Shown here piece by piece: positions 1 to 64,000 of a stretch of DNA of 64,000 nucleotides. The notes beneath the pieces were generated by a model. It saw only the letters and a program-made list of their open reading frames with translations. It was not told the origin of the DNA and ran no database searches. The stretch lies in NCBI GenBank assembly GCA_902779945.1, contig CACZDN010000005.1:184691-248690 (forward strand). The letters are read 5' to 3'. The translations under genes and the position numbers were made by a program. This DNA is from Oscillospiraceae bacterium (GTDB taxonomy: Bacteria; Bacillota; Clostridia; Oscillospirales; Oscillospiraceae). The first letter of the stretch is position 1; each line of letters opens with the position of its first letter.

Positions 1-111
1 AGTTCCTCCATCGTCAGGGAGATGGCGCACTACGGCGCGGAGCTCAGCGGCCTCGTGCCGGAGGAGATCATCGCATTCATCGAAGCCAAAGCAAAATCAG
101 GGAGAGGGTGA
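1..111 (+). CDS. coaD: phosphopantetheine adenylyltransferase, C-terminal end (partial)
   Basis: The window opens inside a gene; 36 codons and a TGA stop at 109-111 are visible. The readable tail begins SSIVREMAHYGAELSGLVP, which matches the conserved C-terminal part of CoaD (the SSxxVRE segment and the GxxSGLVP turn). CoaD transfers AMP from ATP to 4'-phosphopantetheine to make dephospho-CoA, the penultimate step of coenzyme A synthesis, in the cytoplasm. The next gene starts 5 nt after the stop, so the two are probably co-transcribed. The assignment rests on a short tail only. Confidence 0.8.
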   Translation, partial: SSSIVREMAHYGAELSGLVPEEIIAFIEAKAKSGRG

Positions 112-116
112 GCCGC

Positions 117-779
117 ATGGCGAACAACGACATCATCGAAATGCTGGACGTCCTGTACGGCATGGTGACCGAGGCGTGGAGCGTCCCCCTCGGCAACGAC
201 AAGTGCATCATCGAGAGGGAAAAGGCGATCGAGATTATCAATGAGATCAAGGCCAATCTTCCCACCGCCATCGCGGAGGCTCAGCGCCTCGTCGCCGCCA
301 GGGACGAATTTATCGGCAACGCCAAGCGTGAGGCCGAAGCCCTGCGCAAGAACGCCGAGGAGCAGGCCCACCTCATGATCGAGGAGCAGGAGGTCGTCCG
401 CGTCGCGCGCGCCAGAAGCAGCGAGATGATCGCCTCCGCAGAGAGCAAGTCCAAGGAGCTGCGCCGTGTCGCTTCCGAATATGTGGACGATCTGATGCGC
501 CAGACGGAGGAGAGCATGAGCGCTGCGCTGCAGACCATACGCGGCGCGCATGAGTCGTTCACGGCGCTCGGCGGCGGCATCGCTTCCCAGCCTGCCCCCG
601 CGCAGCAGCAGCCGAAGGGCCAGCCGGTCAAACAGCAGCAGCCGGCCCGCCAGGCACAGCCGCAGAAGCAGTCCGCCCAGCCGCGCCAGCAGCAGGCGAG
701 ACAGCCGCAGAACCCGCCCCCTCAGGGCAAACCGGACCCGCTCTCCTCCAAGATCCAGCGCATCGAGCGGGACGAGTAA
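117..779 (+). CDS. coiled-coil protein, DivIVA / ATP synthase subunit H-like
   Basis: A 220-residue soluble protein. The ATG at 117 is preferred over the GTG at 108 because GGGAGAGGG at 100-108 lies 8 nt upstream of it. Residues about 25-140 are rich in Glu, Lys, Arg and Ala and should form a long helix or coiled coil, as in the DivIVA-like or ATP-synthase-H-like proteins often found after coaD in clostridia. The last 60 or so residues are a Gln/Pro/Lys-rich disordered tail. No catalytic motif is seen. It lies between coaD and the division cluster, so a role near the membrane or septum is possible, but that is inference. Confidence 0.65.
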   Translation: MANNDIIEMLDVLYGMVTEAWSVPLGNDKCIIEREKAIEIINEIKANLPTAIAEAQRLVAARDEFIGNAKREAEALRKNAEEQAHLMIEEQEVVRVARARSSEMIASAESKSKELRRVASEYVDDLMRQTEESMSAALQTIRGAHESFTALGGGIASQPAPAQQQPKGQPVKQQQPARQAQPQKQSAQPRQQQARQPQNPPPQGKPDPLSSKIQRIERDE

Positions 780-798
780 AGCACAAGATATTGCATCT

Positions 799-839
799 GT
801 TCCCACCCTGTACGCAAGTACTTGGGTGGGAACTTTTTT
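799..839 (+). terminator. rho-independent terminator after the coaD operon
   Basis: GTTCCCACCC (799-808) pairs with GGGTGGGAAC (824-833), a perfect 10-bp stem with a 15-nt loop, followed at once by six T. It separates the coaD operon from the mraZ promoter. Confidence 0.9.
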
Positions 840-886
840 GCGTAAAAAAGCGCAAGAAAAAGTCAAAATATAACAAAAAGTTTCGC

Positions 887-915
887 TTGCTTTTTGCGGG
901 AAGCCCACATATAAT
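887..915 (+). promoter_or_regulatory. sigma-A-type promoter of the mraZ/dcw operon
   Basis: TTGCTT (887-892), 17-bp spacer, TATAAT (910-915). Transcription should begin near 922, at the start of the repeated TGG boxes. Confidence 0.8.
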
Positions 916-925
916 ACAATCACAG

Positions 926-950
926 TGGTGGAAAGTGGGGCGAAATGGGT
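926..950 (+). promoter_or_regulatory. three TGG-type direct repeats, probable MraZ operator
   Basis: TGGTG (926-930), TGGGG (936-940) and TGGGT (946-950) repeat with an exact 10-bp period between the -10 box and the mraZ start. In E. coli and other bacteria MraZ binds clusters of TGGGN or GTGG-type repeats in its own leader and represses the dcw operon. The position just downstream of the start site fits autorepression. Confidence 0.75.
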
Positions 951-977
951 CTTGATCCCACGATAGGGGGCGCGGCG

Positions 978-1394
978 ATGACAGGAGAATACCAGCACTC
1001 TCTTGACAGCAAGGGACGTTTGTTTATGCCTGCCAAGCTCAGGGATGAGTTGGGCGAGGTCTTTTTTATCACAATCTCGATGGATCGCTGCCTCTGCGTT
1101 TACAGCGGCGAGAGCTGGCGGGTGCTGGCGGAGCGCGTCAGCGCCATGCCCTTTGTCAAGCAGCGCAGGATGCGGCCGCTCTTCGCCCACGCTGCCCGCT
1201 GCGAGCTGGACGCGCAGGGCCGCGTCCTGATCCCGCAGAACCTGCGCGACTACGCGGGCTTTACCAAGAGCGTGACGATCGTGGGCTGCAACAACCATGC
1301 CGAGCTTTGGGACAGCGAGGCCTGGAGCGCGGTCTTCGCGCAGGAGACCACACCCGAAAACATCGCGGCGGTCATGGAGGAGCTGGAGTTTTGA
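978..1394 (+). CDS. mraZ: transcriptional regulator MraZ
   Basis: A 138-residue protein with the two SpoVT/AbrB-like MraZ domains: MTGEYQHSLDSKGRLFMPAK at the N-terminus, and the second repeat ARCELDAQGRVLIPQNLRDY near residue 75. The upstream in-frame ATG at 945 lacks a ribosome site, while AGGGGG at 965-970 lies 7 nt before the ATG at 978, and the family starts at this point. MraZ is the DNA-binding autoregulator of the dcw operon; the three 10-bp-spaced TGG boxes upstream are its probable target. It is followed 2 nt later by rsmH, the normal order. Confidence 0.95.
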   Translation: MTGEYQHSLDSKGRLFMPAKLRDELGEVFFITISMDRCLCVYSGESWRVLAERVSAMPFVKQRRMRPLFAHAARCELDAQGRVLIPQNLRDYAGFTKSVTIVGCNNHAELWDSEAWSAVFAQETTPENIAAVMEELEF

Positions 1395-1396
1395 CG

Positions 1397-2344
1397 ATGG
1401 AAAACGAAAGGCAGACAGGTCTGCATGTCTCCGTTCTGCTGGACGAGTGTATAGAGAACCTGAATATCGACCCGGATGGGATCTATCTCGATGGGACGCT
1501 CGGCATGGGCGGACATTCTTATGAGATCGCCTCCCGGCTCTCCTCGGGGCGTCTCATCTGCATCGACAGGGACGAGACGGCCATCGAGAGGGCCGGAAGG
1601 CGTCTTGCTCCTTTTGGGGACAGGGTAACGCTGGTGCACGGCAACTTCTCGGACGCCGCCGCGATTCTGGACAGTCTCGGCATAGCGGGTGTGGACGGGA
1701 TGCTCTTCGACCTCGGCGTGTCCTCCCCGCAGCTTGACGAGGCGGAGCGCGGCTTTTCCTACATGGCGGACGCCCCTCTGGACATGCGCATGGACAGGGG
1801 GAGCGCGCTTACAGCCTCGGAGATCGTGAACACTTGGGACGAGGCCCGGCTCAACCGCATCCTGTGGGACTACGGCGAGGAGCGCTGGGCCAGGCGTGTG
1901 ACCGCCGCGATCCTGAAGTCCCGTGAGAGAAAGCCCATTGAGACAACGCTGGAATTGGCGGACATTATCCGCAGCGCCATGCCGGCCGCGGCCCTGCGTG
2001 AGAAGCAGCACCCGGCCAAGCGCACATTTCAGGCCATCCGCATCGCCGTGAACGACGAGCTGGGCGCGATTGCCGCTATGATGGACACCGCGCCGGACAA
2101 GCTCAGGATCGGCGGCAGACTGTGCGTGATCAGCTTCCACTCGCTGGAGGACCGGATCGTCAAGTCCGGCATCCACGCGCGGGAGAATGGCTGCACCTGT
2201 CCGCGCGAGGCCCCGGTGTGCACCTGCGGCTTCAAACAGACGCTGCGCTCCGTCTCCCGCAAGCCCATCCTCCCGAGTGCCGAGGAGCTGGAGCGAAACC
2301 CCCGTTCGCGCAGCGCCAAGCTCCGGGTGGCGGAGCGCGTATGA
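1397..2344 (+). CDS. rsmH: 16S rRNA m4C1402 methyltransferase
   Basis: A 315-residue SAM-dependent methyltransferase that N4-methylates C1402 in the decoding centre of 16S rRNA. Diagnostic segments are HVSVLLDECIENL near the start, the SAM loop DGTLGMGGHS (about 32-41), DGMLFDLGVSSPQLDEAERG (about 104-123) and the C-terminal SFHSLEDRIVK. A Cys cluster (CTCPREAPVCTCG), typical of clostridial members, lies near residue 265. The ATG at 1397 follows GGAG at 1384-1387. Its TGA overlaps the ftsL start in an ATGA, indicating translational coupling. Confidence 0.95.
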   Translation: MENERQTGLHVSVLLDECIENLNIDPDGIYLDGTLGMGGHSYEIASRLSSGRLICIDRDETAIERAGRRLAPFGDRVTLVHGNFSDAAAILDSLGIAGVDGMLFDLGVSSPQLDEAERGFSYMADAPLDMRMDRGSALTASEIVNTWDEARLNRILWDYGEERWARRVTAAILKSRERKPIETTLELADIIRSAMPAAALREKQHPAKRTFQAIRIAVNDELGAIAAMMDTAPDKLRIGGRLCVISFHSLEDRIVKSGIHARENGCTCPREAPVCTCGFKQTLRSVSRKPILPSAEELERNPRSRSAKLRVAERV

Positions 2345-2631
2345 GAAGCGGGGACAGACTCGCGCCGCTCCTGTTTCGCGCCGTATGTCTCGGCTTTTCG
2401 GCGGCGTTGCTGGTGCTGACGCTCTTCTGCCAGATCAGCCTCGTGCGCGCGGAGAAGGAGATCTCCGACCTGAACGGCGCGATCGCGGCGGCGGAGAACC
2501 GGCGCATCCTTTTGCAGATCCGCACAGATACGGCACTCAGACTGGACGAGCTGGAGCGCCGCGCGATACAGGAGCTCGGCATGCGGCGTCCGGAACCCGG
2601 ACAGATCACCGTGCTCCACAGCGTGGGATAA
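2341..2631 (+). CDS. ftsL: cell division protein FtsL-like
   Basis: A 96-residue bitopic membrane protein: a short cytoplasmic N-terminus, one membrane helix (about residues 11-33) and an extracellular coiled coil (about 36-75), the layout of FtsL/DivIC. Sequence conservation in FtsL is very low, so the call depends on this topology and on the position between rsmH and the class B penicillin-binding protein. In the divisome FtsL pairs with DivIC and FtsQ/DivIB to activate FtsW and its partner transpeptidase. The start overlaps the rsmH stop by 4 nt. Confidence 0.85.
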   Translation: MRSGDRLAPLLFRAVCLGFSAALLVLTLFCQISLVRAEKEISDLNGAIAAAENRRILLQIRTDTALRLDELERRAIQELGMRRPEPGQITVLHSVG

Positions 2632-2687
2632 AGATACGGCCTCCCGAATAAGCTGTCACCAGACAGATTTACACGGAGGCTTTGAAA

Positions 2688-4997
2688 ATGGCAGCTTTGA
2701 CAAAAACCTCGGCGCCCGTCTCCCGGCAGATGCTCCGGAGAGGCGCGGTGCTCGCGGCAATATTCGGCGCAGGCGCGACAGCCGTGCTGCTGGCGCGGCT
2801 TTACCATATCCAGATCACGGACCACAGCTTCTATGAAAACCTGGCCGTCTCGCAGCAGCTCCGGGAGGCCCCGGGCGCTGCGGCGCGCGGCACGATCTAC
2901 GACTGCAACGGCAACATCCTCGCGGTCAGCGCCTCGGTGGACAACGTCTACCTGAGCCCCGCGGAGATCGAGACGAACGGCGAGGACCGGGAGCTCATCG
3001 CGCGGGAGCTGTCGCGCATCCTGGGGCTCGACTATGCGGACGTTTACGAGAAGTCCGGCCGACGCGGAAGCTGGTACGTCACGGTCGCGCGCAAGATCGA
3101 GACCGACAGGGCCGACGCGATCCGCCGCTTCAAGGCGGAAAACAGGATCAGCGGCGTCAGGCTCGAGACCGACAGCAAGCGCTATTACCCCAACGGCAGG
3201 CTGGCCTGCCATCTGCTGGGTTTCGTCGGGACGGACAACTACGGGCTCGAGGGCATCGAGGCCCGGTACGACAAGGCCCTCGCCGGCACGGCAGGGAAGA
3301 GCCTGCGGGCCACCAACGCCTACGGCGGGGAGATGCTTCTCCACCGCTACGGGGAGTACCGGCCCGGAGATGACGGCTGCGACCTCGTGACCACCATCGA
3401 CGCCACGATCCAGTATTATGTGGAAAAGCACCTTCGCCAGGCGGTGCTGGACTTCGACGTGCAAAACGGCGCAGGGGCCATCGCCATGGACGTGAACACC
3501 GGCGGCATCCTCGCCATGGCGTCGCTGGGGGACTACGATCCCAACAGCTTCCTCACGGTCAGCGACAGCGCACAGCTTCTCATAGACGGGGCCGCGACAA
3601 AGGAGGAGGCCGCAGCGCTTCTCGCGCAGGCCCAGGCCAGACAGTGGCGCAACAAGGCCCTGTCCGACACCTATGAGCCGGGCTCCACCTTCAAGATCAT
3701 CACGCTCGCCATGGCCCTCGAGGAGGGGAAGGCGGGCCTCGGCGATAGCTTCTACTGCGGCGGCGAGACCCATGTCACGGGGCGCACCAACCCCATCCGC
3801 TGCTGGAAGAGCGGCGGGCACGGCAGCCAGACGCTGACGCAGGCGGTGCAGCACTCCTGCAACGTGGCCTTTGTCAACATCGGCCAGCGTGTCGGCGCGG
3901 AGCGTTTTTATGACTACTGTGAAGCTTTCGGCTTTCTGAAGCTCTCGGAGGATCCTGACGCGAGCCTTACGGCCCGCACCGGCATCGACCTGTCGGGCGA
4001 GAGCGGGAGCATCTGGTGGAGCAAAAACACTTTCTGCTCGAAGAAAAACCTGTCGCAGCTCGCGGCAGCTTCCTTCGGACAGACCTTCACCATTACGCCG
4101 CTGCAGCTCGTGACGGCGGTGAGTGCCTGCGTCAACGGCGGCAGGCTTATGGAGCCCTATGTCGCCCGGCGCCTGATCGCCCCGGACGGCAGCGTGCGCT
4201 ACGAGCATGAGCCGAAGCTGGTCCGCCGCGTCATCAGCGAGCAGACCAGCCGCACGGTGCGCGAGATACTGGAAAAGGTGGTGGGCGATCCCACGGACGG
4301 TACGGGCCGCAACGCCGCCGTCCCCGGCTACCGCATCGGCGGCAAGACCGGCACCAGTGAGAAGGTCAGCCTCGAGGCGCGCACCGGCCAGAAGGAATAT
4401 ATCGTCTCCTTCATCGGCTTTGCCCCGGCGGATGATCCGAAGATCGCGCTTCTGGTGTTTCTCGACACACCCTCGGACAGATCCGGCATTTACATCAGCG
4501 GCGGCCAGATGGCGGCGCCCGTCGTCGGCAGCATGATGGCTGACATCCTGCCCTACCTCGGAGTAGAGCCCGCACGGAGCGCGTCGGACGGCGCGGTGAT
4601 GCCGGCCTGCGTGGGGCTCGATCTGCCGGAGGCCGGCGAGAAGATCAAAGCGGCGGGACTGCGCTACCGCACGATCGGCAGCGGCAGTACTGTCACAAAC
4701 CAGCTCCCCGCCGCCGGCACGGTCATCGCGGCGGACACGGAAATCATTTTGTATTTTGACGCGGAGGTCTCCCCAGAGCTGGAGACCATGCCGGAGCTCA
4801 CGGGCATGAGTCTGGAAAAGGCCCGCGACACGCTCTCCTATTACGGACTATATCTCAGCACCCGCAGCGGCGTCACGGATATGGCGCGCCAGACCGTCAG
4901 CGGCCAGAGCGTCAAGGCGGGTACGGAGCTCTGCCACGGCAGCATCGTCGAGGTCACGCTGATCGACAGCGACGAGGGACTGCTGGGGCGATATTGA
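2688..4997 (+). CDS. spoVD: class B penicillin-binding protein, SpoVD/FtsI type with two PASTA domains
   Basis: A 769-residue transpeptidase. An N-terminal membrane helix (about 20-40) is followed by the PBP dimerisation domain beginning near RGTIYD (residue 68), then the transpeptidase domain with the active-site STFK (Ser333), SCN (390-392) and KTG (553-555). Two PASTA domains follow (about 636-692 and 700-764), which marks the SpoVD/PBP2X branch. It crosslinks peptidoglycan at the septum and, in spore formers, in the cortex. The ATG at 2688 is 8 nt after GGAGG; the TTG at 2682 is too close. As the only such protein in this cluster it may also be the vegetative FtsI; this cannot be decided here. 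Confidence 0.93.
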   Translation: MAALTKTSAPVSRQMLRRGAVLAAIFGAGATAVLLARLYHIQITDHSFYENLAVSQQLREAPGAAARGTIYDCNGNILAVSASVDNVYLSPAEIETNGEDRELIARELSRILGLDYADVYEKSGRRGSWYVTVARKIETDRADAIRRFKAENRISGVRLETDSKRYYPNGRLACHLLGFVGTDNYGLEGIEARYDKALAGTAGKSLRATNAYGGEMLLHRYGEYRPGDDGCDLVTTIDATIQYYVEKHLRQAVLDFDVQNGAGAIAMDVNTGGILAMASLGDYDPNSFLTVSDSAQLLIDGAATKEEAAALLAQAQARQWRNKALSDTYEPGSTFKIITLAMALEEGKAGLGDSFYCGGETHVTGRTNPIRCWKSGGHGSQTLTQAVQHSCNVAFVNIGQRVGAERFYDYCEAFGFLKLSEDPDASLTARTGIDLSGESGSIWWSKNTFCSKKNLSQLAAASFGQTFTITPLQLVTAVSACVNGGRLMEPYVARRLIAPDGSVRYEHEPKLVRRVISEQTSRTVREILEKVVGDPTDGTGRNAAVPGYRIGGKTGTSEKVSLEARTGQKEYIVSFIGFAPADDPKIALLVFLDTPSDRSGIYISGGQMAAPVVGSMMADILPYLGVEPARSASDGAVMPACVGLDLPEAGEKIKAAGLRYRTIGSGSTVTNQLPAAGTVIAADTEIILYFDAEVSPELETMPELTGMSLEKARDTLSYYGLYLSTRSGVTDMARQTVSGQSVKAGTELCHGSIVEVTLIDSDEGLLGRY

Positions 4998-5021
4998 TCG
5001 AAAGAAGCGGAGGAAGCGGAA

Positions 5022-6479
5022 ATGAAGCTGTCTGAGCTGATAAAGAATCTTGATATCCTGGACTGCACGGCCAATCCGGAGCTTGAGATCACCGGCGTCA
5101 GCTATGACTCCCGGAAAACGCAGCCGGGAGACCTGTTCGTCGCCATCAAGGGCTTTGAGTCAGACGGGCACCGTTTTATCCCCAAGGCCCTGGCAAACGG
5201 CGCGGCCGCCGTGCTGTGCGAGGACGCGCCCCTGGACGAGACCCCTTACGTGAAGGTCGCGGACTGCCGCCATGCCCTTGCCATCGTCAGCCGCGATTTT
5301 TTCGGAAACCCGGCGTCACGCATGAAGCTCATCGGCTTTACCGGCACCAGCGGCAAGACCAGCTCGACTCAGATCCTCAAGCATGTGCTGGAGACCGCGG
5401 TCGGGGCCAAGGTGGGCCTCATCGGCACGAACGGCAACATGATCGGCGGCACTCTCCTGCATACCGAGCACACTACGCCCGAGAGCCGGGAGCTGCACGA
5501 GCTCTTCCGTGAGATGGCGGACGCGGGCTGCACCCATGTGGTGATGGAGGTCTCCTCCCATTCGCTGGAGCTCTCGCGCGTGGCGGGCATCGAGTTCGAC
5601 GTCGCGGTGTTTACCAATCTCTCGCAGGACCACCTGGACCTGCACGGGACAATGGAGGCCTACGCCGCGGCAAAGAAAAAGCTGTTTTCCCAGTGCCGCG
5701 CCGCCTGCATCAACACGGACGACGAGCGCGGCGCCTACATGGCCGCGGGGGTGAAATGCCCGCTCCTGCGCTACTCCGTCAACAACAGCACGGCGGAGCT
5801 CACGGCGAAGGACGTGCGCCTCACGGCGTCCGGTGTGCGCTTTGCCGCCGTATACGGGGGAGAGCTCGCCATCACAAAGCTCGCGATCCCGGGGATGTTC
5901 TCGGTCTACAACGCCCTGAGCGTGCTGGCGGCCTGCCTCGCGCTGGGGATACCGCTCCCGGATGCCGCCGCGGGCGTGAGCAGCGCTGCGGGCGTCAAGG
6001 GCCGCATGGAGTCGGTGCCGACGGACGGCGACTACTCCGTCATCATCGACTATTCCCACAAGCCGGACGCGCTGGAGAAGGCGCTCAAGGCCCTGCGCCC
6101 CGTGACACGGGGACGGCTCATCGTCCTCTTCGGCTGCGGCGGCGACCGCGACCGCGGCAAGCGCTCCATCATGGGGGCCATCGCCGCAAAGAACGCGGAT
6201 CTCGTCATCGTGACCAGCGACAATCCCCGCACGGAGGACCCCATGGACATCATCCGGGAGATCCTGCCCGGCACGGAGGAGGGTCCCGCCGCCTGCAGGA
6301 TGATCTGCGACCGGCCGGAGGCGATACGCTGGGCTATTGACAACGCAGGGCCCGGTGATGTAATATTGCTTGCCGGCAAGGGCCATGAGGATTATCAGGT
6401 CATCGGACACGAGAAGCATCATATGGACGAACGGGAGATCGTGGCGGACTGGCTGGAAAAGAGAAAAGAGCGGCGCTGA
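5022..6479 (+). CDS. murE: UDP-MurNAc-L-Ala-D-Glu:meso-diaminopimelate ligase
   Basis: A 485-residue Mur ligase that adds the third residue to the peptidoglycan stem peptide using ATP. The ATP loop TGTSGKTSS has its Lys at residue 112, and the Mur ligase central and C-terminal domains follow. The substrate motif is DNPR (residues 400-403), the signature of enzymes that add meso-diaminopimelate; lysine-adding enzymes carry a different motif. The start follows GGAGGAAG and lies 24 nt after spoVD. murF and murD do not follow, although they commonly do in other genomes. Confidence 0.95.
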   Translation: MKLSELIKNLDILDCTANPELEITGVSYDSRKTQPGDLFVAIKGFESDGHRFIPKALANGAAAVLCEDAPLDETPYVKVADCRHALAIVSRDFFGNPASRMKLIGFTGTSGKTSSTQILKHVLETAVGAKVGLIGTNGNMIGGTLLHTEHTTPESRELHELFREMADAGCTHVVMEVSSHSLELSRVAGIEFDVAVFTNLSQDHLDLHGTMEAYAAAKKKLFSQCRAACINTDDERGAYMAAGVKCPLLRYSVNNSTAELTAKDVRLTASGVRFAAVYGGELAITKLAIPGMFSVYNALSVLAACLALGIPLPDAAAGVSSAAGVKGRMESVPTDGDYSVIIDYSHKPDALEKALKALRPVTRGRLIVLFGCGGDRDRGKRSIMGAIAAKNADLVIVTSDNPRTEDPMDIIREILPGTEEGPAACRMICDRPEAIRWAIDNAGPGDVILLAGKGHEDYQVIGHEKHHMDEREIVADWLEKRKERR

Positions 6480-6503
6480 GCCCTCTGTAAAACGGAGTAT
6501 GAT

Positions 6504-7529
6504 ATGACGATCAAGCTGATAACTGCTTTCGTGCTGGCGTTTCTGTTCTCCAGCGCTTTCGGAAAATATTATGTCCTCTGGCTGGTAAAGCAAAAGGCCG
6601 GCCAACAGATCAAGACAGAGGTGGACTGGCACCAGCAGAAGGCCGGCACCCCGACGATGGGCGGCGTGATGTTTATCCTCGGCGCGATTCTGGTCTGCCT
6701 GACGGTGGGCTTTGACGGAATGCTGCACGGCCGCTTTGAACATATCTTCGTCCTGCTTTTCGCCTGTGTGTTCGGGATCATCGGGATGCTGGACGACTGG
6801 GAAAAGCTAAAAAAGAAGGAGAACACGGGGCTGAGCTCCCGTAGCAAATTCCTGCTGCAGCTGGCGGCGGCGCTGGTGTTCATCCTGATCATGCGGCAGC
6901 TCGGTTTTGTGCGGCCCAATCTCTATGTGCCCTTTTCCCAGCGGACGGTCTACATGCCCGAGTGGATGTATTTCGTGTTTGCGGCTTTTGTCATCGTCGG
7001 CACGGTCAACGCCGTCAACATCACCGACGGGGTAGACGGGCTTGCAAGCGGGACCTCGCTGCCGGTATTCCTGTTTTTCGTGGCGGTCTCCATGGCCTGG
7101 GGCCGGCGCTTTCAGGAGCTTGGCATTTTTGCCTCGGCCATGGTGGGCGGCCTCTGCGGCTTCCTTATTTATAATTTCAACCCCGCCAGGTGCTTTATGG
7201 GCGACACGGGCTCGCTCTTTCTCGGCGGCGCCATCGCGGCGCTGGCCTTTGCCTATGATATGCCGCTGATCCTCATCACGCTCGGCCTCGTCTTCATCGT
7301 CGAGACCCTGTCCGACATTATCCAGGTGAGCTATTTCAAAATCACCAGGAGGATCTACGGGCAGGGCCGCCGCGTGTTCAGGATGGCCCCCCTGCACCAC
7401 CATCTGGAGATGGGCGGCTGGTCAAACAAAAAGTGGAAGGAAAAAGAGCTCTTCTGTCTCTTTACCGGAATATCTCTCGCCATGGCGATCATATCCTTTA
7501 TTGGGGTGTATCAGAGATACCCCCGATGA
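6504..7529 (+). CDS. mraY: phospho-MurNAc-pentapeptide transferase
   Basis: A 341-residue polytopic membrane enzyme of the PNPT superfamily that transfers phospho-MurNAc-pentapeptide from UDP to undecaprenyl phosphate, forming lipid I. Family motifs are present in order: WHQQKAGTPTMGG (about 35-47), the DDW catalytic aspartates (about 97-99), NITDGVDGLASG (about 172-183), FNPARCFMGDTGSL and the cytoplasmic triple-His APLHHHLEMGGW. About ten membrane segments are expected. It is preceded by a GGAG site and lies 24 nt after murE. Confidence 0.95.
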   Translation: MTIKLITAFVLAFLFSSAFGKYYVLWLVKQKAGQQIKTEVDWHQQKAGTPTMGGVMFILGAILVCLTVGFDGMLHGRFEHIFVLLFACVFGIIGMLDDWEKLKKKENTGLSSRSKFLLQLAAALVFILIMRQLGFVRPNLYVPFSQRTVYMPEWMYFVFAAFVIVGTVNAVNITDGVDGLASGTSLPVFLFFVAVSMAWGRRFQELGIFASAMVGGLCGFLIYNFNPARCFMGDTGSLFLGGAIAALAFAYDMPLILITLGLVFIVETLSDIIQVSYFKITRRIYGQGRRVFRMAPLHHHLEMGGWSNKKWKEKELFCLFTGISLAMAIISFIGVYQRYPR

Positions 7530-7554
7530 TTGACAGGGCCGGGGAGGTGGGAAT

Positions 7555-8712
7555 ATGCGCTATGACGTGGCCCGCCTCGCCGGCCCTTCGGACGCTCCGG
7601 CGCGCAGGGGCAGGGCCTCCTTTGACGGGCCCTTCTTTGTGCTGAGTATGCTGCTTCTGGCCGCGGGGGTCGTCATGGTCCTCTCGGCCAGCTATCCGCG
7701 GGCCTGGTACGATCCCGGCAATGTGACCGGCGGCAACGCGGCGTATTACTTCGTGCGCCAGCTCATCTTCGCTCTGCTCGGCGTAGCGGCCATGCTGCTG
7801 GCCTCCCGGGTGCCGATGGCGCTCTACCGCCGCTGTGCCTTTCCCTTTTTGATCGTGACGCTGATCCTGCTGATGCTGGTGCCCCTCATCGGGGTCAAGG
7901 CCAACGGCTCGCGCCGCTGGCTCGGCGTGGGCGGCCTCACGCTGCAGCCCTCGGAGCTGGCTAAGCTTGCGGTGATCCTGTCCTTCTCAGCCCTGATCTG
8001 CCGCAGCCGCGGAAATATGCGAAGCTTCCGGCACGGCATTCTGCCCTTCGCGGGCATCCTCGCGGCGATCATCGGTCTGCTTGTGCTCGAGCCGCATTTC
8101 TCCGCCTCGGTCATCATCCTTGCTATCGGCGCGGTCATGCTCTTCCTCGGCGGCGTGCGCATCTTCTGGTTCGCCGGGGCCTTCGGCGCGGCAGGGGCCG
8201 CCATCGCGGTGCTGCTGACCTTCTTCCCCTATGCCTCCTCCCGCATAAACAGCTGGCGCGACCCGTTCAGCGACAGCTCCGACCAGGGCTACCAGATCGT
8301 CCAGTCCCTGTATACCATTGGCTCCGGCGGCCTGAGCGGTCTCGGCCTCGGCGGCAGCCGCCAGAAATTCCTGTACCTGCCGGAGGAGCACAACGATTTT
8401 ATCTTCTCCGTCGTGTGCGAGGAGCTGGGCTTTATCGGCGCGGCGCTGATCCTCTGCCTCTTCGCACTGCTGATCCTGCGCGGCTGGTGGATCGCCTTCC
8501 ACTGCCGTGAGCGCTTCAGCTTCCTGGTCGTCGGCGGGGTGACCAGCCTGCTTGCCATCCAGGTTTTTCTGAACGTGGCGGTGGTGACCAATCTCGTCCC
8601 CTGCACAGGCATCTCGCTGCCCATGTTCAGCTACGGAGGAACGGCCCTGCTCATCCAGCTCTTTGAGCTCGGCATCGTCCTCAGCGCCTCGCGCGACGTT
8701 CCGGCCCACTGA
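7555..8712 (+). CDS. ftsW: SEDS peptidoglycan glycosyltransferase FtsW/SpoVE
   Basis: A 385-residue SEDS-family protein with about ten membrane helices that polymerises lipid II into glycan strands. Typical segments are LSASYPRA at the end of helix 1, GVKANGSRRWLGVGGLTLQPSELAKLA split over the long loop (about 119-145), the LYTIGSGGLSGLGLGGSRQKF region and the C-terminal TGISLPMFSYGGTALL. GGGGAGGTGGG lies 4-14 nt before the ATG. The neighbouring class B PBP is its likely partner. FtsW and the sporulation paralogue SpoVE cannot be told apart from sequence alone; position favours FtsW. Confidence 0.9.
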   Translation: MRYDVARLAGPSDAPARRGRASFDGPFFVLSMLLLAAGVVMVLSASYPRAWYDPGNVTGGNAAYYFVRQLIFALLGVAAMLLASRVPMALYRRCAFPFLIVTLILLMLVPLIGVKANGSRRWLGVGGLTLQPSELAKLAVILSFSALICRSRGNMRSFRHGILPFAGILAAIIGLLVLEPHFSASVIILAIGAVMLFLGGVRIFWFAGAFGAAGAAIAVLLTFFPYASSRINSWRDPFSDSSDQGYQIVQSLYTIGSGGLSGLGLGGSRQKFLYLPEEHNDFIFSVVCEELGFIGAALILCLFALLILRGWWIAFHCRERFSFLVVGGVTSLLAIQVFLNVAVVTNLVPCTGISLPMFSYGGTALLIQLFELGIVLSASRDVPAH

Positions 8713-8736
8713 CAGAAACAGAAAGGAAAACATACC

Positions 8737-9858
8737 ATGAGGTTTATCTTCGCCTGCGGGGGTACCGCAGGACATATCAATCCGGCGCTGGCCGTGGCCG
8801 GCAGACTCAGGGAGCTCATGCCGGACAGCGAATTCCTCTTCCTCGGCGTCAACGGCAAGATGGAAATGGAGCTTGTCCCCCGCGCGGGGTATGAGATCTG
8901 CGGTCTCGACATGACCTACATCGTCCGCGGCCACGACCTGAACGCCATCGTGAAAAATATCAAGACCGTACGCAATGTGGCGCGCTCAAAGCGGGAAGCG
9001 AGGCGCATCATCCACAACTTCGCGCCCGACGCCGTCATCGGCACGGGCGGCTATATCTGCTACCCGGTGCTCGCCGCCGCGCATGAGCTGCACATCCCGA
9101 CCCTTATTCACGAGAGCAACGCCGTCCCCGGCCTTACAACGAAGCTGCTGGCCGACCGCGTCGACCGCGTGATGCTGGGCTTCGAGGATTCAAAACAGTA
9201 CTACCGCCATCAAGACCGTGTGACCGTCACCGGCACGCCGGTGCGCGGGGAATTCGACCGCGCCTCGCGCAGCCAGGCACGGGAGGAGCTTGGCCTTCGG
9301 GAGAACGACAGGCTGGTGCTCTCGGTATGGGGCTCCCTCGGCGCAGAGCATATGAACCGTGTGATGGCGGAGCTTATCGAAAAGCTCGACGGCAGCCAGG
9401 GCTTTCATCTCATCCACGCGGCCGGCAAGCTCTATTACCCGCGCCTGACAGAACGCCTGGGGGGGAAGGGGCTTGACAGGTGCGGCGTGGAGATCCGCGA
9501 ATACATCCACGACATGCCGCGTCTCATGGCGGCGGCCGACCTGATCCTCTGCCGCGCCGGGGCCTCCACCATCTCGGAGCTGAGCTATATGGGAAAGCCC
9601 GTCGTCATGGTCCCCTCACCGAACGTGACCAACAATCACCAGGAGAAAAACGCCCGCGTGCTCGAGAAGGCCGGCGGTGCGGAGGTTTTGCTGGAGGGCG
9701 GGTTCGACGCAGACTCTCTCCTCGCCCTGGTCCGGTCCCTGCTCGAGGACGATAAGCGCCTGAACGAAATGGGCGAAGCCATGCGCAGCCTCGCCGTCCG
9801 GGACGCCTGCAGCCGCATCGTCGACATCGTGCTGGAAACCATAGAAAAAAGGAAATAA
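8737..9858 (+). CDS. murG: lipid II synthase, UDP-GlcNAc transferase MurG
   Basis: A 373-residue GT28 glycosyltransferase working at the inner face of the membrane, adding GlcNAc to lipid I to make lipid II. The N-terminal glycine-rich loop FACGGTAGHINPALAVA is at residues 4-20. The C-terminal UDP-GlcNAc site shows the WGSLGAEHMN loop and the signature LCRAGASTISELSYMGKP (about 269-286). AGAAAGGAAAAC precedes the start. It lies 24 nt after ftsW and is followed by a palindromic repeat, so transcription may partly stop there before murA. Confidence 0.95.
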   Translation: MRFIFACGGTAGHINPALAVAGRLRELMPDSEFLFLGVNGKMEMELVPRAGYEICGLDMTYIVRGHDLNAIVKNIKTVRNVARSKREARRIIHNFAPDAVIGTGGYICYPVLAAAHELHIPTLIHESNAVPGLTTKLLADRVDRVMLGFEDSKQYYRHQDRVTVTGTPVRGEFDRASRSQAREELGLRENDRLVLSVWGSLGAEHMNRVMAELIEKLDGSQGFHLIHAAGKLYYPRLTERLGGKGLDRCGVEIREYIHDMPRLMAAADLILCRAGASTISELSYMGKPVVMVPSPNVTNNHQEKNARVLEKAGGAEVLLEGGFDADSLLALVRSLLEDDKRLNEMGEAMRSLAVRDACSRIVDIVLETIEKRK

Positions 9859-9862
9859 GCAC

Positions 9863-9945
9863 GGTGTCATCCTGAGCGGAGTCGAAGGATCGTTTGCTCC
9901 CGCATGTTCCGGGAAAAGATCCTCCGCTGCGCTCAGGATGACACC
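9863..9945. repeat. dispersed palindromic repeat, copy 1 (TCATCCTGAGCG type)
   Basis: GGTGTCATCCTGAGCG at the left arm (9863-9878) is mirrored by CGCTCAGGATGACACC (9930-9945), with GAAGGATC / GATCC pairing nested inside. It fills the gap between murG and murA. Related copies are at 13655, 23297, 30260 and 36335. Confidence 0.85.
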
Positions 9946-10050
9946 CGCGCTGCGCGCTGTCCGGCGACTCGATCCTGCCGCTCTTCACACTAACACAACC
10001 TCCTCCCTCCGCATATGATGGACTGACTTGATCATGCGGGGGGCTTTTGT

Positions 10051-11307
10051 ATGGATATCTGGCACATCCGGGGCGGAAGAAGGCTGGAGGGCGTATACCG
10101 TGTGCAGGGCTCGAAGAACGCCTCTCTCCCCATCCTGGCGGCGTCCATCCTCGGACCGATGGAGTCTGAGCTGCAAAACGTGCCGCAGCTCAGGGACATC
10201 GACGCCGCGCTGCGCATCCTCCGCCATCTTGGCTGCGAAGCGGAACAGCGGGACAATGAGGTTTACATAAAATCGGAAGGTCTCTGCCGGAGCGGCATCC
10301 CGCATGAGCTGATGCTGGAAATGCGCTCCTCCGTGATCTTCATGGGGGCGCTGCTGGCCCGTTGCGGCGAGGCGCGGCTGAGCCCTCCGGGCGGGTGCCA
10401 GCTCGGCCGGCGGCCCATCGACCTGCATCTGAACGCCCTGCGGCAGCTGGGCGCGCAGATCGAGGAGAGCGGCGGCGAGATTATCTGCCGCGCGGGGAGA
10501 CTGCGCGGTGCGGAGATCCGCCTGCCCTTTCCCAGCGTGGGCGCGACGGAGAACATCATGCTGGCGGCCACGGCGGCGGAAGGGGAGACCGTCATCCGCG
10601 GCGCGGCGCGCGAGCCGGAGATCGAGGCGCTGGCGGCCTATCTCGAACGCGCCGGCTGCCGTGTCACTGGCGCCGGGACGGATACGGTCACGATCGGGGA
10701 ATTGCGGCGGGTGTCGCATGTGTCGCACCGCATCATCGCCGACCGCATCGCTGCTGCGACCGTGGCCTGCGCTGCTGCGGCCGCCGGGGGAGACGTGGAG
10801 CTTCGGAATGTGGAGCCCGCGCATTTTTCTACCGTTCTCCACTTCCTAAAACAGGCGGGCTGTGTTATAATGACCGAAAACCGCTCCGTACGCCTGCGCT
10901 CGGACGGCAGGCTTTGCGCGGTCGGCCCTGTCCGCACGGAGCCGTACCCCGGCTTTCCCACGGACGCGCAGCCAGTGCTGATGGCGGCGCTGCTGCGGGC
11001 GCGGGGCCGAAGCGAAATCACGGAGACCATCTTTGAAAACCGCTTCCGTCAGGCGCCGGAGCTGCGCCGCCTCGGCGCGGATATCACGGTCTGCCGCCGG
11101 CGCGCGGTGATCCGCGGCGTCGAACGCCTGTGCGGCGCGGAGCTGAACGCGACGGATCTGCGCGGCGGCGCGGCGATGCTGATCGCGGGACTGTGCGCGG
11201 AAGGGGAGACCCTTGTGCGCGACAGAGAGCACATCCGCCGCGGGTATGAGCGCTTTGACGCCTGCCTGCGCGTGCTGGGTGCGGATATTTGGATGACAGA
11301 GAGCTGA
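10051..11307 (+). CDS. murA: UDP-GlcNAc 1-carboxyvinyltransferase (MurA)
   Basis: A 418-residue EPSP-synthase-fold enzyme catalysing the first committed step of peptidoglycan synthesis: enolpyruvyl transfer from PEP to UDP-GlcNAc. The PEP-binding pair KN is at residues 22-23 in QGSKNASLPI. The loop GGCQLGRRPID carries the catalytic Cys116, the residue attacked by fosfomycin, so no natural Cys-to-Asp change is present. The GFPTDAQ segment holds the general base Asp. The start follows GGGGGG. Clostridia often have two MurA paralogues; this dcw-linked copy is likely the housekeeping one, but that is inference. Confidence 0.93.
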   Translation: MDIWHIRGGRRLEGVYRVQGSKNASLPILAASILGPMESELQNVPQLRDIDAALRILRHLGCEAEQRDNEVYIKSEGLCRSGIPHELMLEMRSSVIFMGALLARCGEARLSPPGGCQLGRRPIDLHLNALRQLGAQIEESGGEIICRAGRLRGAEIRLPFPSVGATENIMLAATAAEGETVIRGAAREPEIEALAAYLERAGCRVTGAGTDTVTIGELRRVSHVSHRIIADRIAAATVACAAAAAGGDVELRNVEPAHFSTVLHFLKQAGCVIMTENRSVRLRSDGRLCAVGPVRTEPYPGFPTDAQPVLMAALLRARGRSEITETIFENRFRQAPELRRLGADITVCRRRAVIRGVERLCGAELNATDLRGGAAMLIAGLCAEGETLVRDREHIRRGYERFDACLRVLGADIWMTES

Positions 11308-11319
11308 AAGGAACACGAT

Positions 11320-12102
11320 ATGGCGCTGAACTTACACAGGAAACGCGCGCGCTACCAGGACGAGGAGAGCTTCAGCCTGCGCGAGCTCACGGACAGCGTG
11401 AGCGGACCGATCATGTTTTTTCTGGTGATCGTGGCGGTCATCTTTGTGATGAGCGTATTTTTCCGCGTGTCCGACATCCAGGTGCGGGGCAACTCCCACT
11501 ACACGGACGAGGAGATCATCCGTGCGATCGACATTGAGGAGGGCGACAACCTGTTCTTTTTCGACAGGTTTGCCGCCCTGAGCCGCGTTTTCGCGAAGCT
11601 CCCCTACATCGATGAGGTCACGGTAGAACGCAGTCTCCCGAACCGCGTCATCATCACCGTGTCGGAGAGCCGCGCTCTGGCCTACATCGTCCTGGGCGAG
11701 GAGAAGTGGACCATCGACCACAACTGCAAGGTCCTCGGCAAGGCCAATGACGACGAGCTGAGCGGCCTCATCCCCATCCTCGGCATCTCGCCCGGTACCC
11801 TCATGATCGGCGAGACGCTCCAGACCGCGGACGGGGACGAGCGTATCGTGGAGTATATCGCCGAGGTGCTGGCGCAGCTGGAGGGCCGCGGCCTCTATAC
11901 CGGTGTGGGCCGTGTGGACTTTACGGACCCGGAGCATGTGGAGTTCACGCTGGACGGGAAATACGTGGTGCGCATCGGCGGCGCGTCCAATGTCGACTAC
12001 AAATTCGGTATGGTGATTTCCGTGCTTTCGCAATTATTACCGGGAGATGTGGGAATAATCAATGTGAGCGACGGAAATACGGCACATTTCAGCCCGACCT
12101 GA
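11320..12102 (+). CDS. ftsQ: cell division protein FtsQ/DivIB
   Basis: A 260-residue bitopic protein: a basic cytoplasmic N-terminus of about 30 residues, one membrane helix (about 31-50), then an extracellular POTRA domain (FRVSDIQVRGNSHYTDEEII, about 50-69) and the beta domain. In the divisome it binds FtsL and DivIC and regulates septal peptidoglycan synthesis. It begins 12 nt after murA with a GAAAGGA site. Weak overall conservation is normal for the family; the POTRA motif and its place before ftsZ support the call. No ftsA lies between it and ftsZ. Confidence 0.88.
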   Translation: MALNLHRKRARYQDEESFSLRELTDSVSGPIMFFLVIVAVIFVMSVFFRVSDIQVRGNSHYTDEEIIRAIDIEEGDNLFFFDRFAALSRVFAKLPYIDEVTVERSLPNRVIITVSESRALAYIVLGEEKWTIDHNCKVLGKANDDELSGLIPILGISPGTLMIGETLQTADGDERIVEYIAEVLAQLEGRGLYTGVGRVDFTDPEHVEFTLDGKYVVRIGGASNVDYKFGMVISVLSQLLPGDVGIINVSDGNTAHFSPT

Positions 12103-12153
12103 GCATAAGTTACAAAGTATTTACAAAAGTTTTCGGGAAAATAAAAAAACCTA

Positions 12154-12182
12154 TTGACTCTTGAGAGAAAATGTAATAAAAT
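12154..12182 (+). promoter_or_regulatory. ftsZ promoter
   Basis: TTGACT (12154-12159), 17-bp spacer, TAAAAT (12177-12182), in an AT-rich gap of 146 nt after ftsQ. It allows ftsZ to be expressed apart from the operon. Confidence 0.75.
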
Positions 12183-12248
12183 ACGGACTGTAGATCATTA
12201 TGAAATCTTTTGTAATTTATGCGTTAACAATAGATGGGAGGCAGTTCT

Positions 12249-13466
12249 ATGGATTTTAAAGCCGAAGTACCGGAAAATGTTGTCAATATAAAGGTGATTG
12301 GCATTGGCGGCGCCGGGAACAACGTGGTCAACCGCATGGTCAAGGCCGGCACGCAGGGCGTGGAGTTTATCGCCATCAACACCGACAAGCAGGCGCTCTC
12401 CGTGTCCAACGCGGACCAGAAGCTCCAGATCGGTGAGAAGATGACCAAGGGCCAGGGCGCGGGCTCCGATCCCGAGATCGGCAAGCGCTCCGCCGAGGAG
12501 AGCCGCAACAACATCGCCAAGGTACTGGAGAACGCCGACATGGCTTTCATCACCTGCGGCATGGGCGGCGGCACCGGCACCGGCGCGGCGCCCATCGTGG
12601 CGGAGATCGCGCGCGACGCGGGCCTGCTGACTGTCGGCGTCGTGACCAAGCCCTTCAAGTTTGAGGGCAAGCGCCGCATGGACCAGGCCAACGCCGGCAT
12701 TAAGGAACTGCTCGGCCGCGTAGATTCCCTGCTGATCATCCCGAACGACAGGCTGAAATTTGCTACCGACCAGAAGGTCACGCTGGCCAACGCCTTCGAG
12801 ATCGCGGACGACGTACTGCTCCAGGCCGTCACCAGCATTTCCGACCTCATCAAGAATACCGGCTTCATCAACCTCGACTTTGCAGATGTTACCTGCATCA
12901 TGAAGAACGCGGGCTTTGCCCACATGGGCGTGGGCCGCGCGGCGGGCAAGGCCAAGGCGGAGGAGGCGGCACGCATGGCCGTGGCCAGCCCCCTCATGGA
13001 GACCTCCATCAACGGCGCGCGCGGCGTGCTCATCAACATCACCGGCTCCGCCGACATGGACCTCGAGGATGTCGAGACCGCGGCGAGCCTGGTGCAGGAG
13101 GCCGCGCACCCCGAGGCCAACATCATCTTCGGCGCGACCTTCGACGATACGCTCGAGGATGAGATCCGCGTCACCGTTATCGCGACCGGGTTTGAGGACG
13201 CCTCGCTGAATGCGGAGGCGGCGCCTGTCCAGAACGCGGCGCCGATCAACAACCCGGCCTTCACACCGGTCCGCCCCGCGTCGACACGCGAGAGGGGACA
13301 GGGCCTCTTCACCGGCGCCGCCGAAAAGGCCGCCGCCGCAGCCCCCGTGCAGCAGCCTGCCGCGCCCGTGCAGCAGCCCGCCGCAGCAGCCGCCGCCGCA
13401 CCCGCGAGACCCGCGGCCGAGGAGGACCCCTTCGACAGCATCTTCAAAATTTTCAATACCAAGTAA
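12249..13466 (+). CDS. ftsZ: cell division GTPase FtsZ
   Basis: A 405-residue tubulin homologue that assembles the cytokinetic Z ring. The tubulin signature GGGTGTG is at residues 106-112, and the N-terminal VIGIGGAGNN and the T7 loop (NLDFADV) are intact. After about residue 320 comes a disordered linker rich in Ala, Pro and Gln with two tandem AAPVQQP-like units, then the conserved C-terminal peptide EEDPFDSIFKIFN, which should bind SepF or similar membrane anchors. The ATG at 12249 is 7 nt after GGGAGG; the in-frame ATG at 12234 lies upstream of this site and is less likely. Confidence 0.96.
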   Translation: MDFKAEVPENVVNIKVIGIGGAGNNVVNRMVKAGTQGVEFIAINTDKQALSVSNADQKLQIGEKMTKGQGAGSDPEIGKRSAEESRNNIAKVLENADMAFITCGMGGGTGTGAAPIVAEIARDAGLLTVGVVTKPFKFEGKRRMDQANAGIKELLGRVDSLLIIPNDRLKFATDQKVTLANAFEIADDVLLQAVTSISDLIKNTGFINLDFADVTCIMKNAGFAHMGVGRAAGKAKAEEAARMAVASPLMETSINGARGVLINITGSADMDLEDVETAASLVQEAAHPEANIIFGATFDDTLEDEIRVTVIATGFEDASLNAEAAPVQNAAPINNPAFTPVRPASTRERGQGLFTGAAEKAAAAAPVQQPAAPVQQPAAAAAAAPARPAAEEDPFDSIFKIFNTK

Positions 13467-13654
13467 ATCCACATGCGGCAAGCCTTGCCACAATGAATAA
13501 AAGCTGATTCATGGGGATTTACATGTGCATGAAATCCGGTTGCCGCGTGAGCGGCGAGAATTTCGCACATTAAAACTATAAAAGCGTCGGCTTTTATACT
13601 AATATTAGAGATGACAAAGGGCTGTCCCAAAACACCCGGTGTCACTCGGCGGAA

Positions 13655-13741
13655 CCCTGTCATTCTGAGCGGAGCGAAGCGGAGTCGAAAAATCCTTCGG
13701 ATTTTCGTCGCTTCGCTCCGCAGAATGTCAGGGCTTTTTTT
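13655..13741. repeat. dispersed palindromic repeat, copy 2, ending in a T tract
   Basis: CCCTGTCATTCTGAGCGGAG (13655-13674) is mirrored by CTCCGCAGAATGTCAGGG (ending 13733), with AAAATCC / GGATTTT inside. It is followed by C and seven T (13735-13741), so on the + strand it should act as a rho-independent terminator downstream of ftsZ. The rest of the 449-nt gap after ftsZ shows no gene. Confidence 0.85.
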
Positions 13742-13845
13742 ATCCCGCACGATTTGTCTTCGGCAGCTTCCGAAAAAGACCCCGCCCGATTGTCGCGCAT
13801 GGACCCTCCGGGCGAAATTCTTTTCCAAAAACTGTTCTGAAAAAC

Positions 13846-13874
13846 TTGCATATTGAAGCGACAAATGGTATAAT
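13846..13874 (+). promoter_or_regulatory. promoter of the pilus operon
   Basis: TTGCAT (13846-13851), 17-bp spacer, TATAAT (13869-13874), followed 41 nt later by pilB. The pilin gene has the same TTGCAT -35 box. Confidence 0.82.
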
Positions 13875-13915
13875 ACAGGTTACAAAATAGTAACTAATTC
13901 GGAGGGGGAGAAGCC

Positions 13916-15628
13916 ATGGCTTTTTATCGACGTCTTGGCGAACTTCTGCTTGCCGCGGGGACGATCACGCAGGAGGACCTGGATCGTGGTCTGGAGCTTC
14001 AAAAGACCCAGAAGGGCCGTCTTGGTGAGGTGCTGATTGCCAATGGCATCATCACGGAGGATCAGCTGATCGAGGCTCTGCAGATGCAGCTTGGCATCGA
14101 GTACATAGACCTCAGCAAGATCAATATCCCGACGGAGTTGGCCTCCGCCGTACCGAAGAACATCGCCAAGCAGTATTCGGTCGTGCCTGTGCGCGTGAAG
14201 AAGGACGAGCTCTACCTCGCCATGAGCGACCCGCTCAACTTCTACGCGATCGAAGAGGTGCGCAAGGCCGTGCGCAAGAAGGTCGTGCCCATGGTGGCGC
14301 ACAGCGCTGCGGTGGAGCGCGCGATCCAGGTGCTCTACGGCAACGAGGGCGCGGCCCGCGCCATCGAGGAGATGAAGCGCGAGCAGGCCGCCGGGCAGGG
14401 CGGGGAAGCGCCGGCCCAGGACATGGCCTTTACCGCCAACCAGATCGACGACTCGGTCAACAACGCGCCTACCATCCGTCTCGTCAACTCCATCATCGAG
14501 CGCGCCATCACCGAGCGCGCGAGCGACATCCACCTTGAGCCGCACGAGACCGAGATGGTTGTGCGTATGCGTGTCGACGGTCTGATGCGCATGATCCTGA
14601 CGGTGCCGAAGGACCTGCAGAGCTCAGTCATCTCCCGTATCAAGATTATGAGCGGCCTGGACATTTCCGAGCGCCGCATCCCCCAGGACGGCCGCTTTAA
14701 TGTCCGCGTCAAGGACAAGGACATCGACCTGCGTATCTCCACGCTGCCGACGGTCTACGGCGAAAAGATCGTTGCCCGTCTGCTGGACAAGAGCGGCGGC
14801 AACATCGACAAGCAGAGCATCGGCCTCACCGGGCACGATCTCGAGACCTTTGAGCGCATGATCAAGTGCCGCAGCGGCGTACTGCTGATCGTCGGCCCCA
14901 CCGGCAGCGGCAAATCCACCACCATGTACGCCATGATCGGCGAGCTGAACAAGCCCGAGGTCAACCTGGTCACGCTGGAGGACCCTGTCGAGTACAACAT
15001 CGACGGCGTCAACCAGGTGCAGATCAACGAGAAGACGGGCCTCACCTTTGCCAGCGGCCTGCGCTCCATCCTGCGCCAGGACCCGGATATCATCGGCGTG
15101 GGCGAGATTCGCGACGGCGAGACCGCGGAGATCGCCATGCGCTCCGCCATCACGGGCCACGTCGTCATCTCCACCATTCACACCAACGACGCCGTCGGCA
15201 CGATCGAGCGTCTGGAGGACATCGGCGTGGAGCCCTACCTCGTGGCAAGCGCCCTGCGCGGCGTCGTGTCGCAGCGACTCATGCGCCGTGTCTGCCCCCA
15301 GTGCCGCAAGCCCTACACCCCGGACCCGGAGGAGCTTTTCGAGCTGGGCCTGGACCCGCAGGGGGAGTACACCTTCTACCGCGGCGAGGGCTGCCCCCAC
15401 TGCTTCGACACGGGCTTCCGCGGCCGTATCGCCGTGTTTGAAATGCTCGTTGTCAACGGCGCCATCCGCCGCCTGATCGCCTCGGGCGCAAGCCGCCCGG
15501 AGATCGAGGCCGAGCTCAAAAAGCCGGAGCACGGCTTCGTCTCCCTGCGTGAAAACGCCATGCGCCTCGTAAACGAGGGCATCACCACCTCCGGCGAGCT
15601 TCTGCGCGTCGTGAGCGAGGATGACTGA
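13916..15628 (+). CDS. pilB: type IV pilus assembly ATPase PilB (GspE/PulE family)
   Basis: A 570-residue hexameric ATPase that powers pilus extension. It has an N-terminal MshEN-type domain (about 1-150, a class often binding c-di-GMP), then the secretion ATPase core with Walker A GPTGSGKSTT (Lys333), the Asp box, Walker B region (IGVGEIRD) and the His box (STIHTNDA). Two Cys pairs, CPQC and CPHC, near residues 461 and 493 form the zinc-binding site typical of PilB. The start follows GGAGGGGGAG. It leads the pilB-pilT-pilC-pilin set and lies directly after the division cluster. Confidence 0.94.
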   Translation: MAFYRRLGELLLAAGTITQEDLDRGLELQKTQKGRLGEVLIANGIITEDQLIEALQMQLGIEYIDLSKINIPTELASAVPKNIAKQYSVVPVRVKKDELYLAMSDPLNFYAIEEVRKAVRKKVVPMVAHSAAVERAIQVLYGNEGAARAIEEMKREQAAGQGGEAPAQDMAFTANQIDDSVNNAPTIRLVNSIIERAITERASDIHLEPHETEMVVRMRVDGLMRMILTVPKDLQSSVISRIKIMSGLDISERRIPQDGRFNVRVKDKDIDLRISTLPTVYGEKIVARLLDKSGGNIDKQSIGLTGHDLETFERMIKCRSGVLLIVGPTGSGKSTTMYAMIGELNKPEVNLVTLEDPVEYNIDGVNQVQINEKTGLTFASGLRSILRQDPDIIGVGEIRDGETAEIAMRSAITGHVVISTIHTNDAVGTIERLEDIGVEPYLVASALRGVVSQRLMRRVCPQCRKPYTPDPEELFELGLDPQGEYTFYRGEGCPHCFDTGFRGRIAVFEMLVVNGAIRRLIASGASRPEIEAELKKPEHGFVSLRENAMRLVNEGITTSGELLRVVSEDD

Positions 15629-15745
15629 CAGGCACGGCACATGACCTCGCAAAGCGAAGGATCAGCGTGCTGACGCAGCGGGGAGCGCTTTTTCGCCGCG
15701 CTGCCCCTTAACATGACAAAGAAACTGATAAAAGGAGAATACCCT

Positions 15746-16798
15746 ATGATCACCATTGACGGGCTGGTTGCCCAGGCGCGGCAGGACGGCGCCTCCGATA
15801 TCCATCTCATCTGCGGACTGCCGCCCAAATACCGTAAGGACGGCCAGATCGAAAACATGTGCGACGAGGTGCTGGACGAGCAGGCGTGCCTGCGTCTGGC
15901 CCGCGATCTCGCCGGGACCGACAGCGCCTTCGAGGAATTCATGCGCGTGGGTGAGCTGGACGCCGCCAACGCCTATGCCGGCAGCCGGTGCCGTATCCAC
16001 ATCTTCAAGCAGCAGGGCGTGCCCTCGGTGGCCCTGCGTCTGCTGCGCGACCAGATCCCGGACCTCACCAAGCTCGGCCTGCCGCCCGCCGCGCTGGAGC
16101 TGCCGAACCAGCACAAGGGCATCGTCCTCGTCACGGGCGAGACCGGCTCCGGCAAATCCACGAGCCTCGCTGCTATGATTGATTATGTAAACCATCACCG
16201 CAAGGCCCACATTGTCACGCTCGAGGACCCGGTGGAGTACCTGTACAAGCCGGACCTCTGCGCCATCAATCAGCGCGAGATCGGCAAGGACACCCGCAGC
16301 TTTTCCGAGGGCCTGCGCGCGAGCCTGCGCGAGGACCCGAATGTCATCCTCATCGGTGAAATGCGCGACAAGGACACCATCGAGACGGCCATCACCGCCG
16401 CCGAGACGGGCCACCTCGTCTTCGGCACCCTGCACACCGGCAGCGCGTCTGACGCGGTGGACCGCATCGTCCAGGTCTTCCCCGAGGCGATGCAGACCCA
16501 GATCCGCCTCCAGCTCTCCATGTGCCTCCAGGCGGTGCTGACGCAGCAGCTTGTCCCCAAGAAAGGCGGCGGAAGATGCCTTGCGTGTGAGCTCATGATC
16601 GTCACCGACGCGATCCGCAACCTGATCCGCGCGGGCAACACCCCGCAGATCGCCAACGCCATCGCGACGTCCTCGGCCATTGGCGGCCAGACCATGGACC
16701 AGGCCCTCGTCCGCCTCGTCCGCGGCGGCCAGATCACCAGAGACATGGCCCTCCAATACGCCCACGACCGCGAATTCGTCAAGAAAAACGCGATTTGA
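15746..16798 (+). CDS. pilT: type IV pilus retraction ATPase PilT
   Basis: A 350-residue ATPase of the PilT branch, which depolymerises pili and drives twitching. It contains the N-terminal PAS-like SDIHLICGLPPKYRKDG region, Walker A GETGSGKST (Lys137), Walker B VILIGEMRD, the His box GTLHTGSASDAVDRI and a C-terminal region resembling the AIRNLIR retraction motif. It lacks the zinc Cys pairs of PilB. The ATG at 15746 is 8 nt after AAAGGAG and is preferred to the ATG at 15713. Confidence 0.92.
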   Translation: MITIDGLVAQARQDGASDIHLICGLPPKYRKDGQIENMCDEVLDEQACLRLARDLAGTDSAFEEFMRVGELDAANAYAGSRCRIHIFKQQGVPSVALRLLRDQIPDLTKLGLPPAALELPNQHKGIVLVTGETGSGKSTSLAAMIDYVNHHRKAHIVTLEDPVEYLYKPDLCAINQREIGKDTRSFSEGLRASLREDPNVILIGEMRDKDTIETAITAAETGHLVFGTLHTGSASDAVDRIVQVFPEAMQTQIRLQLSMCLQAVLTQQLVPKKGGGRCLACELMIVTDAIRNLIRAGNTPQIANAIATSSAIGGQTMDQALVRLVRGGQITRDMALQYAHDREFVKKNAI

Positions 16799-16871
16799 CA
16801 TTGCCCGGTCGTTGCGTACCGGTACGCAGCACTTAAGTGGCAGGCCGCATCTCCTCGGCCCCCTTGCCTAA

Positions 16872-17022
16872 GGCGACACCGCACAATCCGCCTTCGGCGC
16901 CTCCTGGAAAATTTGCGCTCTAATTTTGTCACTTTTTCTTGAAATACACAAAGTATTCCTGCAAAAAAATGCCTTCATCAGAACCCAAATTTTCTCAGGA
17001 TTCGCTCTCGCCGAATTATGCC
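16872..17022 (+). mobile_element. MITE-like element, copy 1 (degenerate right end)
   Basis: A 151-bp non-coding element starting GGCGACACCGCACAATCCGCC and ending CGCCGAATTATGCC. It is about 80 percent identical by eye to the copies at 36424 and (inverted) 40196. The right terminal inverted repeat has lost about 7 bp compared with the 40196 copy, and no target duplication is clear. It occupies the 351-nt gap between pilT and pilC, whose remaining sequence shows no gene. Confidence 0.75.
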
Positions 17023-17149
17023 CCTCTTCTGTATTACCGCAACACCGAATCCCTCCGCTCCAGTGTGCGCACTTATTGAACAATGACCTGTCCGGTGAGA
17101 ATCTCTGTGCGGGTTGCTGTAAGCCACTCACAAAAGGATGTGAACACTC

Positions 17150-18367
17150 GTGGTTACCTATAAATACCAGGCCCTGTCCCACAGTGGGCAGAAGGTGAGC
17201 GGCGTAATCGACGCTTACAATGAGATGGACGCCGTCGACCGCATCAAGCGGGAGCACGGCATCATCATCAAGCTCACCCCCATCAAGGGCAAGGGGGAGG
17301 GCGGCCTGCTCAATATGGAGATCGGCGGGAACAAGCTCGATACCAAGGCGTTCACCGTCATGTGCAGCCAGTTCGCCATCATCCTCAACGCGGGCATCCC
17401 CATCGCCCGCACGGTGCAGCTCATTGCCGCCAAGACCAGCAACAAGCCGCTTCACAGAATGCTCGTCCAGGTGGCGGAGGATGTGGAGTCCGGCCGCTCC
17501 ATCTCCCAGAGCTTTGCCGAGCGCGGCGAAAAGCTCCTGCCCCCCACGTTTGTGGAGACCGTCGCCGCCGGCGAGCAGAGCGGCAATCTCGACAAGGCTT
17601 TCGAGACCATCCATGAGCATTTCGACAAGCAGGCGAAGATGGCGGCCAAGGTGCGCGGCGCGCTGGCTTACCCGCTGTTTGTGCTGGCGATCGCGATCGT
17701 CGTCGTGATCGTGCTGATGGTCAAGGTCGTGCCGACCTTCCTCGTGATCTTCGAGGACTACGACGCGGAGCTGCCGATCCCCACACAGATCCTGATTGTG
17801 ATTTCCGATTTCTTCACAAACTACTGGATGCTCCTGGCGGCCATCGCCATCGGCGTCACGATCTTCTACAAGGTCTACGGCGCCACGGAAAAGGGCCGTA
17901 TGCAGTTTGCCCAGTGGCAGCTCAAGCTGCCCGTTCTGGGGGAGATCGCGGAGCTCAACGCCGCCAGCGAGTTTGCCAATACCCTCACCACCATGCTGGC
18001 CTCCGGTCTGCCGGTGGTCCGCGCCATCAGCATCACCGCGAGGACCATGAGCAATTACTTTATGAGCACCGAGGTCGGCAAGCTCTCGGTCAGGCTGGAG
18101 GAGGGCTACGCCCTCGGCGCCAGTATGCGGGAGGCCGGCTTCATGCCCGATATTCTGGTGGACATGGTTTCCGTCGGCGAGGAGACCGGCGAAATGGAGA
18201 AGACCCTCCATACCATCGCGGGCTATTATGACGCGGAGCTGGACCAGGCCATCGCCGCGGCCCTCGCCAAGCTGGAGCCGACGCTGCTGGTCGGTCTCGC
18301 GGGCATCGCGGGCTTCATCGTCGTCGCCATCTACATGGCCATGTTCGGCATGTACGCCGCCATGTGA
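17150..18367 (+). CDS. pilC: type IV pilus inner-membrane platform protein PilC (GspF family)
   Basis: A 405-residue protein with two T2SSF domains (about residues 70-190 and 275-395) and three membrane helices, the platform on which PilB and PilT act. The duplicated motif is visible as FTVMCSQFAIILNAGIPIA and EFANTLTTMLASGLPVVRA. The start is GTG at 17150, preceded by AAAGGA 11 nt upstream; the product begins MVTYKYQA, as expected for the family. It follows the MITE-like element and precedes the pilin. Confidence 0.93.
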   Translation: MVTYKYQALSHSGQKVSGVIDAYNEMDAVDRIKREHGIIIKLTPIKGKGEGGLLNMEIGGNKLDTKAFTVMCSQFAIILNAGIPIARTVQLIAAKTSNKPLHRMLVQVAEDVESGRSISQSFAERGEKLLPPTFVETVAAGEQSGNLDKAFETIHEHFDKQAKMAAKVRGALAYPLFVLAIAIVVVIVLMVKVVPTFLVIFEDYDAELPIPTQILIVISDFFTNYWMLLAAIAIGVTIFYKVYGATEKGRMQFAQWQLKLPVLGEIAELNAASEFANTLTTMLASGLPVVRAISITARTMSNYFMSTEVGKLSVRLEEGYALGASMREAGFMPDILVDMVSVGEETGEMEKTLHTIAGYYDAELDQAIAAALAKLEPTLLVGLAGIAGFIVVAIYMAMFGMYAAM

Positions 18368-18498
18368 AGACCCTGTACAACATGCACAAAAAATTGCCCT
18401 CCAAAACAGCTTCAAACGCCCGAAGCGCTTGAAAATACAGGCCGGAGAGCGTGCTGTATAAACTGCACAAGGCTTATGAATTCTTAAGAGAAACAGGG

Positions 18499-18527
18499 TT
18501 GCATTTTTATGACAATCATGGTATTAT
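18499..18527 (+). promoter_or_regulatory. pilin gene promoter
   Basis: TTGCAT (18499-18504), 17-bp spacer, TATTAT (18522-18527). Transcription should begin near 18534, giving an unusually long leader of about 138 nt. Confidence 0.7.
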
Positions 18528-18533
18528 ATAACA

Positions 18534-18671
18534 AAGCGCAAAAATACGCTTCGCGTTAGACAATCCCCCGTACGGCGATACCCGGATCGCCGGGAGGTCC
18601 AGTACATCCCCGCTTGTCGGTCTGTCCGGATGCCGATAAGCAAAACAAATCTTGAAAAGGAGATAATGTTA
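18534..18671 (+). other. long untranslated leader of the pilin mRNA
   Basis: About 138 nt between the predicted transcription start and the pilin ATG. It can fold locally, for example GGCGAT / ATCGCC around 18575-18593, and ends with AAAAGGAG at 18655-18662. No known riboswitch core was recognised. Confidence 0.45.
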
Positions 18672-19061
18672 ATGAAGAAAAACAACAAAGGTTTTACCCT
18701 GGCCGAGCTGCTGATCGTTGTCGCGATCATCGCCGTCCTGACTGCTATTGCCATCCCCGTGTTCACCGCCCAGCTCGAGAAGTCCCGTGAGGCTACCGAC
18801 CTTGCGAACCTCCGTTCCGCCTATGCCCAGGTGATGACCGATATCCTCACTTGGGACGGTTCCGGCGCAGTTCCCTCTGTAACCGTGAACGCGCAGCAGA
18901 CCCAGGCCAGCTGGCAGAATAACAATGGTGCGGCCACTGCAAACATTGCCGGCGGTATTTCCGGTGACGAGATTGAAGTTACTGCAAAAGTTAAGCCGGC
19001 TACTTGGACTGTTGGTGTTTCCTCTAACACAGCCGGTTCTATTCAGCCTTCGATCGGCTAA
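18672..19061 (+). CDS. type IV prepilin (major pilin candidate)
   Basis: A 129-residue class III prepilin. The leader MKKNNKG is cleaved before Phe8 (G|FTLAELLIVVAII), and Glu12, the conserved Glu5 of the mature protein, is present, followed by the hydrophobic assembly helix. The C-terminal head is small and rich in Ala, Thr and Asn without a Cys pair. The ATG at 18672 is 9 nt after AAAAGGAG; the ATG at 18666 is too near. Its own promoter, short length and following strong terminator suggest an abundant single-gene transcript, the pattern of a major pilin. The prepilin peptidase and PilMNOQ homologues are not in the window. Confidence 0.88.
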   Translation: MKKNNKGFTLAELLIVVAIIAVLTAIAIPVFTAQLEKSREATDLANLRSAYAQVMTDILTWDGSGAVPSVTVNAQQTQASWQNNNGAATANIAGGISGDEIEVTAKVKPATWTVGVSSNTAGSIQPSIG

Positions 19062-19146
19062 GTCAAAACAGATTTAATTATAGTTTTACTTTATGCGGAG
19101 GATAACCGGGAAGAATCTGACGCATACAGCGAATTTCTCGCAGAGA

Positions 19147-19183
19147 GGGCGTCGCCTGAGCATGCAAGGCGACGCCCTTTTTT
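19147..19183 (+). terminator. rho-independent terminator after the pilin gene
   Basis: GGGCGTCGCC (19147-19156) pairs perfectly with GGCGACGCCC (19168-19177), followed by six T. Confidence 0.93.
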
Positions 19184-19231
19184 ATGGAAGCTATTATAGT
19201 ATGTATCATCCGGTCAGGGGAGGTTCAGATC

Positions 19232-22012
19232 ATGAAGCTATTTCAGTATAACAAACAAGAAACCCTCCAAACACAACAAAAACCGGCTCTTTATATCCTC
19301 CTGTCCTGTTTCATTCCAGCAGTCATTATTATGGTTGCTCTTGCGGGGCTGCACGTGACACCTTTCGGGGACAAATCATTATTTATTGCGGATGCAAATG
19401 GACTATATATCAATTACGTCTCATACGTGGGACGTATGGTAAAAGGTTTGGAGAGTTTTATATATTCGTTTGAAAAGGGTCTCGGCGGGAACATGATGCC
19501 CCATATGGGGATTACTATGCTAAATCCTTTTTTTGCACTTTTTGCCTTATTTCCGGTAAGGGATTATCCTGCGGGTTACACACTTGTTTCTGCACTGAAT
19601 TTTTGCCTGTGCGGACTAACCATGTATATGCTACTGTCAGATATTTATGGACACAAGCGTAGCAACCTTATCTTCTCTACGACCTATGCACTAAACGGCT
19701 TTCTCGTTGCTAATGTGTTTCAAGTCATTTTTTTTACCGCGGTGCATGCGCTGCCCCTTGTTGTGCTTGGACTTCGCAAACTTATGCAGGGAAAGAGCCC
19801 TCTCCTATACATTCTCTCACTTGCATATGCGATTTCTACGAGCTACTACATGGGTTTTATGATTTGTGTAGCTTCTGTCCTGCTGTTTTTTCTATATTTA
19901 TTTCTGCATAAAAATGAACTGGCAGGGCAAAAACAGGCGCTGCTTTCGCGTTATGCAATAGCCTCTCTCATCGGTGGTCTTCTGTGTGCGATAATATGGC
20001 TGCCGGCTCTTCTGGGGATCAGAGGGGGGCGGCTTGACCAGACGAAACTTACAGACTTTTCTTTTGCAGAACGATTTCCACTATTGGAAATCGGGGCCAA
20101 GCTTTTCACCGGAGCTAACGATGCGAATGAACTGGTTAACGGGAGACCCAATATTTATGTTGGTATTCTTCCCATCGCCTTTGTGGTACTTTTTTTCTTG
20201 AATAAAGAAATCAGCCGTCGCAAAAAAACAGCCGTGGGCCTTGCCCTTGGGTTTTATTTGCTTAGTTACTATATTATTGCATTCGACATGCTTATGCATG
20301 GTGGCACAACAACTAACTGGTTTAATTTCCGTTATTCATATATTTTTTGTTGCCTCCTGTTATTAATCGCGGCAGAGGAGTGGCAGTACCTTGACAGGAT
20401 CAGCCTTTCCGACTGTAAAAAATGCGGCGCGATTATGCTGGTGGCGTCAGTACTGTTTTTCTCAAAGCGTTATGGATTCGTACAGGGGGGAGAAGTGGTG
20501 CTTGATTTTGCATTACTTCTGATAATGTTTGGCTCATTTTACATTCACCGTAAAAACCCCGATAAGAATCCAAAGAAGATATTTGAAATCCTTATCTTAC
20601 TCATTGTTTCATTCCAGCTTATGCTGAATTATTTGATTTCAACAGACAATCTGATTAAGAATAATGGTTGGTATAAAAATGTCCCTGAATATGAGAGTGT
20701 CGTTGAAAAGGTTACGCCGCTAATAAACAATATACAGAGTGTTGATACATATTTCTACCGAATGGAGGTTAACAAACAACGTTCTGGAAACTGTGGAAAC
20801 GATCCGATGTTTTATGGATACAACGGTGTTGGTCATGGCGGTTCCGTTGAGAGAAACTTTGTTCGTACAGGCTTAAACAAGCTGGGCATCCACTGGTTCG
20901 ATATGCGCAATTATTATGGCGAGGGCATACCCGCCGCGACCGATGCGCTGCTTGGACTCAAGTACATCATCGCACAGGAAGATCTGACAGAAGAAAAAGA
21001 CTATCAGAATGTCACACACTACGACGAGGTCGAGGTTTTCCGGGGCATGGAAAACTACGATATTTATTACAATGAGGATGCCCTTCCCATTGCTTTCCTC
21101 GCGGACACGGAGATTGGAAACGTCGAGACAGATCACGCCGACATCTTCGACAATCTGAACCGCACATGGGCGGCAGTCAGCGGACAGGCACGCCCCGTCT
21201 TTGTGGAAGAAGACGAAATCGAGTTTTCGGCTTACAATCTGTTCGACGGCCTGGAAATTTCTTCTGACAGCGCAAGGGCACTTATCGAGAAGTACGACGC
21301 GGAGGACAAAGCCGCCAAAGAGGACCCGGAGTCAGCGAGCAAAACAGCCGTTAAAAAAGCCGCAGACAAGACGCAGCCTCCCGAGTTCTCAGCCTACATC
21401 AAATACACCTTCACCGCCAAACAGGACGGGGCTGTTTATACGTATAACCGGGCAGGCATGACCGAGATCCAGGGCTCCCAGATGCCGGTTTTGGAATACC
21501 TTGGTTACTATCATAAGGGCGACATTGTAACAGGGTACATCGACGTGGTGACAGATTATGTTAACCGCGTAGGTTTTGAAGAAATCGCGGGCCGCTTCCG
21601 TGCCGCATACGCCGACAATGACGCGCTCCACGCCGCAAGCGAGGCCGTCCGCGCCCGTCCCTGCACGCTCGAAAAGATCAAGGACAGCCGTCTTCGCGGC
21701 GAGTTTACCGCCGAAAACGATCAGCTTCTCATGTTCACCATTCCGTTTGACGAGGGCTGGACATGCTTCATCGACGGCGAGGAAGTCGAGATCAGGCAGG
21801 TGCTCGGCGTGTTCATGGCGGTTGACGCCCCGGCGGGTACGCACAGCTATGAGATGAAGTTCTTCCCGACCGGCATGAAAACCGGCATCGGCCTCTCCGC
21901 CGCCGCGCTGCTGACGACGCTGGTCTATATCCCGCTTGACAGCCGCCGCAGAAAGCGCTTATCCTCCGATACTCCCGAAGCGACACCCGTACCGGAATGC
22001 CAGTCTCTTTGA
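19232..22012 (+). CDS. large YfhO-family membrane protein (GT-C-like)
   Basis: A 926-residue protein with about a dozen membrane helices in the first 480 residues, a large extracellular domain, and a final helix near residue 890. It fits the YfhO family, whose members are GT-C-fold proteins linked to glycosylation of teichoic acids; the early acidic segment SLFIADANGLYINYVSYVGR is characteristic. The ATG at 19232 is 8 nt after GGGGAGG. The N-terminal part, up to about 20880, is clearly AT-richer and uses different codons from the GC-rich C-terminal part, suggesting mosaic origin. The donor and acceptor sugars are not known. Confidence 0.8.
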   Translation: MKLFQYNKQETLQTQQKPALYILLSCFIPAVIIMVALAGLHVTPFGDKSLFIADANGLYINYVSYVGRMVKGLESFIYSFEKGLGGNMMPHMGITMLNPFFALFALFPVRDYPAGYTLVSALNFCLCGLTMYMLLSDIYGHKRSNLIFSTTYALNGFLVANVFQVIFFTAVHALPLVVLGLRKLMQGKSPLLYILSLAYAISTSYYMGFMICVASVLLFFLYLFLHKNELAGQKQALLSRYAIASLIGGLLCAIIWLPALLGIRGGRLDQTKLTDFSFAERFPLLEIGAKLFTGANDANELVNGRPNIYVGILPIAFVVLFFLNKEISRRKKTAVGLALGFYLLSYYIIAFDMLMHGGTTTNWFNFRYSYIFCCLLLLIAAEEWQYLDRISLSDCKKCGAIMLVASVLFFSKRYGFVQGGEVVLDFALLLIMFGSFYIHRKNPDKNPKKIFEILILLIVSFQLMLNYLISTDNLIKNNGWYKNVPEYESVVEKVTPLINNIQSVDTYFYRMEVNKQRSGNCGNDPMFYGYNGVGHGGSVERNFVRTGLNKLGIHWFDMRNYYGEGIPAATDALLGLKYIIAQEDLTEEKDYQNVTHYDEVEVFRGMENYDIYYNEDALPIAFLADTEIGNVETDHADIFDNLNRTWAAVSGQARPVFVEEDEIEFSAYNLFDGLEISSDSARALIEKYDAEDKAAKEDPESASKTAVKKAADKTQPPEFSAYIKYTFTAKQDGAVYTYNRAGMTEIQGSQMPVLEYLGYYHKGDIVTGYIDVVTDYVNRVGFEEIAGRFRAAYADNDALHAASEAVRARPCTLEKIKDSRLRGEFTAENDQLLMFTIPFDEGWTCFIDGEEVEIRQVLGVFMAVDAPAGTHSYEMKFFPTGMKTGIGLSAAALLTTLVYIPLDSRRRKRLSSDTPEATPVPECQSL

Positions 22013-22040
22013 TGAGCTTGACCCGGCATGGTTTGCGGTA

Positions 22041-22080
22041 CAATAACAAACGCGCCTCCCTCATCAACCGGGGAGGCGCG
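22041..22080 (-). terminator. terminator of the EIIC-like gene
   Basis: CGCGCCTCCC (22051-22060) pairs with GGGAGGCGCG (22071-22080). On the - strand the stem is followed by TTTGTTATTG. It may also help stop transcripts coming from the YfhO-like gene. Confidence 0.7.
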
Positions 22081-22111
22081 TCGCCTGTATATGCCTGCCG
22101 CGCGGGCGTTG

Positions 22112-23185
22112 TTATGAGAGCGTCAAATCTCCGTCCCTGACCCAGCCGAGTCTGCGGCAGACGGCGTTGACGGCGGGGCAGAGGATGGCCGGGAGCACAA
22201 AGCAGATGAGCACGAGGCCCAGCCAGTCGAAGCCCGTCGGCGTGATCGCGGCCGCGCCCTTGGCGAGCGCCTCGGCGCTCGGCGAGACCCAGCCGGTCCA
22301 GACGCCGATCTGCCCGCAGAGACCGCAGGTGCCCATGCCGGAATTGATGGGCGCGCCGTTCATTTCCAGATGGAATACGCAGGTCGCGAGCGGCCCTGTG
22401 ACGGCGGAGCAGACGATGGGCGCGATCCAGATGCGAGGATTGCGGATGATGTTCGGCATCTGCAGCATGGAGGTGCCGATCCCCTGGGACACGAGCCCGC
22501 CCCAGCGGTTTTCCTTGAAGCTCATGACGGCGAAGCCCACCATCTGCGCGCAGCAGCCCGCGACGGCAGCGCCGCCCGCAAGACCCGTGAGCTGTAAAAC
22601 AGAACAGATTGCCGCCGACGAGATCGGCAGCGTGAGCGCCACGCCCACCAGCACCGAAACCGCAATGCCCATCCAGAAGGGCTGGAGCTTCGTCGCCCGG
22701 TCGATCATGACGCCAAAGGCGGAGGCTGCCGTCCCGATGGGGGGCGCGATGAGCTTGGCGAGCGCGACGCCCGCGATGATGGTCACGGCGGGGGTGACGA
22801 GAAGATCGACTCTGGTCTCTTTGCTGACGGCCTTGCCGCACTCGGCCGCGATGATGGCGATGACCAGCACCGCGAGAGGGCCGCCCGCGCCGCCCTCGGC
22901 GTTCGAGGCCCAGCCGACCGCGGCGAGCGAGAAGAGCACCATGGGCGGGGCCTGGAGGGCGTAGCCGATCGCTACCGCCATGGCCGGCCCGGAGACCGCC
23001 ATCGCATAGGCGCCGATGTCCGTCAGCATCTGCACGCCGAGCTGTGTGCCGAGAGTCCTGATGATCGTGCCGATGAGCAGCGAGCAGAAGAGGCCCTGCG
23101 CCATGGCGCCGAGGGCGTCGATGCCGTAGCGCCTGCCGGAAAATACAATGTTTTTGCGTTTGAGAAAGGCGCGGAGCTTATCCAC
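22112..23185 (-). CDS. PTS EIIC-like membrane permease (PTS_EIIC_2 family)
   Basis: A 357-residue polytopic protein with about ten helices, very rich in Gly and Ala. The start KLRAFLKRKNIVFSGRRYGI and later NGAPINSGMGTCGLCGQIG match the stand-alone EIIC-like proteins of family PTS_EIIC_2. Such proteins usually lack partner EIIA/EIIB genes, as here, so sugar phosphorylation is doubtful and the substrate is unknown. I chose GTG at 23185 because AGGAG lies 10 nt upstream and the family begins near this point; ATG at 23203 is in frame but has no ribosome site. It is a single-gene unit. Confidence 0.78.
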   Translation of the reverse strand: MDKLRAFLKRKNIVFSGRRYGIDALGAMAQGLFCSLLIGTIIRTLGTQLGVQMLTDIGAYAMAVSGPAMAVAIGYALQAPPMVLFSLAAVGWASNAEGGAGGPLAVLVIAIIAAECGKAVSKETRVDLLVTPAVTIIAGVALAKLIAPPIGTAASAFGVMIDRATKLQPFWMGIAVSVLVGVALTLPISSAAICSVLQLTGLAGGAAVAGCCAQMVGFAVMSFKENRWGGLVSQGIGTSMLQMPNIIRNPRIWIAPIVCSAVTGPLATCVFHLEMNGAPINSGMGTCGLCGQIGVWTGWVSPSAEALAKGAAAITPTGFDWLGLVLICFVLPAILCPAVNAVCRRLGWVRDGDLTLS

Positions 23186-23296
23186 GTTGATCCCACTCCT
23201 CATTTCAGAATGTCAACATGATACGCGCCCTTTCCGCGCTTGTCAAGCAAAGCCAAAACTGTAACAAACGGAAAAACCAAAATGAAACAAAGAAAA

Positions 23297-23370
23297 CACG
23301 CTGTCATTCTGAGGAGCAAAGCGACGAAGAATTTTTGAGATCCTTCGACTCCGCTCAGAATGACAGCGTG
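23297..23370. repeat. dispersed palindromic repeat, copy 3
   Basis: CACGCTGTCATTCTGAG (23297-23313) is mirrored by CTCAGAATGACAGCGTG (23354-23370), a perfect 17-bp outer stem, with GAAGAATTTTTGAGATCCTTC inside. It lies between the EIIC-like gene and the 55-residue protein gene. Confidence 0.88.
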
Positions 23371-23404
23371 TTTCAGAACGGCTCTGTCAAAATACGGTGC
23401 GGCC

Positions 23405-23572
23405 TTATATATACTGCTTGCGCTCGAGATGGTCGTACCACTTTTCCAGCCAGGGGGCCAGGAGCGAGGTGGCCTTCATGTCGAGGTTGAACATGTACAC
23501 CGTGAAGGTCACCACGAAAAAGCCGAGGGCGATCAGCAGCAGGTACAGCGGTAGTCTCAATAATTTTTTCAT
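23405..23572 (-). CDS. 55-residue membrane protein downstream of the dehydratase-like pair
   Basis: A short gene read on the - strand. The product starts MKKLLRLPLYLLLIALGFFV, has one hydrophobic helix (about 5-28) and a basic/aromatic tail ending in KWYDHLERKQYI. GAGAGGAAAGCGAC precedes the ATG and the gene starts 14 nt after the stop of the larger dehydratase-like subunit, so it is probably the last gene of that operon. I do not recognise the family. It could anchor the soluble enzyme at the membrane, but nothing shows this directly. Good start, spacing and coding pattern make it a real gene rather than a chance frame. Confidence 0.7.
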   Translation of the reverse strand: MKKLLRLPLYLLLIALGFFVVTFTVYMFNLDMKATSLLAPWLEKWYDHLERKQYI

Positions 23573-23586
23573 GTCGCTTTCCTCTC

Positions 23587-25185
23587 TTAATACGCTTCGT
23601 TATCGGGGATGATCTCCAGCGACGGGTCGAGCGGTTCCTCGCGCATGACGGTGCGCATGTAGCTGTTGACCTGGTCGCGGATGGCCTGACGGGTGAAGAC
23701 ACGCGGGTCGCACAGGTCGTGGGAGACCCACATGATGTGGATGCCGCGCTCGCGCCCCTGCTCCTCAAACATGCCGTGCATCCCGGTCAGCGCCTTGCAG
23801 GACATATGCTCCCACATCATGACGACGTCGCAGTTCATCTTCTCGCACAGGTCCCAGAGATCGTCCAGCAGGACCTTGTAGCCGCCGTGGGTGTGGTTGC
23901 GCATGATCATCTCCATGTTCAGCATGGCCATATCGCGGTAGGCCTGCTCGCGGTTTTCGGGGGTGTCCTCCTCGGCGATCATGTCGGTGTTGATGACGGA
24001 GAGCATATCGGTCACCGGCATGACGCCCCAGCACTGGACCATCCAGTAGAGCATGTCGATCACATACTGCGGCTGCACGCCCCAGACGATGGCGCGGTGG
24101 CGGTACTCCTTCGCGTACATGCGTTTGGCCTTGCAGCCCTTCTCGGCAAGCCTCAGAAGCTTTCGGTCGATGCCGACGAAGGCGGGGTCGCGGCCGGAGT
24201 TGCCCATGTAGTTCGTGTCGTTATACAGCGAGAAGGCCGCGCCGAAAAACTGGGGATAGGGGGTGGAGTTGATCTCCATCTGGGCGATGCGGCAGCGGGT
24301 GGCGTAGTTGACGCGCTTCGCGGCGGCAAAGTACAGATCCCAGTCCCAATGCTCGCCCGTGTGCTTTTCGACGAAGGCGATGGCGTTCTTGATCTCCTGC
24401 GCGGCGTATTCCAGCACGTCCGGCTCCTTGTGGCGCAGGGGCGTGGCGAGCTGGAAGGTCGGGATGCCGTACTCGCGCTCGAGGCGCTTGGCAATGATGC
24501 CGTTGCCCATGAGGGAGCCGTCGCAGGTGGTGTTGTTCTGCACCGCGCAGCAGCCGAGCACGCAGAAGTCGTCATCAATGGAGATGCCGGCCTCGGCCTC
24601 GGGCATGGGGCAGACGTCGCCGGGGATGCCGTACTGCTGGGCAATGTCCAGATAGTGCATGACGTTGAACTGGTGGAAGATATTCGAGGCGAACATCGTG
24701 GGCACCTCGCGCAGGATGGTGTGGACCTTGTCGCGGTCGAAGCCCATCATGAAGGTGACCATGGAGTTCTCGTCGGTGATGACGCACTTTTCGGAGTAGG
24801 CCCTGTCGTTGCCGATACGGCGGTCGCCGCGGAAGCAGTTGGCGATGGCCTGGGTCACATCCGCAATGACGAAGTTGAAGGAGGTGTGGGCAATGCGCAG
24901 CGCCTCGTCGCGCAGGCCGATGGTGAACTTGTCCATGCCGTGAGGGACGAAGAGATAGCTCATCATCCAGCGGTAGCGGAAAAAGCCCTTGACGTTGCGC
25001 GGGACCATGATGAAGCGGCCCAGAACGCTCATCAGATAGAGCCAGCGGGTGTAATCGTAAAAGGTGTCTTTGACGCCGCGCCACTCGCGGCGAGCGCGGA
25101 CCTTGAGCCTGTCGCTGTAGATTTTGCCGGGCGACTGCTCGCCCGCGCGGGCAACGGGGTTGACGACTTTTTCAACGGTCTTCAT
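23587..25185 (-). CDS. 2-hydroxyacyl-CoA dehydratase / benzoyl-CoA reductase family subunit, large
   Basis: A 532-residue protein of the HgdB/FldB/BcrC-related family; family members hold a [4Fe-4S] cluster through Cys residues and act on acyl-CoA substrates. Visible motifs include GDVCPMPEAEAG (about 193-204), CCAVQNNTTCDGS (about 213-225), WEHMSCKALTG and DLCDPR near the C-terminus. It is about 130 residues longer than usual HgdB-type subunits. It overlaps the upstream small subunit by 4 nt (ATGA). No ATPase activator (HgdC type), CoA-transferase or acyl-CoA dehydrogenase gene is nearby, so the substrate cannot be told and the function may differ from classical dehydratases. Confidence 0.75.
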   Translation of the reverse strand: MKTVEKVVNPVARAGEQSPGKIYSDRLKVRARREWRGVKDTFYDYTRWLYLMSVLGRFIMVPRNVKGFFRYRWMMSYLFVPHGMDKFTIGLRDEALRIAHTSFNFVIADVTQAIANCFRGDRRIGNDRAYSEKCVITDENSMVTFMMGFDRDKVHTILREVPTMFASNIFHQFNVMHYLDIAQQYGIPGDVCPMPEAEAGISIDDDFCVLGCCAVQNNTTCDGSLMGNGIIAKRLEREYGIPTFQLATPLRHKEPDVLEYAAQEIKNAIAFVEKHTGEHWDWDLYFAAAKRVNYATRCRIAQMEINSTPYPQFFGAAFSLYNDTNYMGNSGRDPAFVGIDRKLLRLAEKGCKAKRMYAKEYRHRAIVWGVQPQYVIDMLYWMVQCWGVMPVTDMLSVINTDMIAEEDTPENREQAYRDMAMLNMEMIMRNHTHGGYKVLLDDLWDLCEKMNCDVVMMWEHMSCKALTGMHGMFEEQGRERGIHIMWVSHDLCDPRVFTRQAIRDQVNSYMRTVMREEPLDPSLEIIPDNEAY

Positions 25186-26381
25186 GCTTTCCCACCTCTC
25201 TGAATCGACTTGATCTCAATGCTCTCCACAAAGGCCTGGACGCGGGTGCGCATCTGGCCCGAGGAGGAGGCGATGTTGTAGGGACGGTCCACGGACAGAA
25301 CCGGATAGCCGTAATCGCGGTTAAGCATGGAGGAGCCGAGGGTGCGCTCGTACGCCCAGGGATCGCAGAACTTGACCTGCTCGTAGATGATGCCGTCCGC
25401 GCGGTATTCCTTCGCCAGCTCCGCCACATACTGCTTGCGCCCGTAGACCTTCTCCTGGTTCATCATGCGCGGGCACTGACAGTTCCGGATGTAGTGGCGG
25501 CAGACCTGGCGCAGCGCGTCCTCTCCGTCGTTCAGGACGATCTCGGTGCGGCCGGGCAGGGAGCCGAAGCAGAAGCGGTCGCAGCAGACAAAGGCGCCCT
25601 GCTCCTCGATGAGCCTGACGAGGCCGCTGTCGTCCACCTCGGAGCCGACCAGCAGGACGCGGGCGCGCCAGGGCCTGTCGTCCGGCTCGCGGGTCCGGAG
25701 CTCCTCCAGCGTTTCCTCCAGCCTGTCGAGGATGAGGTACTTGGGACAGACGTAGCTTGCCAGGCACAGGACGTGGAACTCATAGCCCGTGATGCGGGGC
25801 CTGTCCTCCTTGCGGAAATCGCCGATGGCGCGGATGAGACGGCAGAGCCGGTTGTGCGCCTCGACCGCTTTGCGGATCGCCCCGTCCGAGACGTCCACGC
25901 CGTAGTTTTCATGCAGGGGCTTCAGGATGTGGTTCGTGCACTGGAGGACGGCGAGGTCCACGTCGTTCTCCGTGTTCTTGAAGGCGATCTCCATGTACTC
26001 GTGGAAAAAGCGCGGGTTGTCCCTGCCCATGGTTTTTAAAAGCTCCATGTTCTCCACCGCGCGGTTCATCATGGTGCAACCGTCCGGCGTGATGACGCAG
26101 TCGGAGAAGTTGAAGCCGCCCTCGATGGCGCGCTCGAGAAGAGCTCGGCTCGGCTCGCACAGGAGGTTTGTCATATAATAGGTCGCGATGTCAAGGGAAC
26201 CGGTGTTCGGCGCGGAGAGGCGGATGGAGACGCAGTCGCCCAGATTCAGCAGAGGCTCCGGCACGTTCTCGCAGGTGTACGCGACGCAGATCTTTCCGTC
26301 CTTCTTCGCCCTGACGACGAGCTCGTTGTTGGCCTCCTGCAGGAGCTTTTCAAAATAGGTCAGATGTTTCAGATCTCTCAT
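25182..26381 (-). CDS. 2-hydroxyacyl-CoA dehydratase family subunit, small
   Basis: A 399-residue partner of the preceding subunit and first gene of the operon. It has the two-domain layout of the family, with Cys residues in CVITPDGCTMMNR (about 97-109), CFGSLPGR, CQCPRMMN and VKFCDPWAYE near residue 345; the last resembles the conserved C-terminal part of HgdB-like proteins. The ATG at 26381 begins MRDLKHLTYF; longer in-frame starts (for example 26411) lack a ribosome site. A consensus promoter lies about 70 nt upstream. Function in amino-acid fermentation is plausible for this lineage but is inference. Confidence 0.72.
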   Translation of the reverse strand: MRDLKHLTYFEKLLQEANNELVVRAKKDGKICVAYTCENVPEPLLNLGDCVSIRLSAPNTGSLDIATYYMTNLLCEPSRALLERAIEGGFNFSDCVITPDGCTMMNRAVENMELLKTMGRDNPRFFHEYMEIAFKNTENDVDLAVLQCTNHILKPLHENYGVDVSDGAIRKAVEAHNRLCRLIRAIGDFRKEDRPRITGYEFHVLCLASYVCPKYLILDRLEETLEELRTREPDDRPWRARVLLVGSEVDDSGLVRLIEEQGAFVCCDRFCFGSLPGRTEIVLNDGEDALRQVCRHYIRNCQCPRMMNQEKVYGRKQYVAELAKEYRADGIIYEQVKFCDPWAYERTLGSSMLNRDYGYPVLSVDRPYNIASSSGQMRTRVQAFVESIEIKSIQRGGKA

Positions 26382-26448
26382 GTCTTGTTCTTTCCCCCAC
26401 TTTCCGGTCATGGTAAAAAAGGCGGATCGCGCCGCCCGGGTTATCATT

Positions 26449-26477
26449 ATTGTAAGAAAAAACCTCTGAATTGTCAA
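26449..26477 (-). promoter_or_regulatory. promoter of the dehydratase-like operon
   Basis: On the - strand TTGACA (26477-26472), 17-bp spacer, TACAAT (26454-26449). Confidence 0.85.
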
Positions 26478-26553
26478 TTACCGCACCCGTAATGGGGTGG
26501 AAATAGGGAAGTTTCACAATCATCGTGACATGCTTTTGGGTAGTTTTCATAAG

Positions 26554-26592
26554 GCGAAAGCGCCGGGAGTAAGAACAGCTCCGGCGCTTTCG
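26554..26592 (-). terminator. hairpin downstream of the lipoprotein gene
   Basis: GCGAAAGCGCCGG (26554-26566) pairs with CCGGCGCTTTCG (26581-26592). The T run on the - strand side is poor (CCTTATG), so termination may be weak; it lies 24 nt after the lipoprotein stop. Confidence 0.6.
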
Positions 26593-26615
26593 TCTTTACA
26601 TTTTTGCTTTTCTGA

Positions 26616-28295
26616 TCATGCAAACTGCGTCAGCTGCGGGACGCTGATCCCGGCCTCCCAGTTGTTCACGTAGAAGGCGAAGCTCTCCTCCGTGAGCTGC
26701 TCGTCGTAGCTGCGCGGCTCGTAGCTGAAGCCGTTCGACTGATGGTACATGCCGTCGCCCGGCGCGTTGTCGTAGAAGGTGAACACGGACTCCACGGGCA
26801 CGAGCTGCGCGCCCTGGACACGGTTGAGCACAAAGATGCTGTGGCCCGCGCCGCCGGAGCCCTCGTTGAGCACTCCGTAGTCCGCGCGCAGGTAGTAGCG
26901 GTTTCGCGCGGAGCTGCACGCGATCTGCACGGGCGCGCCGTTCTGGAGGGTATACAGGTCGAAGAGCACGCCGTATGCGTAGTCGTCCGGGCCGATGCCC
27001 GCGCCAGCGATCAGAAGCTCCTGCGTCCCGTTTCCGTCGAGATCCAGAAGCGCGTAGCCCATATGGCTGACCGAGGAGTAATACTCGGAAATGCCGTTGT
27101 CATAGGCGTAGGCGGGGTCGTTGATGCCGTTGGAAAGGGCGTAGTAGTATTTCGACAGGGGCTCCGCGTAGGCCATGACCGTGTTTTCGACCGTGATCAG
27201 CGCGGGCGCGGTCACGGCGCTACCGCCCGGGCCGTCAAAGCGGGCCTGCACGCTCCACCCGTCCAGCGACTGGGGGATGTTGCTCACGGCGAGCGTGTCC
27301 TGCTCCAGCTCCTCAAGATACAGGCCGGGGTTTGCCGCCATGGTCTCCCGCAGATTGCAGACCTGGCCCTGGGGGCCGGTGAAGATCCAGGTCAGCTGCG
27401 TTGCGTTGTCGGCGTGGGCGATGAACCAGGTCTTGCCGCCGGGGGTCACGGTCTCGCCGGTGGGGTTTTTCGTGACGGTCACGGGGCCCGCGGCCTGCTG
27501 CGGCACGGGGGTGACAGGCAGCTGATAGGGCTGCTGGGTCTGCGCCGGATACTGCGGCTGCGGCGTCGCCTGCGGGGCCTCAAGCTGCGTCCAGCTCAGA
27601 GAGAGCGTTCCCTGCTCCTGCCCGGCGAAGGCGCTGCTCGCGGCAGTCTCGTACTCCTGCGCGGAAATGGGGCTGCCCGCTGCATTGAAGTAATGCTTCG
27701 TCGACGCGCCCGCCGCGTCGTAGAGCTCCTCCATCGAGGCGAGCGCGCGCACGCTCAGCCGCCCGTTCTGAAGCGCGAAGCTCTCGAGCGCCGTGTAGTA
27801 GCGGGCGCCGCCGTCGCGTGTGATATCCTCGCAGACGTAGGAGTAACGCCCCGCCGCCGCGTCATAGTAATAGGGGAGGCTGTCCTTGATGAGATCGGGC
27901 CAGCCCTGTCCCTCGCCGATGTCATCCGGGCACTCGTTGAGACCGGTAAAGCCCTCGTTGACCTCCCAGACATTGGCCCAGGTATACAGGCCCGAGCCCT
28001 GGAGCGAGGCCGTGATCAGCTCGAGCCTGCCGTTGCGGTCCAGATCCGTCACGGTATAAAACCAGGTTTCATACGCAAGATCCTCCGGCAGCCAGACGGA
28101 GCGGCTGCGCTCGATGAGGCTGCGCTGCTCCGCCTCGGGCATGACGTAGGGCGCCGCCGTCGGCGCGGGGGTGGGGGCGGGCGTCTCCGCCGGCACATGG
28201 ACGGTCTCGGCCTGCGGCTTCGATCCGCAGCCGCACAGCAGCGCACAGCAGAGCAGGAGCGCTGGGACCGCTGTCAAACGTTTCTTATTCTTCAC
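26616..28295 (-). CDS. secreted lipoprotein with two calcium-site-like repeats
   Basis: A 559-residue exported protein of unknown function. The start is GTG at 28295, with GGGAGGGAG 6 nt upstream; the frame is open further but without a ribosome site. A lipoprotein signal peptide ends in LLCGC, so the mature protein should be lipid-anchored at the first Cys near residue 22. A Pro/Thr/Ala linker follows. Two DLDxNGxxEL motifs, VTDLDRNGRLELITASLQ (about 82-99) and LLDLDGNGTQELLIAGAG (about 416-433), resemble EF-hand or FG-GAP loops and suggest a duplicated module; a PQQPYQ-rich linker separates the halves. No enzyme motif is visible. Confidence 0.72.
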   Translation of the reverse strand: MKNKKRLTAVPALLLCCALLCGCGSKPQAETVHVPAETPAPTPAPTAAPYVMPEAEQRSLIERSRSVWLPEDLAYETWFYTVTDLDRNGRLELITASLQGSGLYTWANVWEVNEGFTGLNECPDDIGEGQGWPDLIKDSLPYYYDAAAGRYSYVCEDITRDGGARYYTALESFALQNGRLSVRALASMEELYDAAGASTKHYFNAAGSPISAQEYETAASSAFAGQEQGTLSLSWTQLEAPQATPQPQYPAQTQQPYQLPVTPVPQQAAGPVTVTKNPTGETVTPGGKTWFIAHADNATQLTWIFTGPQGQVCNLRETMAANPGLYLEELEQDTLAVSNIPQSLDGWSVQARFDGPGGSAVTAPALITVENTVMAYAEPLSKYYYALSNGINDPAYAYDNGISEYYSSVSHMGYALLDLDGNGTQELLIAGAGIGPDDYAYGVLFDLYTLQNGAPVQIACSSARNRYYLRADYGVLNEGSGGAGHSIFVLNRVQGAQLVPVESVFTFYDNAPGDGMYHQSNGFSYEPRSYDEQLTEESFAFYVNNWEAGISVPQLTQFA

Positions 28296-28528
28296 GATAA
28301 TCTCCCTCCCTTTGTTTTCTGCATGGCAAGACGAATTCGGCACGGGATTGTTCCGGGGCGCACCGCAAAACGGGTTTTTCATTTATAATCATTTTCCCAC
28401 ATTCCCCTTGATTTGTCAAATCCTTCCGAACACTCGCGGTTTCTCACCTGTTTCGCCCAGCCATACGCAGTGACGCCATGAATTTTTTCCCATTTTATCG
28501 GTTTTTTCAAAAGAATTGAAGATAACAC

Positions 28529-28557
28529 TTGATTTTTTTGTAGTAATGTACTAATAT
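28529..28557 (+). promoter_or_regulatory. cstA promoter
   Basis: TTGATT (28529-28534), 17-bp spacer, TAATAT (28552-28557). The remaining part of the 328-nt gap between the divergent genes is AT-rich and shows no gene. Confidence 0.6.
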
Positions 28558-28623
28558 GTGCAAAGAGGGATATGAACATTCTGTGAATCCCCCGCGACTA
28601 TTTATTAATAGGAGGAAGAAAAA

Positions 28624-30156
28624 ATGGTAAGCTTTTTCCTGTGCCTTGCGATCCTGATCTGCGGCTACCTGTTTTACGGTAAGTTCGTTGACCAGACCTT
28701 CAATCCGGACGACCGGGAGACCCCGGCTGTCGCCATCAACGACGGTATCGACTATGTCGTGCTGCCGCAGTGGAAGCTGTTCATGATCCAGCTTCTGAAC
28801 ATTGCCGGCCTCGGCCCCATCTTCGGCGCCCTGTCCGGTGCCATCTGGGGACCTGTGGTCTTCCTGTGGATCACCTTCGGCACCGTCTTCGCCGGTGCCG
28901 TGCATGACTACTTTGCCGGTATGCTGTCCGAGCGCAACAACGGCGCCTCCATCTCCGAGGTCACCGGCATCTACCTCGGCAGCACCATGAAAACCGTCAT
29001 GCGCGTCTTCTCCGTCATCCTGCTGATCATGGTCGGCACCGTGTTCGCGGTCGGCCCTGCCGGTCTGCTGGTCACCCTGTTCAAGAACAGCGGCGTCACC
29101 TCCGGCATTGTCCTGAACTCCGCGTTCTGGCTTGCCATCATCCTGGTCTACTACTTCATTGCTACCTTCATCTCCGTTGACAAGGTCATCGGCAAGATCT
29201 ACCCCCTGTTCGGTATCTGCCTGATCGTCATGGCGATCGGCGTCTGCTTCGGCACTGTTGCCCACGGCGGTATCCCCGAGATCTTCTCCAACTTCAAGAG
29301 CCTGCACCCGAAGGGAACCCCGATCTGGGCCTTCATGTTCATCACCGTTGCCTGCGGCGCTATCTCCGGCTTCCACGCCACCCAGTCTCCTCTGATGGCC
29401 CGCTGCCTCAAGAGTGAGCGTCAGGGTCACTTCGTGTTCTACGGCGCCATGGTCGCTGAGGGCATCATCGCCCTGATCTGGGCCGCTGCCGGCGTCACCC
29501 TGCTGGGTGTCGACAAGCTGCAGGAGATGGGCGGCGGCAACGCGAACTCCGTCTACACCATCTGCACCATGACCATGGGCAAGATCGGCATCATCCTCGC
29601 GATGCTCGGCGTTATCGCCTGCCCCATCACCTCCGGCGACACTGCCTTCCGTTCCGCCCGTCTGACCCTGGCCGACTGGTTCAAGCTCGACATGGGCAAC
29701 TGGAAGACCCGTCTGGCGCTCTGCATCCCCGTGCTGGGCATCGGCGCCATCCTCGGCTTCGGCAACACGCTCAAGCATGAGGTCATGGTCGAACAGATCG
29801 TCGAAGGCAAGCCCGAGATGGTTGCCCAGATGGTCTCCTACATCGACTACCAGATCATCTGGCGTTACTTCTCCTGGTCCAACCAGACGCTGGCCATGAT
29901 CGTTCTGTGGGCCGGCGCCATGTTCCTGGCCCAGAACAAGCGCAACTACTGGATCTGCGCCGCTCCCGCCACCTTCATGAGCGCGGTCTCCATGACCTAC
30001 TTCATGATGGCCGGCGAGTGCATGGGCCTCATCCCCTTCTTCAAGAACAACAAGGCTGTCGGCTACCCTGTCGGCATCATCTTCGCTGTCCTGTGCCTGT
30101 TCATCTTCCTGCGTTCCGCCAAGAAGGTCTCCGAGAAGGCCGCCAAGGTCGCCTGA
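28624..30156 (+). CDS. cstA: carbon starvation protein CstA-type transporter
   Basis: A 510-residue membrane protein with about 14-16 helices. The N-terminus contains the CstA hallmarks YLFYGKFVDQTFNPDD, ETPAVAINDGIDYV and the Gly-rich IAGLGPIFGALSGAIWGP with the HDYFAGMLSERNNG loop. CstA proteins import peptides or pyruvate; in this fermenter either is possible. The start follows AGGAGGAAG. Codon use is unusually uniform, strongly preferring C-ending codons and far more regular than its neighbours, which suggests high expression. A strong terminator follows, so it is a single-gene unit. Confidence 0.93.
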   Translation: MVSFFLCLAILICGYLFYGKFVDQTFNPDDRETPAVAINDGIDYVVLPQWKLFMIQLLNIAGLGPIFGALSGAIWGPVVFLWITFGTVFAGAVHDYFAGMLSERNNGASISEVTGIYLGSTMKTVMRVFSVILLIMVGTVFAVGPAGLLVTLFKNSGVTSGIVLNSAFWLAIILVYYFIATFISVDKVIGKIYPLFGICLIVMAIGVCFGTVAHGGIPEIFSNFKSLHPKGTPIWAFMFITVACGAISGFHATQSPLMARCLKSERQGHFVFYGAMVAEGIIALIWAAAGVTLLGVDKLQEMGGGNANSVYTICTMTMGKIGIILAMLGVIACPITSGDTAFRSARLTLADWFKLDMGNWKTRLALCIPVLGIGAILGFGNTLKHEVMVEQIVEGKPEMVAQMVSYIDYQIIWRYFSWSNQTLAMIVLWAGAMFLAQNKRNYWICAAPATFMSAVSMTYFMMAGECMGLIPFFKNNKAVGYPVGIIFAVLCLFIFLRSAKKVSEKAAKVA

Positions 30157-30196
30157 TCCCGGCCCTCTCGCAAGCAAAAAAATAAGCAGAATACAA

Positions 30197-30234
30197 GGGA
30201 CTGTGAAAAAAGCTTTTCACAGTCCCGTTTTTTT
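30197..30234 (+). terminator. rho-independent terminator of cstA
   Basis: GGGACTGTGAAAA (30197-30209) pairs perfectly with TTTTCACAGTCCC (30214-30226), followed by G and T7. Confidence 0.95.
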
Positions 30235-30259
30235 GTTATAATACCCGGGGGTCATCCCC

Positions 30260-30334
30260 GGCATCATTCTGAGTGAAGCGAAGAATCTTTTCTTTCACAT
30301 GTGGAAGCTCCTTCGCTTCGCTCAGAATGGCATG
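30260..30334. repeat. dispersed palindromic repeat, copy 4
   Basis: CATCATTCTGAGTGAAGCGAAG on the left is mirrored by CTTCGCTTCGCTCAGAATGGCATG on the right, around a less conserved centre. It lies between cstA and the next gene. Confidence 0.8.
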
Positions 30335-30373
30335 CATATTTTAGACTATAGAATTGTCAGCAGGAGGCTTATC

Positions 30374-31390
30374 ATGATCTTTACTCCTTCTCCTCTCGGC
30401 AGCAGGACGCTCACGCCGGAGGCTTTGAAGACCGACCGCAGGGAGAGCCGCAAGTTCGGCCCCTGCGGCGTCGGCAAGGAGGCGCTCTATCTCGGCACCA
30501 ATTATATCGACCGCTGCTTCTACATCCCCTGGCGGGAGGTCAGGCGCGTGTTCAAGCGCGTCGCCATGAGCCAGGGCGGCTTCTCCGGCAAGGGCGCATT
30601 CGGCGCGCTCGCGTACCTGGTGGTACAGTTCGGCAACGGCAGGGAGAAACAGAGCCGCTTCCGCCATGAGGCGGACGTGGACAAGCTCCTCGCCCTGGTC
30701 GAGAGGGAGCACCCGAACATCCCGACCCACAGCGCCAAAGCGGAGCGCAAGCTCGCCGACGCGGAGGCCGCGGAGGCCAGGCGCTTCCTCAAGGAGCTCA
30801 GCCCCGAGGCCGGGGACGCGGTGCACGCCGTTGTCGACGCAAAGGTCTGGCTGGAGCAGCGGCCCGCGCTTTCCAATGTCCTTGCCGCCGCGGCAAAGCA
30901 GAAGCGCGTCGTGGACAACATCAAGTCCGGCTATCTGTACGCCGGCGCGGCTCTGGCGGTCGTCAGCGTGCTGGCGGCGCTCTACGGGGTGTACGCCCTG
31001 ATCCTGCACAGGACCTCCGCCACCTATTTTCTCCTCGGCGGCGCGGCGCTCTTTTTCTTCGTCCTGTCCGCCAATATGCTGCCAAACAAGTGGAACAGCA
31101 AAAAGCAGGGGCAGAAGGACTGGGACGAGGCGCTGGAGAACATGCGCGCCTACCTCGCTGAAAGGCCGGACTTCCCGGTGCCCGCGCAGTACGCTCACCC
31201 TATCGTGCTCGAACGCATGATCCGCGTCCTGCGCGAGGGGAAGGCCAAATCCGTTCAGCAGTCCTACACGGTCATGAAGAAGGAGCTCAAGGCGCTCAAT
31301 TCCTCCGTCAAGGTCTCGCAGAAGGAATACGATGAGGTCGTCACGGTCAAGCCGCTCTTTCTGGTCTGCGACTATCAGGATGAAATCTGA
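30374..31390 (+). CDS. membrane protein heading the MoxR-VWA module
   Basis: A 338-residue protein. The first part (about 1-110), with YLGTNYIDRCFYIPWREVRR, looks like a small beta-rich domain, perhaps PH-like. A charged helical stretch follows (about 115-190), then two adjacent membrane helices (about 191-215 and 218-238), and a cytoplasmic helical tail. ATG at 30374 follows AGGAGG by 6 nt; the frame is open upstream into the repeat but that part has no signal. It lies 11 nt before a MoxR-type ATPase, so it may be its membrane anchor or substrate. I cannot name the family. Confidence 0.65.
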   Translation: MIFTPSPLGSRTLTPEALKTDRRESRKFGPCGVGKEALYLGTNYIDRCFYIPWREVRRVFKRVAMSQGGFSGKGAFGALAYLVVQFGNGREKQSRFRHEADVDKLLALVEREHPNIPTHSAKAERKLADAEAAEARRFLKELSPEAGDAVHAVVDAKVWLEQRPALSNVLAAAAKQKRVVDNIKSGYLYAGAALAVVSVLAALYGVYALILHRTSATYFLLGGAALFFFVLSANMLPNKWNSKKQGQKDWDEALENMRAYLAERPDFPVPAQYAHPIVLERMIRVLREGKAKSVQQSYTVMKKELKALNSSVKVSQKEYDEVVTVKPLFLVCDYQDEI

Positions 31391-31401
31391 AGGAGAGAAA
31401 T

Positions 31402-32325
31402 ATGGATCAGCTTTACACATTTCTTGAAGCCGAGGGCGTCGACGCGGCGCTTCTCGCGGGTGTGAGGGCGTTTCGGGAGAGATACCCCGCGGAGCCTGAA
31501 AACCTGCCCCGTGTGCCCGATCCCGAGTATTATTATTACGGCAGGAATACCTGGGAGCTCGCCCTCGCCGCCATTCTGGCGGGCAAGAACCTCCTGCTCG
31601 CAGGCCCCAAGGCCACCGGCAAAAACGTGCTGAGCGAAAATCTCGGCGCGCTGTTCGGCCGCCCGGTCTGGAACGTCTCCTTCCACATCAACACCGACGC
31701 AGCTTACCTCGTCGGCACGGACACCTATGACGGGACGAAGGTCTCCTTCCGCCCCGGGCCCATCTGGCTGTGCGCGGCGAAGGGCGGCTTCGGCATCCTG
31801 GACGAGATCAACATGGCCAAGAACGAGGCGCTGGCCGTGCTTCACGCGGCGCTCGACTTCCGCCGCAGTCTGGACGTGCCGGGCTATGAGAAGATCGATC
31901 TGCGGCCCGAGACCCGCTTTATCGCCACGATGAACTACGGCTACGCCGGCACCCGCGATCTGAACGAGGCGCTGACCTCCCGCTTCGCGGTGCTCGACAT
32001 GCCCGTCATCACCGAGGACAACCTGCAAAAGCTCATCTCCCGCCGCTATCCCACGATCAGCCTGAAGATCCGCGACCAGCTCGTCAAGCTCTACGGGGAG
32101 CTGGAGCGCAAAGCCGAGAGCGCCGAGATCTCCGACGCGGCCCTCGACCTGCGCGGTCTGCTCGACGCCATCGCCCTCATGGAGCAGGGGCTCCGCTCCG
32201 GCAGCGCTCTGGACATGTGCATCGTCAACAAGAGTTTTGACGCCTATGAGCGCGGGCTCATCCGCGACGTGATCGCCGCGCGCGTCCCCACGGACCTCAC
32301 ACGAGCCGACGTCTTCCCGGCATGA
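31402..32325 (+). CDS. MoxR-family AAA+ ATPase
   Basis: A 307-residue AAA+ protein with Walker A GPKATGKN (Lys74), Walker B GGFGILDEIN (Asp134, Glu135), a sensor-1 segment (RFIATMNYGYAGTRDLNEAL) with its Arg finger region SRFAVLDMP, and a C-terminal lid. This is the MoxR/CbbQ/NorQ branch, chaperone-like ATPases that work with VWA-domain partners to remodel or load metals into target proteins. It overlaps the downstream VWA gene by 4 nt, which supports a direct pair. The Walker A Thr/Ser after Lys is replaced by Asn in GKN, a variation also found in some CbbQ-like ATPases. Confidence 0.87.
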   Translation: MDQLYTFLEAEGVDAALLAGVRAFRERYPAEPENLPRVPDPEYYYYGRNTWELALAAILAGKNLLLAGPKATGKNVLSENLGALFGRPVWNVSFHINTDAAYLVGTDTYDGTKVSFRPGPIWLCAAKGGFGILDEINMAKNEALAVLHAALDFRRSLDVPGYEKIDLRPETRFIATMNYGYAGTRDLNEALTSRFAVLDMPVITEDNLQKLISRRYPTISLKIRDQLVKLYGELERKAESAEISDAALDLRGLLDAIALMEQGLRSGSALDMCIVNKSFDAYERGLIRDVIAARVPTDLTRADVFPA

Positions 32326-34049
32326 TCAAGAAGAACTACACGGGCAGCGCACGCCGCGCCCGCAACATCATCTGGAATGCCGCCGGGCGTTACGATTTCG
32401 ATCCGCCCTTCATGGCCTTCTTCTCCAACGGCCACCCCGACCAGTACTTCAACATGGTCGCGGGCCTTGTACAGAAATGGCTGGATATGGACAGGCTCTG
32501 GGATTTCTTTCAGAGCTACGGCGGCGACCGGCGCGCGGACGAGTTCGACGACTATCTCTGGCTCGGGCTCGAAAACTGCGTGTATGAGAAGGAGCTTCCG
32601 GAGCGCCCGATCCTCGAGGCGCTGCGCTGTGAGCGCGGGGAACGCTTCTTCGCCGAGCAGCAGCAGCTCTCGCGCCAGCAGATGGAGTATCAGAGTATGC
32701 CCGTCCTGACCCAGCAGGAATACCGCTGGGCGGGCGTGTGCGGGCGGCGCGGCCCTCTGCTCACGCCGCGGGAAAAGCGAATCGCGGAGGCTCTGCGCTT
32801 CTCCGGCGCGTTGGATACCGACGGGGTGCTTGACGCCATGCGGAGCTTCTTGCAGGGCTTCTTTCGCTTTACCCCGGGGGAGAGCGCGGAGACGCGGCAC
32901 AGGGCGACGCCGCTGGCGAAGCTCCTGTTCAAGCACGAGCACAGGCGGCGCGACCGCCTCCTGGTGCGCGTCGGCACCGGCGAGGGGGACCACCCCAAGG
33001 CCATGCAGCAGCGCCATGCCGGACTGGGCCGCCATGTCGGACCGGGGCCGGAGGATGAGGCATATGTGCGCGCGGTCTTCGGCCGCTGCTGCCTCACGGA
33101 TTCTGAGATGCGGATTCTGGAAAACGAGCTCTGCGTCGGGGACGACGGGCTCTGCCGCCTCTGGGTGACGAGAGGGGAGAGCACGGACACGCAGGACCGC
33201 GATGCGCTGGAGGTCCGCGAGAGCGCCTCAAGGCAGAAAAAGCTCAACGAGGCGTTTCGCTCCGAGCACGCCACCATGGTCGCCGGCAGCGTCCGTGCCC
33301 TGTCGACCCGCATCGACACGATATTTTCAAGCTGCTTCAAGCATCTGCCCGAGCCCGCACGCGCGGGCAGGATCAGGCCGGAAGCCGCCTACCGTCTCCC
33401 CGTGCTCAACGACGCGGCGGTCTTTCTCAAGGACGGCGAGGAGACGGAACCCGAGCTCTGCGTCGACCTTCTGCTGGATGCCTCACAGTCGCGTATGCAC
33501 TCGCAGGAGGTGCTGGCGACCGAGGGCTACATCATCGCAAGGAGCCTTGAAAAGCTCCGCATCCCGGTGCGCGTCTGCGCGTTTCGCAGCATCCGCAGCT
33601 ACACGGTGCTCGAGATCCTCAAGGACTGGAAGCAGTCGGACTGCGAGGGGCTGATGCGATACTTTGCCGGCGGCTGGAACCGCGACGGTCTGGCCGTCGA
33701 GACTCTGGGCCGCCTGGACGACGGCGCAGTCCTGCGGGACAGGCAGCACATCCTGCTGGTCCTTACGGACGGCAGCCCGAACGACTCCACACCGCTCCCG
33801 TCGTCGGGACTCCTCCTGGAGCGCGAATATGAGGGCGAGGCCGCGGTGCGATCCGCGCAGGACGCCGTCAGGCGTTTGCGCGAAAAGGGCGTGCGCGTCG
33901 GGGCCGTCTTTCACGGCAATACCTCCCATCTCGAAAACGTACACCGCATCTACGGCCACGCCTATGTCCGCATTCAAAAGGCCAACCAGCTCGCCCAGGG
34001 CGTGAGCGATCTGCTGCTCATGCTGCTGCGAGAACTGCGGCAGGACTGA
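32322..34049 (+). CDS. VWA-domain protein, NorD/CobT-like partner of the MoxR ATPase
   Basis: A 575-residue protein. The C-terminal von Willebrand A domain (about 375-570) carries an intact MIDAS motif LLLDASQSR (Asp386, Ser388, Ser390), a second-loop Thr/Asp region and the DGSPND loop (about 486-491). The N-terminal 350 residues are helical and charged, as in NorD and CobT proteins, and likely bind the ATPase. The pair with the preceding gene resembles NorQ-NorD, CbbQ-CbbO and RavA-ViaA. No nitric oxide reductase, RuBisCO or cobaltochelatase gene is near, so the client is unknown; the flanking membrane proteins are candidates. Confidence 0.85.
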   Translation: MIKKNYTGSARRARNIIWNAAGRYDFDPPFMAFFSNGHPDQYFNMVAGLVQKWLDMDRLWDFFQSYGGDRRADEFDDYLWLGLENCVYEKELPERPILEALRCERGERFFAEQQQLSRQQMEYQSMPVLTQQEYRWAGVCGRRGPLLTPREKRIAEALRFSGALDTDGVLDAMRSFLQGFFRFTPGESAETRHRATPLAKLLFKHEHRRRDRLLVRVGTGEGDHPKAMQQRHAGLGRHVGPGPEDEAYVRAVFGRCCLTDSEMRILENELCVGDDGLCRLWVTRGESTDTQDRDALEVRESASRQKKLNEAFRSEHATMVAGSVRALSTRIDTIFSSCFKHLPEPARAGRIRPEAAYRLPVLNDAAVFLKDGEETEPELCVDLLLDASQSRMHSQEVLATEGYIIARSLEKLRIPVRVCAFRSIRSYTVLEILKDWKQSDCEGLMRYFAGGWNRDGLAVETLGRLDDGAVLRDRQHILLVLTDGSPNDSTPLPSSGLLLEREYEGEAAVRSAQDAVRRLREKGVRVGAVFHGNTSHLENVHRIYGHAYVRIQKANQLAQGVSDLLLMLLRELRQD

Positions 34050-34082
34050 CGCATTTGCCTGAGTCACAGAGGAGGTTTTACT

Positions 34083-35321
34083 GTGCGGTTTTGTGAGAAA
34101 TGTGATCGGCGTTATCCCGACGACTACTCCCTGTGTCCGCAGTGCGGGACGCTGCTGGCTGACCGTCCCGATGTCGTGGACCGGCAACGTGTTTTGCTTA
34201 TTCTTCGAGGCCTGCCGGGTTATAAAATCATTCTGGAGAACCGCAGTTTTCAGAACGACGGAAAGACTGTCTTTTTTGACTATATCGTCCTGCACGAGGC
34301 CGGTATTTTTGCCTTTCAAATCTGTGATTCCTACCGCTTCCTTGAGGGGAACGGCAAGCTGCGTTACTGGACTGTTCAGGAGCGTTACGGCAGCAAGTCC
34401 GTATTTCGGATTGAGCGGCCGGTCACGCTATTGGAGAAGGATCACTATACACTTGATTCTATCCTGCGGCAGCATCTTTTCACAAAATCTTTTGCTTTTT
34501 TAATCTACCCCGACGACAGCGGGCTCGAAAAAATCGAATCACAGCACCTGAACCAAATGCTGACCATATCCCGGATGAATGAGATTTTGACAAGTGAGAT
34601 CAATCATTACGGGAATGTATACAACAATGACGATATCGCCAGGTTGAACCGCATCCTTTCCAATATCACCATCGTTCAGGAGTATTCAACCCTGATTGAG
34701 TCCGTACGGGCAAAGAGGCATTCAAAGCTGCCAAGAGCGATCGGCGTTTTCACTGTGATTGCGCTCATTGTCGCCGCCGGTTTTTTCATCCTATGGGAAG
34801 GCGATTATGCCGACAGCTATTTACCAGGCTATACGAGTACGGCAAACCCTTCGGCAGAGCATGATTCTGTTCAGTTTACGATAGTTCCCAGGTATGGGCA
34901 GCTGTTTGCCGTGTTCAGCCAGAGTGATTTTGACAGCAAGGCAAGCCGCCTTGGTTTTGAGAAATTTACAAAGAATGCTGACGGTTCTGTCTCTTTTCAA
35001 ATAAGAAAGGATAAAAAAGCAGAAATTCTTTCCTCTATATGCAGTGTCTTTGACAATGACGTCGGACAATTCTTCAAAGGGGAAGATATTCCAAATTATA
35101 CATCCATAAGAACGGACGATCACATAAGCTATATCATCTTTGCATCCACTTCTGACCTTACTTCACGAGAATACGATTATATATTTGAATTGATCAGCTT
35201 CGGTGTTTTAAACGCCACAGTAAACAGACATCCCATTGACGAGGTGGAAGTGACCATTCTCGGGCAAGCAGGAGAACATCTGCGTACGATCAAGCCTGAC
35301 GATTATGTAAGGCAGACATAG
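34083..35321 (+). CDS. zinc-ribbon membrane protein with degenerate NERD-like domain
   Basis: A 412-residue protein. It begins with a zinc ribbon, CEKC-X11-CPQC (residues 4-21), followed by a domain (about 40-180) whose FFDYIVLHEAGIFAFQI segment resembles the nuclease-related NERD fold, but the expected acidic/Lys catalytic residues (IEVK type) are replaced by FQIC, so it is probably not a nuclease. A membrane helix (about 222-240) and an extracellular C-terminal domain follow. The start is GTG at 34083, 7 nt after GGAGG. Its AT content is higher than that of its neighbours. It lies 33 nt after the VWA gene and may belong to the same module. Confidence 0.65.
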   Translation: MRFCEKCDRRYPDDYSLCPQCGTLLADRPDVVDRQRVLLILRGLPGYKIILENRSFQNDGKTVFFDYIVLHEAGIFAFQICDSYRFLEGNGKLRYWTVQERYGSKSVFRIERPVTLLEKDHYTLDSILRQHLFTKSFAFLIYPDDSGLEKIESQHLNQMLTISRMNEILTSEINHYGNVYNNDDIARLNRILSNITIVQEYSTLIESVRAKRHSKLPRAIGVFTVIALIVAAGFFILWEGDYADSYLPGYTSTANPSAEHDSVQFTIVPRYGQLFAVFSQSDFDSKASRLGFEKFTKNADGSVSFQIRKDKKAEILSSICSVFDNDVGQFFKGEDIPNYTSIRTDDHISYIIFASTSDLTSREYDYIFELISFGVLNATVNRHPIDEVEVTILGQAGEHLRTIKPDDYVRQT

Positions 35322-35372
35322 TTGCCCCCCCTCTTAGGAAATGTCCGTACAAAGGTGGAAGCGCCGTCCTTA

Positions 35373-35432
35373 CCGTAGGGGCGGCTATCATCCGCCTGTT
35401 TTTCTGTTGGCGGCTGATAGCCGCCCCTACGG
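35373..35432. repeat. perfect-arm inverted repeat of the TAGGGGCGG type
   Basis: CCGTAGGGGCGGCTATCA (35373-35390) mirrors TGATAGCCGCCCCTACGG (35415-35432) with only the centre unpaired; CCGCC / GGCGG also pair inside. It lies in a 291-nt gap with no gene other than this and the promoter below. Such palindromes are common between genes in clostridia. Confidence 0.85.
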
Positions 35433-35523
35433 AGTTTGACGTGCGGTTTCTTCGCGGGGGGCGGCTCTGTAGCGTAATCTGAAAGTTCTTTCCAGTTTTT
35501 TTATAACAGTGCGAATAATCTGC

Positions 35524-35552
35524 TTTACATAACACATTTTTCCTGTTACAAT
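35524..35552 (+). promoter_or_regulatory. promoter of the LysM protein gene
   Basis: TTTACA (35524-35529), 17-bp spacer, TACAAT (35547-35552), 60 nt before the ATG. Confidence 0.78.
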
Positions 35553-35612
35553 ACAGATAAAGTATTTCAGCGCCGGCGTGTCCGGGGCTGAGGAACAAAG
35601 GAGGCCGTATTT

Positions 35613-36278
35613 ATGTTTAAGCGTACTCTCGCGCTGCTCCTCTGCGTTGTACTCGTTGTTCTCCTGCTGCCCGGCGTCGCCCTGGCCGCGGAGGACTACG
35701 ACGAGGTGACCATCAAGTCCGGCGACACGATCCGAAAACTCCTCAAGGACAACGGGCGTGACTTTGATACCGATAAATACGTCGTTATGGTGCTCAACGG
35801 CTGGACGCGCGAAAAGCAAATGGACACGCTCTCGATCGGCGAGGTCGTGAAGATTCCCAAGTCCATCGGCGACATCGTCGGCCCAGCGCCGCACCTCATC
35901 TCCTCCAAGGACCGGATCGAGTATTATGTGATCCCCTATGTCATCCAGAAGGGCGACACGGTAAAGTTCATCTACAAGCTCTGGGGCCTCAGGTATGATG
36001 ATTATGTCGATACGATCGAAGCGCTGAACCCCGGCCAGGATCTCGAGCTCGTGTACCCCGGCGACCTGATCTATCTCCCCACGACGGAAAACAACCTCAA
36101 AACCAACACCTACAACACCGTCATGTCCCACGTCATGCTCCAGGATGAGGCGGTCGAGAGTGTGTTTATCCGCTACGGGCGCGACTTCCAGGGCGACCGG
36201 GAGTATCTGCAGCGCTTCAACGCCAGGGACTTTGACAGCATCAAGTCCGGCGACAAGCTCTATATCCCGCTGCGCTGA
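35613..36278 (+). CDS. secreted protein with LysM-like repeats
   Basis: A 221-residue exported protein. A signal peptide ends at ALA-AEDY (about residue 25). Two or three LysM-type modules follow: VTIKSGDTIRKLLKDNG through IGEVVKIP (about 30-86), YVIQKGDTVKFIYKLWG through YPGDLIYLP (about 110-160), and a final degenerate one ending IKSGDKLYIPLR. LysM domains bind GlcNAc-containing glycans, so the protein probably sits on peptidoglycan. No catalytic domain is attached. AAAGGAGGCC precedes the ATG, and a hairpin with a T run follows, making it a single-gene unit. Confidence 0.87.
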   Translation: MFKRTLALLLCVVLVVLLLPGVALAAEDYDEVTIKSGDTIRKLLKDNGRDFDTDKYVVMVLNGWTREKQMDTLSIGEVVKIPKSIGDIVGPAPHLISSKDRIEYYVIPYVIQKGDTVKFIYKLWGLRYDDYVDTIEALNPGQDLELVYPGDLIYLPTTENNLKTNTYNTVMSHVMLQDEAVESVFIRYGRDFQGDREYLQRFNARDFDSIKSGDKLYIPLR

Positions 36279-36334
36279 AACGTTTTGACATCCTGAGCAT
36301 TTCGCGCCATCCGGCATGTCATTGCGCATACTCC

Positions 36335-36401
36335 CTGTCATCCTGAGCGAAGCGAAGGATCTTTCGTCCCGCATGTACGGGAGAAAGATCCTTCGTTTTT
36401 T
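36335..36401 (+). repeat. dispersed palindromic repeat, copy 5, acting as terminator
   Basis: The left arm CTGTCATCCTGAGCGAAGCG is kept, but the matching right arm is lost. The inner stem GAAGGATCTTTC / GAAAGATCCTTC (36354-36395) is followed by six T, so this copy should terminate the LysM transcript. Confidence 0.78.
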
Positions 36402-36423
36402 CTCGGGAGAGATTCTTCGTTAT

Positions 36424-36574
36424 GGCAACACCGCACAATCCGCCTGCGGCATCTCCTGGAAAATATGCGCCCTGATTTCGTCACTTTTTCTTGAGGTACA
36501 CAAAGTACATCTGCGAAAAACTGCCTTTATCAGAACCCAAATTTTCTCAGGATCTGCTCTTGCCCGGTATTGCC
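36424..36574 (+). mobile_element. MITE-like element, copy 2, with TTAT duplication
   Basis: A 151-bp non-coding element with terminal inverted repeats GGCAACACCG (36424-36433) and CGGTATTGCC (36565-36574), 9 of 10 complementary. It is flanked by TTAT on both sides (36420-36423 and 36575-36578), a likely 4-bp target duplication. The right TTAT supplies the TAA stop of the acyltransferase gene on the - strand. Confidence 0.82.
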
Positions 36575-37606
36575 TTATGTTTTTTGCTTCTCTGTGACGA
36601 GCTTGTAGCCTGCGTGCAGGAGCCAGGCGGCAGTGACCGCGAGGGCGAGGGAGAGGCAGTAGCATACAGGCAGCGACGCCCTGTCGGGCAGGCGCGCCGC
36701 CAGAACAGGGCAGAGCGAGGAGGCCAGCAGGCAGTTGACCGGCGTGTGGACCACGAACAGGCCCATGGACCGCAGCCCCAGCCACGGGAAGGGCTTCGAT
36801 GCGAGGAGGCGCTGCGCCCAATCGGTGCAGAACAAAACGTACAGCAGGAGGAACGCCCCGAGCCCCTGCAGGAGATAGAGGGCCGTCCCCTCCTCCAGCG
36901 GCGCCTTGATGCAGCAGACCGCGGCGCAGAACAACAGCACGCCCAGAGCTCCGGCAAAAGCGCGCCGGAGCTTTTCGATCTGCAGCGCAAGCCTCAGCAC
37001 ATAACCCAGCGCCGCCACGCCGAGCCAGACCCAGGTCTTCCCCGCGATGGCCGACAGCGCGACGACAGCCGCCGCGGTCAGAAGGCGCAGACGCTTATCG
37101 AGGCGTTCGGGAAGGCAGCCGAGGAGACGGCACAGCACACTCGCCAGAAAGAGCTGACGCATACACCAGAGCGTCGCGTTGTAGTTGTCCTCCAGAAGAA
37201 AAGCGTCACGCAGGGCGTAGAGCAGGTTATAGCGCGGCCCGTCGGAGATCACGCGCAGGACGTTTTCATCCGGGGTGTGGAAAAGCCAGGTGCAGGCATA
37301 GGCGCCGAGGATATAGCACGCCGTTGCCGCGAGGACGAAGAGACTGAGCTGCCGGTAGCGCCGCAGGGCATAGAGAAGCAGCCCCTTCGCGTCGAACGCC
37401 CGGGGCGCGCAGGCAAAATAACCGAGCAGCACGAAGAAAAAGGCAACAGAGAATTTCCCGGTCAGCCCGCCCAGCAGCAGGCGTGTCGGCATACGCTCCC
37501 ACAACAGCAGGGCGTCCGGCTTGAACATGGCCAGAAAATGCGTGGTCATGATGACAAATATCGCAAAGAACCGGCAGGCGTCGATCCAGGCCTCTCTTTT
37601 ATGCAT
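36575..37606 (-). CDS. acyltransferase 3-like membrane protein
   Basis: A 343-residue polytopic protein with about ten helices, similar in layout to acyltransferase family 3 (O-acetylation of surface glycans and similar). The N-terminal RxxWIDACRFFAIFVIMTTH fits the family's first helix with its conserved His, and GGLTGKFSVAFFFVLLGY the second. The C-terminal GLRSMGLFVVHTPVNCLLA also resembles the family. ATG at 37606 follows AAAGGAG. Its TAA stop is formed by the MITE target duplication, so the gene end may have been set or preserved by that insertion. The substrate is unknown. Confidence 0.78.
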   Translation of the reverse strand: MHKREAWIDACRFFAIFVIMTTHFLAMFKPDALLLWERMPTRLLLGGLTGKFSVAFFFVLLGYFACAPRAFDAKGLLLYALRRYRQLSLFVLAATACYILGAYACTWLFHTPDENVLRVISDGPRYNLLYALRDAFLLEDNYNATLWCMRQLFLASVLCRLLGCLPERLDKRLRLLTAAAVVALSAIAGKTWVWLGVAALGYVLRLALQIEKLRRAFAGALGVLLFCAAVCCIKAPLEEGTALYLLQGLGAFLLLYVLFCTDWAQRLLASKPFPWLGLRSMGLFVVHTPVNCLLASSLCPVLAARLPDRASLPVCYCLSLALAVTAAWLLHAGYKLVTEKQKT

Positions 37607-37648
37607 AGGCACTCCTTTGCCGCGGCGGGGATGTTGTTCGGTGCTGTC

Positions 37649-37677
37649 AGTTTACCATAGAATACGGCCGGGTTCAA
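37649..37677 (-). promoter_or_regulatory. promoter of the acyltransferase gene
   Basis: On the - strand TTGAAC (37677-37672), 17-bp spacer, TAAACT (37654-37649). Confidence 0.7.
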
Positions 37678-37770
37678 CATGGGATTCGCCAAAAGGGGAG
37701 TGGCGGCACGCTTCGTCATCCCGAACGCCGCATAAAGGCTCGAAGGGGAGAGCCTTCGCACGCGAAGGGC

Positions 37771-38958
37771 TTATCGGGTCCTGATCATGTCCGGATCATG
37801 AAACACGTCCAGCGCGGTCATGGCCATGGCCGCCGCCGCGATGGGCATGGTCCTGTCGGCAAGCGGGCCGACGACGCCCTCCAGAAAGCCCTCCATGTGG
37901 GTGGATACGTCCGGACCGAGGCCCGTCGCCAGCTCGCAGTAGGCCGTCGCCGCGACCTGACTGACGTTGCCGACGTCGCTGCTGCCGAAGCCGCCGTCCG
38001 CGCCCTCCGGCACGGTTTCCGAGACGCCGAGCGAGGAGAGGTTCTGCCGCAGCGCCTCCTGCATGGCGGCGTTCACATTCATTTCGTCGTAGGGGTTTTC
38101 AAAGTAGCGCCATTCGAGCTCCGCTCCCGTCATCAGCGCCGCGCCCCGGGCGATGTTGAGTACCCGCTCCTTGACCCCGTTGAGATAGCTGCGCTTTGCC
38201 GCGCGGAGATAGAAACGGCACTGTGCGAGATCGGGCACGATGTTGCAGGCGGCCCCGCCCTGGGTGACGATCCCGTGCATGCGCACGTCGGGTGTCACGT
38301 GCTGGCGCAGGCAGTTGATGCCCGCAAACGTGAGATTCACCGCGTCGAGCGCGTTAATACCGAGGTAGGGATGGCCCGCCGCGTGGGCGGCCTTCCCGTG
38401 GAAGGTGAATTCCAGCGAGTCCATCGCAAGAAACTGGAGGCGGCTGCGGCTCAGGGCCGTGTAGTTGCTGAGATGAAACTGCATCGCCGCGTCAACGTCC
38501 TCATAACCGCCGTTTCGCAGCACGTCGATCTTGCCGCCGACGGTCTCTTCGGCCGGTGCCCCGATAAAGCTGACCGTGCCGGAGAACAGCTCCCTGCACC
38601 GCGCCAGCGCGGCGCAGGCCCCGTAGCAGGTGGCCGCGATCCAGTTGTGCCCGCAGGCGTGGGCAGTCTGATCGTGGTTCGGCCCGTAACCCGGCAGGGC
38701 GTCATACTCGCCGAGGAAGGCCACGGTCGGCCCCTCGCCGCATTTGAGATCGGCGCGCAGCGCGGTCTCCACCCCGGCGTAGGGGTAGCGCACTTCAAAG
38801 CCCAGCTTTCTCAGCTCCCCCGCCAGAAAACGTGAGCTCTCAAATTCCCGGTTGCCCAGCTCCGCGTGGTCGTAGACATACCGCCCGACGCGCTGCATGT
38901 CCGGGAAGATCGCCGAGACCGCGCCGCAGATCATCACCTTTTGTTCGTTCCGTTCCAT
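37771..38958 (-). CDS. M20-family amidohydrolase under lysine riboswitch control
   Basis: A 395-residue metallo-amidohydrolase of the M20D/AbgB-like branch. The metal site is visible in GEYDALPGYG (about 83-92), HACGHN (100-105) and GAPAEE (Glu137, Glu138); the internal dimerisation domain contains FTFHGKAAHAAGHPYLGINA. Relatives cleave acyl-amino acids, aminobenzoyl-glutamate or dipeptides. Its mRNA leader is a lysine riboswitch with a terminator, so expression should rise when lysine is scarce. The enzyme may therefore free lysine or diaminopimelate from an N-acylated or peptide form; that is inference. The ATG follows GAGGTGA. It is transcribed alone. Confidence 0.9.
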   Translation of the reverse strand: MERNEQKVMICGAVSAIFPDMQRVGRYVYDHAELGNREFESSRFLAGELRKLGFEVRYPYAGVETALRADLKCGEGPTVAFLGEYDALPGYGPNHDQTAHACGHNWIAATCYGACAALARCRELFSGTVSFIGAPAEETVGGKIDVLRNGGYEDVDAAMQFHLSNYTALSRSRLQFLAMDSLEFTFHGKAAHAAGHPYLGINALDAVNLTFAGINCLRQHVTPDVRMHGIVTQGGAACNIVPDLAQCRFYLRAAKRSYLNGVKERVLNIARGAALMTGAELEWRYFENPYDEMNVNAAMQEALRQNLSSLGVSETVPEGADGGFGSSDVGNVSQVAATAYCELATGLGPDVSTHMEGFLEGVVGPLADRTMPIAAAAMAMTALDVFHDPDMIRTR

Positions 38959-39020
38959 ACGCTCACCTCAATTGTATATTGTATTTTTCAATTGCGCCTG
39001 AATGGCACCGCGCAATACGC

Positions 39021-39058
39021 AAAAGCCCTGCGGACGCATACAAATACATCCGCAGGGC
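39021..39058 (-). terminator. expression-platform terminator of the lysine riboswitch
   Basis: On the - strand GCCCTGCGGA pairs with TCCGCAGGGC (39058-39049 with 39034-39025), followed by TTTT then GCG. It lies between the aptamer and the M20 gene, so ligand binding should lead to premature termination. Confidence 0.82.
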
Positions 39059-39073
39059 ATAGTCCCCAGAGAT

Positions 39074-39220
39074 GATTCGCAGCGCTCCCCCCGGTTCTTT
39101 TCCTCCCGGGGGACAGTGACATGCCTGTTCGACATGCCCCCAGCCGCCTCACGGCGACTTCGGCACGCTCGCCTTTCCCGCAAATTGCGGTACTGATCGA
39201 GAATGCGACCTCTACGTATC
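39074..39220 (-). promoter_or_regulatory. lysine riboswitch (L-box) aptamer
   Basis: The RNA read on the - strand matches the L-box in order: closing stem GATACGTAG (39220-39212) with CTGCGAATC (39082-39074); AGAGGTCGCA just after it; AGTA; GGGAAAGGCGAGCGTGCCGAAGT split by short loops; GGCTGGGGGCATGTC; CATGTCACTGTC; and GGGGAGCGCT before the closing strand. Local stems CCGCAA/TTGCGG and CCCCCGG/CCGGGGG also form. The element is 147 nt, starts about 5 nt after the predicted transcription start and is followed by a terminator. It should switch off the M20 amidohydrolase gene when lysine is plentiful. Confidence 0.93.
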
Positions 39221-39231
39221 AAGCTGGTCTG

Positions 39232-39259
39232 AGTGTAGCACAGATTCGGAAAAAAGCAA
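39232..39259 (-). promoter_or_regulatory. promoter of the riboswitch-M20 transcript
   Basis: On the - strand TTGCTT (39259-39254), 16-bp spacer, TACACT (39237-39232). Confidence 0.72.
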
Positions 39260-39388
39260 GGCCCAAAACAGGAGCAAGTGAGTAATTCGGATATGTGTCG
39301 GATAATCATGCAGTGCTGTCCCTCGGCTTTTGGTGATTTCGCTGACACGAATGCGGCTGATGGAGGCGCCGTTTCTCTGCAAAAAAGC

Positions 39389-39417
39389 TGGACGCGGACG
39401 CGCTTTGCGGTTATAAT
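39389..39417 (+). promoter_or_regulatory. possible promoter of the histidine phosphatase gene
   Basis: TGGACG (39389-39394), 17-bp spacer, TATAAT (39412-39417). The -10 box is perfect and the -35 box weak. Confidence 0.5.
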
Positions 39418-39466
39418 GATCATCGCATAGCGAATGATTCTGAAAAAAGAACAAGGAGTCGACGGT

Positions 39467-40195
39467 ATGAAGCTGCTGATCATCCGCCACGCGGACCCGG
39501 ATTATGAACGCGACGATCTGACCGAGACCGGCCGGCGTGAGGCGGCCTGTCTTGCCGAGCGCATCGCGCCGATGGAGATAACGGAATACTTCGTCTCGCC
39601 CCTCGGCAGGGCGCGGGCCACCATCGCGCCGACGCTGCGGAAGGCCGGGCGCACCGCGGTCGAATACGATTGGCTCCAGGAGTTTTCCATTCCTATCGAG
39701 CGCCCGGACGTCGATGGTCTCAGCCGCGTCCCCTGGGACTGGCTGCCGCAGGACTGGCTCAAGGACCCGCGGCTTCGCTCGGACCGGGACTGGCGCAAAA
39801 ACGAGATCATGCAGAGAGCACATACAGGGGAGGCGTACGACCGCGTGGTCGGGGAGTTTGACAGGCTCCTCGCCTCATACGGGTATGAGCGCGACGGGCT
39901 TCTTTACCGCGCCGTGAGACCGAATACGGACACGCTGGCCTTCTTCTGCCACCTCGGCGTCGCTTGTGTGCTGATGAGTCACCTGATGAACTGCTCGCCG
40001 ATGGTCCTGTGGCAGGGGACCACTCTTGCGCCCAGCTCCGTCTCCGTGGTCTATAGCGAGGAGCGCCGTTCCGGCGTCGCCGCGTTTCGCGCCGCGTCGC
40101 TCGGCGATGTGTCCCACCTCTATGCCGCGGGGTACGAGCCGTCCTTCGCCGCCCGCTTCTGCGAGGTGCACGGCAACGGTGACCGGGAAGATTAA
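39467..40195 (+). CDS. histidine phosphatase superfamily protein
   Basis: A 242-residue protein of the phosphoglycerate-mutase-like phosphatase fold. The catalytic RHA is at residues 7-9 (MKLLIIRHADPDYERDDLTE) and the later SPLGRARATIAPTL and FFCHLGVACVL segments carry the second Arg and second His. Substrates in this family range from phosphoglycerate to signalling or sugar phosphates, so the exact role is open. ATG at 39467 is 8 nt after AAGGAG. The stop TAA is part of the TTAA target duplication of the adjoining MITE-like element. Confidence 0.85.
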   Translation: MKLLIIRHADPDYERDDLTETGRREAACLAERIAPMEITEYFVSPLGRARATIAPTLRKAGRTAVEYDWLQEFSIPIERPDVDGLSRVPWDWLPQDWLKDPRLRSDRDWRKNEIMQRAHTGEAYDRVVGEFDRLLASYGYERDGLLYRAVRPNTDTLAFFCHLGVACVLMSHLMNCSPMVLWQGTTLAPSSVSVVYSEERRSGVAAFRAASLGDVSHLYAAGYEPSFAARFCEVHGNGDRED

Positions 40196-40353
40196 GGCAA
40201 TACCGTATCATTCGGCGAGAGCGGATCCCGAGAAAAATTGTGTTCTGATGAAGGCAGTTTTTCGCAGAAACGCTATGTATATTGCAAGAAAAAATGACAA
40301 AAGCAGAGCGCATTTTCCCGAGAGGCGCCGACGGCGGATTGTGCGGTGTTGCC
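40196..40353 (-). mobile_element. MITE-like element, copy 3, inverted, with TTAA duplication
   Basis: A 158-bp element in opposite orientation to the other two, bounded by GGCAATACCG (40196-40205) and CGGTGTTGCC (40344-40353). It is flanked by TTAA on both sides (40192-40195 and 40354-40357). The left TTAA contains the phosphatase stop codon. The right end lies only 20 nt before the ATPase ATG, so it separates the two genes. Confidence 0.84.
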
Positions 40354-40373
40354 TTAAAGATCGGAGGAAGAAC

Positions 40374-41558
40374 ATGGCAAGCGTCAGCTTTCGCAACGTT
40401 AAAAAGATTTACAGCTTCAGCAGCGTCGAGGAGCGGCAGAGGATGAAGCGCGCGCGGGGGGATTTGACCGGCAGGCGCGGCAACCTTCAGGTCACGGACG
40501 AGGGCGTCGTCGCGGTGCAGGCATTCAATCTGGAGATCGCGGACAAGGAATTCATCGTGCTGGTCGGCCCCTCCGGCTGCGGCAAGTCCACCACACTGCG
40601 CATGGTGGCGGGCCTGGAGGAGATCTCGGACGGGGAGCTCTACATCGACGGCAAGCTCATGAACTATGTGGACTCCAAGGAGCGCGACATCTCCATGGTC
40701 TTTCAGAACTACGCTCTTTTCCCGCACATGACCGTGTACGAGAACATGGCCTTCCCCCTCACGCTGCGGCACGAGCGGCGGGACGTGATCGACAAAAAGG
40801 TGCGCGAGGCCGCGCAGATCCTGGACATCACCGACTATCTCGAGCGCAAGCCGAGGGCGCTGTCCGGCGGCCAGCGTCAGCGCGTCGCCATCGGCCGGGC
40901 CATCGTGCGCGCCCCGAAGGTCATGCTCATGGACGAGCCGCTCTCCAACCTCGACGCCAAGCTCCGCAACGAGATGCGCGCCGAGATCATCAAGCTCCGC
41001 AAGCGCATCAACACCACCTTCATTTACGTCACCCACGACCAGACGGAGGCCATGACCCTGGGCGACCGCATCGTCATCATGCGCGACGGCTACATCCAGC
41101 AGATCGGCACCCCGCAGGAGGTGTTCAACCACCCGGCGAACCTGTTCGTGGCGAGCTTTATCGGCACGCCGGTCATGAACTTTTTTGATGCGCAGCTCAT
41201 CCGGGACGGGGACAGCTACAGCGTAGAGCTCGACGGCTGGCGCGTGCCGCTGAGCGAGAGCAAGAAGCAGCGCCTTCTCGCAAACGATATACAGGGCGGC
41301 CCCGTCACGCTGGGTGTCCGGCCAGAGCATACGCTGCTCTGGCAGGAGGGCGGCATCGAGGCGCGCGTGGAGGTGCGTGAGATGATGGGCTCCTCTGTCC
41401 ATCTGCATGTCAAGGCCGCCGGGAAGGATGCCATCATCGTCGTGCAGCTCTTCGACTCCGAGGAGAGCTATGAGAGCGGCGACACGATACATTTCCGCTT
41501 CGCCGGAAGCTCCGCACACGTATTCGACAGGGAAACGGGCAGAAATCTCGAATACTGA
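40374..41558 (+). CDS. ABC sugar importer ATPase, MsmX/UgpC type
   Basis: A 394-residue ATP-binding subunit of the carbohydrate CUT1 type. Walker A is GPSGCGKST (about 64-72), the signature LSGGQRQR, Walker B VMLMDEP and the switch His in YVTHDQTEAM; a C-terminal TOBE regulatory domain follows (about 250-394). An insertion of about 25 residues (SSVEERQRMKRARGDLTGRR and after) between the first two strands is also found in some clostridial MsmK-type ATPases. No permease or binding protein is adjacent; in Gram-positives such orphan ATPases often power several sugar importers. GGAGG lies 6 nt before the ATG. Confidence 0.9.
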   Translation: MASVSFRNVKKIYSFSSVEERQRMKRARGDLTGRRGNLQVTDEGVVAVQAFNLEIADKEFIVLVGPSGCGKSTTLRMVAGLEEISDGELYIDGKLMNYVDSKERDISMVFQNYALFPHMTVYENMAFPLTLRHERRDVIDKKVREAAQILDITDYLERKPRALSGGQRQRVAIGRAIVRAPKVMLMDEPLSNLDAKLRNEMRAEIIKLRKRINTTFIYVTHDQTEAMTLGDRIVIMRDGYIQQIGTPQEVFNHPANLFVASFIGTPVMNFFDAQLIRDGDSYSVELDGWRVPLSESKKQRLLANDIQGGPVTLGVRPEHTLLWQEGGIEARVEVREMMGSSVHLHVKAAGKDAIIVVQLFDSEESYESGDTIHFRFAGSSAHVFDRETGRNLEY

Positions 41559-41580
41559 GCCTGGAAAAAAACGGAAAAGC

Positions 41581-41623
41581 AAGAGCGGATTCGCGGTCTC
41601 TATCGCGCGGATCCGCTCTTTTT
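41581..41623 (+). terminator. rho-independent terminator of the importer ATPase gene
   Basis: AAGAGCGGAT (41581-41590) pairs with ATCCGCTCTT (41611-41620), extended by CGCG pairing in the centre and followed by more T. Confidence 0.9.
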
Positions 41624-41636
41624 CCGGAAAAAGCTA

Positions 41637-41665
41637 TTGATTGTCCCTGCCCCTTGTGATAGAAT
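41637..41665 (+). promoter_or_regulatory. promoter of the surface-polysaccharide locus
   Basis: TTGATT (41637-41642), 17-bp spacer, TAGAAT (41660-41665), about 110 nt before the first gene of the locus. Confidence 0.75.
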
Positions 41666-41774
41666 ACCTTAGTTAGTTTTCCAAGCAACCAGTCGATGCT
41701 TTCCTGTCCTCCGCACCCACGGCGCGGAGGCGCGATGCGGATTTGGCAAATCATTATAAAACGAGGGAGCGCGT

Positions 41775-43217
41775 ATGAGCATCAGATCGGGACGCGTGAA
41801 CAATGCTTCAACGCCGAGTTTGCGGTATATCAAATATTTGCACACCGTTGTGACGGTGGTTATTTTTACGTGCTTCTGGCTGCGTTTCCGTTATCCGGAC
41901 GGCGAGTGGCAGATAACGCGGGCGTTCCGATACAACATGTTTATCGCCATCGGCTTCGGGGCGCTGCTGACCTGGTTCAACAACACCTATAACTCCTACA
42001 CGCTTGGCTATTTCCGCATTCGCCAGCTCGCTTTTTCCCAGTCGCTGTCCGACTTTTTCAGCACCGCGATCATCTATTTCGCGGTCTCGGTCGCATGGTT
42101 CAAACTCTATAATCCGCTGGCTTTCTTTCCGATGCTGATCCTCATGGGCCTATGGAACTGCGCGTGGAGTCTTTACGCCAACACCTATTATTGCTTGCAG
42201 ATACAGAATTACCGCACGGTGGTCATATACCGCGATGAGAACGATTTGCGGCGCTTCGGAGACATCACCGGAAAGCCGATCGAACGTCTCTTCAGCGTCG
42301 AAAAATTCATTCAGTACGACGCCCCCGACTATTTTGCACTGGAGGAGCAGATCCGGGATTATGACGCGATCTTTGTCACGGGCGTCAACGCCACGCTCAT
42401 GAACGGCCTGTGCAAGTACTGTGTCGACAACGACATACGCGGCTTTTTTCTTCCGCATATCGGGGACGTGATCATGTGCGGGGCCGAGCATATCAAGTCC
42501 TTCACCACGCCCGTCCTCTCCGTGCGCCGGGCAAACAAACCGCTGGAATACCTGATCGTGAAGCGCGGTTTCGACATTGTGGCCTCCTTCCTCGCTCTCG
42601 TGTTGCTGAGTCCGCTCTTCCTCCTGACGGCGCTTCTGATCAAGGCCTATGACCGCGGCCCGGTGTTCTACAAACAGGTGAGACTGACGCAGGATGGCCG
42701 GGAGTTCAAGATCATCAAATTCCGCTCCATGCGCGTCGACGCGGAAAAGGACGGCGTCGCCAGGCTTTCCACCGGCGACAGGGACCCGCGCATCACGCCG
42801 GTGGGCCACTTCATCCGCGCCTGCCGCCTGGACGAGCTGCCGCAGCTCTTCAACATCCTCAAGGGCGACATGACGATCGTCGGCCCCCGGCCGGAGCGCC
42901 CGGAGATCGCGCGCGAGTATGAAAAATACATGCCGGAGTTCCGGCTGCGCCTCCAGGTCAAGGCGGGGCTCACGGGCTATGCGCAGGTCTACGGCAAGTA
43001 CAGCACCAGCCCCTATGAGAAGCTGGAGTTCGACCTGCTGTACATAAACCAGATGAACGCGCTGACCGACCTGGAGCTGATGTTCAACACCGTCCGCATC
43101 CTCTTCTCGAAGGAGAGCACCGAGGGCGTGGAGAGCGAGACCGCCTGGCTCCGCGAGCAGGAGAAGGCGAGAGAGAAAGAGGAAAATCGCGCAATAAGCA
43201 GCGGCAGGATGGGGTGA
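41775..43217 (+). CDS. initiating sugar-phosphate transferase (polyprenyl glycosylphosphotransferase)
   Basis: A 480-residue membrane enzyme that should start glycan assembly by moving a sugar-1-phosphate onto undecaprenyl phosphate. The N-terminal part has about four helices, then a Rossmann-like domain (about 145-250). The C-terminal catalytic domain begins at KRGFDIVASFLALVLLSPLF (about 257-276) and has KFRSMRVDAEKDG, RACRLDELPQLFNILKGDM and IVGPRPERPE with the GLTGYAQVYG segment, all typical of the WbaP/PssY-like bacterial sugar transferase domain. A short charged tail follows. It leads the locus behind its own promoter, the usual place for the priming enzyme. Confidence 0.92.
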   Translation: MSIRSGRVNNASTPSLRYIKYLHTVVTVVIFTCFWLRFRYPDGEWQITRAFRYNMFIAIGFGALLTWFNNTYNSYTLGYFRIRQLAFSQSLSDFFSTAIIYFAVSVAWFKLYNPLAFFPMLILMGLWNCAWSLYANTYYCLQIQNYRTVVIYRDENDLRRFGDITGKPIERLFSVEKFIQYDAPDYFALEEQIRDYDAIFVTGVNATLMNGLCKYCVDNDIRGFFLPHIGDVIMCGAEHIKSFTTPVLSVRRANKPLEYLIVKRGFDIVASFLALVLLSPLFLLTALLIKAYDRGPVFYKQVRLTQDGREFKIIKFRSMRVDAEKDGVARLSTGDRDPRITPVGHFIRACRLDELPQLFNILKGDMTIVGPRPERPEIAREYEKYMPEFRLRLQVKAGLTGYAQVYGKYSTSPYEKLEFDLLYINQMNALTDLELMFNTVRILFSKESTEGVESETAWLREQEKAREKEENRAISSGRMG

Positions 43218-43226
43218 ACGAGCGGG

Positions 43227-43991
43227 ATGGATATGGGAACAGAATTCGTTAGCATCATTATGGCGGCATATAACGCCGAGAGAACGATTGAGAAATCGAT
43301 CGCTTCTGTTCAGGCTCAAACATATTCTCATTGGGAACTTATTGTGATCAACGATTGTTCCAAAGACGCTACCGCTGCAATTATCACCTCCCTTGCACTA
43401 TCCGATCCACGTATCCGCATCCTCAACAACGAAATGAACAGAGGCGTGTCTATCAGCCGAAAAAAAGGAATGGAAGCAGCTAAGGGAGAATGGATTGCTA
43501 TCCTGGATAGTGATGATATGTGGGCTCCGGAAAAACTCGAAAAGCAACTGAGCCTTGCACACAAAACAAACGCGGAACTGATATTCACGGGATCAGCCTT
43601 TATTGATGATGGCGGCAACCCGATTGACTGGCAGCTGCATGTTCCAGAGATTCTCCCTTACCGTGAACTCCTGAAACAAAATCTTGTTTCCAATTCCTCC
43701 GTAGTGGTTAAGAAAAAACTGTATCAACAGTTCTACGCCGTCGGAGATGAAATGCACGAGGACTATGCCATTTGGCTTGGAATAACGAGGACTGGAAGAA
43801 ATGCTTACGGTATCGACGAAGCTCTGTTGATTTACAGACTATCAAATTCATCGAAGTCCAGCAACAAATTGAAGGCGGCAAAGATGAATTGGAATACTTA
43901 TCGATATGTTGGCTTAAATCCGTTTGCCTCCGCTTATTATATGTGTTGGTACACTGTAAATGGATTGCTCAAATATCGACATTTGAAGTGA
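43227..43991 (+). CDS. family 2 glycosyltransferase
   Basis: A 254-residue GT-A fold transferase. The N-terminus VSIIMAAYNAERTIEKSIAS and the segment ELIVINDCSKD bind the nucleotide sugar; ILDSDDMW near residue 92 holds the metal-binding DxD motif. The catalytic base region is EDYAIWLGI. It should add one sugar to the growing repeat unit; donor and acceptor are unknown. Base composition falls sharply here, becoming AT-rich compared with the preceding gene, which suggests that this gene and the next entered by transfer. Confidence 0.88.
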   Translation: MDMGTEFVSIIMAAYNAERTIEKSIASVQAQTYSHWELIVINDCSKDATAAIITSLALSDPRIRILNNEMNRGVSISRKKGMEAAKGEWIAILDSDDMWAPEKLEKQLSLAHKTNAELIFTGSAFIDDGGNPIDWQLHVPEILPYRELLKQNLVSNSSVVVKKKLYQQFYAVGDEMHEDYAIWLGITRTGRNAYGIDEALLIYRLSNSSKSSNKLKAAKMNWNTYRYVGLNPFASAYYMCWYTVNGLLKYRHLK

Positions 43992-44001
43992 GAAATACGA
44001 T

Positions 44002-44817
44002 ATGAATTATAAACCTGAAGAACTAAAAAGACTGCAAGCAGTTGAACTCGAGATTCTGGCAGAAATAATTCGAGTTTGCAATGAAAATCAGATTACATAT
44101 TTCACCGTGGGAGGGACTACATTAGGTGCAATTCGCCATGATGGTTTTATTCCATGGGATGACGATATTGATATTGGCATGATGCGCGATGACTATGAAA
44201 AATTTCTCATGACAGCTCCTGAGAAGCTTAAAAAAGGGTATACGTTACAATCTTTCTATACTGAGCCATCCATGCCGACATACTTTGCAAAAGTAAGAAA
44301 AGATGAGACTTTATTTGTTGAAGAATATGCAAAAGATATTTGCATGCACCAAGGTGTTTATGTAGATATTATGCCTTATGACAAGATCCCGGAGAATATG
44401 AATGAGAGAAAGAAATACAGGGACAGGATAAAGCTGTGGAATCAATTGTTTATTGCAAAAACAATCAAGACGACTTCTGTTCCTCATACAAAAAACAAAG
44501 CAATTAAAAGTGCATTTCGTGGGATAGTTCATATTGCTGTATCACCGATAACAAAAAAACGATTGTATAAAAGGTTAGATTCGGAATTGAGAAAATTTAA
44601 CAATTCTTCTTCGGAAATGGTCTCATCGAGGGGATTAAACGTTTTTGAGTGCAGAGTTGAAGATATATTGCCCCCGATTCCGCATGATTTCTCAGGGATA
44701 ACCGTAATGATTCCAAATCATTATGACAAAGTTCTTCGCACGCAGTATGGCGATTACATGAAATTGCCGCCGGAAGATAAGAGATACAGTCATGCACCGG
44801 TGAAGCTAAAGTTGTGA
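44002..44817 (+). CDS. LicD-family phosphotransferase, copy 1
   Basis: A 271-residue protein of the LicD/fukutin-like nucleotidyltransferase fold. The signature is TVGGTTLGAIRHDGFIPWDD then DIDIGM (about 36-61), with the paired aspartates that bind metal, and the C-terminal YGDYMKLPPEDKRYSH. LicD proteins move phosphocholine or other phospho-polyols from a CDP-linked donor onto a surface glycan. It lies next to a CTP-using cytidylyltransferase that could make such a donor. It is the most AT-rich gene of the locus. Confidence 0.87.
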   Translation: MNYKPEELKRLQAVELEILAEIIRVCNENQITYFTVGGTTLGAIRHDGFIPWDDDIDIGMMRDDYEKFLMTAPEKLKKGYTLQSFYTEPSMPTYFAKVRKDETLFVEEYAKDICMHQGVYVDIMPYDKIPENMNERKKYRDRIKLWNQLFIAKTIKTTSVPHTKNKAIKSAFRGIVHIAVSPITKKRLYKRLDSELRKFNNSSSEMVSSRGLNVFECRVEDILPPIPHDFSGITVMIPNHYDKVLRTQYGDYMKLPPEDKRYSHAPVKLKL

Positions 44818-44835
44818 AAATAAAGGAGAGATAAG

Positions 44836-45321
44836 ATGGTTATCGGTTACACAGCAGGAGTATATGATCTGTTCCATATAGGGCATTTGAATTTGCTGAA
44901 AAACGCCAGAGGGATGTGCGATAAGCTGGTCGTGGGCGTTACAGTAGACGAGCTTGTGCAGTACAAAGGAAAACAGTCCATGATCCCCTTTGAAGATCGT
45001 ATTGAGATCGTCAGAAGCATCAAATATGTCGACGCGGCGGTTCCCCAGTACGACATGGACAAGCTGACTGCTTGCAAGAAGCTCGGCGCGACGATCCTGT
45101 TTGTTGGGGACGATTGGTACGGAACGGAAAAATGGAAGAAGTATGAAGAAGAGTTCGCCAGGGAAGGCATCAGGATCGTATATTTCCCATATACAAAAGG
45201 CATCTCCTCAACGAAGATTTCAGAGGCGCTGCACTCCGTGAGAGGCTGGATCAAGGAGACGGAGTCGGCGGAAGTGAAAATCAATACCGATGTACTGTCA
45301 GCACAACAATCAAAGGAGTGA
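44836..45321 (+). CDS. cytidylyltransferase, TagD-like (probably glycerol-3-phosphate)
   Basis: A 161-residue enzyme of the small HxGH cytidylyltransferase family. The active-site motif is GVYDLFHIGHLNLL (about 8-21); RIEIVRSIKYVDAAVP, FVGDDWYGTEKW and the C-terminal GISSTKI match glycerol-3-phosphate cytidylyltransferases (TagD), which make CDP-glycerol for teichoic-type polymers. Related enzymes use phosphoethanolamine or phosphocholine, so the substrate is not certain. It has an AAAGGAGAG site and lies between LicD copy 1 and the asparagine-synthase-like gene, supporting a role in polyol- or amino-alcohol-phosphate decoration. Confidence 0.85.
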   Translation: MVIGYTAGVYDLFHIGHLNLLKNARGMCDKLVVGVTVDELVQYKGKQSMIPFEDRIEIVRSIKYVDAAVPQYDMDKLTACKKLGATILFVGDDWYGTEKWKKYEEEFAREGIRIVYFPYTKGISSTKISEALHSVRGWIKETESAEVKINTDVLSAQQSKE

Positions 45322-45327
45322 TTCAGA

Positions 45328-46386
45328 ATGGTCAATAAAAACTATTGCATGAGCTCGTATCTGGCGTATCGCTTTATTGAAGATCCCGAGATGGATTTCG
45401 AGGAGGGCAAGAAGCACGCCAAGGATTCCGTGTTCAACGGCGGGGAGAAGATCCCCGTGCATACCGCGGCAGACATTGCCGGGGCGTATCGGGAAGCGTT
45501 TGAGGCAAAGCGCGATGTGAATCTCGGCATTCTGCTCTCGGGCGGCATGGATTCGGCCTGCCTTGCCGCGTTCATGAAGCCGGGCTCTCATGCTTATACG
45601 TTCCGCTTCCTCGGCGGCCGCTTCGGCGATGCGGATATGAAACGGGCGAAGCTCTACGCGGAAAAGTATCAGCTCCAGCTCCACTATGTCGATATTGACT
45701 GGTCTGTCGTCGAGAGGAATCTTCCGATCCTGATGGAGCGCAAAGGCGCGCCGGTTCATTCCATCGAGCCGCAGATCATGGAAGGAGCGCTCCAGGCAAA
45801 GAAGGACGGCGTCGAGATGATGGTTGCAGCGGACGGCAGCGATCTGGTATTCGGCGGTATGGACAGAATGCTCTCAAAGGATTGGTCTTTTGACGAGTGG
45901 GTCAGATTCTACACCTTCTGCGATCCGGCTGAGGTGCTGAACGAGCCGGTCGATGTCTCTTACCTTTACGAGCGTTATCGCCTGCCGGGGAACAGAATCG
46001 ATTACCTCCGCTTCATTCAAGAAGTGTTCGGCTATGAATCCAGCGGCTCCTACTGCAATGCGTTTATCTGCGCCGATATGAAATACAAGCCCTTCTATGA
46101 CCCCTCTGGCATGGTGAAGATGGCGGAACCCCTCGACCTTCAGCGTGTTCGCTCCGGCGAGTCGAAATACCTGATCCGCGAGCTTTTCCGTATGTGCTAT
46201 CCGGAGATTCCCGTCCCGGAAAAAATACCGATGCCTCGACCGGTTGATTACTATTTTAAAGATTGGGAGGGGCCAACACGCCCGGAATTTAAAAAGAATC
46301 TGGATATGAATAAGTTTACGGGAAATCAAAAGTGGCAGCTGTGGTGCCTGGAGAGATTCTTGAATCTTATGGAGCCGATACAGTAA
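45328..46386 (+). CDS. asparagine synthase-like amidotransferase lacking the glutaminase domain
   Basis: A 352-residue protein with the ATP-pyrophosphatase domain of asparagine synthase: LGILLSGGMDSACLAAF (about 66-82) is the PP-loop and MMVAADGSDLVFGGMDR (about 163-179) carries further family residues. The N-terminal glutamine amidotransferase domain with its catalytic Cys is absent; a short unrelated N-terminus replaces it. Proteins of this type in surface-glycan loci amidate or otherwise modify sugar acids, presumably using ammonia or a separate glutaminase. AAAGGAG lies before the ATG. The region directly after it is full of gene fragments, so its original partner genes may be lost. Confidence 0.8.
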   Translation: MVNKNYCMSSYLAYRFIEDPEMDFEEGKKHAKDSVFNGGEKIPVHTAADIAGAYREAFEAKRDVNLGILLSGGMDSACLAAFMKPGSHAYTFRFLGGRFGDADMKRAKLYAEKYQLQLHYVDIDWSVVERNLPILMERKGAPVHSIEPQIMEGALQAKKDGVEMMVAADGSDLVFGGMDRMLSKDWSFDEWVRFYTFCDPAEVLNEPVDVSYLYERYRLPGNRIDYLRFIQEVFGYESSGSYCNAFICADMKYKPFYDPSGMVKMAEPLDLQRVRSGESKYLIRELFRMCYPEIPVPEKIPMPRPVDYYFKDWEGPTRPEFKKNLDMNKFTGNQKWQLWCLERFLNLMEPIQ

Positions 46387-46517
46387 ACCGGATAAAAACA
46401 GAACCACCTGGCGAGGATTGCTATGGCGGTGTTTTGATCAAGCTGCCGCATGGTACAAACGGCAAAAAAGTCGTTGAATTAAAAAGAACCACGGGAATCA
46501 CTGTATGTGCGGTATAG
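46387..46517 (+). pseudogene. unidentified gene remnant
   Basis: An open stretch without its own start, ending TAG at 46515-46517; the readable tail contains GVLIKLPHGTNGKKVVELKR. The coding look (no stop, regular codons) and the fragments that follow suggest the end of a lost gene, but I cannot assign it. Confidence 0.4.
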
Positions 46518-47011
46518 ATGGATGCTGAAAAGAGGATTAAAAAGTACGAGTCTTAATCATCGGGCACAATGCTATCGGCGAGACGAACAATATGGGGAAA
46601 ACGCTCCTCTCATATTTCCGTGGTTTTTCTCCGGATGAGGTGGCTGAGTTTTACATTCAAGCCAAAGAGCCGAAAAATGCAGAAGTGTCAAACTCCTATT
46701 ATCGCGTTACGGATCAGGATGCGCTGAAATCGGTATTCGGGAAAAAAGTCGGAACAGCCTTCCGCGTCGAACAATCCCGGCCGGAAACAGATTCTTCGCT
46801 TACCGGTGCTGTTGAGTCAATCCGCCAGTATGGAAGAAAAAGAAACGCATTTATTTATACAGCGCGCAATGCGGTATGGAGACTTGCCAATTGGAAAACA
46901 GATGAGCTGATCTCGTGGCTGAGAGACTTTGACCCTGATGTGATCTTTTTCATGGCCGGCGACTATGGCTTCATGTACAGGATCACCCTTGATATCCAGG
47001 AGATGCGATGA
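46518..47011 (+). pseudogene. truncated glycosyltransferase N-terminal fragment
   Basis: From 46541 the frame reads VRVLIIGHNAIGETNNMGKT, the start of a GT4-type transferase (first beta strand and Gly-rich loop), and continues to DVIFFMAGDYGFMYRITLDI, where the donor half of such enzymes would begin, but it stops at 47009-47011. Only about 155 residues of an expected 350-400 remain. The natural start is probably the ATG at 46518 (MDAEKRIKK), but a run of five A at 46539-46543 puts it out of frame; one more A would join them. The ATG at 46592 is the only in-frame start. It overlaps the next fragment by 4 nt. Confidence 0.7.
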
Positions 47012-47397
47012 ATATTCAGGAATTAGAGACCGTGAAAAGAGAAAACCTTCCGATCAAGATTTTTATTCTGAACAATCGAGTGCTTGGCAAAATCAGTGAA
47101 ACGCAGCATTTCAACCATGGCGACAGATTTGCCAATACGGCGGCTTCAGGCGGATATTCTGTCCCAAGCTTCCAGAAGATTGCGGAAGCTTACGGGATCA
47201 AGGCGGCCACGCTGAGCTCCTATGAGGACCTGGATACATACAAGGGATGGATAGATGATGATGAGCCGTGCTTGTTTGATATCCCGCTTCCTGAGAACAG
47301 TCTGCTGACACCTAAAATCAAATGGGAAACTTGCAGGATTTCACCTGATATACCGGAAGAAACCAAGAAGCAGGTCGACGCCATATTAAGCGCTTAA
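47008..47397 (+). pseudogene. C-terminal fragment of a thiamine-pyrophosphate-dependent enzyme
   Basis: A 129-residue product whose sequence from MNIQELETVKRENLPIKIFI onward, with LNNRVLGKISETQ, matches the C-terminal TPP-binding domain of acetolactate-synthase-like enzymes. The first two domains, about 420 residues, are missing, and the TPP-binding GDG that should precede MNIQEL is replaced by the glycosyltransferase fragment. A GGAG sits before the ATG, so it may still be translated, but it cannot be a working enzyme alone. TPP enzymes of this kind occur in surface-sugar and aminoethylphosphonate pathways; which one was here is unknown. Confidence 0.75.
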
Positions 47398-47440
47398 ACA
47401 AACTTTTCTGTAACAATGAATGGAGAAGGCGGATCGTTGA

Positions 47441-48565
47441 ATGGACAAAATAAAGGTATTGATGCTTGTTCCCAATCTCCGTGTTTCAAACGGCGTCGCC
47501 ACTTTTTCCATGAATTATTACAGAACGATGGATCACGGTTCGGTCAAGATGGATTTTGTCACATATCGCGACATTGAAAGTCCATACATTGATGAGATCA
47601 GAGAGAACGGGGACGAGGTTTATGTCCTGCCCCCTGTGAAAAATATCGTTGCACACTGCAAAGAGTGCGTATCCGTTATTCGCAGTGGGTGCTATGATAT
47701 TATCCATGACAACAGTCTGCTGATCACGCTTCCTATGATGCTGATTGCAAAAAAACACATTGGAATACGGGTACTGCACTCCCACAGCGCGAGATTGGGA
47801 GAGACAGCTAAGAACGAGAAACGCAACAAGCTGTTCCTGCCGATACTGCTGAATACGGCCAACTGTTATGCCGCATGCTCCACAAAGGCCGGCAGGTCGC
47901 TGTTTGGGGACCATCCCTTCACCGTCATTCCGAATGTGATCCATGCCGAGAGCTTTCGGTTTGACGAAAAAACGCGGGAGTCCGTTCGGGCGCGGGAGAA
48001 CTGCGGGACGCAAAAAATCGTCGGCACCGTCGGAAGGCTTACGGACGCGAAGAATCCGTATTTTGCGATCGACGTGATGGAAGACGTCCTGAAGCGGGAC
48101 GACAGCGTCGTCTACTGGTGGATCGGGAGCGGAGCGCTGGATCAGCCCGTAGCCGAATATGTGCGCGCCAAGGGACTGGAGGATCGCATCAGGCTCTTTG
48201 GAAGCAGGACGGATGTGACGGAGCTGCTGCAGGCCATCGACGTTTTTTTCATGCCGAGCAAAAACGAAGGGTTCGGACTGGCTTGCCTGGAGGCTTCCGC
48301 CACAGGACTTCCCTGCGTCGTTTCCGATCAGTTTCCCGCAGAGGTCAATGTTACAGGACAGGTCCGTTTCCTCTCTCTGCTGAAAAGGAAAGAAGAGTGG
48401 GCGGACGCCCTGCTCGAAGCGCTTGATTGCAAGCCTGACAGGGACGCCGCTTATGCCCGGCTTTTGAACAGCGCATGTACGGATACGGACGCCGGTAAAA
48501 AGCTGTATGAGTTCTACCGCAAACTGCTTGAAAGACAGGACGAAAAGGGAGTTATTCCATGCTGA
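47441..48565 (+). CDS. family 4 glycosyltransferase
   Basis: A 374-residue GT-B fold enzyme. The N-terminal acceptor domain starts KVLMLVPNLRVSNGVATFSM. The donor domain has IVGTVGRLTDAKNP (about 190-203) and the E-x7-E signature PSKNEGFGLACLEASATGLP (about 272-291), with both Glu present. Similar proteins (EpsF-like) extend exopolysaccharide repeat units at the cytoplasmic membrane. It overlaps the polymerase gene by 7 nt, so the two are translationally linked. It is intact, in contrast to the glycosyltransferase fragment just upstream. Confidence 0.9.
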   Translation: MDKIKVLMLVPNLRVSNGVATFSMNYYRTMDHGSVKMDFVTYRDIESPYIDEIRENGDEVYVLPPVKNIVAHCKECVSVIRSGCYDIIHDNSLLITLPMMLIAKKHIGIRVLHSHSARLGETAKNEKRNKLFLPILLNTANCYAACSTKAGRSLFGDHPFTVIPNVIHAESFRFDEKTRESVRARENCGTQKIVGTVGRLTDAKNPYFAIDVMEDVLKRDDSVVYWWIGSGALDQPVAEYVRAKGLEDRIRLFGSRTDVTELLQAIDVFFMPSKNEGFGLACLEASATGLPCVVSDQFPAEVNVTGQVRFLSLLKRKEEWADALLEALDCKPDRDAAYARLLNSACTDTDAGKKLYEFYRKLLERQDEKGVIPC

Positions 48566-49650
48566 TCTACCTGGTATTAATACTCATCATACTGTTCCTT
48601 GGTATAGCGATCAATCCAAGAAGGTCGCGTCAAAGAAGAAAGGCCTTTCTGTTTTTGTCTTTTCTGGACCTGACCGTCATATCCGGCCTTCGTGATTACA
48701 GCGTTGGGGCCGATACTGAGATCTATGTGTCTCTGTTCAACAGCATTGATTTCTATAATATGTCTTCGTCCAGGTTTGAAAGCGGGTACCTGTATTTTAT
48801 GAAGCTGGTTCACAGGTTTTCCGATAATCCCACTGTCTTTCTGTTCCTGTGCAGTATTATCTGCATCGGCGCTGCCTGTCACTTCATCTACGTCTTTTCT
48901 GACGATCCGCTGCTCAGCGTCCTGTTATATGTCGTGCTGAAGCCATACTTTTTCCAGATGACCGGCCTGAGGCAGGCTCTGGCCATATCCATCAACATGA
49001 TGGCCTTCCTTTTGATTCTGGATAAGCGCACAAAGAGAAGGTCCGTCTTGTCCCTTGCACTCATGTTTCTTGCGCCTCAATTTCACAGCGTGGCGTATAT
49101 CAGCTTTATTCCCTACATACTCTTCTTCTTCCCCAGAATTCGCAACAGGCTCAGAATGACGCCGTCCTCCTCGCTGAAGTGGACGATTTTGATTTCCGCG
49201 GTCGCGTTTCTTGCCTTCCCCTTTGTGTTGGATCTGCTTTTCTATATCGCCCCTCAATATGCCTTGTATCTCAGCGGCACCTGGGGAGATTCAAACTACT
49301 TCGCGTCTATGTTCAATACGCTGATCCAGATGGCCTTCATGGTCGTGGGCGTTATTTACCTGAGAAGATTTGAGACTACCGATTTGGAGAAGTTCGCGCT
49401 GATCATGCTGTCTATGACAATTATCTCGGTCACTTTATCCATGCGCCTGGAGATCATCGGAAGAATCTCCACGGAGTTTTCTATCTATACGGGCATCCTG
49501 TTCGCCCCCATGTTCACCTCTGTCGTGGAGGAACCCAAAAACAGACTGCTCTTGAAGTCCATGGTCTTTCTTTCCTCGTTTGCCTATATGCTGGTTACCT
49601 TTATCTTCAGACCGGAATGGGACGGCGTCGTTCCCTATATCTTTATCTAA
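48559..49650 (+). CDS. EpsG-family polysaccharide polymerase
   Basis: A 363-residue membrane protein with about ten helices. The segment ISGLRDYSVGADTEIYVSLF (about 41-60) matches the family hallmark GlRdysvGtDt..Y that occurs in EpsG/Wzy-like polymerases, and FFQMTGLRQALAISINMMAF (about 130-149) is a second conserved stretch. It should join lipid-linked repeat units outside the cell. Together with the flippase at 50561 and the priming transferase at 41775 it shows a Wzx/Wzy-dependent pathway. Confidence 0.87.
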   Translation: MLIYLVLILIILFLGIAINPRRSRQRRKAFLFLSFLDLTVISGLRDYSVGADTEIYVSLFNSIDFYNMSSSRFESGYLYFMKLVHRFSDNPTVFLFLCSIICIGAACHFIYVFSDDPLLSVLLYVVLKPYFFQMTGLRQALAISINMMAFLLILDKRTKRRSVLSLALMFLAPQFHSVAYISFIPYILFFFPRIRNRLRMTPSSSLKWTILISAVAFLAFPFVLDLLFYIAPQYALYLSGTWGDSNYFASMFNTLIQMAFMVVGVIYLRRFETTDLEKFALIMLSMTIISVTLSMRLEIIGRISTEFSIYTGILFAPMFTSVVEEPKNRLLLKSMVFLSSFAYMLVTFIFRPEWDGVVPYIFI

Positions 49651-49662
49651 TGAGGTGAAATG

Positions 49663-50532
49663 ATGCGCAATCAGCTTGAAATCCTGCAAAATACCGAATT
49701 GGAACTGGTAAAAGAGTTTCACGGTATTTGCGAACAATACGATCTCAAATACCTCCTGGCGTTTGGGACGATGATTGGCTGCGCTCGCCACCATGGCTTT
49801 ATCCCCTGGGATGACGATATTGATGTGGTGATGCCCTGGGAGGACTACTGCAAATTCATCGAAATCGCCAATCAGGTCTCCGATCCCCGCTACATGGTTT
49901 TTCATGAGAGCACGGTCAAGAACTACGCGTTTCCCTTTGCAAAATTCGTCAAGAAGGACAGCTGCGCCATCTTTGAATACCCCTTCGTGCATTACATGGA
50001 TCAGCCTATTTACATCGACATATTCCCTGCGCTCCTCGTGCCGAAGAATTACATGCAGTTCAAGCACATCCAGGCGTCGAATTTCTTCCTGAGCCAGACT
50101 GCGAGAATGAAAACGCTGTCGGCGTTCAAGCACACCAGAAGGGGCTTTTTTGCAAAGGCCGGGATGCTGATGTTCTACTGCCTCAACAAGATGATCCCCC
50201 AAAAGGCGTGCTACTCCGGCATGATGAAAACCGCGCTCTCCGTAAAGGAAGAGGATGCGCGCTGCTGCTATATCGGCGACATGTACAGCGAGACGGATGC
50301 GATTGGCCGCTTCCAAATGCCTGCCGACGTTTTCGAGCGGCGCATCCTGATGCCGTTTGAAGATACGGCGCTTTACATGCCCAGGGATTATGACAGCATC
50401 CTCCGCGGCATGTACGGAGATTATATGAAGCTCCCGCCGGAAGACCAGAGAAAGAGTCACGGCTTTCTCTATGTCGATGACAATCTCAGCTATCAGGAAT
50501 ATGACCGGCAGCAGAAGGGCAAGGCGGACTGA
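49663..50532 (+). CDS. LicD-family phosphotransferase, copy 2
   Basis: A 289-residue LicD-type protein. The signature LAFGTMIGCARHHGFIPWDD then DIDVVM (about 30-55) and the C-terminal YGDYMKLPPEDQRKSHG are well kept, so this is a second complete enzyme and not a recent duplicate of copy 1, from which it differs widely and in GC content. Two in-frame ATGs (49660, 49663) follow GAGGTGA; the second has better spacing. Two LicD proteins in one locus suggest two sites of phospho-substituent attachment per repeat unit. Confidence 0.86.
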   Translation: MRNQLEILQNTELELVKEFHGICEQYDLKYLLAFGTMIGCARHHGFIPWDDDIDVVMPWEDYCKFIEIANQVSDPRYMVFHESTVKNYAFPFAKFVKKDSCAIFEYPFVHYMDQPIYIDIFPALLVPKNYMQFKHIQASNFFLSQTARMKTLSAFKHTRRGFFAKAGMLMFYCLNKMIPQKACYSGMMKTALSVKEEDARCCYIGDMYSETDAIGRFQMPADVFERRILMPFEDTALYMPRDYDSILRGMYGDYMKLPPEDQRKSHGFLYVDDNLSYQEYDRQQKGKAD

Positions 50533-50560
50533 ACGCCGCGCCGGACGCTTGAGGTAAGGC

Positions 50561-51955
50561 ATGAATAAAAAGTTCAGGAATCTGTTTAAGGATACGCTGT
50601 TGTTTGCGCTGGGCAGCTTTGGCTCCAAGATCATTCTGTTTTTTCTGGTCCCGTTATATACAAATTTCTTAACCACCGAAGAGTACGGGATCGCCGACCT
50701 TGTCTTTACCACGGCCCAGCTCGTCATTCCCATCGTGTCCCTGGTCATTTTTGAAGCGGTCATTCGCTTTGGCCTGATGACGGATAAGGACCCGGCGGAG
50801 GTTTTGAAGGCCGGATTGATCGTCGGAACGGCCGGCGCAGTCCTTACCGTTGCGGTTACGCCGCTGTTTGACCTGTATACGCCGATCTCCCCATGGAAAT
50901 GGTACCTCTGCGTCTATGTGATCCTGAATTTCGGGTCCACGATCCTCAAGAGCTATCTGAAAGTAAAAGACAGGAACAAAGCGTTCGCGATCATAAGCAT
51001 TGTGCAGACGCTGGTTCTTGCGCTGTTCAATATCCTGCTCCTTGCGGTTTTCCACGTCGGCGTTAGAGGATACCTGATCGCCAATATCGTCGCCGCAGCT
51101 GTGTCGCTGGTTTTGGCCGCGCTCTCCGGGGATGTGATTCGGGATTTCTTGCAGGCCGACCTGAACCGCGAGCTGTTGGTGGAAATGGTAAAATACTCAG
51201 CGCCGCTGATCTTGAACGATCTATCGTGGTGGGTGATTCATTCCTCGGACAAGTATATGGTCGAAGCCATGGTAAGCGCGTCCGCACTTGGGATTTTTAC
51301 GGCTTCGACGAAAATCCCGGCCCTGATCAACGTGATGATCAGCATCTTCGGACAGGCGTGGAATATCTCCTCTATTAAAGAGATGGACTCCACAAACGAC
51401 ACGGACTTTTATTCAAAGGTCTTCGAGGGATACGCCTTTATCACATTCGGGGCGTGCGTCGCCCTGACCGCGATTATCAAACCGTTTATGGACATATACG
51501 TCGGGAAGAGCTTTCAGGATGCGTGGATGTATGTCCCGCTTCTTCTTGTCAGCGCTGTGTTCTCTTCCATCTCCTCGTATTACGGGCAGATGTACGCAGC
51601 ACTGAAAAAAACCGTCAACAATATGCTTACCACGTTGTCGGCGGCGGTCATCAACATCATTGTCAACTATATCTTTATTCTCAGCTATGGCATCTGGGGC
51701 GCCGTGATCGGCACCGTCGTCGCCTATGTCTTTATCGCGTTCGCGAGAATGCTTGACGTCGGCCGCTTTATAGACATCAGGATCGATCTTGCGAGGTTCT
51801 TTGCCAACTGTGCGATCATTCTGACGCAGGGGATCCTGGTATCCATGCACTATCATATTACAGCCGTATCCATTCTGAGCATTGCACTGTTCGTCGTCGT
51901 CAACCGCGATATGATTTCCAGTATTCTGCGCGCTGTGCTGAGGCGTTCCAAATAA
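50561..51955 (+). CDS. Wzx-type polysaccharide flippase
   Basis: A 464-residue membrane protein with about 12-14 helices, of the MOP/PST flippase family. The N-terminus FKDTLLFALGSFGSKIILFF and LVPLYTNFLTTEEYGIADLV is characteristic. It should move undecaprenyl-linked repeat units to the outer face. It follows LicD copy 2 by 28 nt and is the last gene before a terminator-like hairpin, so the operon from 41775 may end here. Confidence 0.9.
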   Translation: MNKKFRNLFKDTLLFALGSFGSKIILFFLVPLYTNFLTTEEYGIADLVFTTAQLVIPIVSLVIFEAVIRFGLMTDKDPAEVLKAGLIVGTAGAVLTVAVTPLFDLYTPISPWKWYLCVYVILNFGSTILKSYLKVKDRNKAFAIISIVQTLVLALFNILLLAVFHVGVRGYLIANIVAAAVSLVLAALSGDVIRDFLQADLNRELLVEMVKYSAPLILNDLSWWVIHSSDKYMVEAMVSASALGIFTASTKIPALINVMISIFGQAWNISSIKEMDSTNDTDFYSKVFEGYAFITFGACVALTAIIKPFMDIYVGKSFQDAWMYVPLLLVSAVFSSISSYYGQMYAALKKTVNNMLTTLSAAVINIIVNYIFILSYGIWGAVIGTVVAYVFIAFARMLDVGRFIDIRIDLARFFANCAIILTQGILVSMHYHITAVSILSIALFVVVNRDMISSILRAVLRRSK

Positions 51956-51963
51956 TCGCCAAC

Positions 51964-51996
51964 GGGCCCGTTGAAATGAACACGGGCCCTGCTTTT
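51964..51996 (+). terminator. terminator-like hairpin after the flippase gene
   Basis: GGGCCCGT (51964-51971) pairs with ACGGGCCC (51982-51989), followed by TGCTTTTG. The T run is short, so read-through to the next gene is possible. Confidence 0.7.
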
Positions 51997-52102
51997 GCCG
52001 GAAATCCGTCGGATACGGGCTTAAATATTTCGACGCCGGTGTTTGGACAGGACGTACATGAACGATCCGGGCCGCCGATTGAACAAGAAAGGGAGAAAAG
52101 CG

Positions 52103-52999
52103 ATGCAATTGACCAGAAAAGAGTTTGATATTCTTGTGGCCTTGGCAGAATCAAAGGAGGCATGCACTCAACGAAAACTGGAGAAACTGACGGGACACAG
52201 TCTGGGTACGATTAACCGCGTATTGAAAGAGCTTGCGGAGAGCGGGCTTGTCTCCAACGGTGCTGTCACCACAAGCGGCATCAACGCGCTGGAGCCATAT
52301 CGGGCCAGGAGGGCAATCTTCATTGCGGCCGGTTTTGGCTCCCGTATGGTCCCGATTACGTTCAACACACCGAAACCGCTTGTTCGGGTACATGGGGTTC
52401 GGATTATTGACCGGCTGATTGATGCCTGTCTTGACGCCGGAATTAATGAGATTTTCATTATCCGCGGTTATTTGGGTGAACTTTTTGACCAACTCCTGTA
52501 TAAATATCCCATGATTAAGTTCGTGGAGAATCCCGTTTATAACGAGGCAAATAACATCAGCTCTGCGCTGGTAGCCCGGTATATGCTCTCAAACGCCTAT
52601 GTGTTTGAGGCTGATTTGCTTATAAGCAATCCGAAAATCATCAAAAAATACCATTATACTTCGGATTTCCTCGGCATTAAGAAACAGCGCTCCGACGACT
52701 GGTGTACCCGGGTTAAGGATGGAATTATTGTTGAGGAAAAACTTGGCGGCGAAGGCAATGATATTTGGCAGATGGTAGGCATCAGCTACTGGAACGAAGC
52801 GGATGGCCATAAGCTGAGCCAGGATATCCAGGACGTATACGCGTCTCCCGGCGGCAAGGAACGCTACTGGGAGCAGGTCCCGCTGGTATACAGGAAGGAG
52901 CACTACGCCGTCGAAATATGTGATTGCACGGATGAGGATATCGTGGAGATCGATACATTCAATGAGCTGAAGGCTATAGATAAAACTTACGATATCTGA
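52103..52999 (+). CDS. LicC-like cytidylyltransferase fused to a winged-helix domain
   Basis: A 298-residue fusion. Residues 1-65 (MQLTRKEFDILVALAESKEA, then a KLEKLTGHSLGTINRVLKEL helix pair) form a MarR-like winged helix. Residues about 70-298 are an NTP transferase domain with FIAAGFGSRMVPITFNTPKP (Gly-x-Gly-x-Arg loop and the Lys), and acidic metal ligands in YVFEADLLI and DIVEIDTFNEL. This is the type of LicC, which makes CDP-choline from phosphocholine for the LicD enzymes; both LicD proteins are upstream. The added DNA-binding domain suggests self-regulation or sensing. ATG at 52103 follows GGGAGA by 6 nt. Confidence 0.83.
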   Translation: MQLTRKEFDILVALAESKEACTQRKLEKLTGHSLGTINRVLKELAESGLVSNGAVTTSGINALEPYRARRAIFIAAGFGSRMVPITFNTPKPLVRVHGVRIIDRLIDACLDAGINEIFIIRGYLGELFDQLLYKYPMIKFVENPVYNEANNISSALVARYMLSNAYVFEADLLISNPKIIKKYHYTSDFLGIKKQRSDDWCTRVKDGIIVEEKLGGEGNDIWQMVGISYWNEADGHKLSQDIQDVYASPGGKERYWEQVPLVYRKEHYAVEICDCTDEDIVEIDTFNELKAIDKTYDI

Positions 53000-53068
53000 T
53001 TTTGTTTTATAAATGATGACGTTCTGCAAGGTTTGAACAAATTATTTGAAATATCGGTGAATTACTTC

Positions 53069-53097
53069 TTGACAAGCGTTCAAATATGGCGTATTAT
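53069..53097 (+). promoter_or_regulatory. promoter of the ABC importer operon
   Basis: TTGACA (53069-53074), 17-bp spacer, TATTAT (53092-53097), 42 nt before the binding-protein gene. Confidence 0.85.
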
Positions 53098-53138
53098 GGC
53101 AACATCCATGAACACCAGAAATGGACGGAGGGTAAATT

Positions 53139-54176
53139 ATGAACACATTTTTGAAAAAAACAATTCTGCTGACGCTGACTGCCGTTTTGATGCTTTCCGT
53201 GTGTGGCTTTGCCAGTGCTGATGAAGGGGTAACCTTTACTGCCCCCGCTGTGACGACTGCACTGGACGACAGCAGCAATCGTGTCGTTATCTATTCCGGC
53301 GCTGAGGAATATCGTCATGCCTACTTTATGGAGCGTCTGACAGAGCAGTTCCCCGACTATGACATCTCCATCGAGTACATGCCCACTGGCAACCTGGCCG
53401 CGAAGCTGGCTGCTGAGGGTTTAGATTCTGAGGGCGATATTTTTTATGATATCGACTACAGCTACGCGGGTATGATTGAACAATATTTTGCTGATCTTTC
53501 TGATTACGATCAGGAGATTTATATGGAGGACTGCCGGGTTAAGAGCAATAAATACCTTTGCGAAACGCGTAACGGCGGTGCGATTATCATCAATCCTGAT
53601 TTGCTGGCAGCGAAAGGCCTTGATGAGCCGACCTGCTATGCCGATCTGATCAAGCCGGAATACAAAGGCCTCATTTCCATGCCCAGTCCGAAATCTTCCG
53701 GCACCGGCTACATGTTCGTAAAAAACCTGGTAAATGCCTGGGGCGAGGATAAAGCCTTCGATTATTTCGATCAGCTTGCAGAAAACATCCTTCAATTCAC
53801 AACATCCGGCTCCGGCCCGGTCAACGCACTGGTACAGGGCGAGGCAGCTATTGGTCTTGGTATGACTGCCCAGGCCGTAACTGCTATCAACAATGGCAGC
53901 AATTTGAAGATCGTATTCTTTGAGGAAGGCTCACCTTATTCTCTGTACGGTTTTTCCGTGTTGGACGGAAAGGAGAACCGGAAGGCGGTTCGGGAAGTAT
54001 TTGACTTCTTCTATACAACCCTTGTAGTGGAAGATAAAGCGCTTTTCTACCCTGAAAAGATCTATAAGGATTTAGACTTTGAAGTTGAGAACTATCCCAC
54101 GAATATTCACTACGGCGATATGTCCGGTAACACCACGGAGGAAAAGCTCAGACTCTTGGATAACTGGGAATATTGA
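53139..54176 (+). CDS. ABC importer solute-binding protein (iron/polyamine/phosphonate-type fold)
   Basis: A 345-residue exported protein. A signal peptide (about 1-28, ending GFASADEG) lacks a lipobox Cys. The mature part starts RVVIYSGAEEYRHAYFMERL and continues with the two-lobe fold of family 1 extracellular binding proteins, similar to those for ferric iron, polyamines or 2-aminoethylphosphonate. Position just after the LicC-like gene suggests it brings in choline, an aminoalcohol or a phosphonate for surface decoration; this is inference. GGAGGG precedes the ATG. A hairpin between this gene and the ATPase gene probably keeps binding-protein mRNA in excess. Confidence 0.83.
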   Translation: MNTFLKKTILLTLTAVLMLSVCGFASADEGVTFTAPAVTTALDDSSNRVVIYSGAEEYRHAYFMERLTEQFPDYDISIEYMPTGNLAAKLAAEGLDSEGDIFYDIDYSYAGMIEQYFADLSDYDQEIYMEDCRVKSNKYLCETRNGGAIIINPDLLAAKGLDEPTCYADLIKPEYKGLISMPSPKSSGTGYMFVKNLVNAWGEDKAFDYFDQLAENILQFTTSGSGPVNALVQGEAAIGLGMTAQAVTAINNGSNLKIVFFEEGSPYSLYGFSVLDGKENRKAVREVFDFFYTTLVVEDKALFYPEKIYKDLDFEVENYPTNIHYGDMSGNTTEEKLRLLDNWEY

Positions 54177-54193
54177 GATAAGCTGTGAACGAT

Positions 54194-54227
54194 AGAGGGG
54201 AGAAGACCAATTCTTCTTCCCTCTTTT
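54194..54227 (+). terminator. intra-operon hairpin after the binding-protein gene
   Basis: AGAGGGGAGAAGA (54194-54206) pairs with TCTTCTTCCCTCT (54212-54224) with one mismatch, followed by TTT. It likely works as a partial terminator or mRNA stabiliser. Confidence 0.75.
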
Positions 54228-54255
54228 AAGCATAGGAGAAAGAATTGGAGCAGAA

Positions 54256-55038
54256 ATGGATAAACTGATCATCAAAAACCTCACAAAATCATTCGATGGC
54301 ACTGGCGTTCTTCATAATGTAAGCTTTACAGTGCGGGATGGTGAGTTTCTTTCCATTCTCGGCCCGTCCGGATGCGGAAAGACCACGATCTTGCGTATTC
54401 TGATCGGCCTGGAATCGGCTGACAGTGGAGAGATCATCAAGGACGGTGTCAACATCACCACTCTTCCTGCTGCGAAAAGAAAAATGGGGATCGTCTTTCA
54501 GAATTACGCGCTGTTTGAGAACATGACTGTACTGCGCAATGTGGAGTACGCCCTGCTCAAAAGTGCAGGAACAAAAGGCGAATACAGCAGGAAGAAAGCA
54601 GCGGCGAAGGCAAAAGAAATGCTGGAGTTGGTCGGCCTTTCTGAGCATCTTGACAAGAAGCCGCGTCAGCTCTCCGGCGGCCAGCAGCAGCGTGTCGCCA
54701 TTGCCAGAACCCTTGCGCTGAATCCGGATGTTATTCTCTTTGACGAGCCGATGTCTGCTCTCGATGTGGATACCAGACTCTCTTTGCGCGCTGAATTAAA
54801 GGAGCTTCAAAAGCGTTTCGGCACGACCATGATCTACATTACCCATGATCAGGAAGAGGCTTATGCACTGTCTGACCGGATCATGGTGATGGATGCGGGC
54901 GTAATACACCAGCTTGACACGCCCCACAATCTCATAGACCGACCGGCGGATGATTATGTGCGCAATTTTGTTATTCGGAATATCAATATTAAGATAAACA
55001 GCCTTATCCAGTTCGCGCGGTTGGAGGACAATAAATGA
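54256..55038 (+). CDS. ABC importer ATPase
   Basis: A 260-residue ATP-binding subunit. Walker A GPSGCGKTT (about 36-44), Q loop FQNYALFENMTV, signature LSGGQQQR, Walker B VILFDEP and switch His in YITHDQEEAY are all intact. It lacks a long C-terminal TOBE region, being shorter than PotA or UgpC. The last codons overlap the permease start by 4 nt, showing coupling. Confidence 0.9.
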   Translation: MDKLIIKNLTKSFDGTGVLHNVSFTVRDGEFLSILGPSGCGKTTILRILIGLESADSGEIIKDGVNITTLPAAKRKMGIVFQNYALFENMTVLRNVEYALLKSAGTKGEYSRKKAAAKAKEMLELVGLSEHLDKKPRQLSGGQQQRVAIARTLALNPDVILFDEPMSALDVDTRLSLRAELKELQKRFGTTMIYITHDQEEAYALSDRIMVMDAGVIHQLDTPHNLIDRPADDYVRNFVIRNINIKINSLIQFARLEDNK

Positions 55039-56618
55039 GAATCAGAGAAAAATGGTCTCCTTCAACCGCGTTGAAGATTCTGCTTTGCATATTCTGGCTT
55101 TTTGCAATTATCCTTCCCCTGATCCGTATGCTATCAACAATGGCTACGGTTGATGTGCGCGCTGTTATCACAGCACGAAAGTTTTCCAAGGCACTGAGAC
55201 AGTCTCTGACCGTCAGTTTTACCGCGACTGTGATCGCCGTTGCCCTCTCGGGCCTTCTTTCCTGGGCTGTCGCCAGGACAAATATCAGGCACAAAACCAT
55301 TCTGAACACGCTTATTACGGTTCCAATGCTGATTCCGTCTATCTCACACGGCATGGGTTTAGTCATTATTCTCGGCGCCAATGGATGGCTTTCCAGATTT
55401 TTGGGCCTGGAAGGCGGCATCTACGGGTTTTGGGGAATCGTGATCGGGTCAGTGATGTATTCTTTCCCGGTGGCCTATCTCATGCTATACGACGTTCTGC
55501 GTTATGAGGATGGAGCGCCTTATGAGGCGGCAGAAGTCATGGGACTGACCGCACAAAATCGTTTTTTCGCCATTACACTCCCTTATCTCCGGAAGCCAAT
55601 GATTTCTGTTGTTTTCGCGACCTTTACAATGATTGTAACCGACTACGGTGTACCGCTCATGGTAGGAGGGAAATATATGACTCTGCCCGTCATGATGTAT
55701 CAGGATGTAATCGGGATGCTGGACTTCGGCAAAGGTTCCGTGATCGGCATGATCCTTTTGATTCCGGCGTTGATTGCGTGTATTCTTGACATGGCAAATC
55801 GTGACAAGGGAAATGCAGCTTTTGTCGCCAGACCCTATCTGATAAAGAAAAGCGCGGTGAGAGACAATATTGCCCGCGGTATCTGTATCTTTGTTATTGT
55901 GCTCGTTTTTCTCCCGATTGCATCGTTTTCGATATTGGGCTTTATCGCAAAATACCCGACCGATATGACCTTATCGCTGAAAAACGCAGCACAGGCAATT
56001 CACATGGGTGCGATCCGCTACCTGAAAAACTCTCTCATTATTGCGCTGGTCGTTTCTTTTCTCGGAACAGCGCTGGCGATCTTTAATGCCTATATGACAG
56101 CGAGAAGCCGGACAAGGCTCAGCTATGTGCTGCACCTTATGTCGATTACATCGCTGGCAATACCTGGAATAGTCCTTGGCTTGGCCTATGTGATGTTCTT
56201 CAAAAGCACGCCAATCTACGGGACCTTCGCTATGCTGTTCCTTGTAAACTCCATGCACTTTTTTGCTTCGCCATATCTAATGGCGTACAACACCTTCGGG
56301 AAGATCAACGATAACCTTGAGAATGTGGGCGCGGCCATGGGAATCGGCCGCTGGACGATTATCCGGGACGTTATTCTGCCTCAGGCTATGGGAACCATCC
56401 TTGAAATGATGAGCTATTTTTTTATCAATTGTATGATGACGATTTCAGCTGTGTCCTTCCTGGCAAATGTCCGGAACAAGCCGTTGGCGCTGATGATAAC
56501 GCAATTTGAGGGGCAGATGCAGTTGGAATGCGCGGCGTTTGTGAGTATGCTTATTCTCTCGGTCAATGTTGTCATGAAATATATCTTGTTTGTTATGAAA
56601 AAGAGGACAACGTTCTAA
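55035..56618 (+). CDS. ABC importer permease, two fused membrane domains
   Basis: A 527-residue protein carrying both permease halves, each of about six helices, as in FbpB/AfuB-type and phosphonate-type systems. Each half has its EAA loop: EAAEVMGLTAQNRFFAITLP (about 171-190) and NVGAAMGIGRWTIIRDVILP (about 432-451). With the binding protein and ATPase it completes a three-gene importer, so no further permease gene is needed. Directly after its stop lies a truncated cytidylyltransferase. Confidence 0.88.
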   Translation: MRIREKWSPSTALKILLCIFWLFAIILPLIRMLSTMATVDVRAVITARKFSKALRQSLTVSFTATVIAVALSGLLSWAVARTNIRHKTILNTLITVPMLIPSISHGMGLVIILGANGWLSRFLGLEGGIYGFWGIVIGSVMYSFPVAYLMLYDVLRYEDGAPYEAAEVMGLTAQNRFFAITLPYLRKPMISVVFATFTMIVTDYGVPLMVGGKYMTLPVMMYQDVIGMLDFGKGSVIGMILLIPALIACILDMANRDKGNAAFVARPYLIKKSAVRDNIARGICIFVIVLVFLPIASFSILGFIAKYPTDMTLSLKNAAQAIHMGAIRYLKNSLIIALVVSFLGTALAIFNAYMTARSRTRLSYVLHLMSITSLAIPGIVLGLAYVMFFKSTPIYGTFAMLFLVNSMHFFASPYLMAYNTFGKINDNLENVGAAMGIGRWTIIRDVILPQAMGTILEMMSYFFINCMMTISAVSFLANVRNKPLALMITQFEGQMQLECAAFVSMLILSVNVVMKYILFVMKKRTTF

Positions 56619-57064
56619 AAATCACCTGGATCTTCTCCGATTACCGGATGCCGATGGAGATCGCCGGCAAAGTAAAGACGCTGTCGATATATCTTTACGT
56701 GGGCGCAAAGGTCGCCGAGACAGACGACTGGTGCTTCAAAGAGAAGAACGGCTGTGCGAGCGACTATCAGCTGGGAAGAACGGATTGTTATCAGGGATTT
56801 GGCATTTCCTATTGGAACGGCGAAGACGCCGAGAGGCTGAAGGCTGACCTGCGCAAGGTGTATGCGATGCGCGGCGGCAGGGAGGATCTCTGGGAGATGG
56901 TTCCGCTCACGATTATGCGCAAGAACTATCATGTTGAGATACGAAAGTGTCTCAAGTCCGATATCATCGAGATCGACAATTTCATGGAACTGATTGCGGC
57001 TGACCCGAGTTATGCCCATTACCCCGGATATGAAGAATTCAATGGTTTACAGTCGAATGGATAA
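56619..57064 (+). pseudogene. truncated LicC-like cytidylyltransferase
   Basis: From about 56690 to the TAA at 57062-57064 the product aligns with the C-terminal half of the LicC-like protein at 52103: AETDDWCFKEKNG matches SDDWCTRVKDG, GFGISYWNGEDAERL matches MVGISYWNEADGHKL, and IIEIDNFMELIAADPSY matches IVEIDTFNELKAIDKTY. The N-terminal nucleotide-binding half with GxGxR is missing, and the first codons lie inside or just after the permease gene. It looks like a decayed second copy; ATG at 56648 could still start a short product without catalytic residues. Confidence 0.75.
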
Positions 57065-57094
57065 GAGACAGACAGAGGAGGACAATCATCATTC

Positions 57095-57670
57095 ATGCCA
57101 CAGTCTGCAATCATAGCAATACTCCGTATTGTATTGACGGCGGCAAGCGTATTCGGATTTCCATACTTGCTGAGGCGGATATGGATCACCGACAAGTCCG
57201 GGCATGTCCAACGGTTTATGCCGGCGATCCTTGTTGCATATTCCGCTTCGATCCTGGCGATTACTCTTGGCACCAGAACATACGACGAGAAGGCGGGGGT
57301 AATCTTTAACCTCACATGGGCCTATCGTGAGATTTTCACAACAATGGCGAAAGGATATCAAGTCGGCGGGCTCCTGGAAGCGATCAAACGGATTCACTGG
57401 GTCAGAGGAACAGTCTCAAGCCTGATCCTCAACGTGTTCCTGTTTGTACCGATGGGGTATCTGCTGCCGCTGAGCTGTAAACAAATAAAAAGCTGGTGGA
57501 AAGTCCTGCTGGCGGGCGTAGTGTTCAGCTTCTGCATCGAGACGATTCAGTTATTGACCCATTTTGGATGGTTTGATATCGCAGACCCCATATATAATGG
57601 CCTTGGAACGATGATCGGGTACTCGCTTTATCGGAAGATATTCTTGAGAAAGGGCATAACAAAGGAATAA
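57095..57670 (+). CDS. VanZ-family membrane protein
   Basis: A 191-residue protein with about five helices. NVFLFVPMGYLLPL (about 112-125) and SFCIETIQLLTHFGWFDIAD (about 149-168) match the VanZ family hallmarks (N-x3-F-x-P-x-G and the E-x-x-Q-x5-G-x-x-D-x-D/N pattern). VanZ-like proteins are linked to envelope stress and glycopeptide tolerance, but their activity is unclear. It lies 30 nt after the truncated cytidylyltransferase and 4 nt before the next gene, so it is probably co-transcribed with it. No vanHAX genes are present, so it is no sign of vancomycin resistance. Confidence 0.83.
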   Translation: MPQSAIIAILRIVLTAASVFGFPYLLRRIWITDKSGHVQRFMPAILVAYSASILAITLGTRTYDEKAGVIFNLTWAYREIFTTMAKGYQVGGLLEAIKRIHWVRGTVSSLILNVFLFVPMGYLLPLSCKQIKSWWKVLLAGVVFSFCIETIQLLTHFGWFDIADPIYNGLGTMIGYSLYRKIFLRKGITKE

Positions 57671-57674
57671 TCAT

Positions 57675-58880
57675 ATGACTGAAACACAAGACAAGCTGAT
57701 CAGGATCATCGGAAAACAGTTGTTTTCCACAGGGGAAGATCTGCCTCCGATCCAGGATTACAAATCTCTTTTTACCGAAGCCCGGCAGCAGACCGTGCTT
57801 CCCATCGTGCTTTCCTGGCTGGACGGCACCATAGCGACAGATGAAGAGAGACAGAAATACAAGGTACAAAAAGCGGAATACCAGGCGTCGAGCGTCAGAA
57901 ATCTGTATTACCATAAAGAATTAAACAAGCTGCTTTCAGCGCACGACATCCCATATGTCATCCTGAAAGGCCAGGCTTCTGCATATTACTATCCAGACCC
58001 TGCCCTTCGCGTAATGGGCGACGTCGATTTTCTGGTAGCGATGTCTGCGGTGGACGAAGTCGATGAGCTGCTGGTTTCGCAGGGCTTCAAGAAGCTGGAC
58101 GGCGCTGAAAAGCATGAGTACCATTGGGCTTACAAAAAAGATCGCGAAGCGCTGGAGCTGCACTGGGATGTTCCCGGCGTGCCGGAAACGAACAACGAGA
58201 CGATTAAAAGCTATCTTTCCGACATCATAGAGAAACGAAGGATGATTCAGGCCCTTGGAGGGGAGTTTGCGATCCCCGCGCCCGTTCATCACGGCCTTGT
58301 CCTGCTCCTGCATACGATCAACCACATGACGGCGACGGGCGTCGGCCTGCGGCATCTGTGCGATTGGCTTGTCTTTGCCAACAGCTTGACGGAAGAAGAT
58401 TTCGTCAATACCTTTGAAAAGCCGCTCCGGGACGTCGGCTTATGGAAATTCGCTCAGGTTTTGTCAAAGATCGGCGTGATGTATTTTGGCTGTGAGGACA
58501 GGGACTGGTGCAAAGAGGCTGACGAATCTCTTTGTACAGCCTTCTTGGAAGACGTCTTTGCGGGCGGCAATTTCGGAACAAAGGACCACACGCGCCGCAG
58601 TCAGGCCAAGCTGATACGCAATAACGTCAGCAAGAAAGTCGGAAATGGAAACATCTTGACAAACATTCTGATCAGCATCAACGAGAAGGCCAAAAGGGAT
58701 TATCCCGTGATGAAGAAAAACCCCGTTCTGCTTCCGGCAGGCTGGATCATTGTATGCGTACAATACTTTTTCAGAATCATTCTGAGAAAGCGAAACAACG
58801 TATTTGAAAAAACGATCTATTCGGATGCAATCACCCGACAGAAGCTGTATTCTGAATTGAAGCTGTTTGAAACAGACTGA
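57675..58880 (+). CDS. nucleotidyltransferase-fold protein (NTP_transf_5 type)
   Basis: A 401-residue protein. The core motif YVILKGQASAYYYPDPALRV then MGDVDFLV (about 95-122) is the hallmark of the NTP_transf_5 family, with the two Asp of GDVDFLV as probable metal ligands, and ALELHWDVPG (about 157-166) a later conserved part. Proteins of this family occur in capsule and peptide-modification loci, but their reactions are mostly unproven. It starts 4 nt after VanZ and is the last gene of the polysaccharide locus before a strong hairpin. Confidence 0.8.
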   Translation: MTETQDKLIRIIGKQLFSTGEDLPPIQDYKSLFTEARQQTVLPIVLSWLDGTIATDEERQKYKVQKAEYQASSVRNLYYHKELNKLLSAHDIPYVILKGQASAYYYPDPALRVMGDVDFLVAMSAVDEVDELLVSQGFKKLDGAEKHEYHWAYKKDREALELHWDVPGVPETNNETIKSYLSDIIEKRRMIQALGGEFAIPAPVHHGLVLLLHTINHMTATGVGLRHLCDWLVFANSLTEEDFVNTFEKPLRDVGLWKFAQVLSKIGVMYFGCEDRDWCKEADESLCTAFLEDVFAGGNFGTKDHTRRSQAKLIRNNVSKKVGNGNILTNILISINEKAKRDYPVMKKNPVLLPAGWIIVCVQYFFRIILRKRNNVFEKTIYSDAITRQKLYSELKLFETD

Positions 58881-58905
58881 TGTTGTCTCTCCGTTTTCCC
58901 GACAC

Positions 58906-58959
58906 GAAAAAAAACAAGCGTCAAACAGGGCCCGCTGATTGCGAGCCCCGTTTGACGCT
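58906..58959 (-). terminator. terminator between convergent genes
   Basis: AGCGTCAAACAGGGC (58917-58931) pairs with GCCCCGTTTGACGCT (58945-58959). On the - strand the stem is followed by TTGTTTTTTTTC (58916-58905), a strong tail for the sortase transcript; on the + strand the tail is weaker but the hairpin may serve both. Confidence 0.88.
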
Positions 58960-59006
58960 AACGCTGTTTTATAGACTTGTATGAACCTAGACTTGTATGA
59001 ACCGGC

Positions 59007-59807
59007 TCAGTGGATCTGCGTGAGCTTGCCGACCACGACGTAGCGGCCGTCGTCGCGCTCGTAGGTGCAGGTGGAGAGGGTGACGATCTTGTCGTCAGCC
59101 TCGACTTCCACGTCAGACTGGAAGGTGGACAGGTCCCTTACAAGCTGAACGTGGCCTTCAAACTGTTCAGGGGAGTCGAAGTTGCGCGCGTAGGCGAAAG
59201 AGGTAGGCTCCGTGATGAAGCCGCCGATGAGATCAAGACGGTAATTAAAGTTCGGCGTGCTGAGGTAGATCACGGGGTGGGAGCCGTAATAGCTCTCGTC
59301 GCGGTAGTCGCGCAGGCTTGCGAACATGGAGCCGTCGTTCATGTTGTGGCCGTAGATGCAGGTGTTCTGATCCGAGAAGTCGGCCGCGTTGCGGCAGTCG
59401 ATGAAGATGGTACCGTTGGCGTTCTGGATCTCGCCGGGGATGTGGTCCAGATAGTAGAAGTTGTCGTCCGTGTAGGCAATGGGATAGTTGATCTTCGTGT
59501 TCGGGCTGTAGATCCAGCCGACATAGTCGGTGCTCTGGGCGCGCAGGCCGTCAAAGTCGATGTTCAGCGGGCTGACCTCGGGATCGATCCCATCGCCCTC
59601 GGGCTCAAGGTTTTCGACCGGCGCGGGCGTGGGGGAGACCTCCGCCACCGTGACAAACTGATTTGCGACCTCCGTATATGCCTGCTCCGCTTGCCTGTAG
59701 CCGAGGAGCGTGGTGATGATCTTGTACGCGCTGAATGCGAAAACACCGACCAGAATGATGCACAGCACGATCAGGATAACTTTTACAGCACTCTTTTTCT
59801 TCTTCAA
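59007..59807 (-). CDS. class B sortase
   Basis: A 266-residue membrane-anchored transpeptidase. An N-terminal lysine-rich stretch and one helix (about 8-30) are followed by a Pro-rich linker and the sortase domain. Catalytic His154 lies in CIYGHNMNDG, Cys247 in TLSTCTYE and Arg255 in RDDGRYVVVGKL; the helix insertion before the Cys is typical of class B. It should join proteins with an NPxTG-like signal to peptidoglycan or pilins; no such substrate is in the window. The start appears to be TTG at 59807, with AAGGAAGG 8 nt upstream; no ATG is suitably placed. Confidence 0.9.
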   Translation of the reverse strand: MKKKKSAVKVILIVLCIILVGVFAFSAYKIITTLLGYRQAEQAYTEVANQFVTVAEVSPTPAPVENLEPEGDGIDPEVSPLNIDFDGLRAQSTDYVGWIYSPNTKINYPIAYTDDNFYYLDHIPGEIQNANGTIFIDCRNAADFSDQNTCIYGHNMNDGSMFASLRDYRDESYYGSHPVIYLSTPNFNYRLDLIGGFITEPTSFAYARNFDSPEQFEGHVQLVRDLSTFQSDVEVEADDKIVTLSTCTYERDDGRYVVVGKLTQIH

Positions 59808-59881
59808 ATAATTCGCCTTCCTTTACTGACGGGTACAGGTTCCCGTGTAATCAACGCCTTTATTATAGCGCATCTTTTGCA

Positions 59882-59930
59882 AAAAGGGAAGCCCCTTTTG
59901 TTACAAGAATGTAACGAAAGGGGCTTTTAC
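59882..59930 (-). terminator. terminator of the metNIQ operon
   Basis: AAGCCCCTTTTGTTAC (59889-59904) pairs with GTAACGAAAGGGGCTT (59911-59926), one mismatch. On the - strand the stem is followed by CCCTTTTTG. Confidence 0.88.
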
Positions 59931-59960
59931 ACTGGTAATACTTAACGGAAGCGGAAGCGC

Positions 59961-60779
59961 TTACTTGATGGCGACAATGCCGGCGCCGGTCTTCTCGTTG
60001 AAGGCCTCGACTGCGCCGTCCTGCAGAGCCTCGACAAGGGCCTTGATCTCGGGACGGTCCTCATCGCCGCGGCGGACGGCCACGAGGTTTGCGTAGGTCT
60101 GGGCGGCGTTGCCGGAGGCGTCCTCGATGGCGAGCGCGTCGGTGGTCTTGAAGCCGGCGTCAAGCGCGTAGTTATAATTGATGACGGCGATGGTGCCCTT
60201 GGCGCTGTTCTTCAGCAGGGAGGGGACAGTGTCGGCCTGGGCGGCCTGGACGGTGTAGCCCTTGGCGTCGACGATGTCGAGCACGGAGGGGGCGGTCTCA
60301 ACGGAGGCGTCCTCCGGCAGGACGATCAGGCCCTCCTGCTGGAGCAGGAGCAGGGCGCGGGTCTGGTTGGAGACGTCGTCGGGGACCAGGATCGTGGCGC
60401 CCTTGCCGATCTCCTTGAGATCCTTGAGAGTGGTGCTGTAGATGCCCATCGGCTCGTAGTGGACAAGGCCGGCGGAAACGAGGTCGGTGCCGTTGGCCTC
60501 ATTGAAGCTGTTCATGTAGGGGGCGTGCTGGAAGTAGTTGGCGTCCAGGGTGCCGTCCTGCAGGGCGGTGTTGGGGAGCACGTAGTCGTCGTAGATCACG
60601 ATGTCGAGTTCGATGCCCTGTTCGAGGAGCTTGGGCTTGACGGTTTCAAGCAGTTCAGCATGAGGGGTGGAGCTTGCGCCGATCTTCAGCTTTACGTTTT
60701 TGTCGGCGGCGAGGGCGGTCGCGGACAGCACAGAGATGAGCAGGACCGCGCAGAGGATCAGAGAGATGGCTTTTTTCAT
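59961..60779 (-). CDS. metQ: methionine ABC importer binding protein MetQ
   Basis: A 272-residue NlpA/MetQ-family protein. The mature part begins VKLKIGASSTPHAELLETVK, and DIVIYDDYVLPNTALQDGTL (about 59-78) with DANYFQHAPYMNSF (about 79-92) is the family's ligand-binding region. The signal peptide ends SATALAADKN, and the Cys of a lipobox is missing, although most Gram-positive MetQ proteins are lipoproteins. It may be held at the membrane by its importer or be released. It is the last gene of metNIQ, 23 nt after metI. Confidence 0.93.
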   Translation of the reverse strand: MKKAISLILCAVLLISVLSATALAADKNVKLKIGASSTPHAELLETVKPKLLEQGIELDIVIYDDYVLPNTALQDGTLDANYFQHAPYMNSFNEANGTDLVSAGLVHYEPMGIYSTTLKDLKEIGKGATILVPDDVSNQTRALLLLQQEGLIVLPEDASVETAPSVLDIVDAKGYTVQAAQADTVPSLLKNSAKGTIAVINYNYALDAGFKTTDALAIEDASGNAAQTYANLVAVRRGDEDRPEIKALVEALQDGAVEAFNEKTGAGIVAIK

Positions 60780-60802
60780 GGTTTTCAGTCTCCTTTCAAA
60801 TT

Positions 60803-61483
60803 TCAGCGGGAAATACGTTTATCGGTGCGGTGCGCGATGGCGGTCCCCACCTCCTGAATAATCTGAACGATTATTACAGTCAGAAAAACACAGATCCACT
60901 TGATATCGGGATTGAAGCGCTGGTGGCCGTAGCTGATGGCAATCTGCCCGAGGCCCGTGCCGCCGATGGTGGACGACATGGCCGAGTAGCCGAGGATGGT
61001 GACCATCGAGATCATGCCTCCCATAATGAGCGAGGGCTTTGCCTCCGGCAGCAGGACCTTGGTCACGATCTGGAAGTTGTTTGCGCCCATGGACTGGGCC
61101 GCCTCGATGACGCCGGCATTGACCTCCCTGAGCGAGGACTCCACCATACGGGCGATGTACGGGGAGGCCGCGATGACCAGCATGACGATCATGGCGCTGT
61201 TGCCGAGGGAGGTGCCCACCACCAGCTTTGCCACCGGCAGCATCGCCACCATCAGAATGATGAAGGGGATGGAGCGGAAGAAGTTCACGATGATGCCGAG
61301 CGTGCGGTTGAGCCAGGGGATGGGGAAGATCCCCTCCCGATCCGTGATGTTGAGCACCACGCCCAGCGGCAGGCCGATCGCGTAGGAAATCGCGGTGGAG
61401 ATCACGGTCATATAGATCGTTTCCCAGACGCCGCGCTGCAGGATACCAGCGTCCCAGAGCTTGTAAAAGGTTTCGGAGAGCAT
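60803..61483 (-). CDS. metI: methionine ABC importer permease MetI
   Basis: A 226-residue permease with five or six helices. TIYMTVISTAISYAIGLPLG near residue 23 and the EAA loop AAQSMGANNFQIVTKVLLPE are typical of MetI. The ATG at 61483 follows AGGAGGAGG and shares one base with the metN stop (TGATG), showing translational coupling. With MetN and MetQ it imports D- or L-methionine. Confidence 0.94.
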   Translation of the reverse strand: MLSETFYKLWDAGILQRGVWETIYMTVISTAISYAIGLPLGVVLNITDREGIFPIPWLNRTLGIIVNFFRSIPFIILMVAMLPVAKLVVGTSLGNSAMIVMLVIAASPYIARMVESSLREVNAGVIEAAQSMGANNFQIVTKVLLPEAKPSLIMGGMISMVTILGYSAMSSTIGGTGLGQIAISYGHQRFNPDIKWICVFLTVIIVQIIQEVGTAIAHRTDKRISR

Positions 61484-62472
61484 CAGTCCTCCTCCTTCCA
61501 TTTGACAGGGCTGTTTTTGAGCCAGGTGAGGATCTTGGACGCCTGGTTGTCGTCCGTGGGAAGCTCGATGATCATGTGGCCGTATACGATGCCGTCAAAG
61601 TCCTTGGTGTCCGCAAACAGGATGTTGACCGGGGCCTGACAGTCCAGCGTCATGCGGGAGATGATCGGTTCCTGGCTGTGCATCCCGTCGAAGATCAGAC
61701 GTATCTTCTTGCCGCCGGTGGTGTCGATGGCGGCGCGGTCCTGGGGCAGGATGAGCTCGCGCGCGATCTGGGAGCGCGGGCTTGTAAACACCTCGCTCAC
61801 GCGGCCCATTTCGGCGATGCGGCTCTGGTCGATGACCGCGACCCGGTCGCAGATCTGGTCGATGACCTTCATCTCGTGGGTGATGACGATGATCGTCACG
61901 CCCAGGGTCTTGTTGATTTTTCTCAAAAGCTCCAGAATGGAGCGGGTGGTGTTCGGGTCGAGCGCGGAGGTCGCCTCGTCGCAGAGCAGATAGTGCGGGT
62001 CGGAGGCGAGGGCGCGGGCGATGGCGACGCGCTGCTTCTGTCCGCCGGAGAGCTGGGACGGGTAGGCGTTTGCCTTCTCCTCCAGCTGTACAACCTTCAA
62101 AAGCTCGAGGGCCTTTTCCTTCGCGGGCTGGCGCTTGACGCCGGCGATCTCCAGCGGGAAGGTAACATTATGCAAAACGCTGCGCTGCTCCAAAAGATTG
62201 AAGCCCTGGAAAATCATCGAAATGCTGCGGCGCATTTTCAAAAGCTCCGGGCGGGGGAGCGTCGTGATGTCCTGCCCGTCGATGATCACGCTGCCGTAGG
62301 TCGGGCGTTCAAGGAGATTGATGCAGCGCACCAGCGTGCTCTTTCCCGCACCGGACAGGCCGATGATCCCGAAGATTTCACCGTCCTGGATGCTGAGATT
62401 GATGTCCCGCAGCGCCTCCACGTCGCCCGAGGAGGAGGAGTAGGTCTTACACAGATTCTTGAGCTCGATCAT
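61483..62472 (-). CDS. metN: methionine ABC importer ATPase MetN
   Basis: A 329-residue ATPase. Walker A GLSGAGKST (about 38-46), the MIFQGFNLLEQRSVLHNV region specific to MetN, the signature LSGGQKQR, Walker B YLLCDEA and the switch His in VITHEM are intact. The C-terminal NIL domain (about 245-325) binds methionine and inhibits transport when methionine is high. AAAGGA lies 9 nt before the ATG. The transcript starts over 220 nt upstream and passes through a Met-rich short ORF and a terminator, so expression is likely controlled by attenuation. Confidence 0.95.
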   Translation of the reverse strand: MIELKNLCKTYSSSSGDVEALRDINLSIQDGEIFGIIGLSGAGKSTLVRCINLLERPTYGSVIIDGQDITTLPRPELLKMRRSISMIFQGFNLLEQRSVLHNVTFPLEIAGVKRQPAKEKALELLKVVQLEEKANAYPSQLSGGQKQRVAIARALASDPHYLLCDEATSALDPNTTRSILELLRKINKTLGVTIIVITHEMKVIDQICDRVAVIDQSRIAEMGRVSEVFTSPRSQIARELILPQDRAAIDTTGGKKIRLIFDGMHSQEPIISRMTLDCQAPVNILFADTKDFDGIVYGHMIIELPTDDNQASKILTWLKNSPVKWKEED

Positions 62473-62508
62473 CTGTCGGTTTCCTTTCGGAGAAAATTCG
62501 CCTGCTGC

Positions 62509-62547
62509 AAAAACAGACCCGGAAAACTCACATGTTTTCCGGGTCTG
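62509..62547 (-). terminator. attenuator terminator in the metNIQ leader
   Basis: On the - strand CAGACCCGGAAAAC (62547-62534) pairs perfectly with GTTTTCCGGGTCTG (62527-62514), followed by TTTTTG. It begins 18 nt after the Met-rich leader ORF and ends 36 nt before metN, so it would block metNIQ unless relieved. Confidence 0.93.
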
Positions 62548-62565
62548 ATAAGCTGCTTTCAGCGA

Positions 62566-62673
62566 TCAAACGGAGAGGACACATGTCGAGTCGTACTTTT
62601 TGGCGCGCATCATCATGCACATGCGGCACATGTACATCTCCATCATCATGCTGTTGACGGAAGCAGAACGCAT
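62566..62673 (-). CDS. methionine-rich leader peptide of metNIQ
   Basis: A 35-codon ORF starting ATG at 62673 with AAAGGAG 11 nt upstream, ending TGA at 62568-62566. Ten of 35 codons are Met, nine of them in residues 9-22, which read MMMEMYMCRMCMMM, along with two Cys. It lies between a perfect promoter and a rho-independent terminator upstream of the methionine importer. This is the arrangement of classical amino-acid attenuators: a ribosome stalled at the Met codons when charged tRNA-Met is low would change leader folding and prevent termination. I see no SAM riboswitch or T-box in the leader. The sensing model is inference; the ORF and its order with promoter and terminator are read directly. 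Confidence 0.82.
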   Translation of the reverse strand: MRSASVNSMMMEMYMCRMCMMMRAKKYDSTCVLSV

Positions 62674-62706
62674 AGCGGACCCGACTCCTTTCCTTGAATT
62701 GCCTGC

Positions 62707-62735
62707 ATTATAAACCAGCCCCTCCACACTGTCAA
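62707..62735 (-). promoter_or_regulatory. consensus promoter of the metNIQ leader
   Basis: On the - strand TTGACA (62735-62730), 17-bp spacer, TATAAT (62712-62707): a perfect sigma-A consensus. The predicted start near 62700 leaves about 27 nt before the leader peptide ATG. Confidence 0.95.
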
Positions 62736-62839
62736 GCGGGGAGGGGCAGAATCAGAAGTTTCAACATACTTCGCCGGGGCGTCTTTTGAAAATCCTGCAA
62801 AAATGCACAAGGGTTATATAGCGATCTGCGCGGTCTGCC

Positions 62840-63673
62840 TTAAACGTAGTGGAAGCGGAAGTAGTCGACGATGAGCGCAATGCCCGCCGCGGCGATGCTG
62901 CGGCCGTCCGGCATCAGGAACGCATCGGAGAGAAAACCGTAATCGTCGTTTAGGAAGGAGGCGAGATCGGCGTAGTATGCTCCGGTATTGACGCACACCT
63001 GGCGTATCCAGGCGTTGGCGCGGGAGATGAGCGCGGGGTCGAGCCCGTCCGCGCCCTGGTAGTTGCTGCTGACGGAGCCGATGGAGCAGACAATGATGCT
63101 CGTACTGGGACTTGCGCTGCGGAGATCGTCGATGAGACGGGTGTAGCCCTCGATAAACTCCTGTTCACTCGTCCCGGCGAGACCGTCGCCGCCGAGGTAG
63201 AGCACCATGGTCCTGGGCCTTGTGACCATGGCGGCGTTGGCCGCGGTGATCTTCGAGCCGTCATAGAATACGATGCTCGTCTCCGCAGCGTTCTTCGCGA
63301 CAAAGCCGCTCCCGTCATCCGTCCAGATCTGGGCGTTGACGCCGTCGCCGTAGTTGGAGGCATAGCTCTTCAGGCCGAGGATGGTCTTGTCGCACAGGAA
63401 GGTCATGCCGAATACGGTTTCGAGATTGCCCTTGCTGTTTTCCGGAAGGGTGATCAGGGTGCTGCCGGCGGCGTTCTCCATGCCGACGATCTCCCCGTCG
63501 GAACTGCTTCTCACGCTTCTCTCAATCTCTCCGAGCACCAGCGTACCGTCCAGCCTCTCGCCCCGGGCCTTCTGCGACATGGCAAAAATCAGCCCGACCA
63601 GCAGCGCAACGAGGCACAGCAGGATCGCCGCAGCCCAGAGCAGGTTTTTCGCGTTGGACAGACCGTTTTTCAT
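62840..63673 (-). CDS. membrane-anchored SGNH-hydrolase-like protein
   Basis: A 277-residue protein with a short basic N-terminus and one membrane helix (about 11-33), then an extracellular alpha/beta domain resembling SGNH/GDSL hydrolases: a Gly-rich TMVLYLGGDGLAG segment in the position of the block III (GxND) motif, where the usual Asn-Asp is changed, and SIIVCSIGSVSSNYQGADGL. The catalytic Ser of block I is not obvious, so activity is uncertain. Such proteins often act on glycan O-acetyl groups. ATG at 63673 follows AGAGGGG; the longer frame from 63694 lacks a site. Confidence 0.65.
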   Translation of the reverse strand: MKNGLSNAKNLLWAAAILLCLVALLVGLIFAMSQKARGERLDGTLVLGEIERSVRSSSDGEIVGMENAAGSTLITLPENSKGNLETVFGMTFLCDKTILGLKSYASNYGDGVNAQIWTDDGSGFVAKNAAETSIVFYDGSKITAANAAMVTRPRTMVLYLGGDGLAGTSEQEFIEGYTRLIDDLRSASPSTSIIVCSIGSVSSNYQGADGLDPALISRANAWIRQVCVNTGAYYADLASFLNDDYGFLSDAFLMPDGRSIAAAGIALIVDYFRFHYV

Positions 63674-63690
63674 AACAGCACCCCTCTTTT

Positions 63691-63722
63691 GCAAATATGG
63701 GCGACCGGATGGCCGCCCATAT
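63691..63722 (-). terminator. hairpin after the EF-G-like gene
   Basis: ATATGGGCG (63695-63703) pairs with CGCCCATAT (63714-63722); on the - strand it is followed by TTGC. The T run is short, so termination may be partial. Confidence 0.55.
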
Positions 63723-63745
63723 GCGTTCTGAAAGATAACAGAGTA

Positions 63746-64000
63746 TTACTCCTGCTCGGCCAGAGCCTTGGCCTCCTCGATGACCTTCTGCTGGACGTTG
63801 CCGGGGGCTTCCTCGTAACGCACAAACTTGCAGGTGAAGGAGCCGGCGCCCTGCGTCATGGAGCGCAGGTCGATGGTGTAGGAGCTCATCTCGGCCAGGG
63901 GAACCTCGGCCTCGATGGTGGTCATGCCGTCCTCGGCGGGCATGGAGCCCATCATGGTGCCGCGGCGCTTGGAGTTGATGTCGCCGATGATGGCGCCCTG
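63746..64000 (-). CDS. elongation factor G-like protein, C-terminal end (partial)
   Basis: The last 84 codons of a gene that runs off the window edge on the - strand. GAIIGDINSKRRGTMMGSM matches the domain V segment of translational GTPases of the EF-G family (normally GDLNSRRG), and VPLAEMSSYTIDLRSMTQG then AGSFTCKF matches the domain V end (AEMFGYATDLRSxTQGRG). The differences from standard FusA suggest a paralogue of the EF-G-like group rather than the main factor, but this cannot be settled from the tail alone. Confidence 0.85.
   Translation of the reverse strand, partial: QGAIIGDINSKRRGTMMGSMPAEDGMTTIEAEVPLAEMSSYTIDLRSMTQGAGSFTCKFVRYEEAPGNVQQKVIEEAKALAEQE

Follow-up and report, generated by a model that had tools for sequence, protein, structure and literature searches.

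What controls the methionine transporter operon metNIQ at this locus, and which signal does that control read? We use "the window" for the whole stretch of 64,000 nucleotides of Oscillospiraceae DNA, from an uncultured gut bacterium, that was analysed. The original prediction had described, before metNIQ, a perfect promoter, then an ORF of 35 codons, ten of them Met, and then a 14-bp hairpin followed by five T. This arrangement was confirmed: on the minus strand a perfect promoter is followed by AAGGAG, the 35-codon Met-rich ORF, the 14-bp terminator and then metN-metI-metQ. From comparison of this locus with its relatives, we propose with high confidence that the leader is a ribosome-mediated transcription attenuator acting on metNIQ, with AUG as its regulatory codon, and it is very likely that it switches metNIQ on when ribosomes run short of methionine. 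The features of the locus are as follows.

62707..62735, minus strand: sigma-70-type promoter TTGACA-17-TATAAT, 12 of 12 consensus bases
62685..62690, minus strand: Shine-Dalgarno sequence AAGGAG of the leader ORF, from the sequence
62566..62673, minus strand: leader peptide ORF with ATG start, 35 codons and 10 Met including the start, MRSASVNSMMMEMYMCRMCMMMRAKKYDSTCVLSV, from the sequence and relatives
62608..62649, minus strand: putative regulatory Met-codon run, codons 9-22, from a codon table over 46 anchored leaders
62649-62635, minus strand: RNA segment 1, the start of the Met run, from the 1:2 pairing
62567..62592, minus strand: RNA segment 2, the last leader codons, predicted partner of segment 1 or segment 3, from duplex and swap tests
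62525..62547, minus strand: RNA segment 3, the terminator 5' arm, loop and first 3'-arm bases, predicted antiterminator partner of segment 2, from pairing tests
62509..62547, minus strand: predicted intrinsic terminator (3:4), 14 bp then TTTTT, from a terminator scan and relatives
61483..62472, minus strand: metN, methionine ABC transporter ATPase, TIGR02314 at E=1.7e-108, under the curated cut-off
60803..61486, minus strand: metI, permease, NF008049 at E=2.6e-62, 210.3 against a cut-off of 212
59961..60779, minus strand: metQ, substrate-binding lipoprotein, NF008285 at E=5.9e-37, under the curated cut-off

The three transporter genes have the MetN, MetI and MetQ models as their best NCBIfam matches, all below the curated cut-offs. 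Four promoter-like sites were found in the 2.5 kb scanned, against 0.7 expected. For terminators the stretch yielded three candidates where 2.1 were expected, and the leader hairpin (62547-62514), with 14 pairs, a 6-nt loop and the TTTTT tail, is stronger than the two others. Of the 400 ATG-started ORFs of at least 25 aa in the window, none but the leader ORF, whose residues 9-22 read MMMEMYMCRMCMMM, packs 9 Met into 14 residues; the runner-up has 5, and none of 20 mononucleotide shuffles of the window produced such an ORF. The leader peptide had no match in NCBIfam (E up to 1) or Pfam (E up to 5), and the leader matched no Rfam family at gathering score. The sole Rfam match in the window at that score lies away from the leader; it is a lysine riboswitch (RF00168, 39072-39222, minus strand, 84.3 bits). 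Upstream of the attenuator, a 277-aa ORF (62840-63673, minus strand) had no NCBIfam match at E up to 1.

The leader was followed into other genomes, and 77 leaders, selected by their Met content, were collected: 59 from genus g1, 17 from 12 other genera of the family and one from another family, 14 genera in all. The genes behind them are metN, metQ-metN, metA or metY. When 199 relatives were searched with the peptide, 66 had a match at E up to 10, and same-genus genomes gave the strongest ones. Among the metN upstream regions retrieved in this way 47 of 49 carry the leader, the exceptions being one without it (L048) and one that starts inside a leader (L051); since these loci were found by the leader itself, the figure is not a frequency. 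A further 40 metN upstream regions had no leader match, in a survey that leaves aside the metN copies of genomes G002, G020 and G088: 11 hold a more divergent leader, 15 a T-box and nine, as judged by eye, a metQ-like gene end directly upstream, while five have none of these, one being cut by a contig end (L077) and one a remnant (L085). Weakly matching loci without an adjacent metN (L002, L053-L069, L072-L074, L118 and L119) contain no ORF with 6 Met in 14 residues.

Wider profile searches extended this picture. At the level of the order, 6 of 394 genomes matched at E up to 0.05, the window's own genome included; these matches comprise L070, from another genus and before metN, and L071, from another family and before metY, and the other three hold no Met-rich ORF. 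In the family, 27 of 300 genomes matched at E up to 0.1, and 18 leaders were recognised among the 24 new loci read, the remaining six (L143-L145, L147, L148 and L150) not being leaders. One of the 18, L128, is a copy of the already counted L086; of the other 17, eight precede metN, eight precede metQ followed by metN, and one (L141) precedes metA with metY behind it. The search set no gene requirement, and all 18 stand before methionine uptake or synthesis genes. The metA gene behind a leader exceeds the cut-off of NF047918; metY, truncated where its locus ends, scores 474.8 against 495.1 for TIGR01326. Among 391 genomes of the class six weak matches appeared (E 0.007-0.07), none a leader, and among 398 genomes of the phylum a single weak one (L159, E 0.011) without an ORF with 6 Met in 14 residues; these negatives are no proof of absence, because a 36-residue profile may miss divergent leaders. 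Two relatives bear names; both are metagenome genomes, one labelled Oscillospiraceae (goat reticulum) and the other Ruminococcaceae (RUG14036).

The elements around the ORF accompany it. A promoter-like pair lies no more than 110 nt before the leader with at least 9 of 12 consensus bases in 57 of the 58 first-set leaders with enough upstream DNA (11 or 12 bases in 54) and in all 17 second-set leaders (11 or 12 in 10), both being raw counts without a chance level. A purine-rich stretch ahead of the leader start is visible by eye in many of the relatives inspected. By an automatic rule, leader ORF and terminator occur together in all 60 first-set leaders and in 16 of the 17 of the second set, 76 of 77 overall; the one missed, L130, has an imperfect stem that is seen by eye.

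Several further arrangements were observed among these loci. Two genomes each hold two metN paralogues with a Met leader of their own (G095 with L017 and L032, G071 with L036 and L030); the paralogous MetN proteins are about 40% and 70% identical to the MetN of the window. An extra leader with terminator, outside the 77, stands in G032 (L041), where the contig ends before the gene, and seven genomes of the genus of L071 hold no second leader copy. Six loci (L130, L134, L138, L140, L146 and L071) have a second tiny ORF between the Met-leader terminator and metQ (metY in L071), located around 1.68-1.80 kb on the oriented sequence. An Arg-Met-Cys stretch is common to these ORFs (CGAATGTGTCC / CGAATGTGCCG), and a GTGTCC...GGACAC inverted repeat, noted by eye, overlaps the ORF in L134, L138 and L140. 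This ORF is perhaps a second, cysteine-related control.

Within the leader, conservation follows the Met codons. Leaders hold 7-12 Met, start included, with a median of 10 over all 77, which were chosen for Met, and the residues outside Met drift in the alignments (41 of 43 distinct peptides in one, 18 in another); the three invariant columns of the 18-row alignment are Met, including the start. When 46 leaders were anchored behind the run, which 14 of 60 could not be for failing the anchor pattern, four positions were ATG without exception, the anchor itself fixing one of these, and another two were ATG in 45 of the 46. Insertions and deletions in the run are whole codons. Premature stops fall behind the run, where the RNA is retained and the peptide is not: GACTC is kept in L026, L039 and L075, GCCATC in L017, L030, L036 and L047, and only GACGCTC in L008 and L015. 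The Met run thus looks kept as codons and the leader end as RNA. Since the leaders were chosen by Met content, one with a stop inside the run would escape this count, and L085 may be such a broken-run case missed by the selection. In this locus (G024), the promoter, the leader start (MRNNRHSYMLMPG...) and a terminator persist before metN, while the Met run and segment 2 are largely gone; from its sequence it looks like a natural deletion of the switch.

The leader RNA offers three pairings: segment 1 with segment 2 (1:2), the last leader codons of segment 2 with the terminator 5' arm and loop (2:3), and the terminator itself (3:4). Counted from the last Met codon, the best 2:3 duplex begins at an offset of 13-17 nt in 44 of 60 leaders and outside that range in 16; the 13-17 nt would be about where a ribosome stalled on that codon ends. 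The original prediction had suggested that an ACATGT late in the ORF could pair with the terminator loop, and this proved to be part of the 2:3 helix. To compare partners, segments were swapped between leaders, with an 80% similarity cut in the first set and no cut in the second. For 2:3, own partners gave -18.0 kcal/mol against -14.7 for swapped ones in 27 first-set leaders (0 of 20,000 permutations), and -18.3 against -14.1 in 16 second-set leaders (0 of 20,000). For 1:2, with a segment 1 of 24 nt in the first set and 27 nt in the second, the values were -14.8 against -12.4 in 29 leaders (0 of 20,000) and -15.3 against -13.1 in 16 (19 of 20,000). The second-set tests omit L128, as a copy of L086, and L130, as lacking an automatic terminator; the permutations leave relatedness in, which inflates the result, and the second-set L127 is a near copy of the first-set L070. 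Only 4 of the 27 leaders have their own segment 3 as the single best partner, five of the 27 (L022, L024, L042, L044 and L108) lie within one standard deviation of shuffled segment 2, and 1:2 is weak in L105, L106, L133, L134 and L141. The 1:2 partners themselves differ by species: GAUGGAG/CUCCAUC, GAUGGGUAUG/CAUAUCCAUC and GAUGGCU/AGCCGUC.

Pair counts were made on an alignment of 29 of 50 non-redundant leaders, picked for similarity. In 2:3, 92.1% of cells are paired for the 7-bp outer helix against 60.0% for the inner one; one pair is G-C in 12 sequences and A-U in 11. The controls for 2:3 were mixed: the percentage paired, the cells changed on both sides and the covariation score were above all 500 shuffles, while the pairs changed on both sides (279 of 500) and the further pair types (243 of 500) were not above them. 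Slid registers were 33.5-54.5% paired against 79.9%. For the terminator, shifting the register by one column raised the score from 68.6% to 78.1%, which an alignment gap probably explains. A self-complementary folding of the Met run is visible in single-sequence folds of 20 leaders, as folds only and without a statistic of its own. The original prediction had looked to relatives for Met codons kept among drifting ones, a conserved terminator and covariation in an antiterminator; the first two hold, and the covariation appears on some measures and fails on two of five against shuffles. Taken together, these comparisons indicate that the leader RNA has the 1:2 / 2:3 / 3:4 logic of the trp/his attenuators, with three mutually exclusive pairings that fit better within than between species.

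The signal itself is indicated by sister species. In the same genus 15 metN copies have a T-box, 13 of them over the Rfam gathering score and two (L100 and L102) under it, and the specifier is ATG in all of them, 14 by pattern and L090 by eye. A metN tree of 74 rows, each of at least 240 aa, comprises 55 with the leader, 15 with the T-box and four with neither; the T-box label needs four changes, at least three of them forced by well-supported branches, and in G007 the T-box falls within a clade of leader-bearing metN. From sequence, then, the same gene in relatives appears to be controlled by either of two devices that read tRNA-Met. Of 102 genomes of the genus, 92 have a SAM-I riboswitch, and the one copy in the window's genome lies directly before metK (TIGR01034, above cut-off). 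At the metNIQ locus neither a T-box nor a SAM riboswitch was found, as originally stated: at gathering score the window has no T-box (RF00230), and it has no SAM-I riboswitch (RF00162); elsewhere in the genome eight T-boxes were found at E up to 0.001, three over cut-off. As Met T-boxes stand at other metN genes of the genus, Met-tRNA charging is indicated as the signal, and from the SAM-I copy before metK together with the T-box alternation we infer Met-tRNA rather than SAM as the signal for metNIQ.

The attenuator would then work as follows. With ample Met-tRNA, the ribosome would cross the Met run, arrive at the stop codon, which lies close to where segment 2 ends, and mask much of that segment, so that the 3:4 terminator forms and transcription ends before metN. 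Internal AUG codons are read by the elongator tRNA-Met; when this charged tRNA is scarce, the ribosome would stall on a Met codon, open 1:2 and free segment 2, and 2:3 could form before the 3' arm of the terminator is made, so that metNIQ is transcribed. In a leader without a ribosome, 1:2 would form and termination would be the default. What is sensed would be the charging of elongator tRNA-Met and not SAM. Translation, stalling, the masking of segment 2 at the stop codon and the polarity of the response are the parts that we infer. Initiation of translation requires methionine too, so that under severe starvation the leader might lose its ribosomes altogether, which would shift the outcome towards termination. 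The sequences of the 77 leaders and their 1:2, 2:3 and 3:4 pairings support trp/his-type attenuation, as had been predicted with methionyl-tRNA as the proposed signal; that prediction did not include the 1:2 pairing, the T-boxes of sister species or the spread to metQ, metA and metY.

Four other readings were weighed against the attenuator that reads Met-tRNA. The run also contains Cys codons, and the charging of both Met and Cys might be sensed, making the leader a sulfur-amino-acid attenuator. Of 46 anchored leaders 41 have a Cys four codons ahead of the R/C/H-A motif, and 76 of 77 leaders have at least one Cys; however, in the other 5 of 46 it is lost as TGC to CGC, the codons next to it in the run change as NGC or NRC, which fits a kept RNA pairing, and 10 of 77 leaders have none or one. 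With Cys codons ranging from 0 to 6 per leader and varying as the RNA pairing would have it, the earlier suggestion of cysteinyl-tRNA as a second signal did not find support, and we regard the combined sensing as rather unlikely.

Behind the run, 56 of 77 leaders keep A-[QH], with Ala written by each of its four codons (GCG 31, GCC 16, GCT 8, GCA 1) and Gln as CAA in 43 and CAG in 8. This retention is not predicted by a pure codon-speed model and is unexplained by the RNA pairings examined, and because of it we considered an arrest peptide, in which a nascent chain ending Met-Arg-Ala-Gln would stall the ribosome in response to methionine or SAM within the exit tunnel, a stall that would then be read by the same RNA switch. 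The motif is, however, absent from 21 of 77 leaders, among them the window's own, which reads RAKK; a stall at Ala-Gln would place the ribosome over the start of segment 2; the residues between the start and the Met run are poorly conserved; and the sister species have Met T-boxes at the same gene. On balance an arrest peptide is distinctly unlikely.

The Met/Cys spacing is reminiscent of metal-binding peptides, and the ORF might encode a functional Met/Cys-rich peptide, for example a Cu(I) binder, with the terminator as an ordinary gene separator. Conservation at the RNA level disfavours such a peptide: its C-terminus is dispensable as peptide yet kept as RNA in several leaders, the 1:2 and 2:3 pairings are matched within species, and the genes behind the leaders of the family search, 18 of 18, serve methionine uptake or synthesis, so that we give this reading very little credence. 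That the leader is a remnant of a riboswitch or T-box, elements that are common at methionine genes of Firmicutes according to the accessible parts of two reports (PMC3771891, PMC7058034), or a product of chance is hardly credible, as no Rfam match at gathering score exists in the window or in L001, L070, L071, L105 and L107, the T-boxes before metN of sister species do score well, and leaders occur in 14 genera.

With the Met-tRNA attenuator as the preferred reading, a broader picture can be offered as tentative, one that we would sooner doubt than assert: in a rumen/gut Oscillospirales-like lineage, about ten AUG codons might gauge elongator against initiator Met-tRNA, Ala-Gln might tune stall and release, and the whole might form a portable module swapped with Met T-boxes before metNIQ, metQN, metA and metY. 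Methionine is a special case because initiation uses the same amino acid, and owing to this shared use a Met leader makes the sensing of elongation versus initiation shortage testable. One genus in which the same gene has either a Met T-box or a Met-codon leader, with several changes on the metN tree, is a compact natural experiment in regulator replacement, and the Met-leader signature can be used for finding methionine genes in uncultured gut bacteria.

Among known systems, the trp, his, leu, thr, phe and ilv attenuators of E. coli and Salmonella have, in the available part of their description, a leader ORF with regulatory codons, 1:2 / 2:3 / 3:4 pairings and an intrinsic terminator (PMC1183508). 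The Met leader is like them in its regulatory-codon ORF, its three pairings and its terminator before the operon; unlike them, its regulatory amino acid is methionine, which has one codon and is carried by both an initiator and an elongator tRNA, its first gene is a transporter and its host belongs to the Firmicutes. In that phylum, leader peptides are reported for His and for Leu/branched-chain amino acids, as in the His leader before hisS/hisZ of bacilli (PMC2965389) and the Leu-rich leader of ilv-leu in Staphylococcus aureus (PMC5794164), and the accessible portions of both papers include T-box/leader exchange. A codon-run peptide and this exchange are common to those leaders and the Met leader; they differ in serving other amino acids and in belonging to Bacilli, and no Met leader stands in those portions of the two papers (PMC2965389, PMC5794164).

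Met T-boxes sense tRNA-Met charging before genes of methionine transport or synthesis, for example in the met leader of S. aureus (PMC3771891), where the initiator tRNA is preferred, and in the met operon of L. lactis (PMC7058034), as far as the available text of these reports goes. Like the Met leader they read tRNA-Met charging and are found before metN in the same genus; unlike it, they bind uncharged tRNA directly, without translation. The SAM-I riboswitch is likewise an RNA control of methionine genes, but it reads SAM through an aptamer, and its copy in the window's genome precedes metK, not metNIQ; the accessible part of one report describes a Xanthomonas SAM-I that responds to uncharged initiator tRNA as well (PMC7270179). 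The Cys leader ORFs known from Actinobacteria resemble the Met leader in carrying codons for a sulfur amino acid; the accessible text describes Cys runs near the stop codon, no conserved terminator, and no conserved RNA element at the methionine operons of the genomes examined there (PMC1262725). PMC2494555 gave no match for metN, methionine transport or leader peptide. In the open-access literature, among the matches listed and in the text they provide, codon-run leaders are described for Trp, His, Leu, Ile/Val, Thr, Phe and Cys, none for Met, and we found no earlier description there of a Met-codon attenuator, preprints and most subscription papers being outside this scope. What is known in this leader is the attenuation logic; what would be new, as judged from sequence and the descriptions found, is methionine as the regulatory amino acid.
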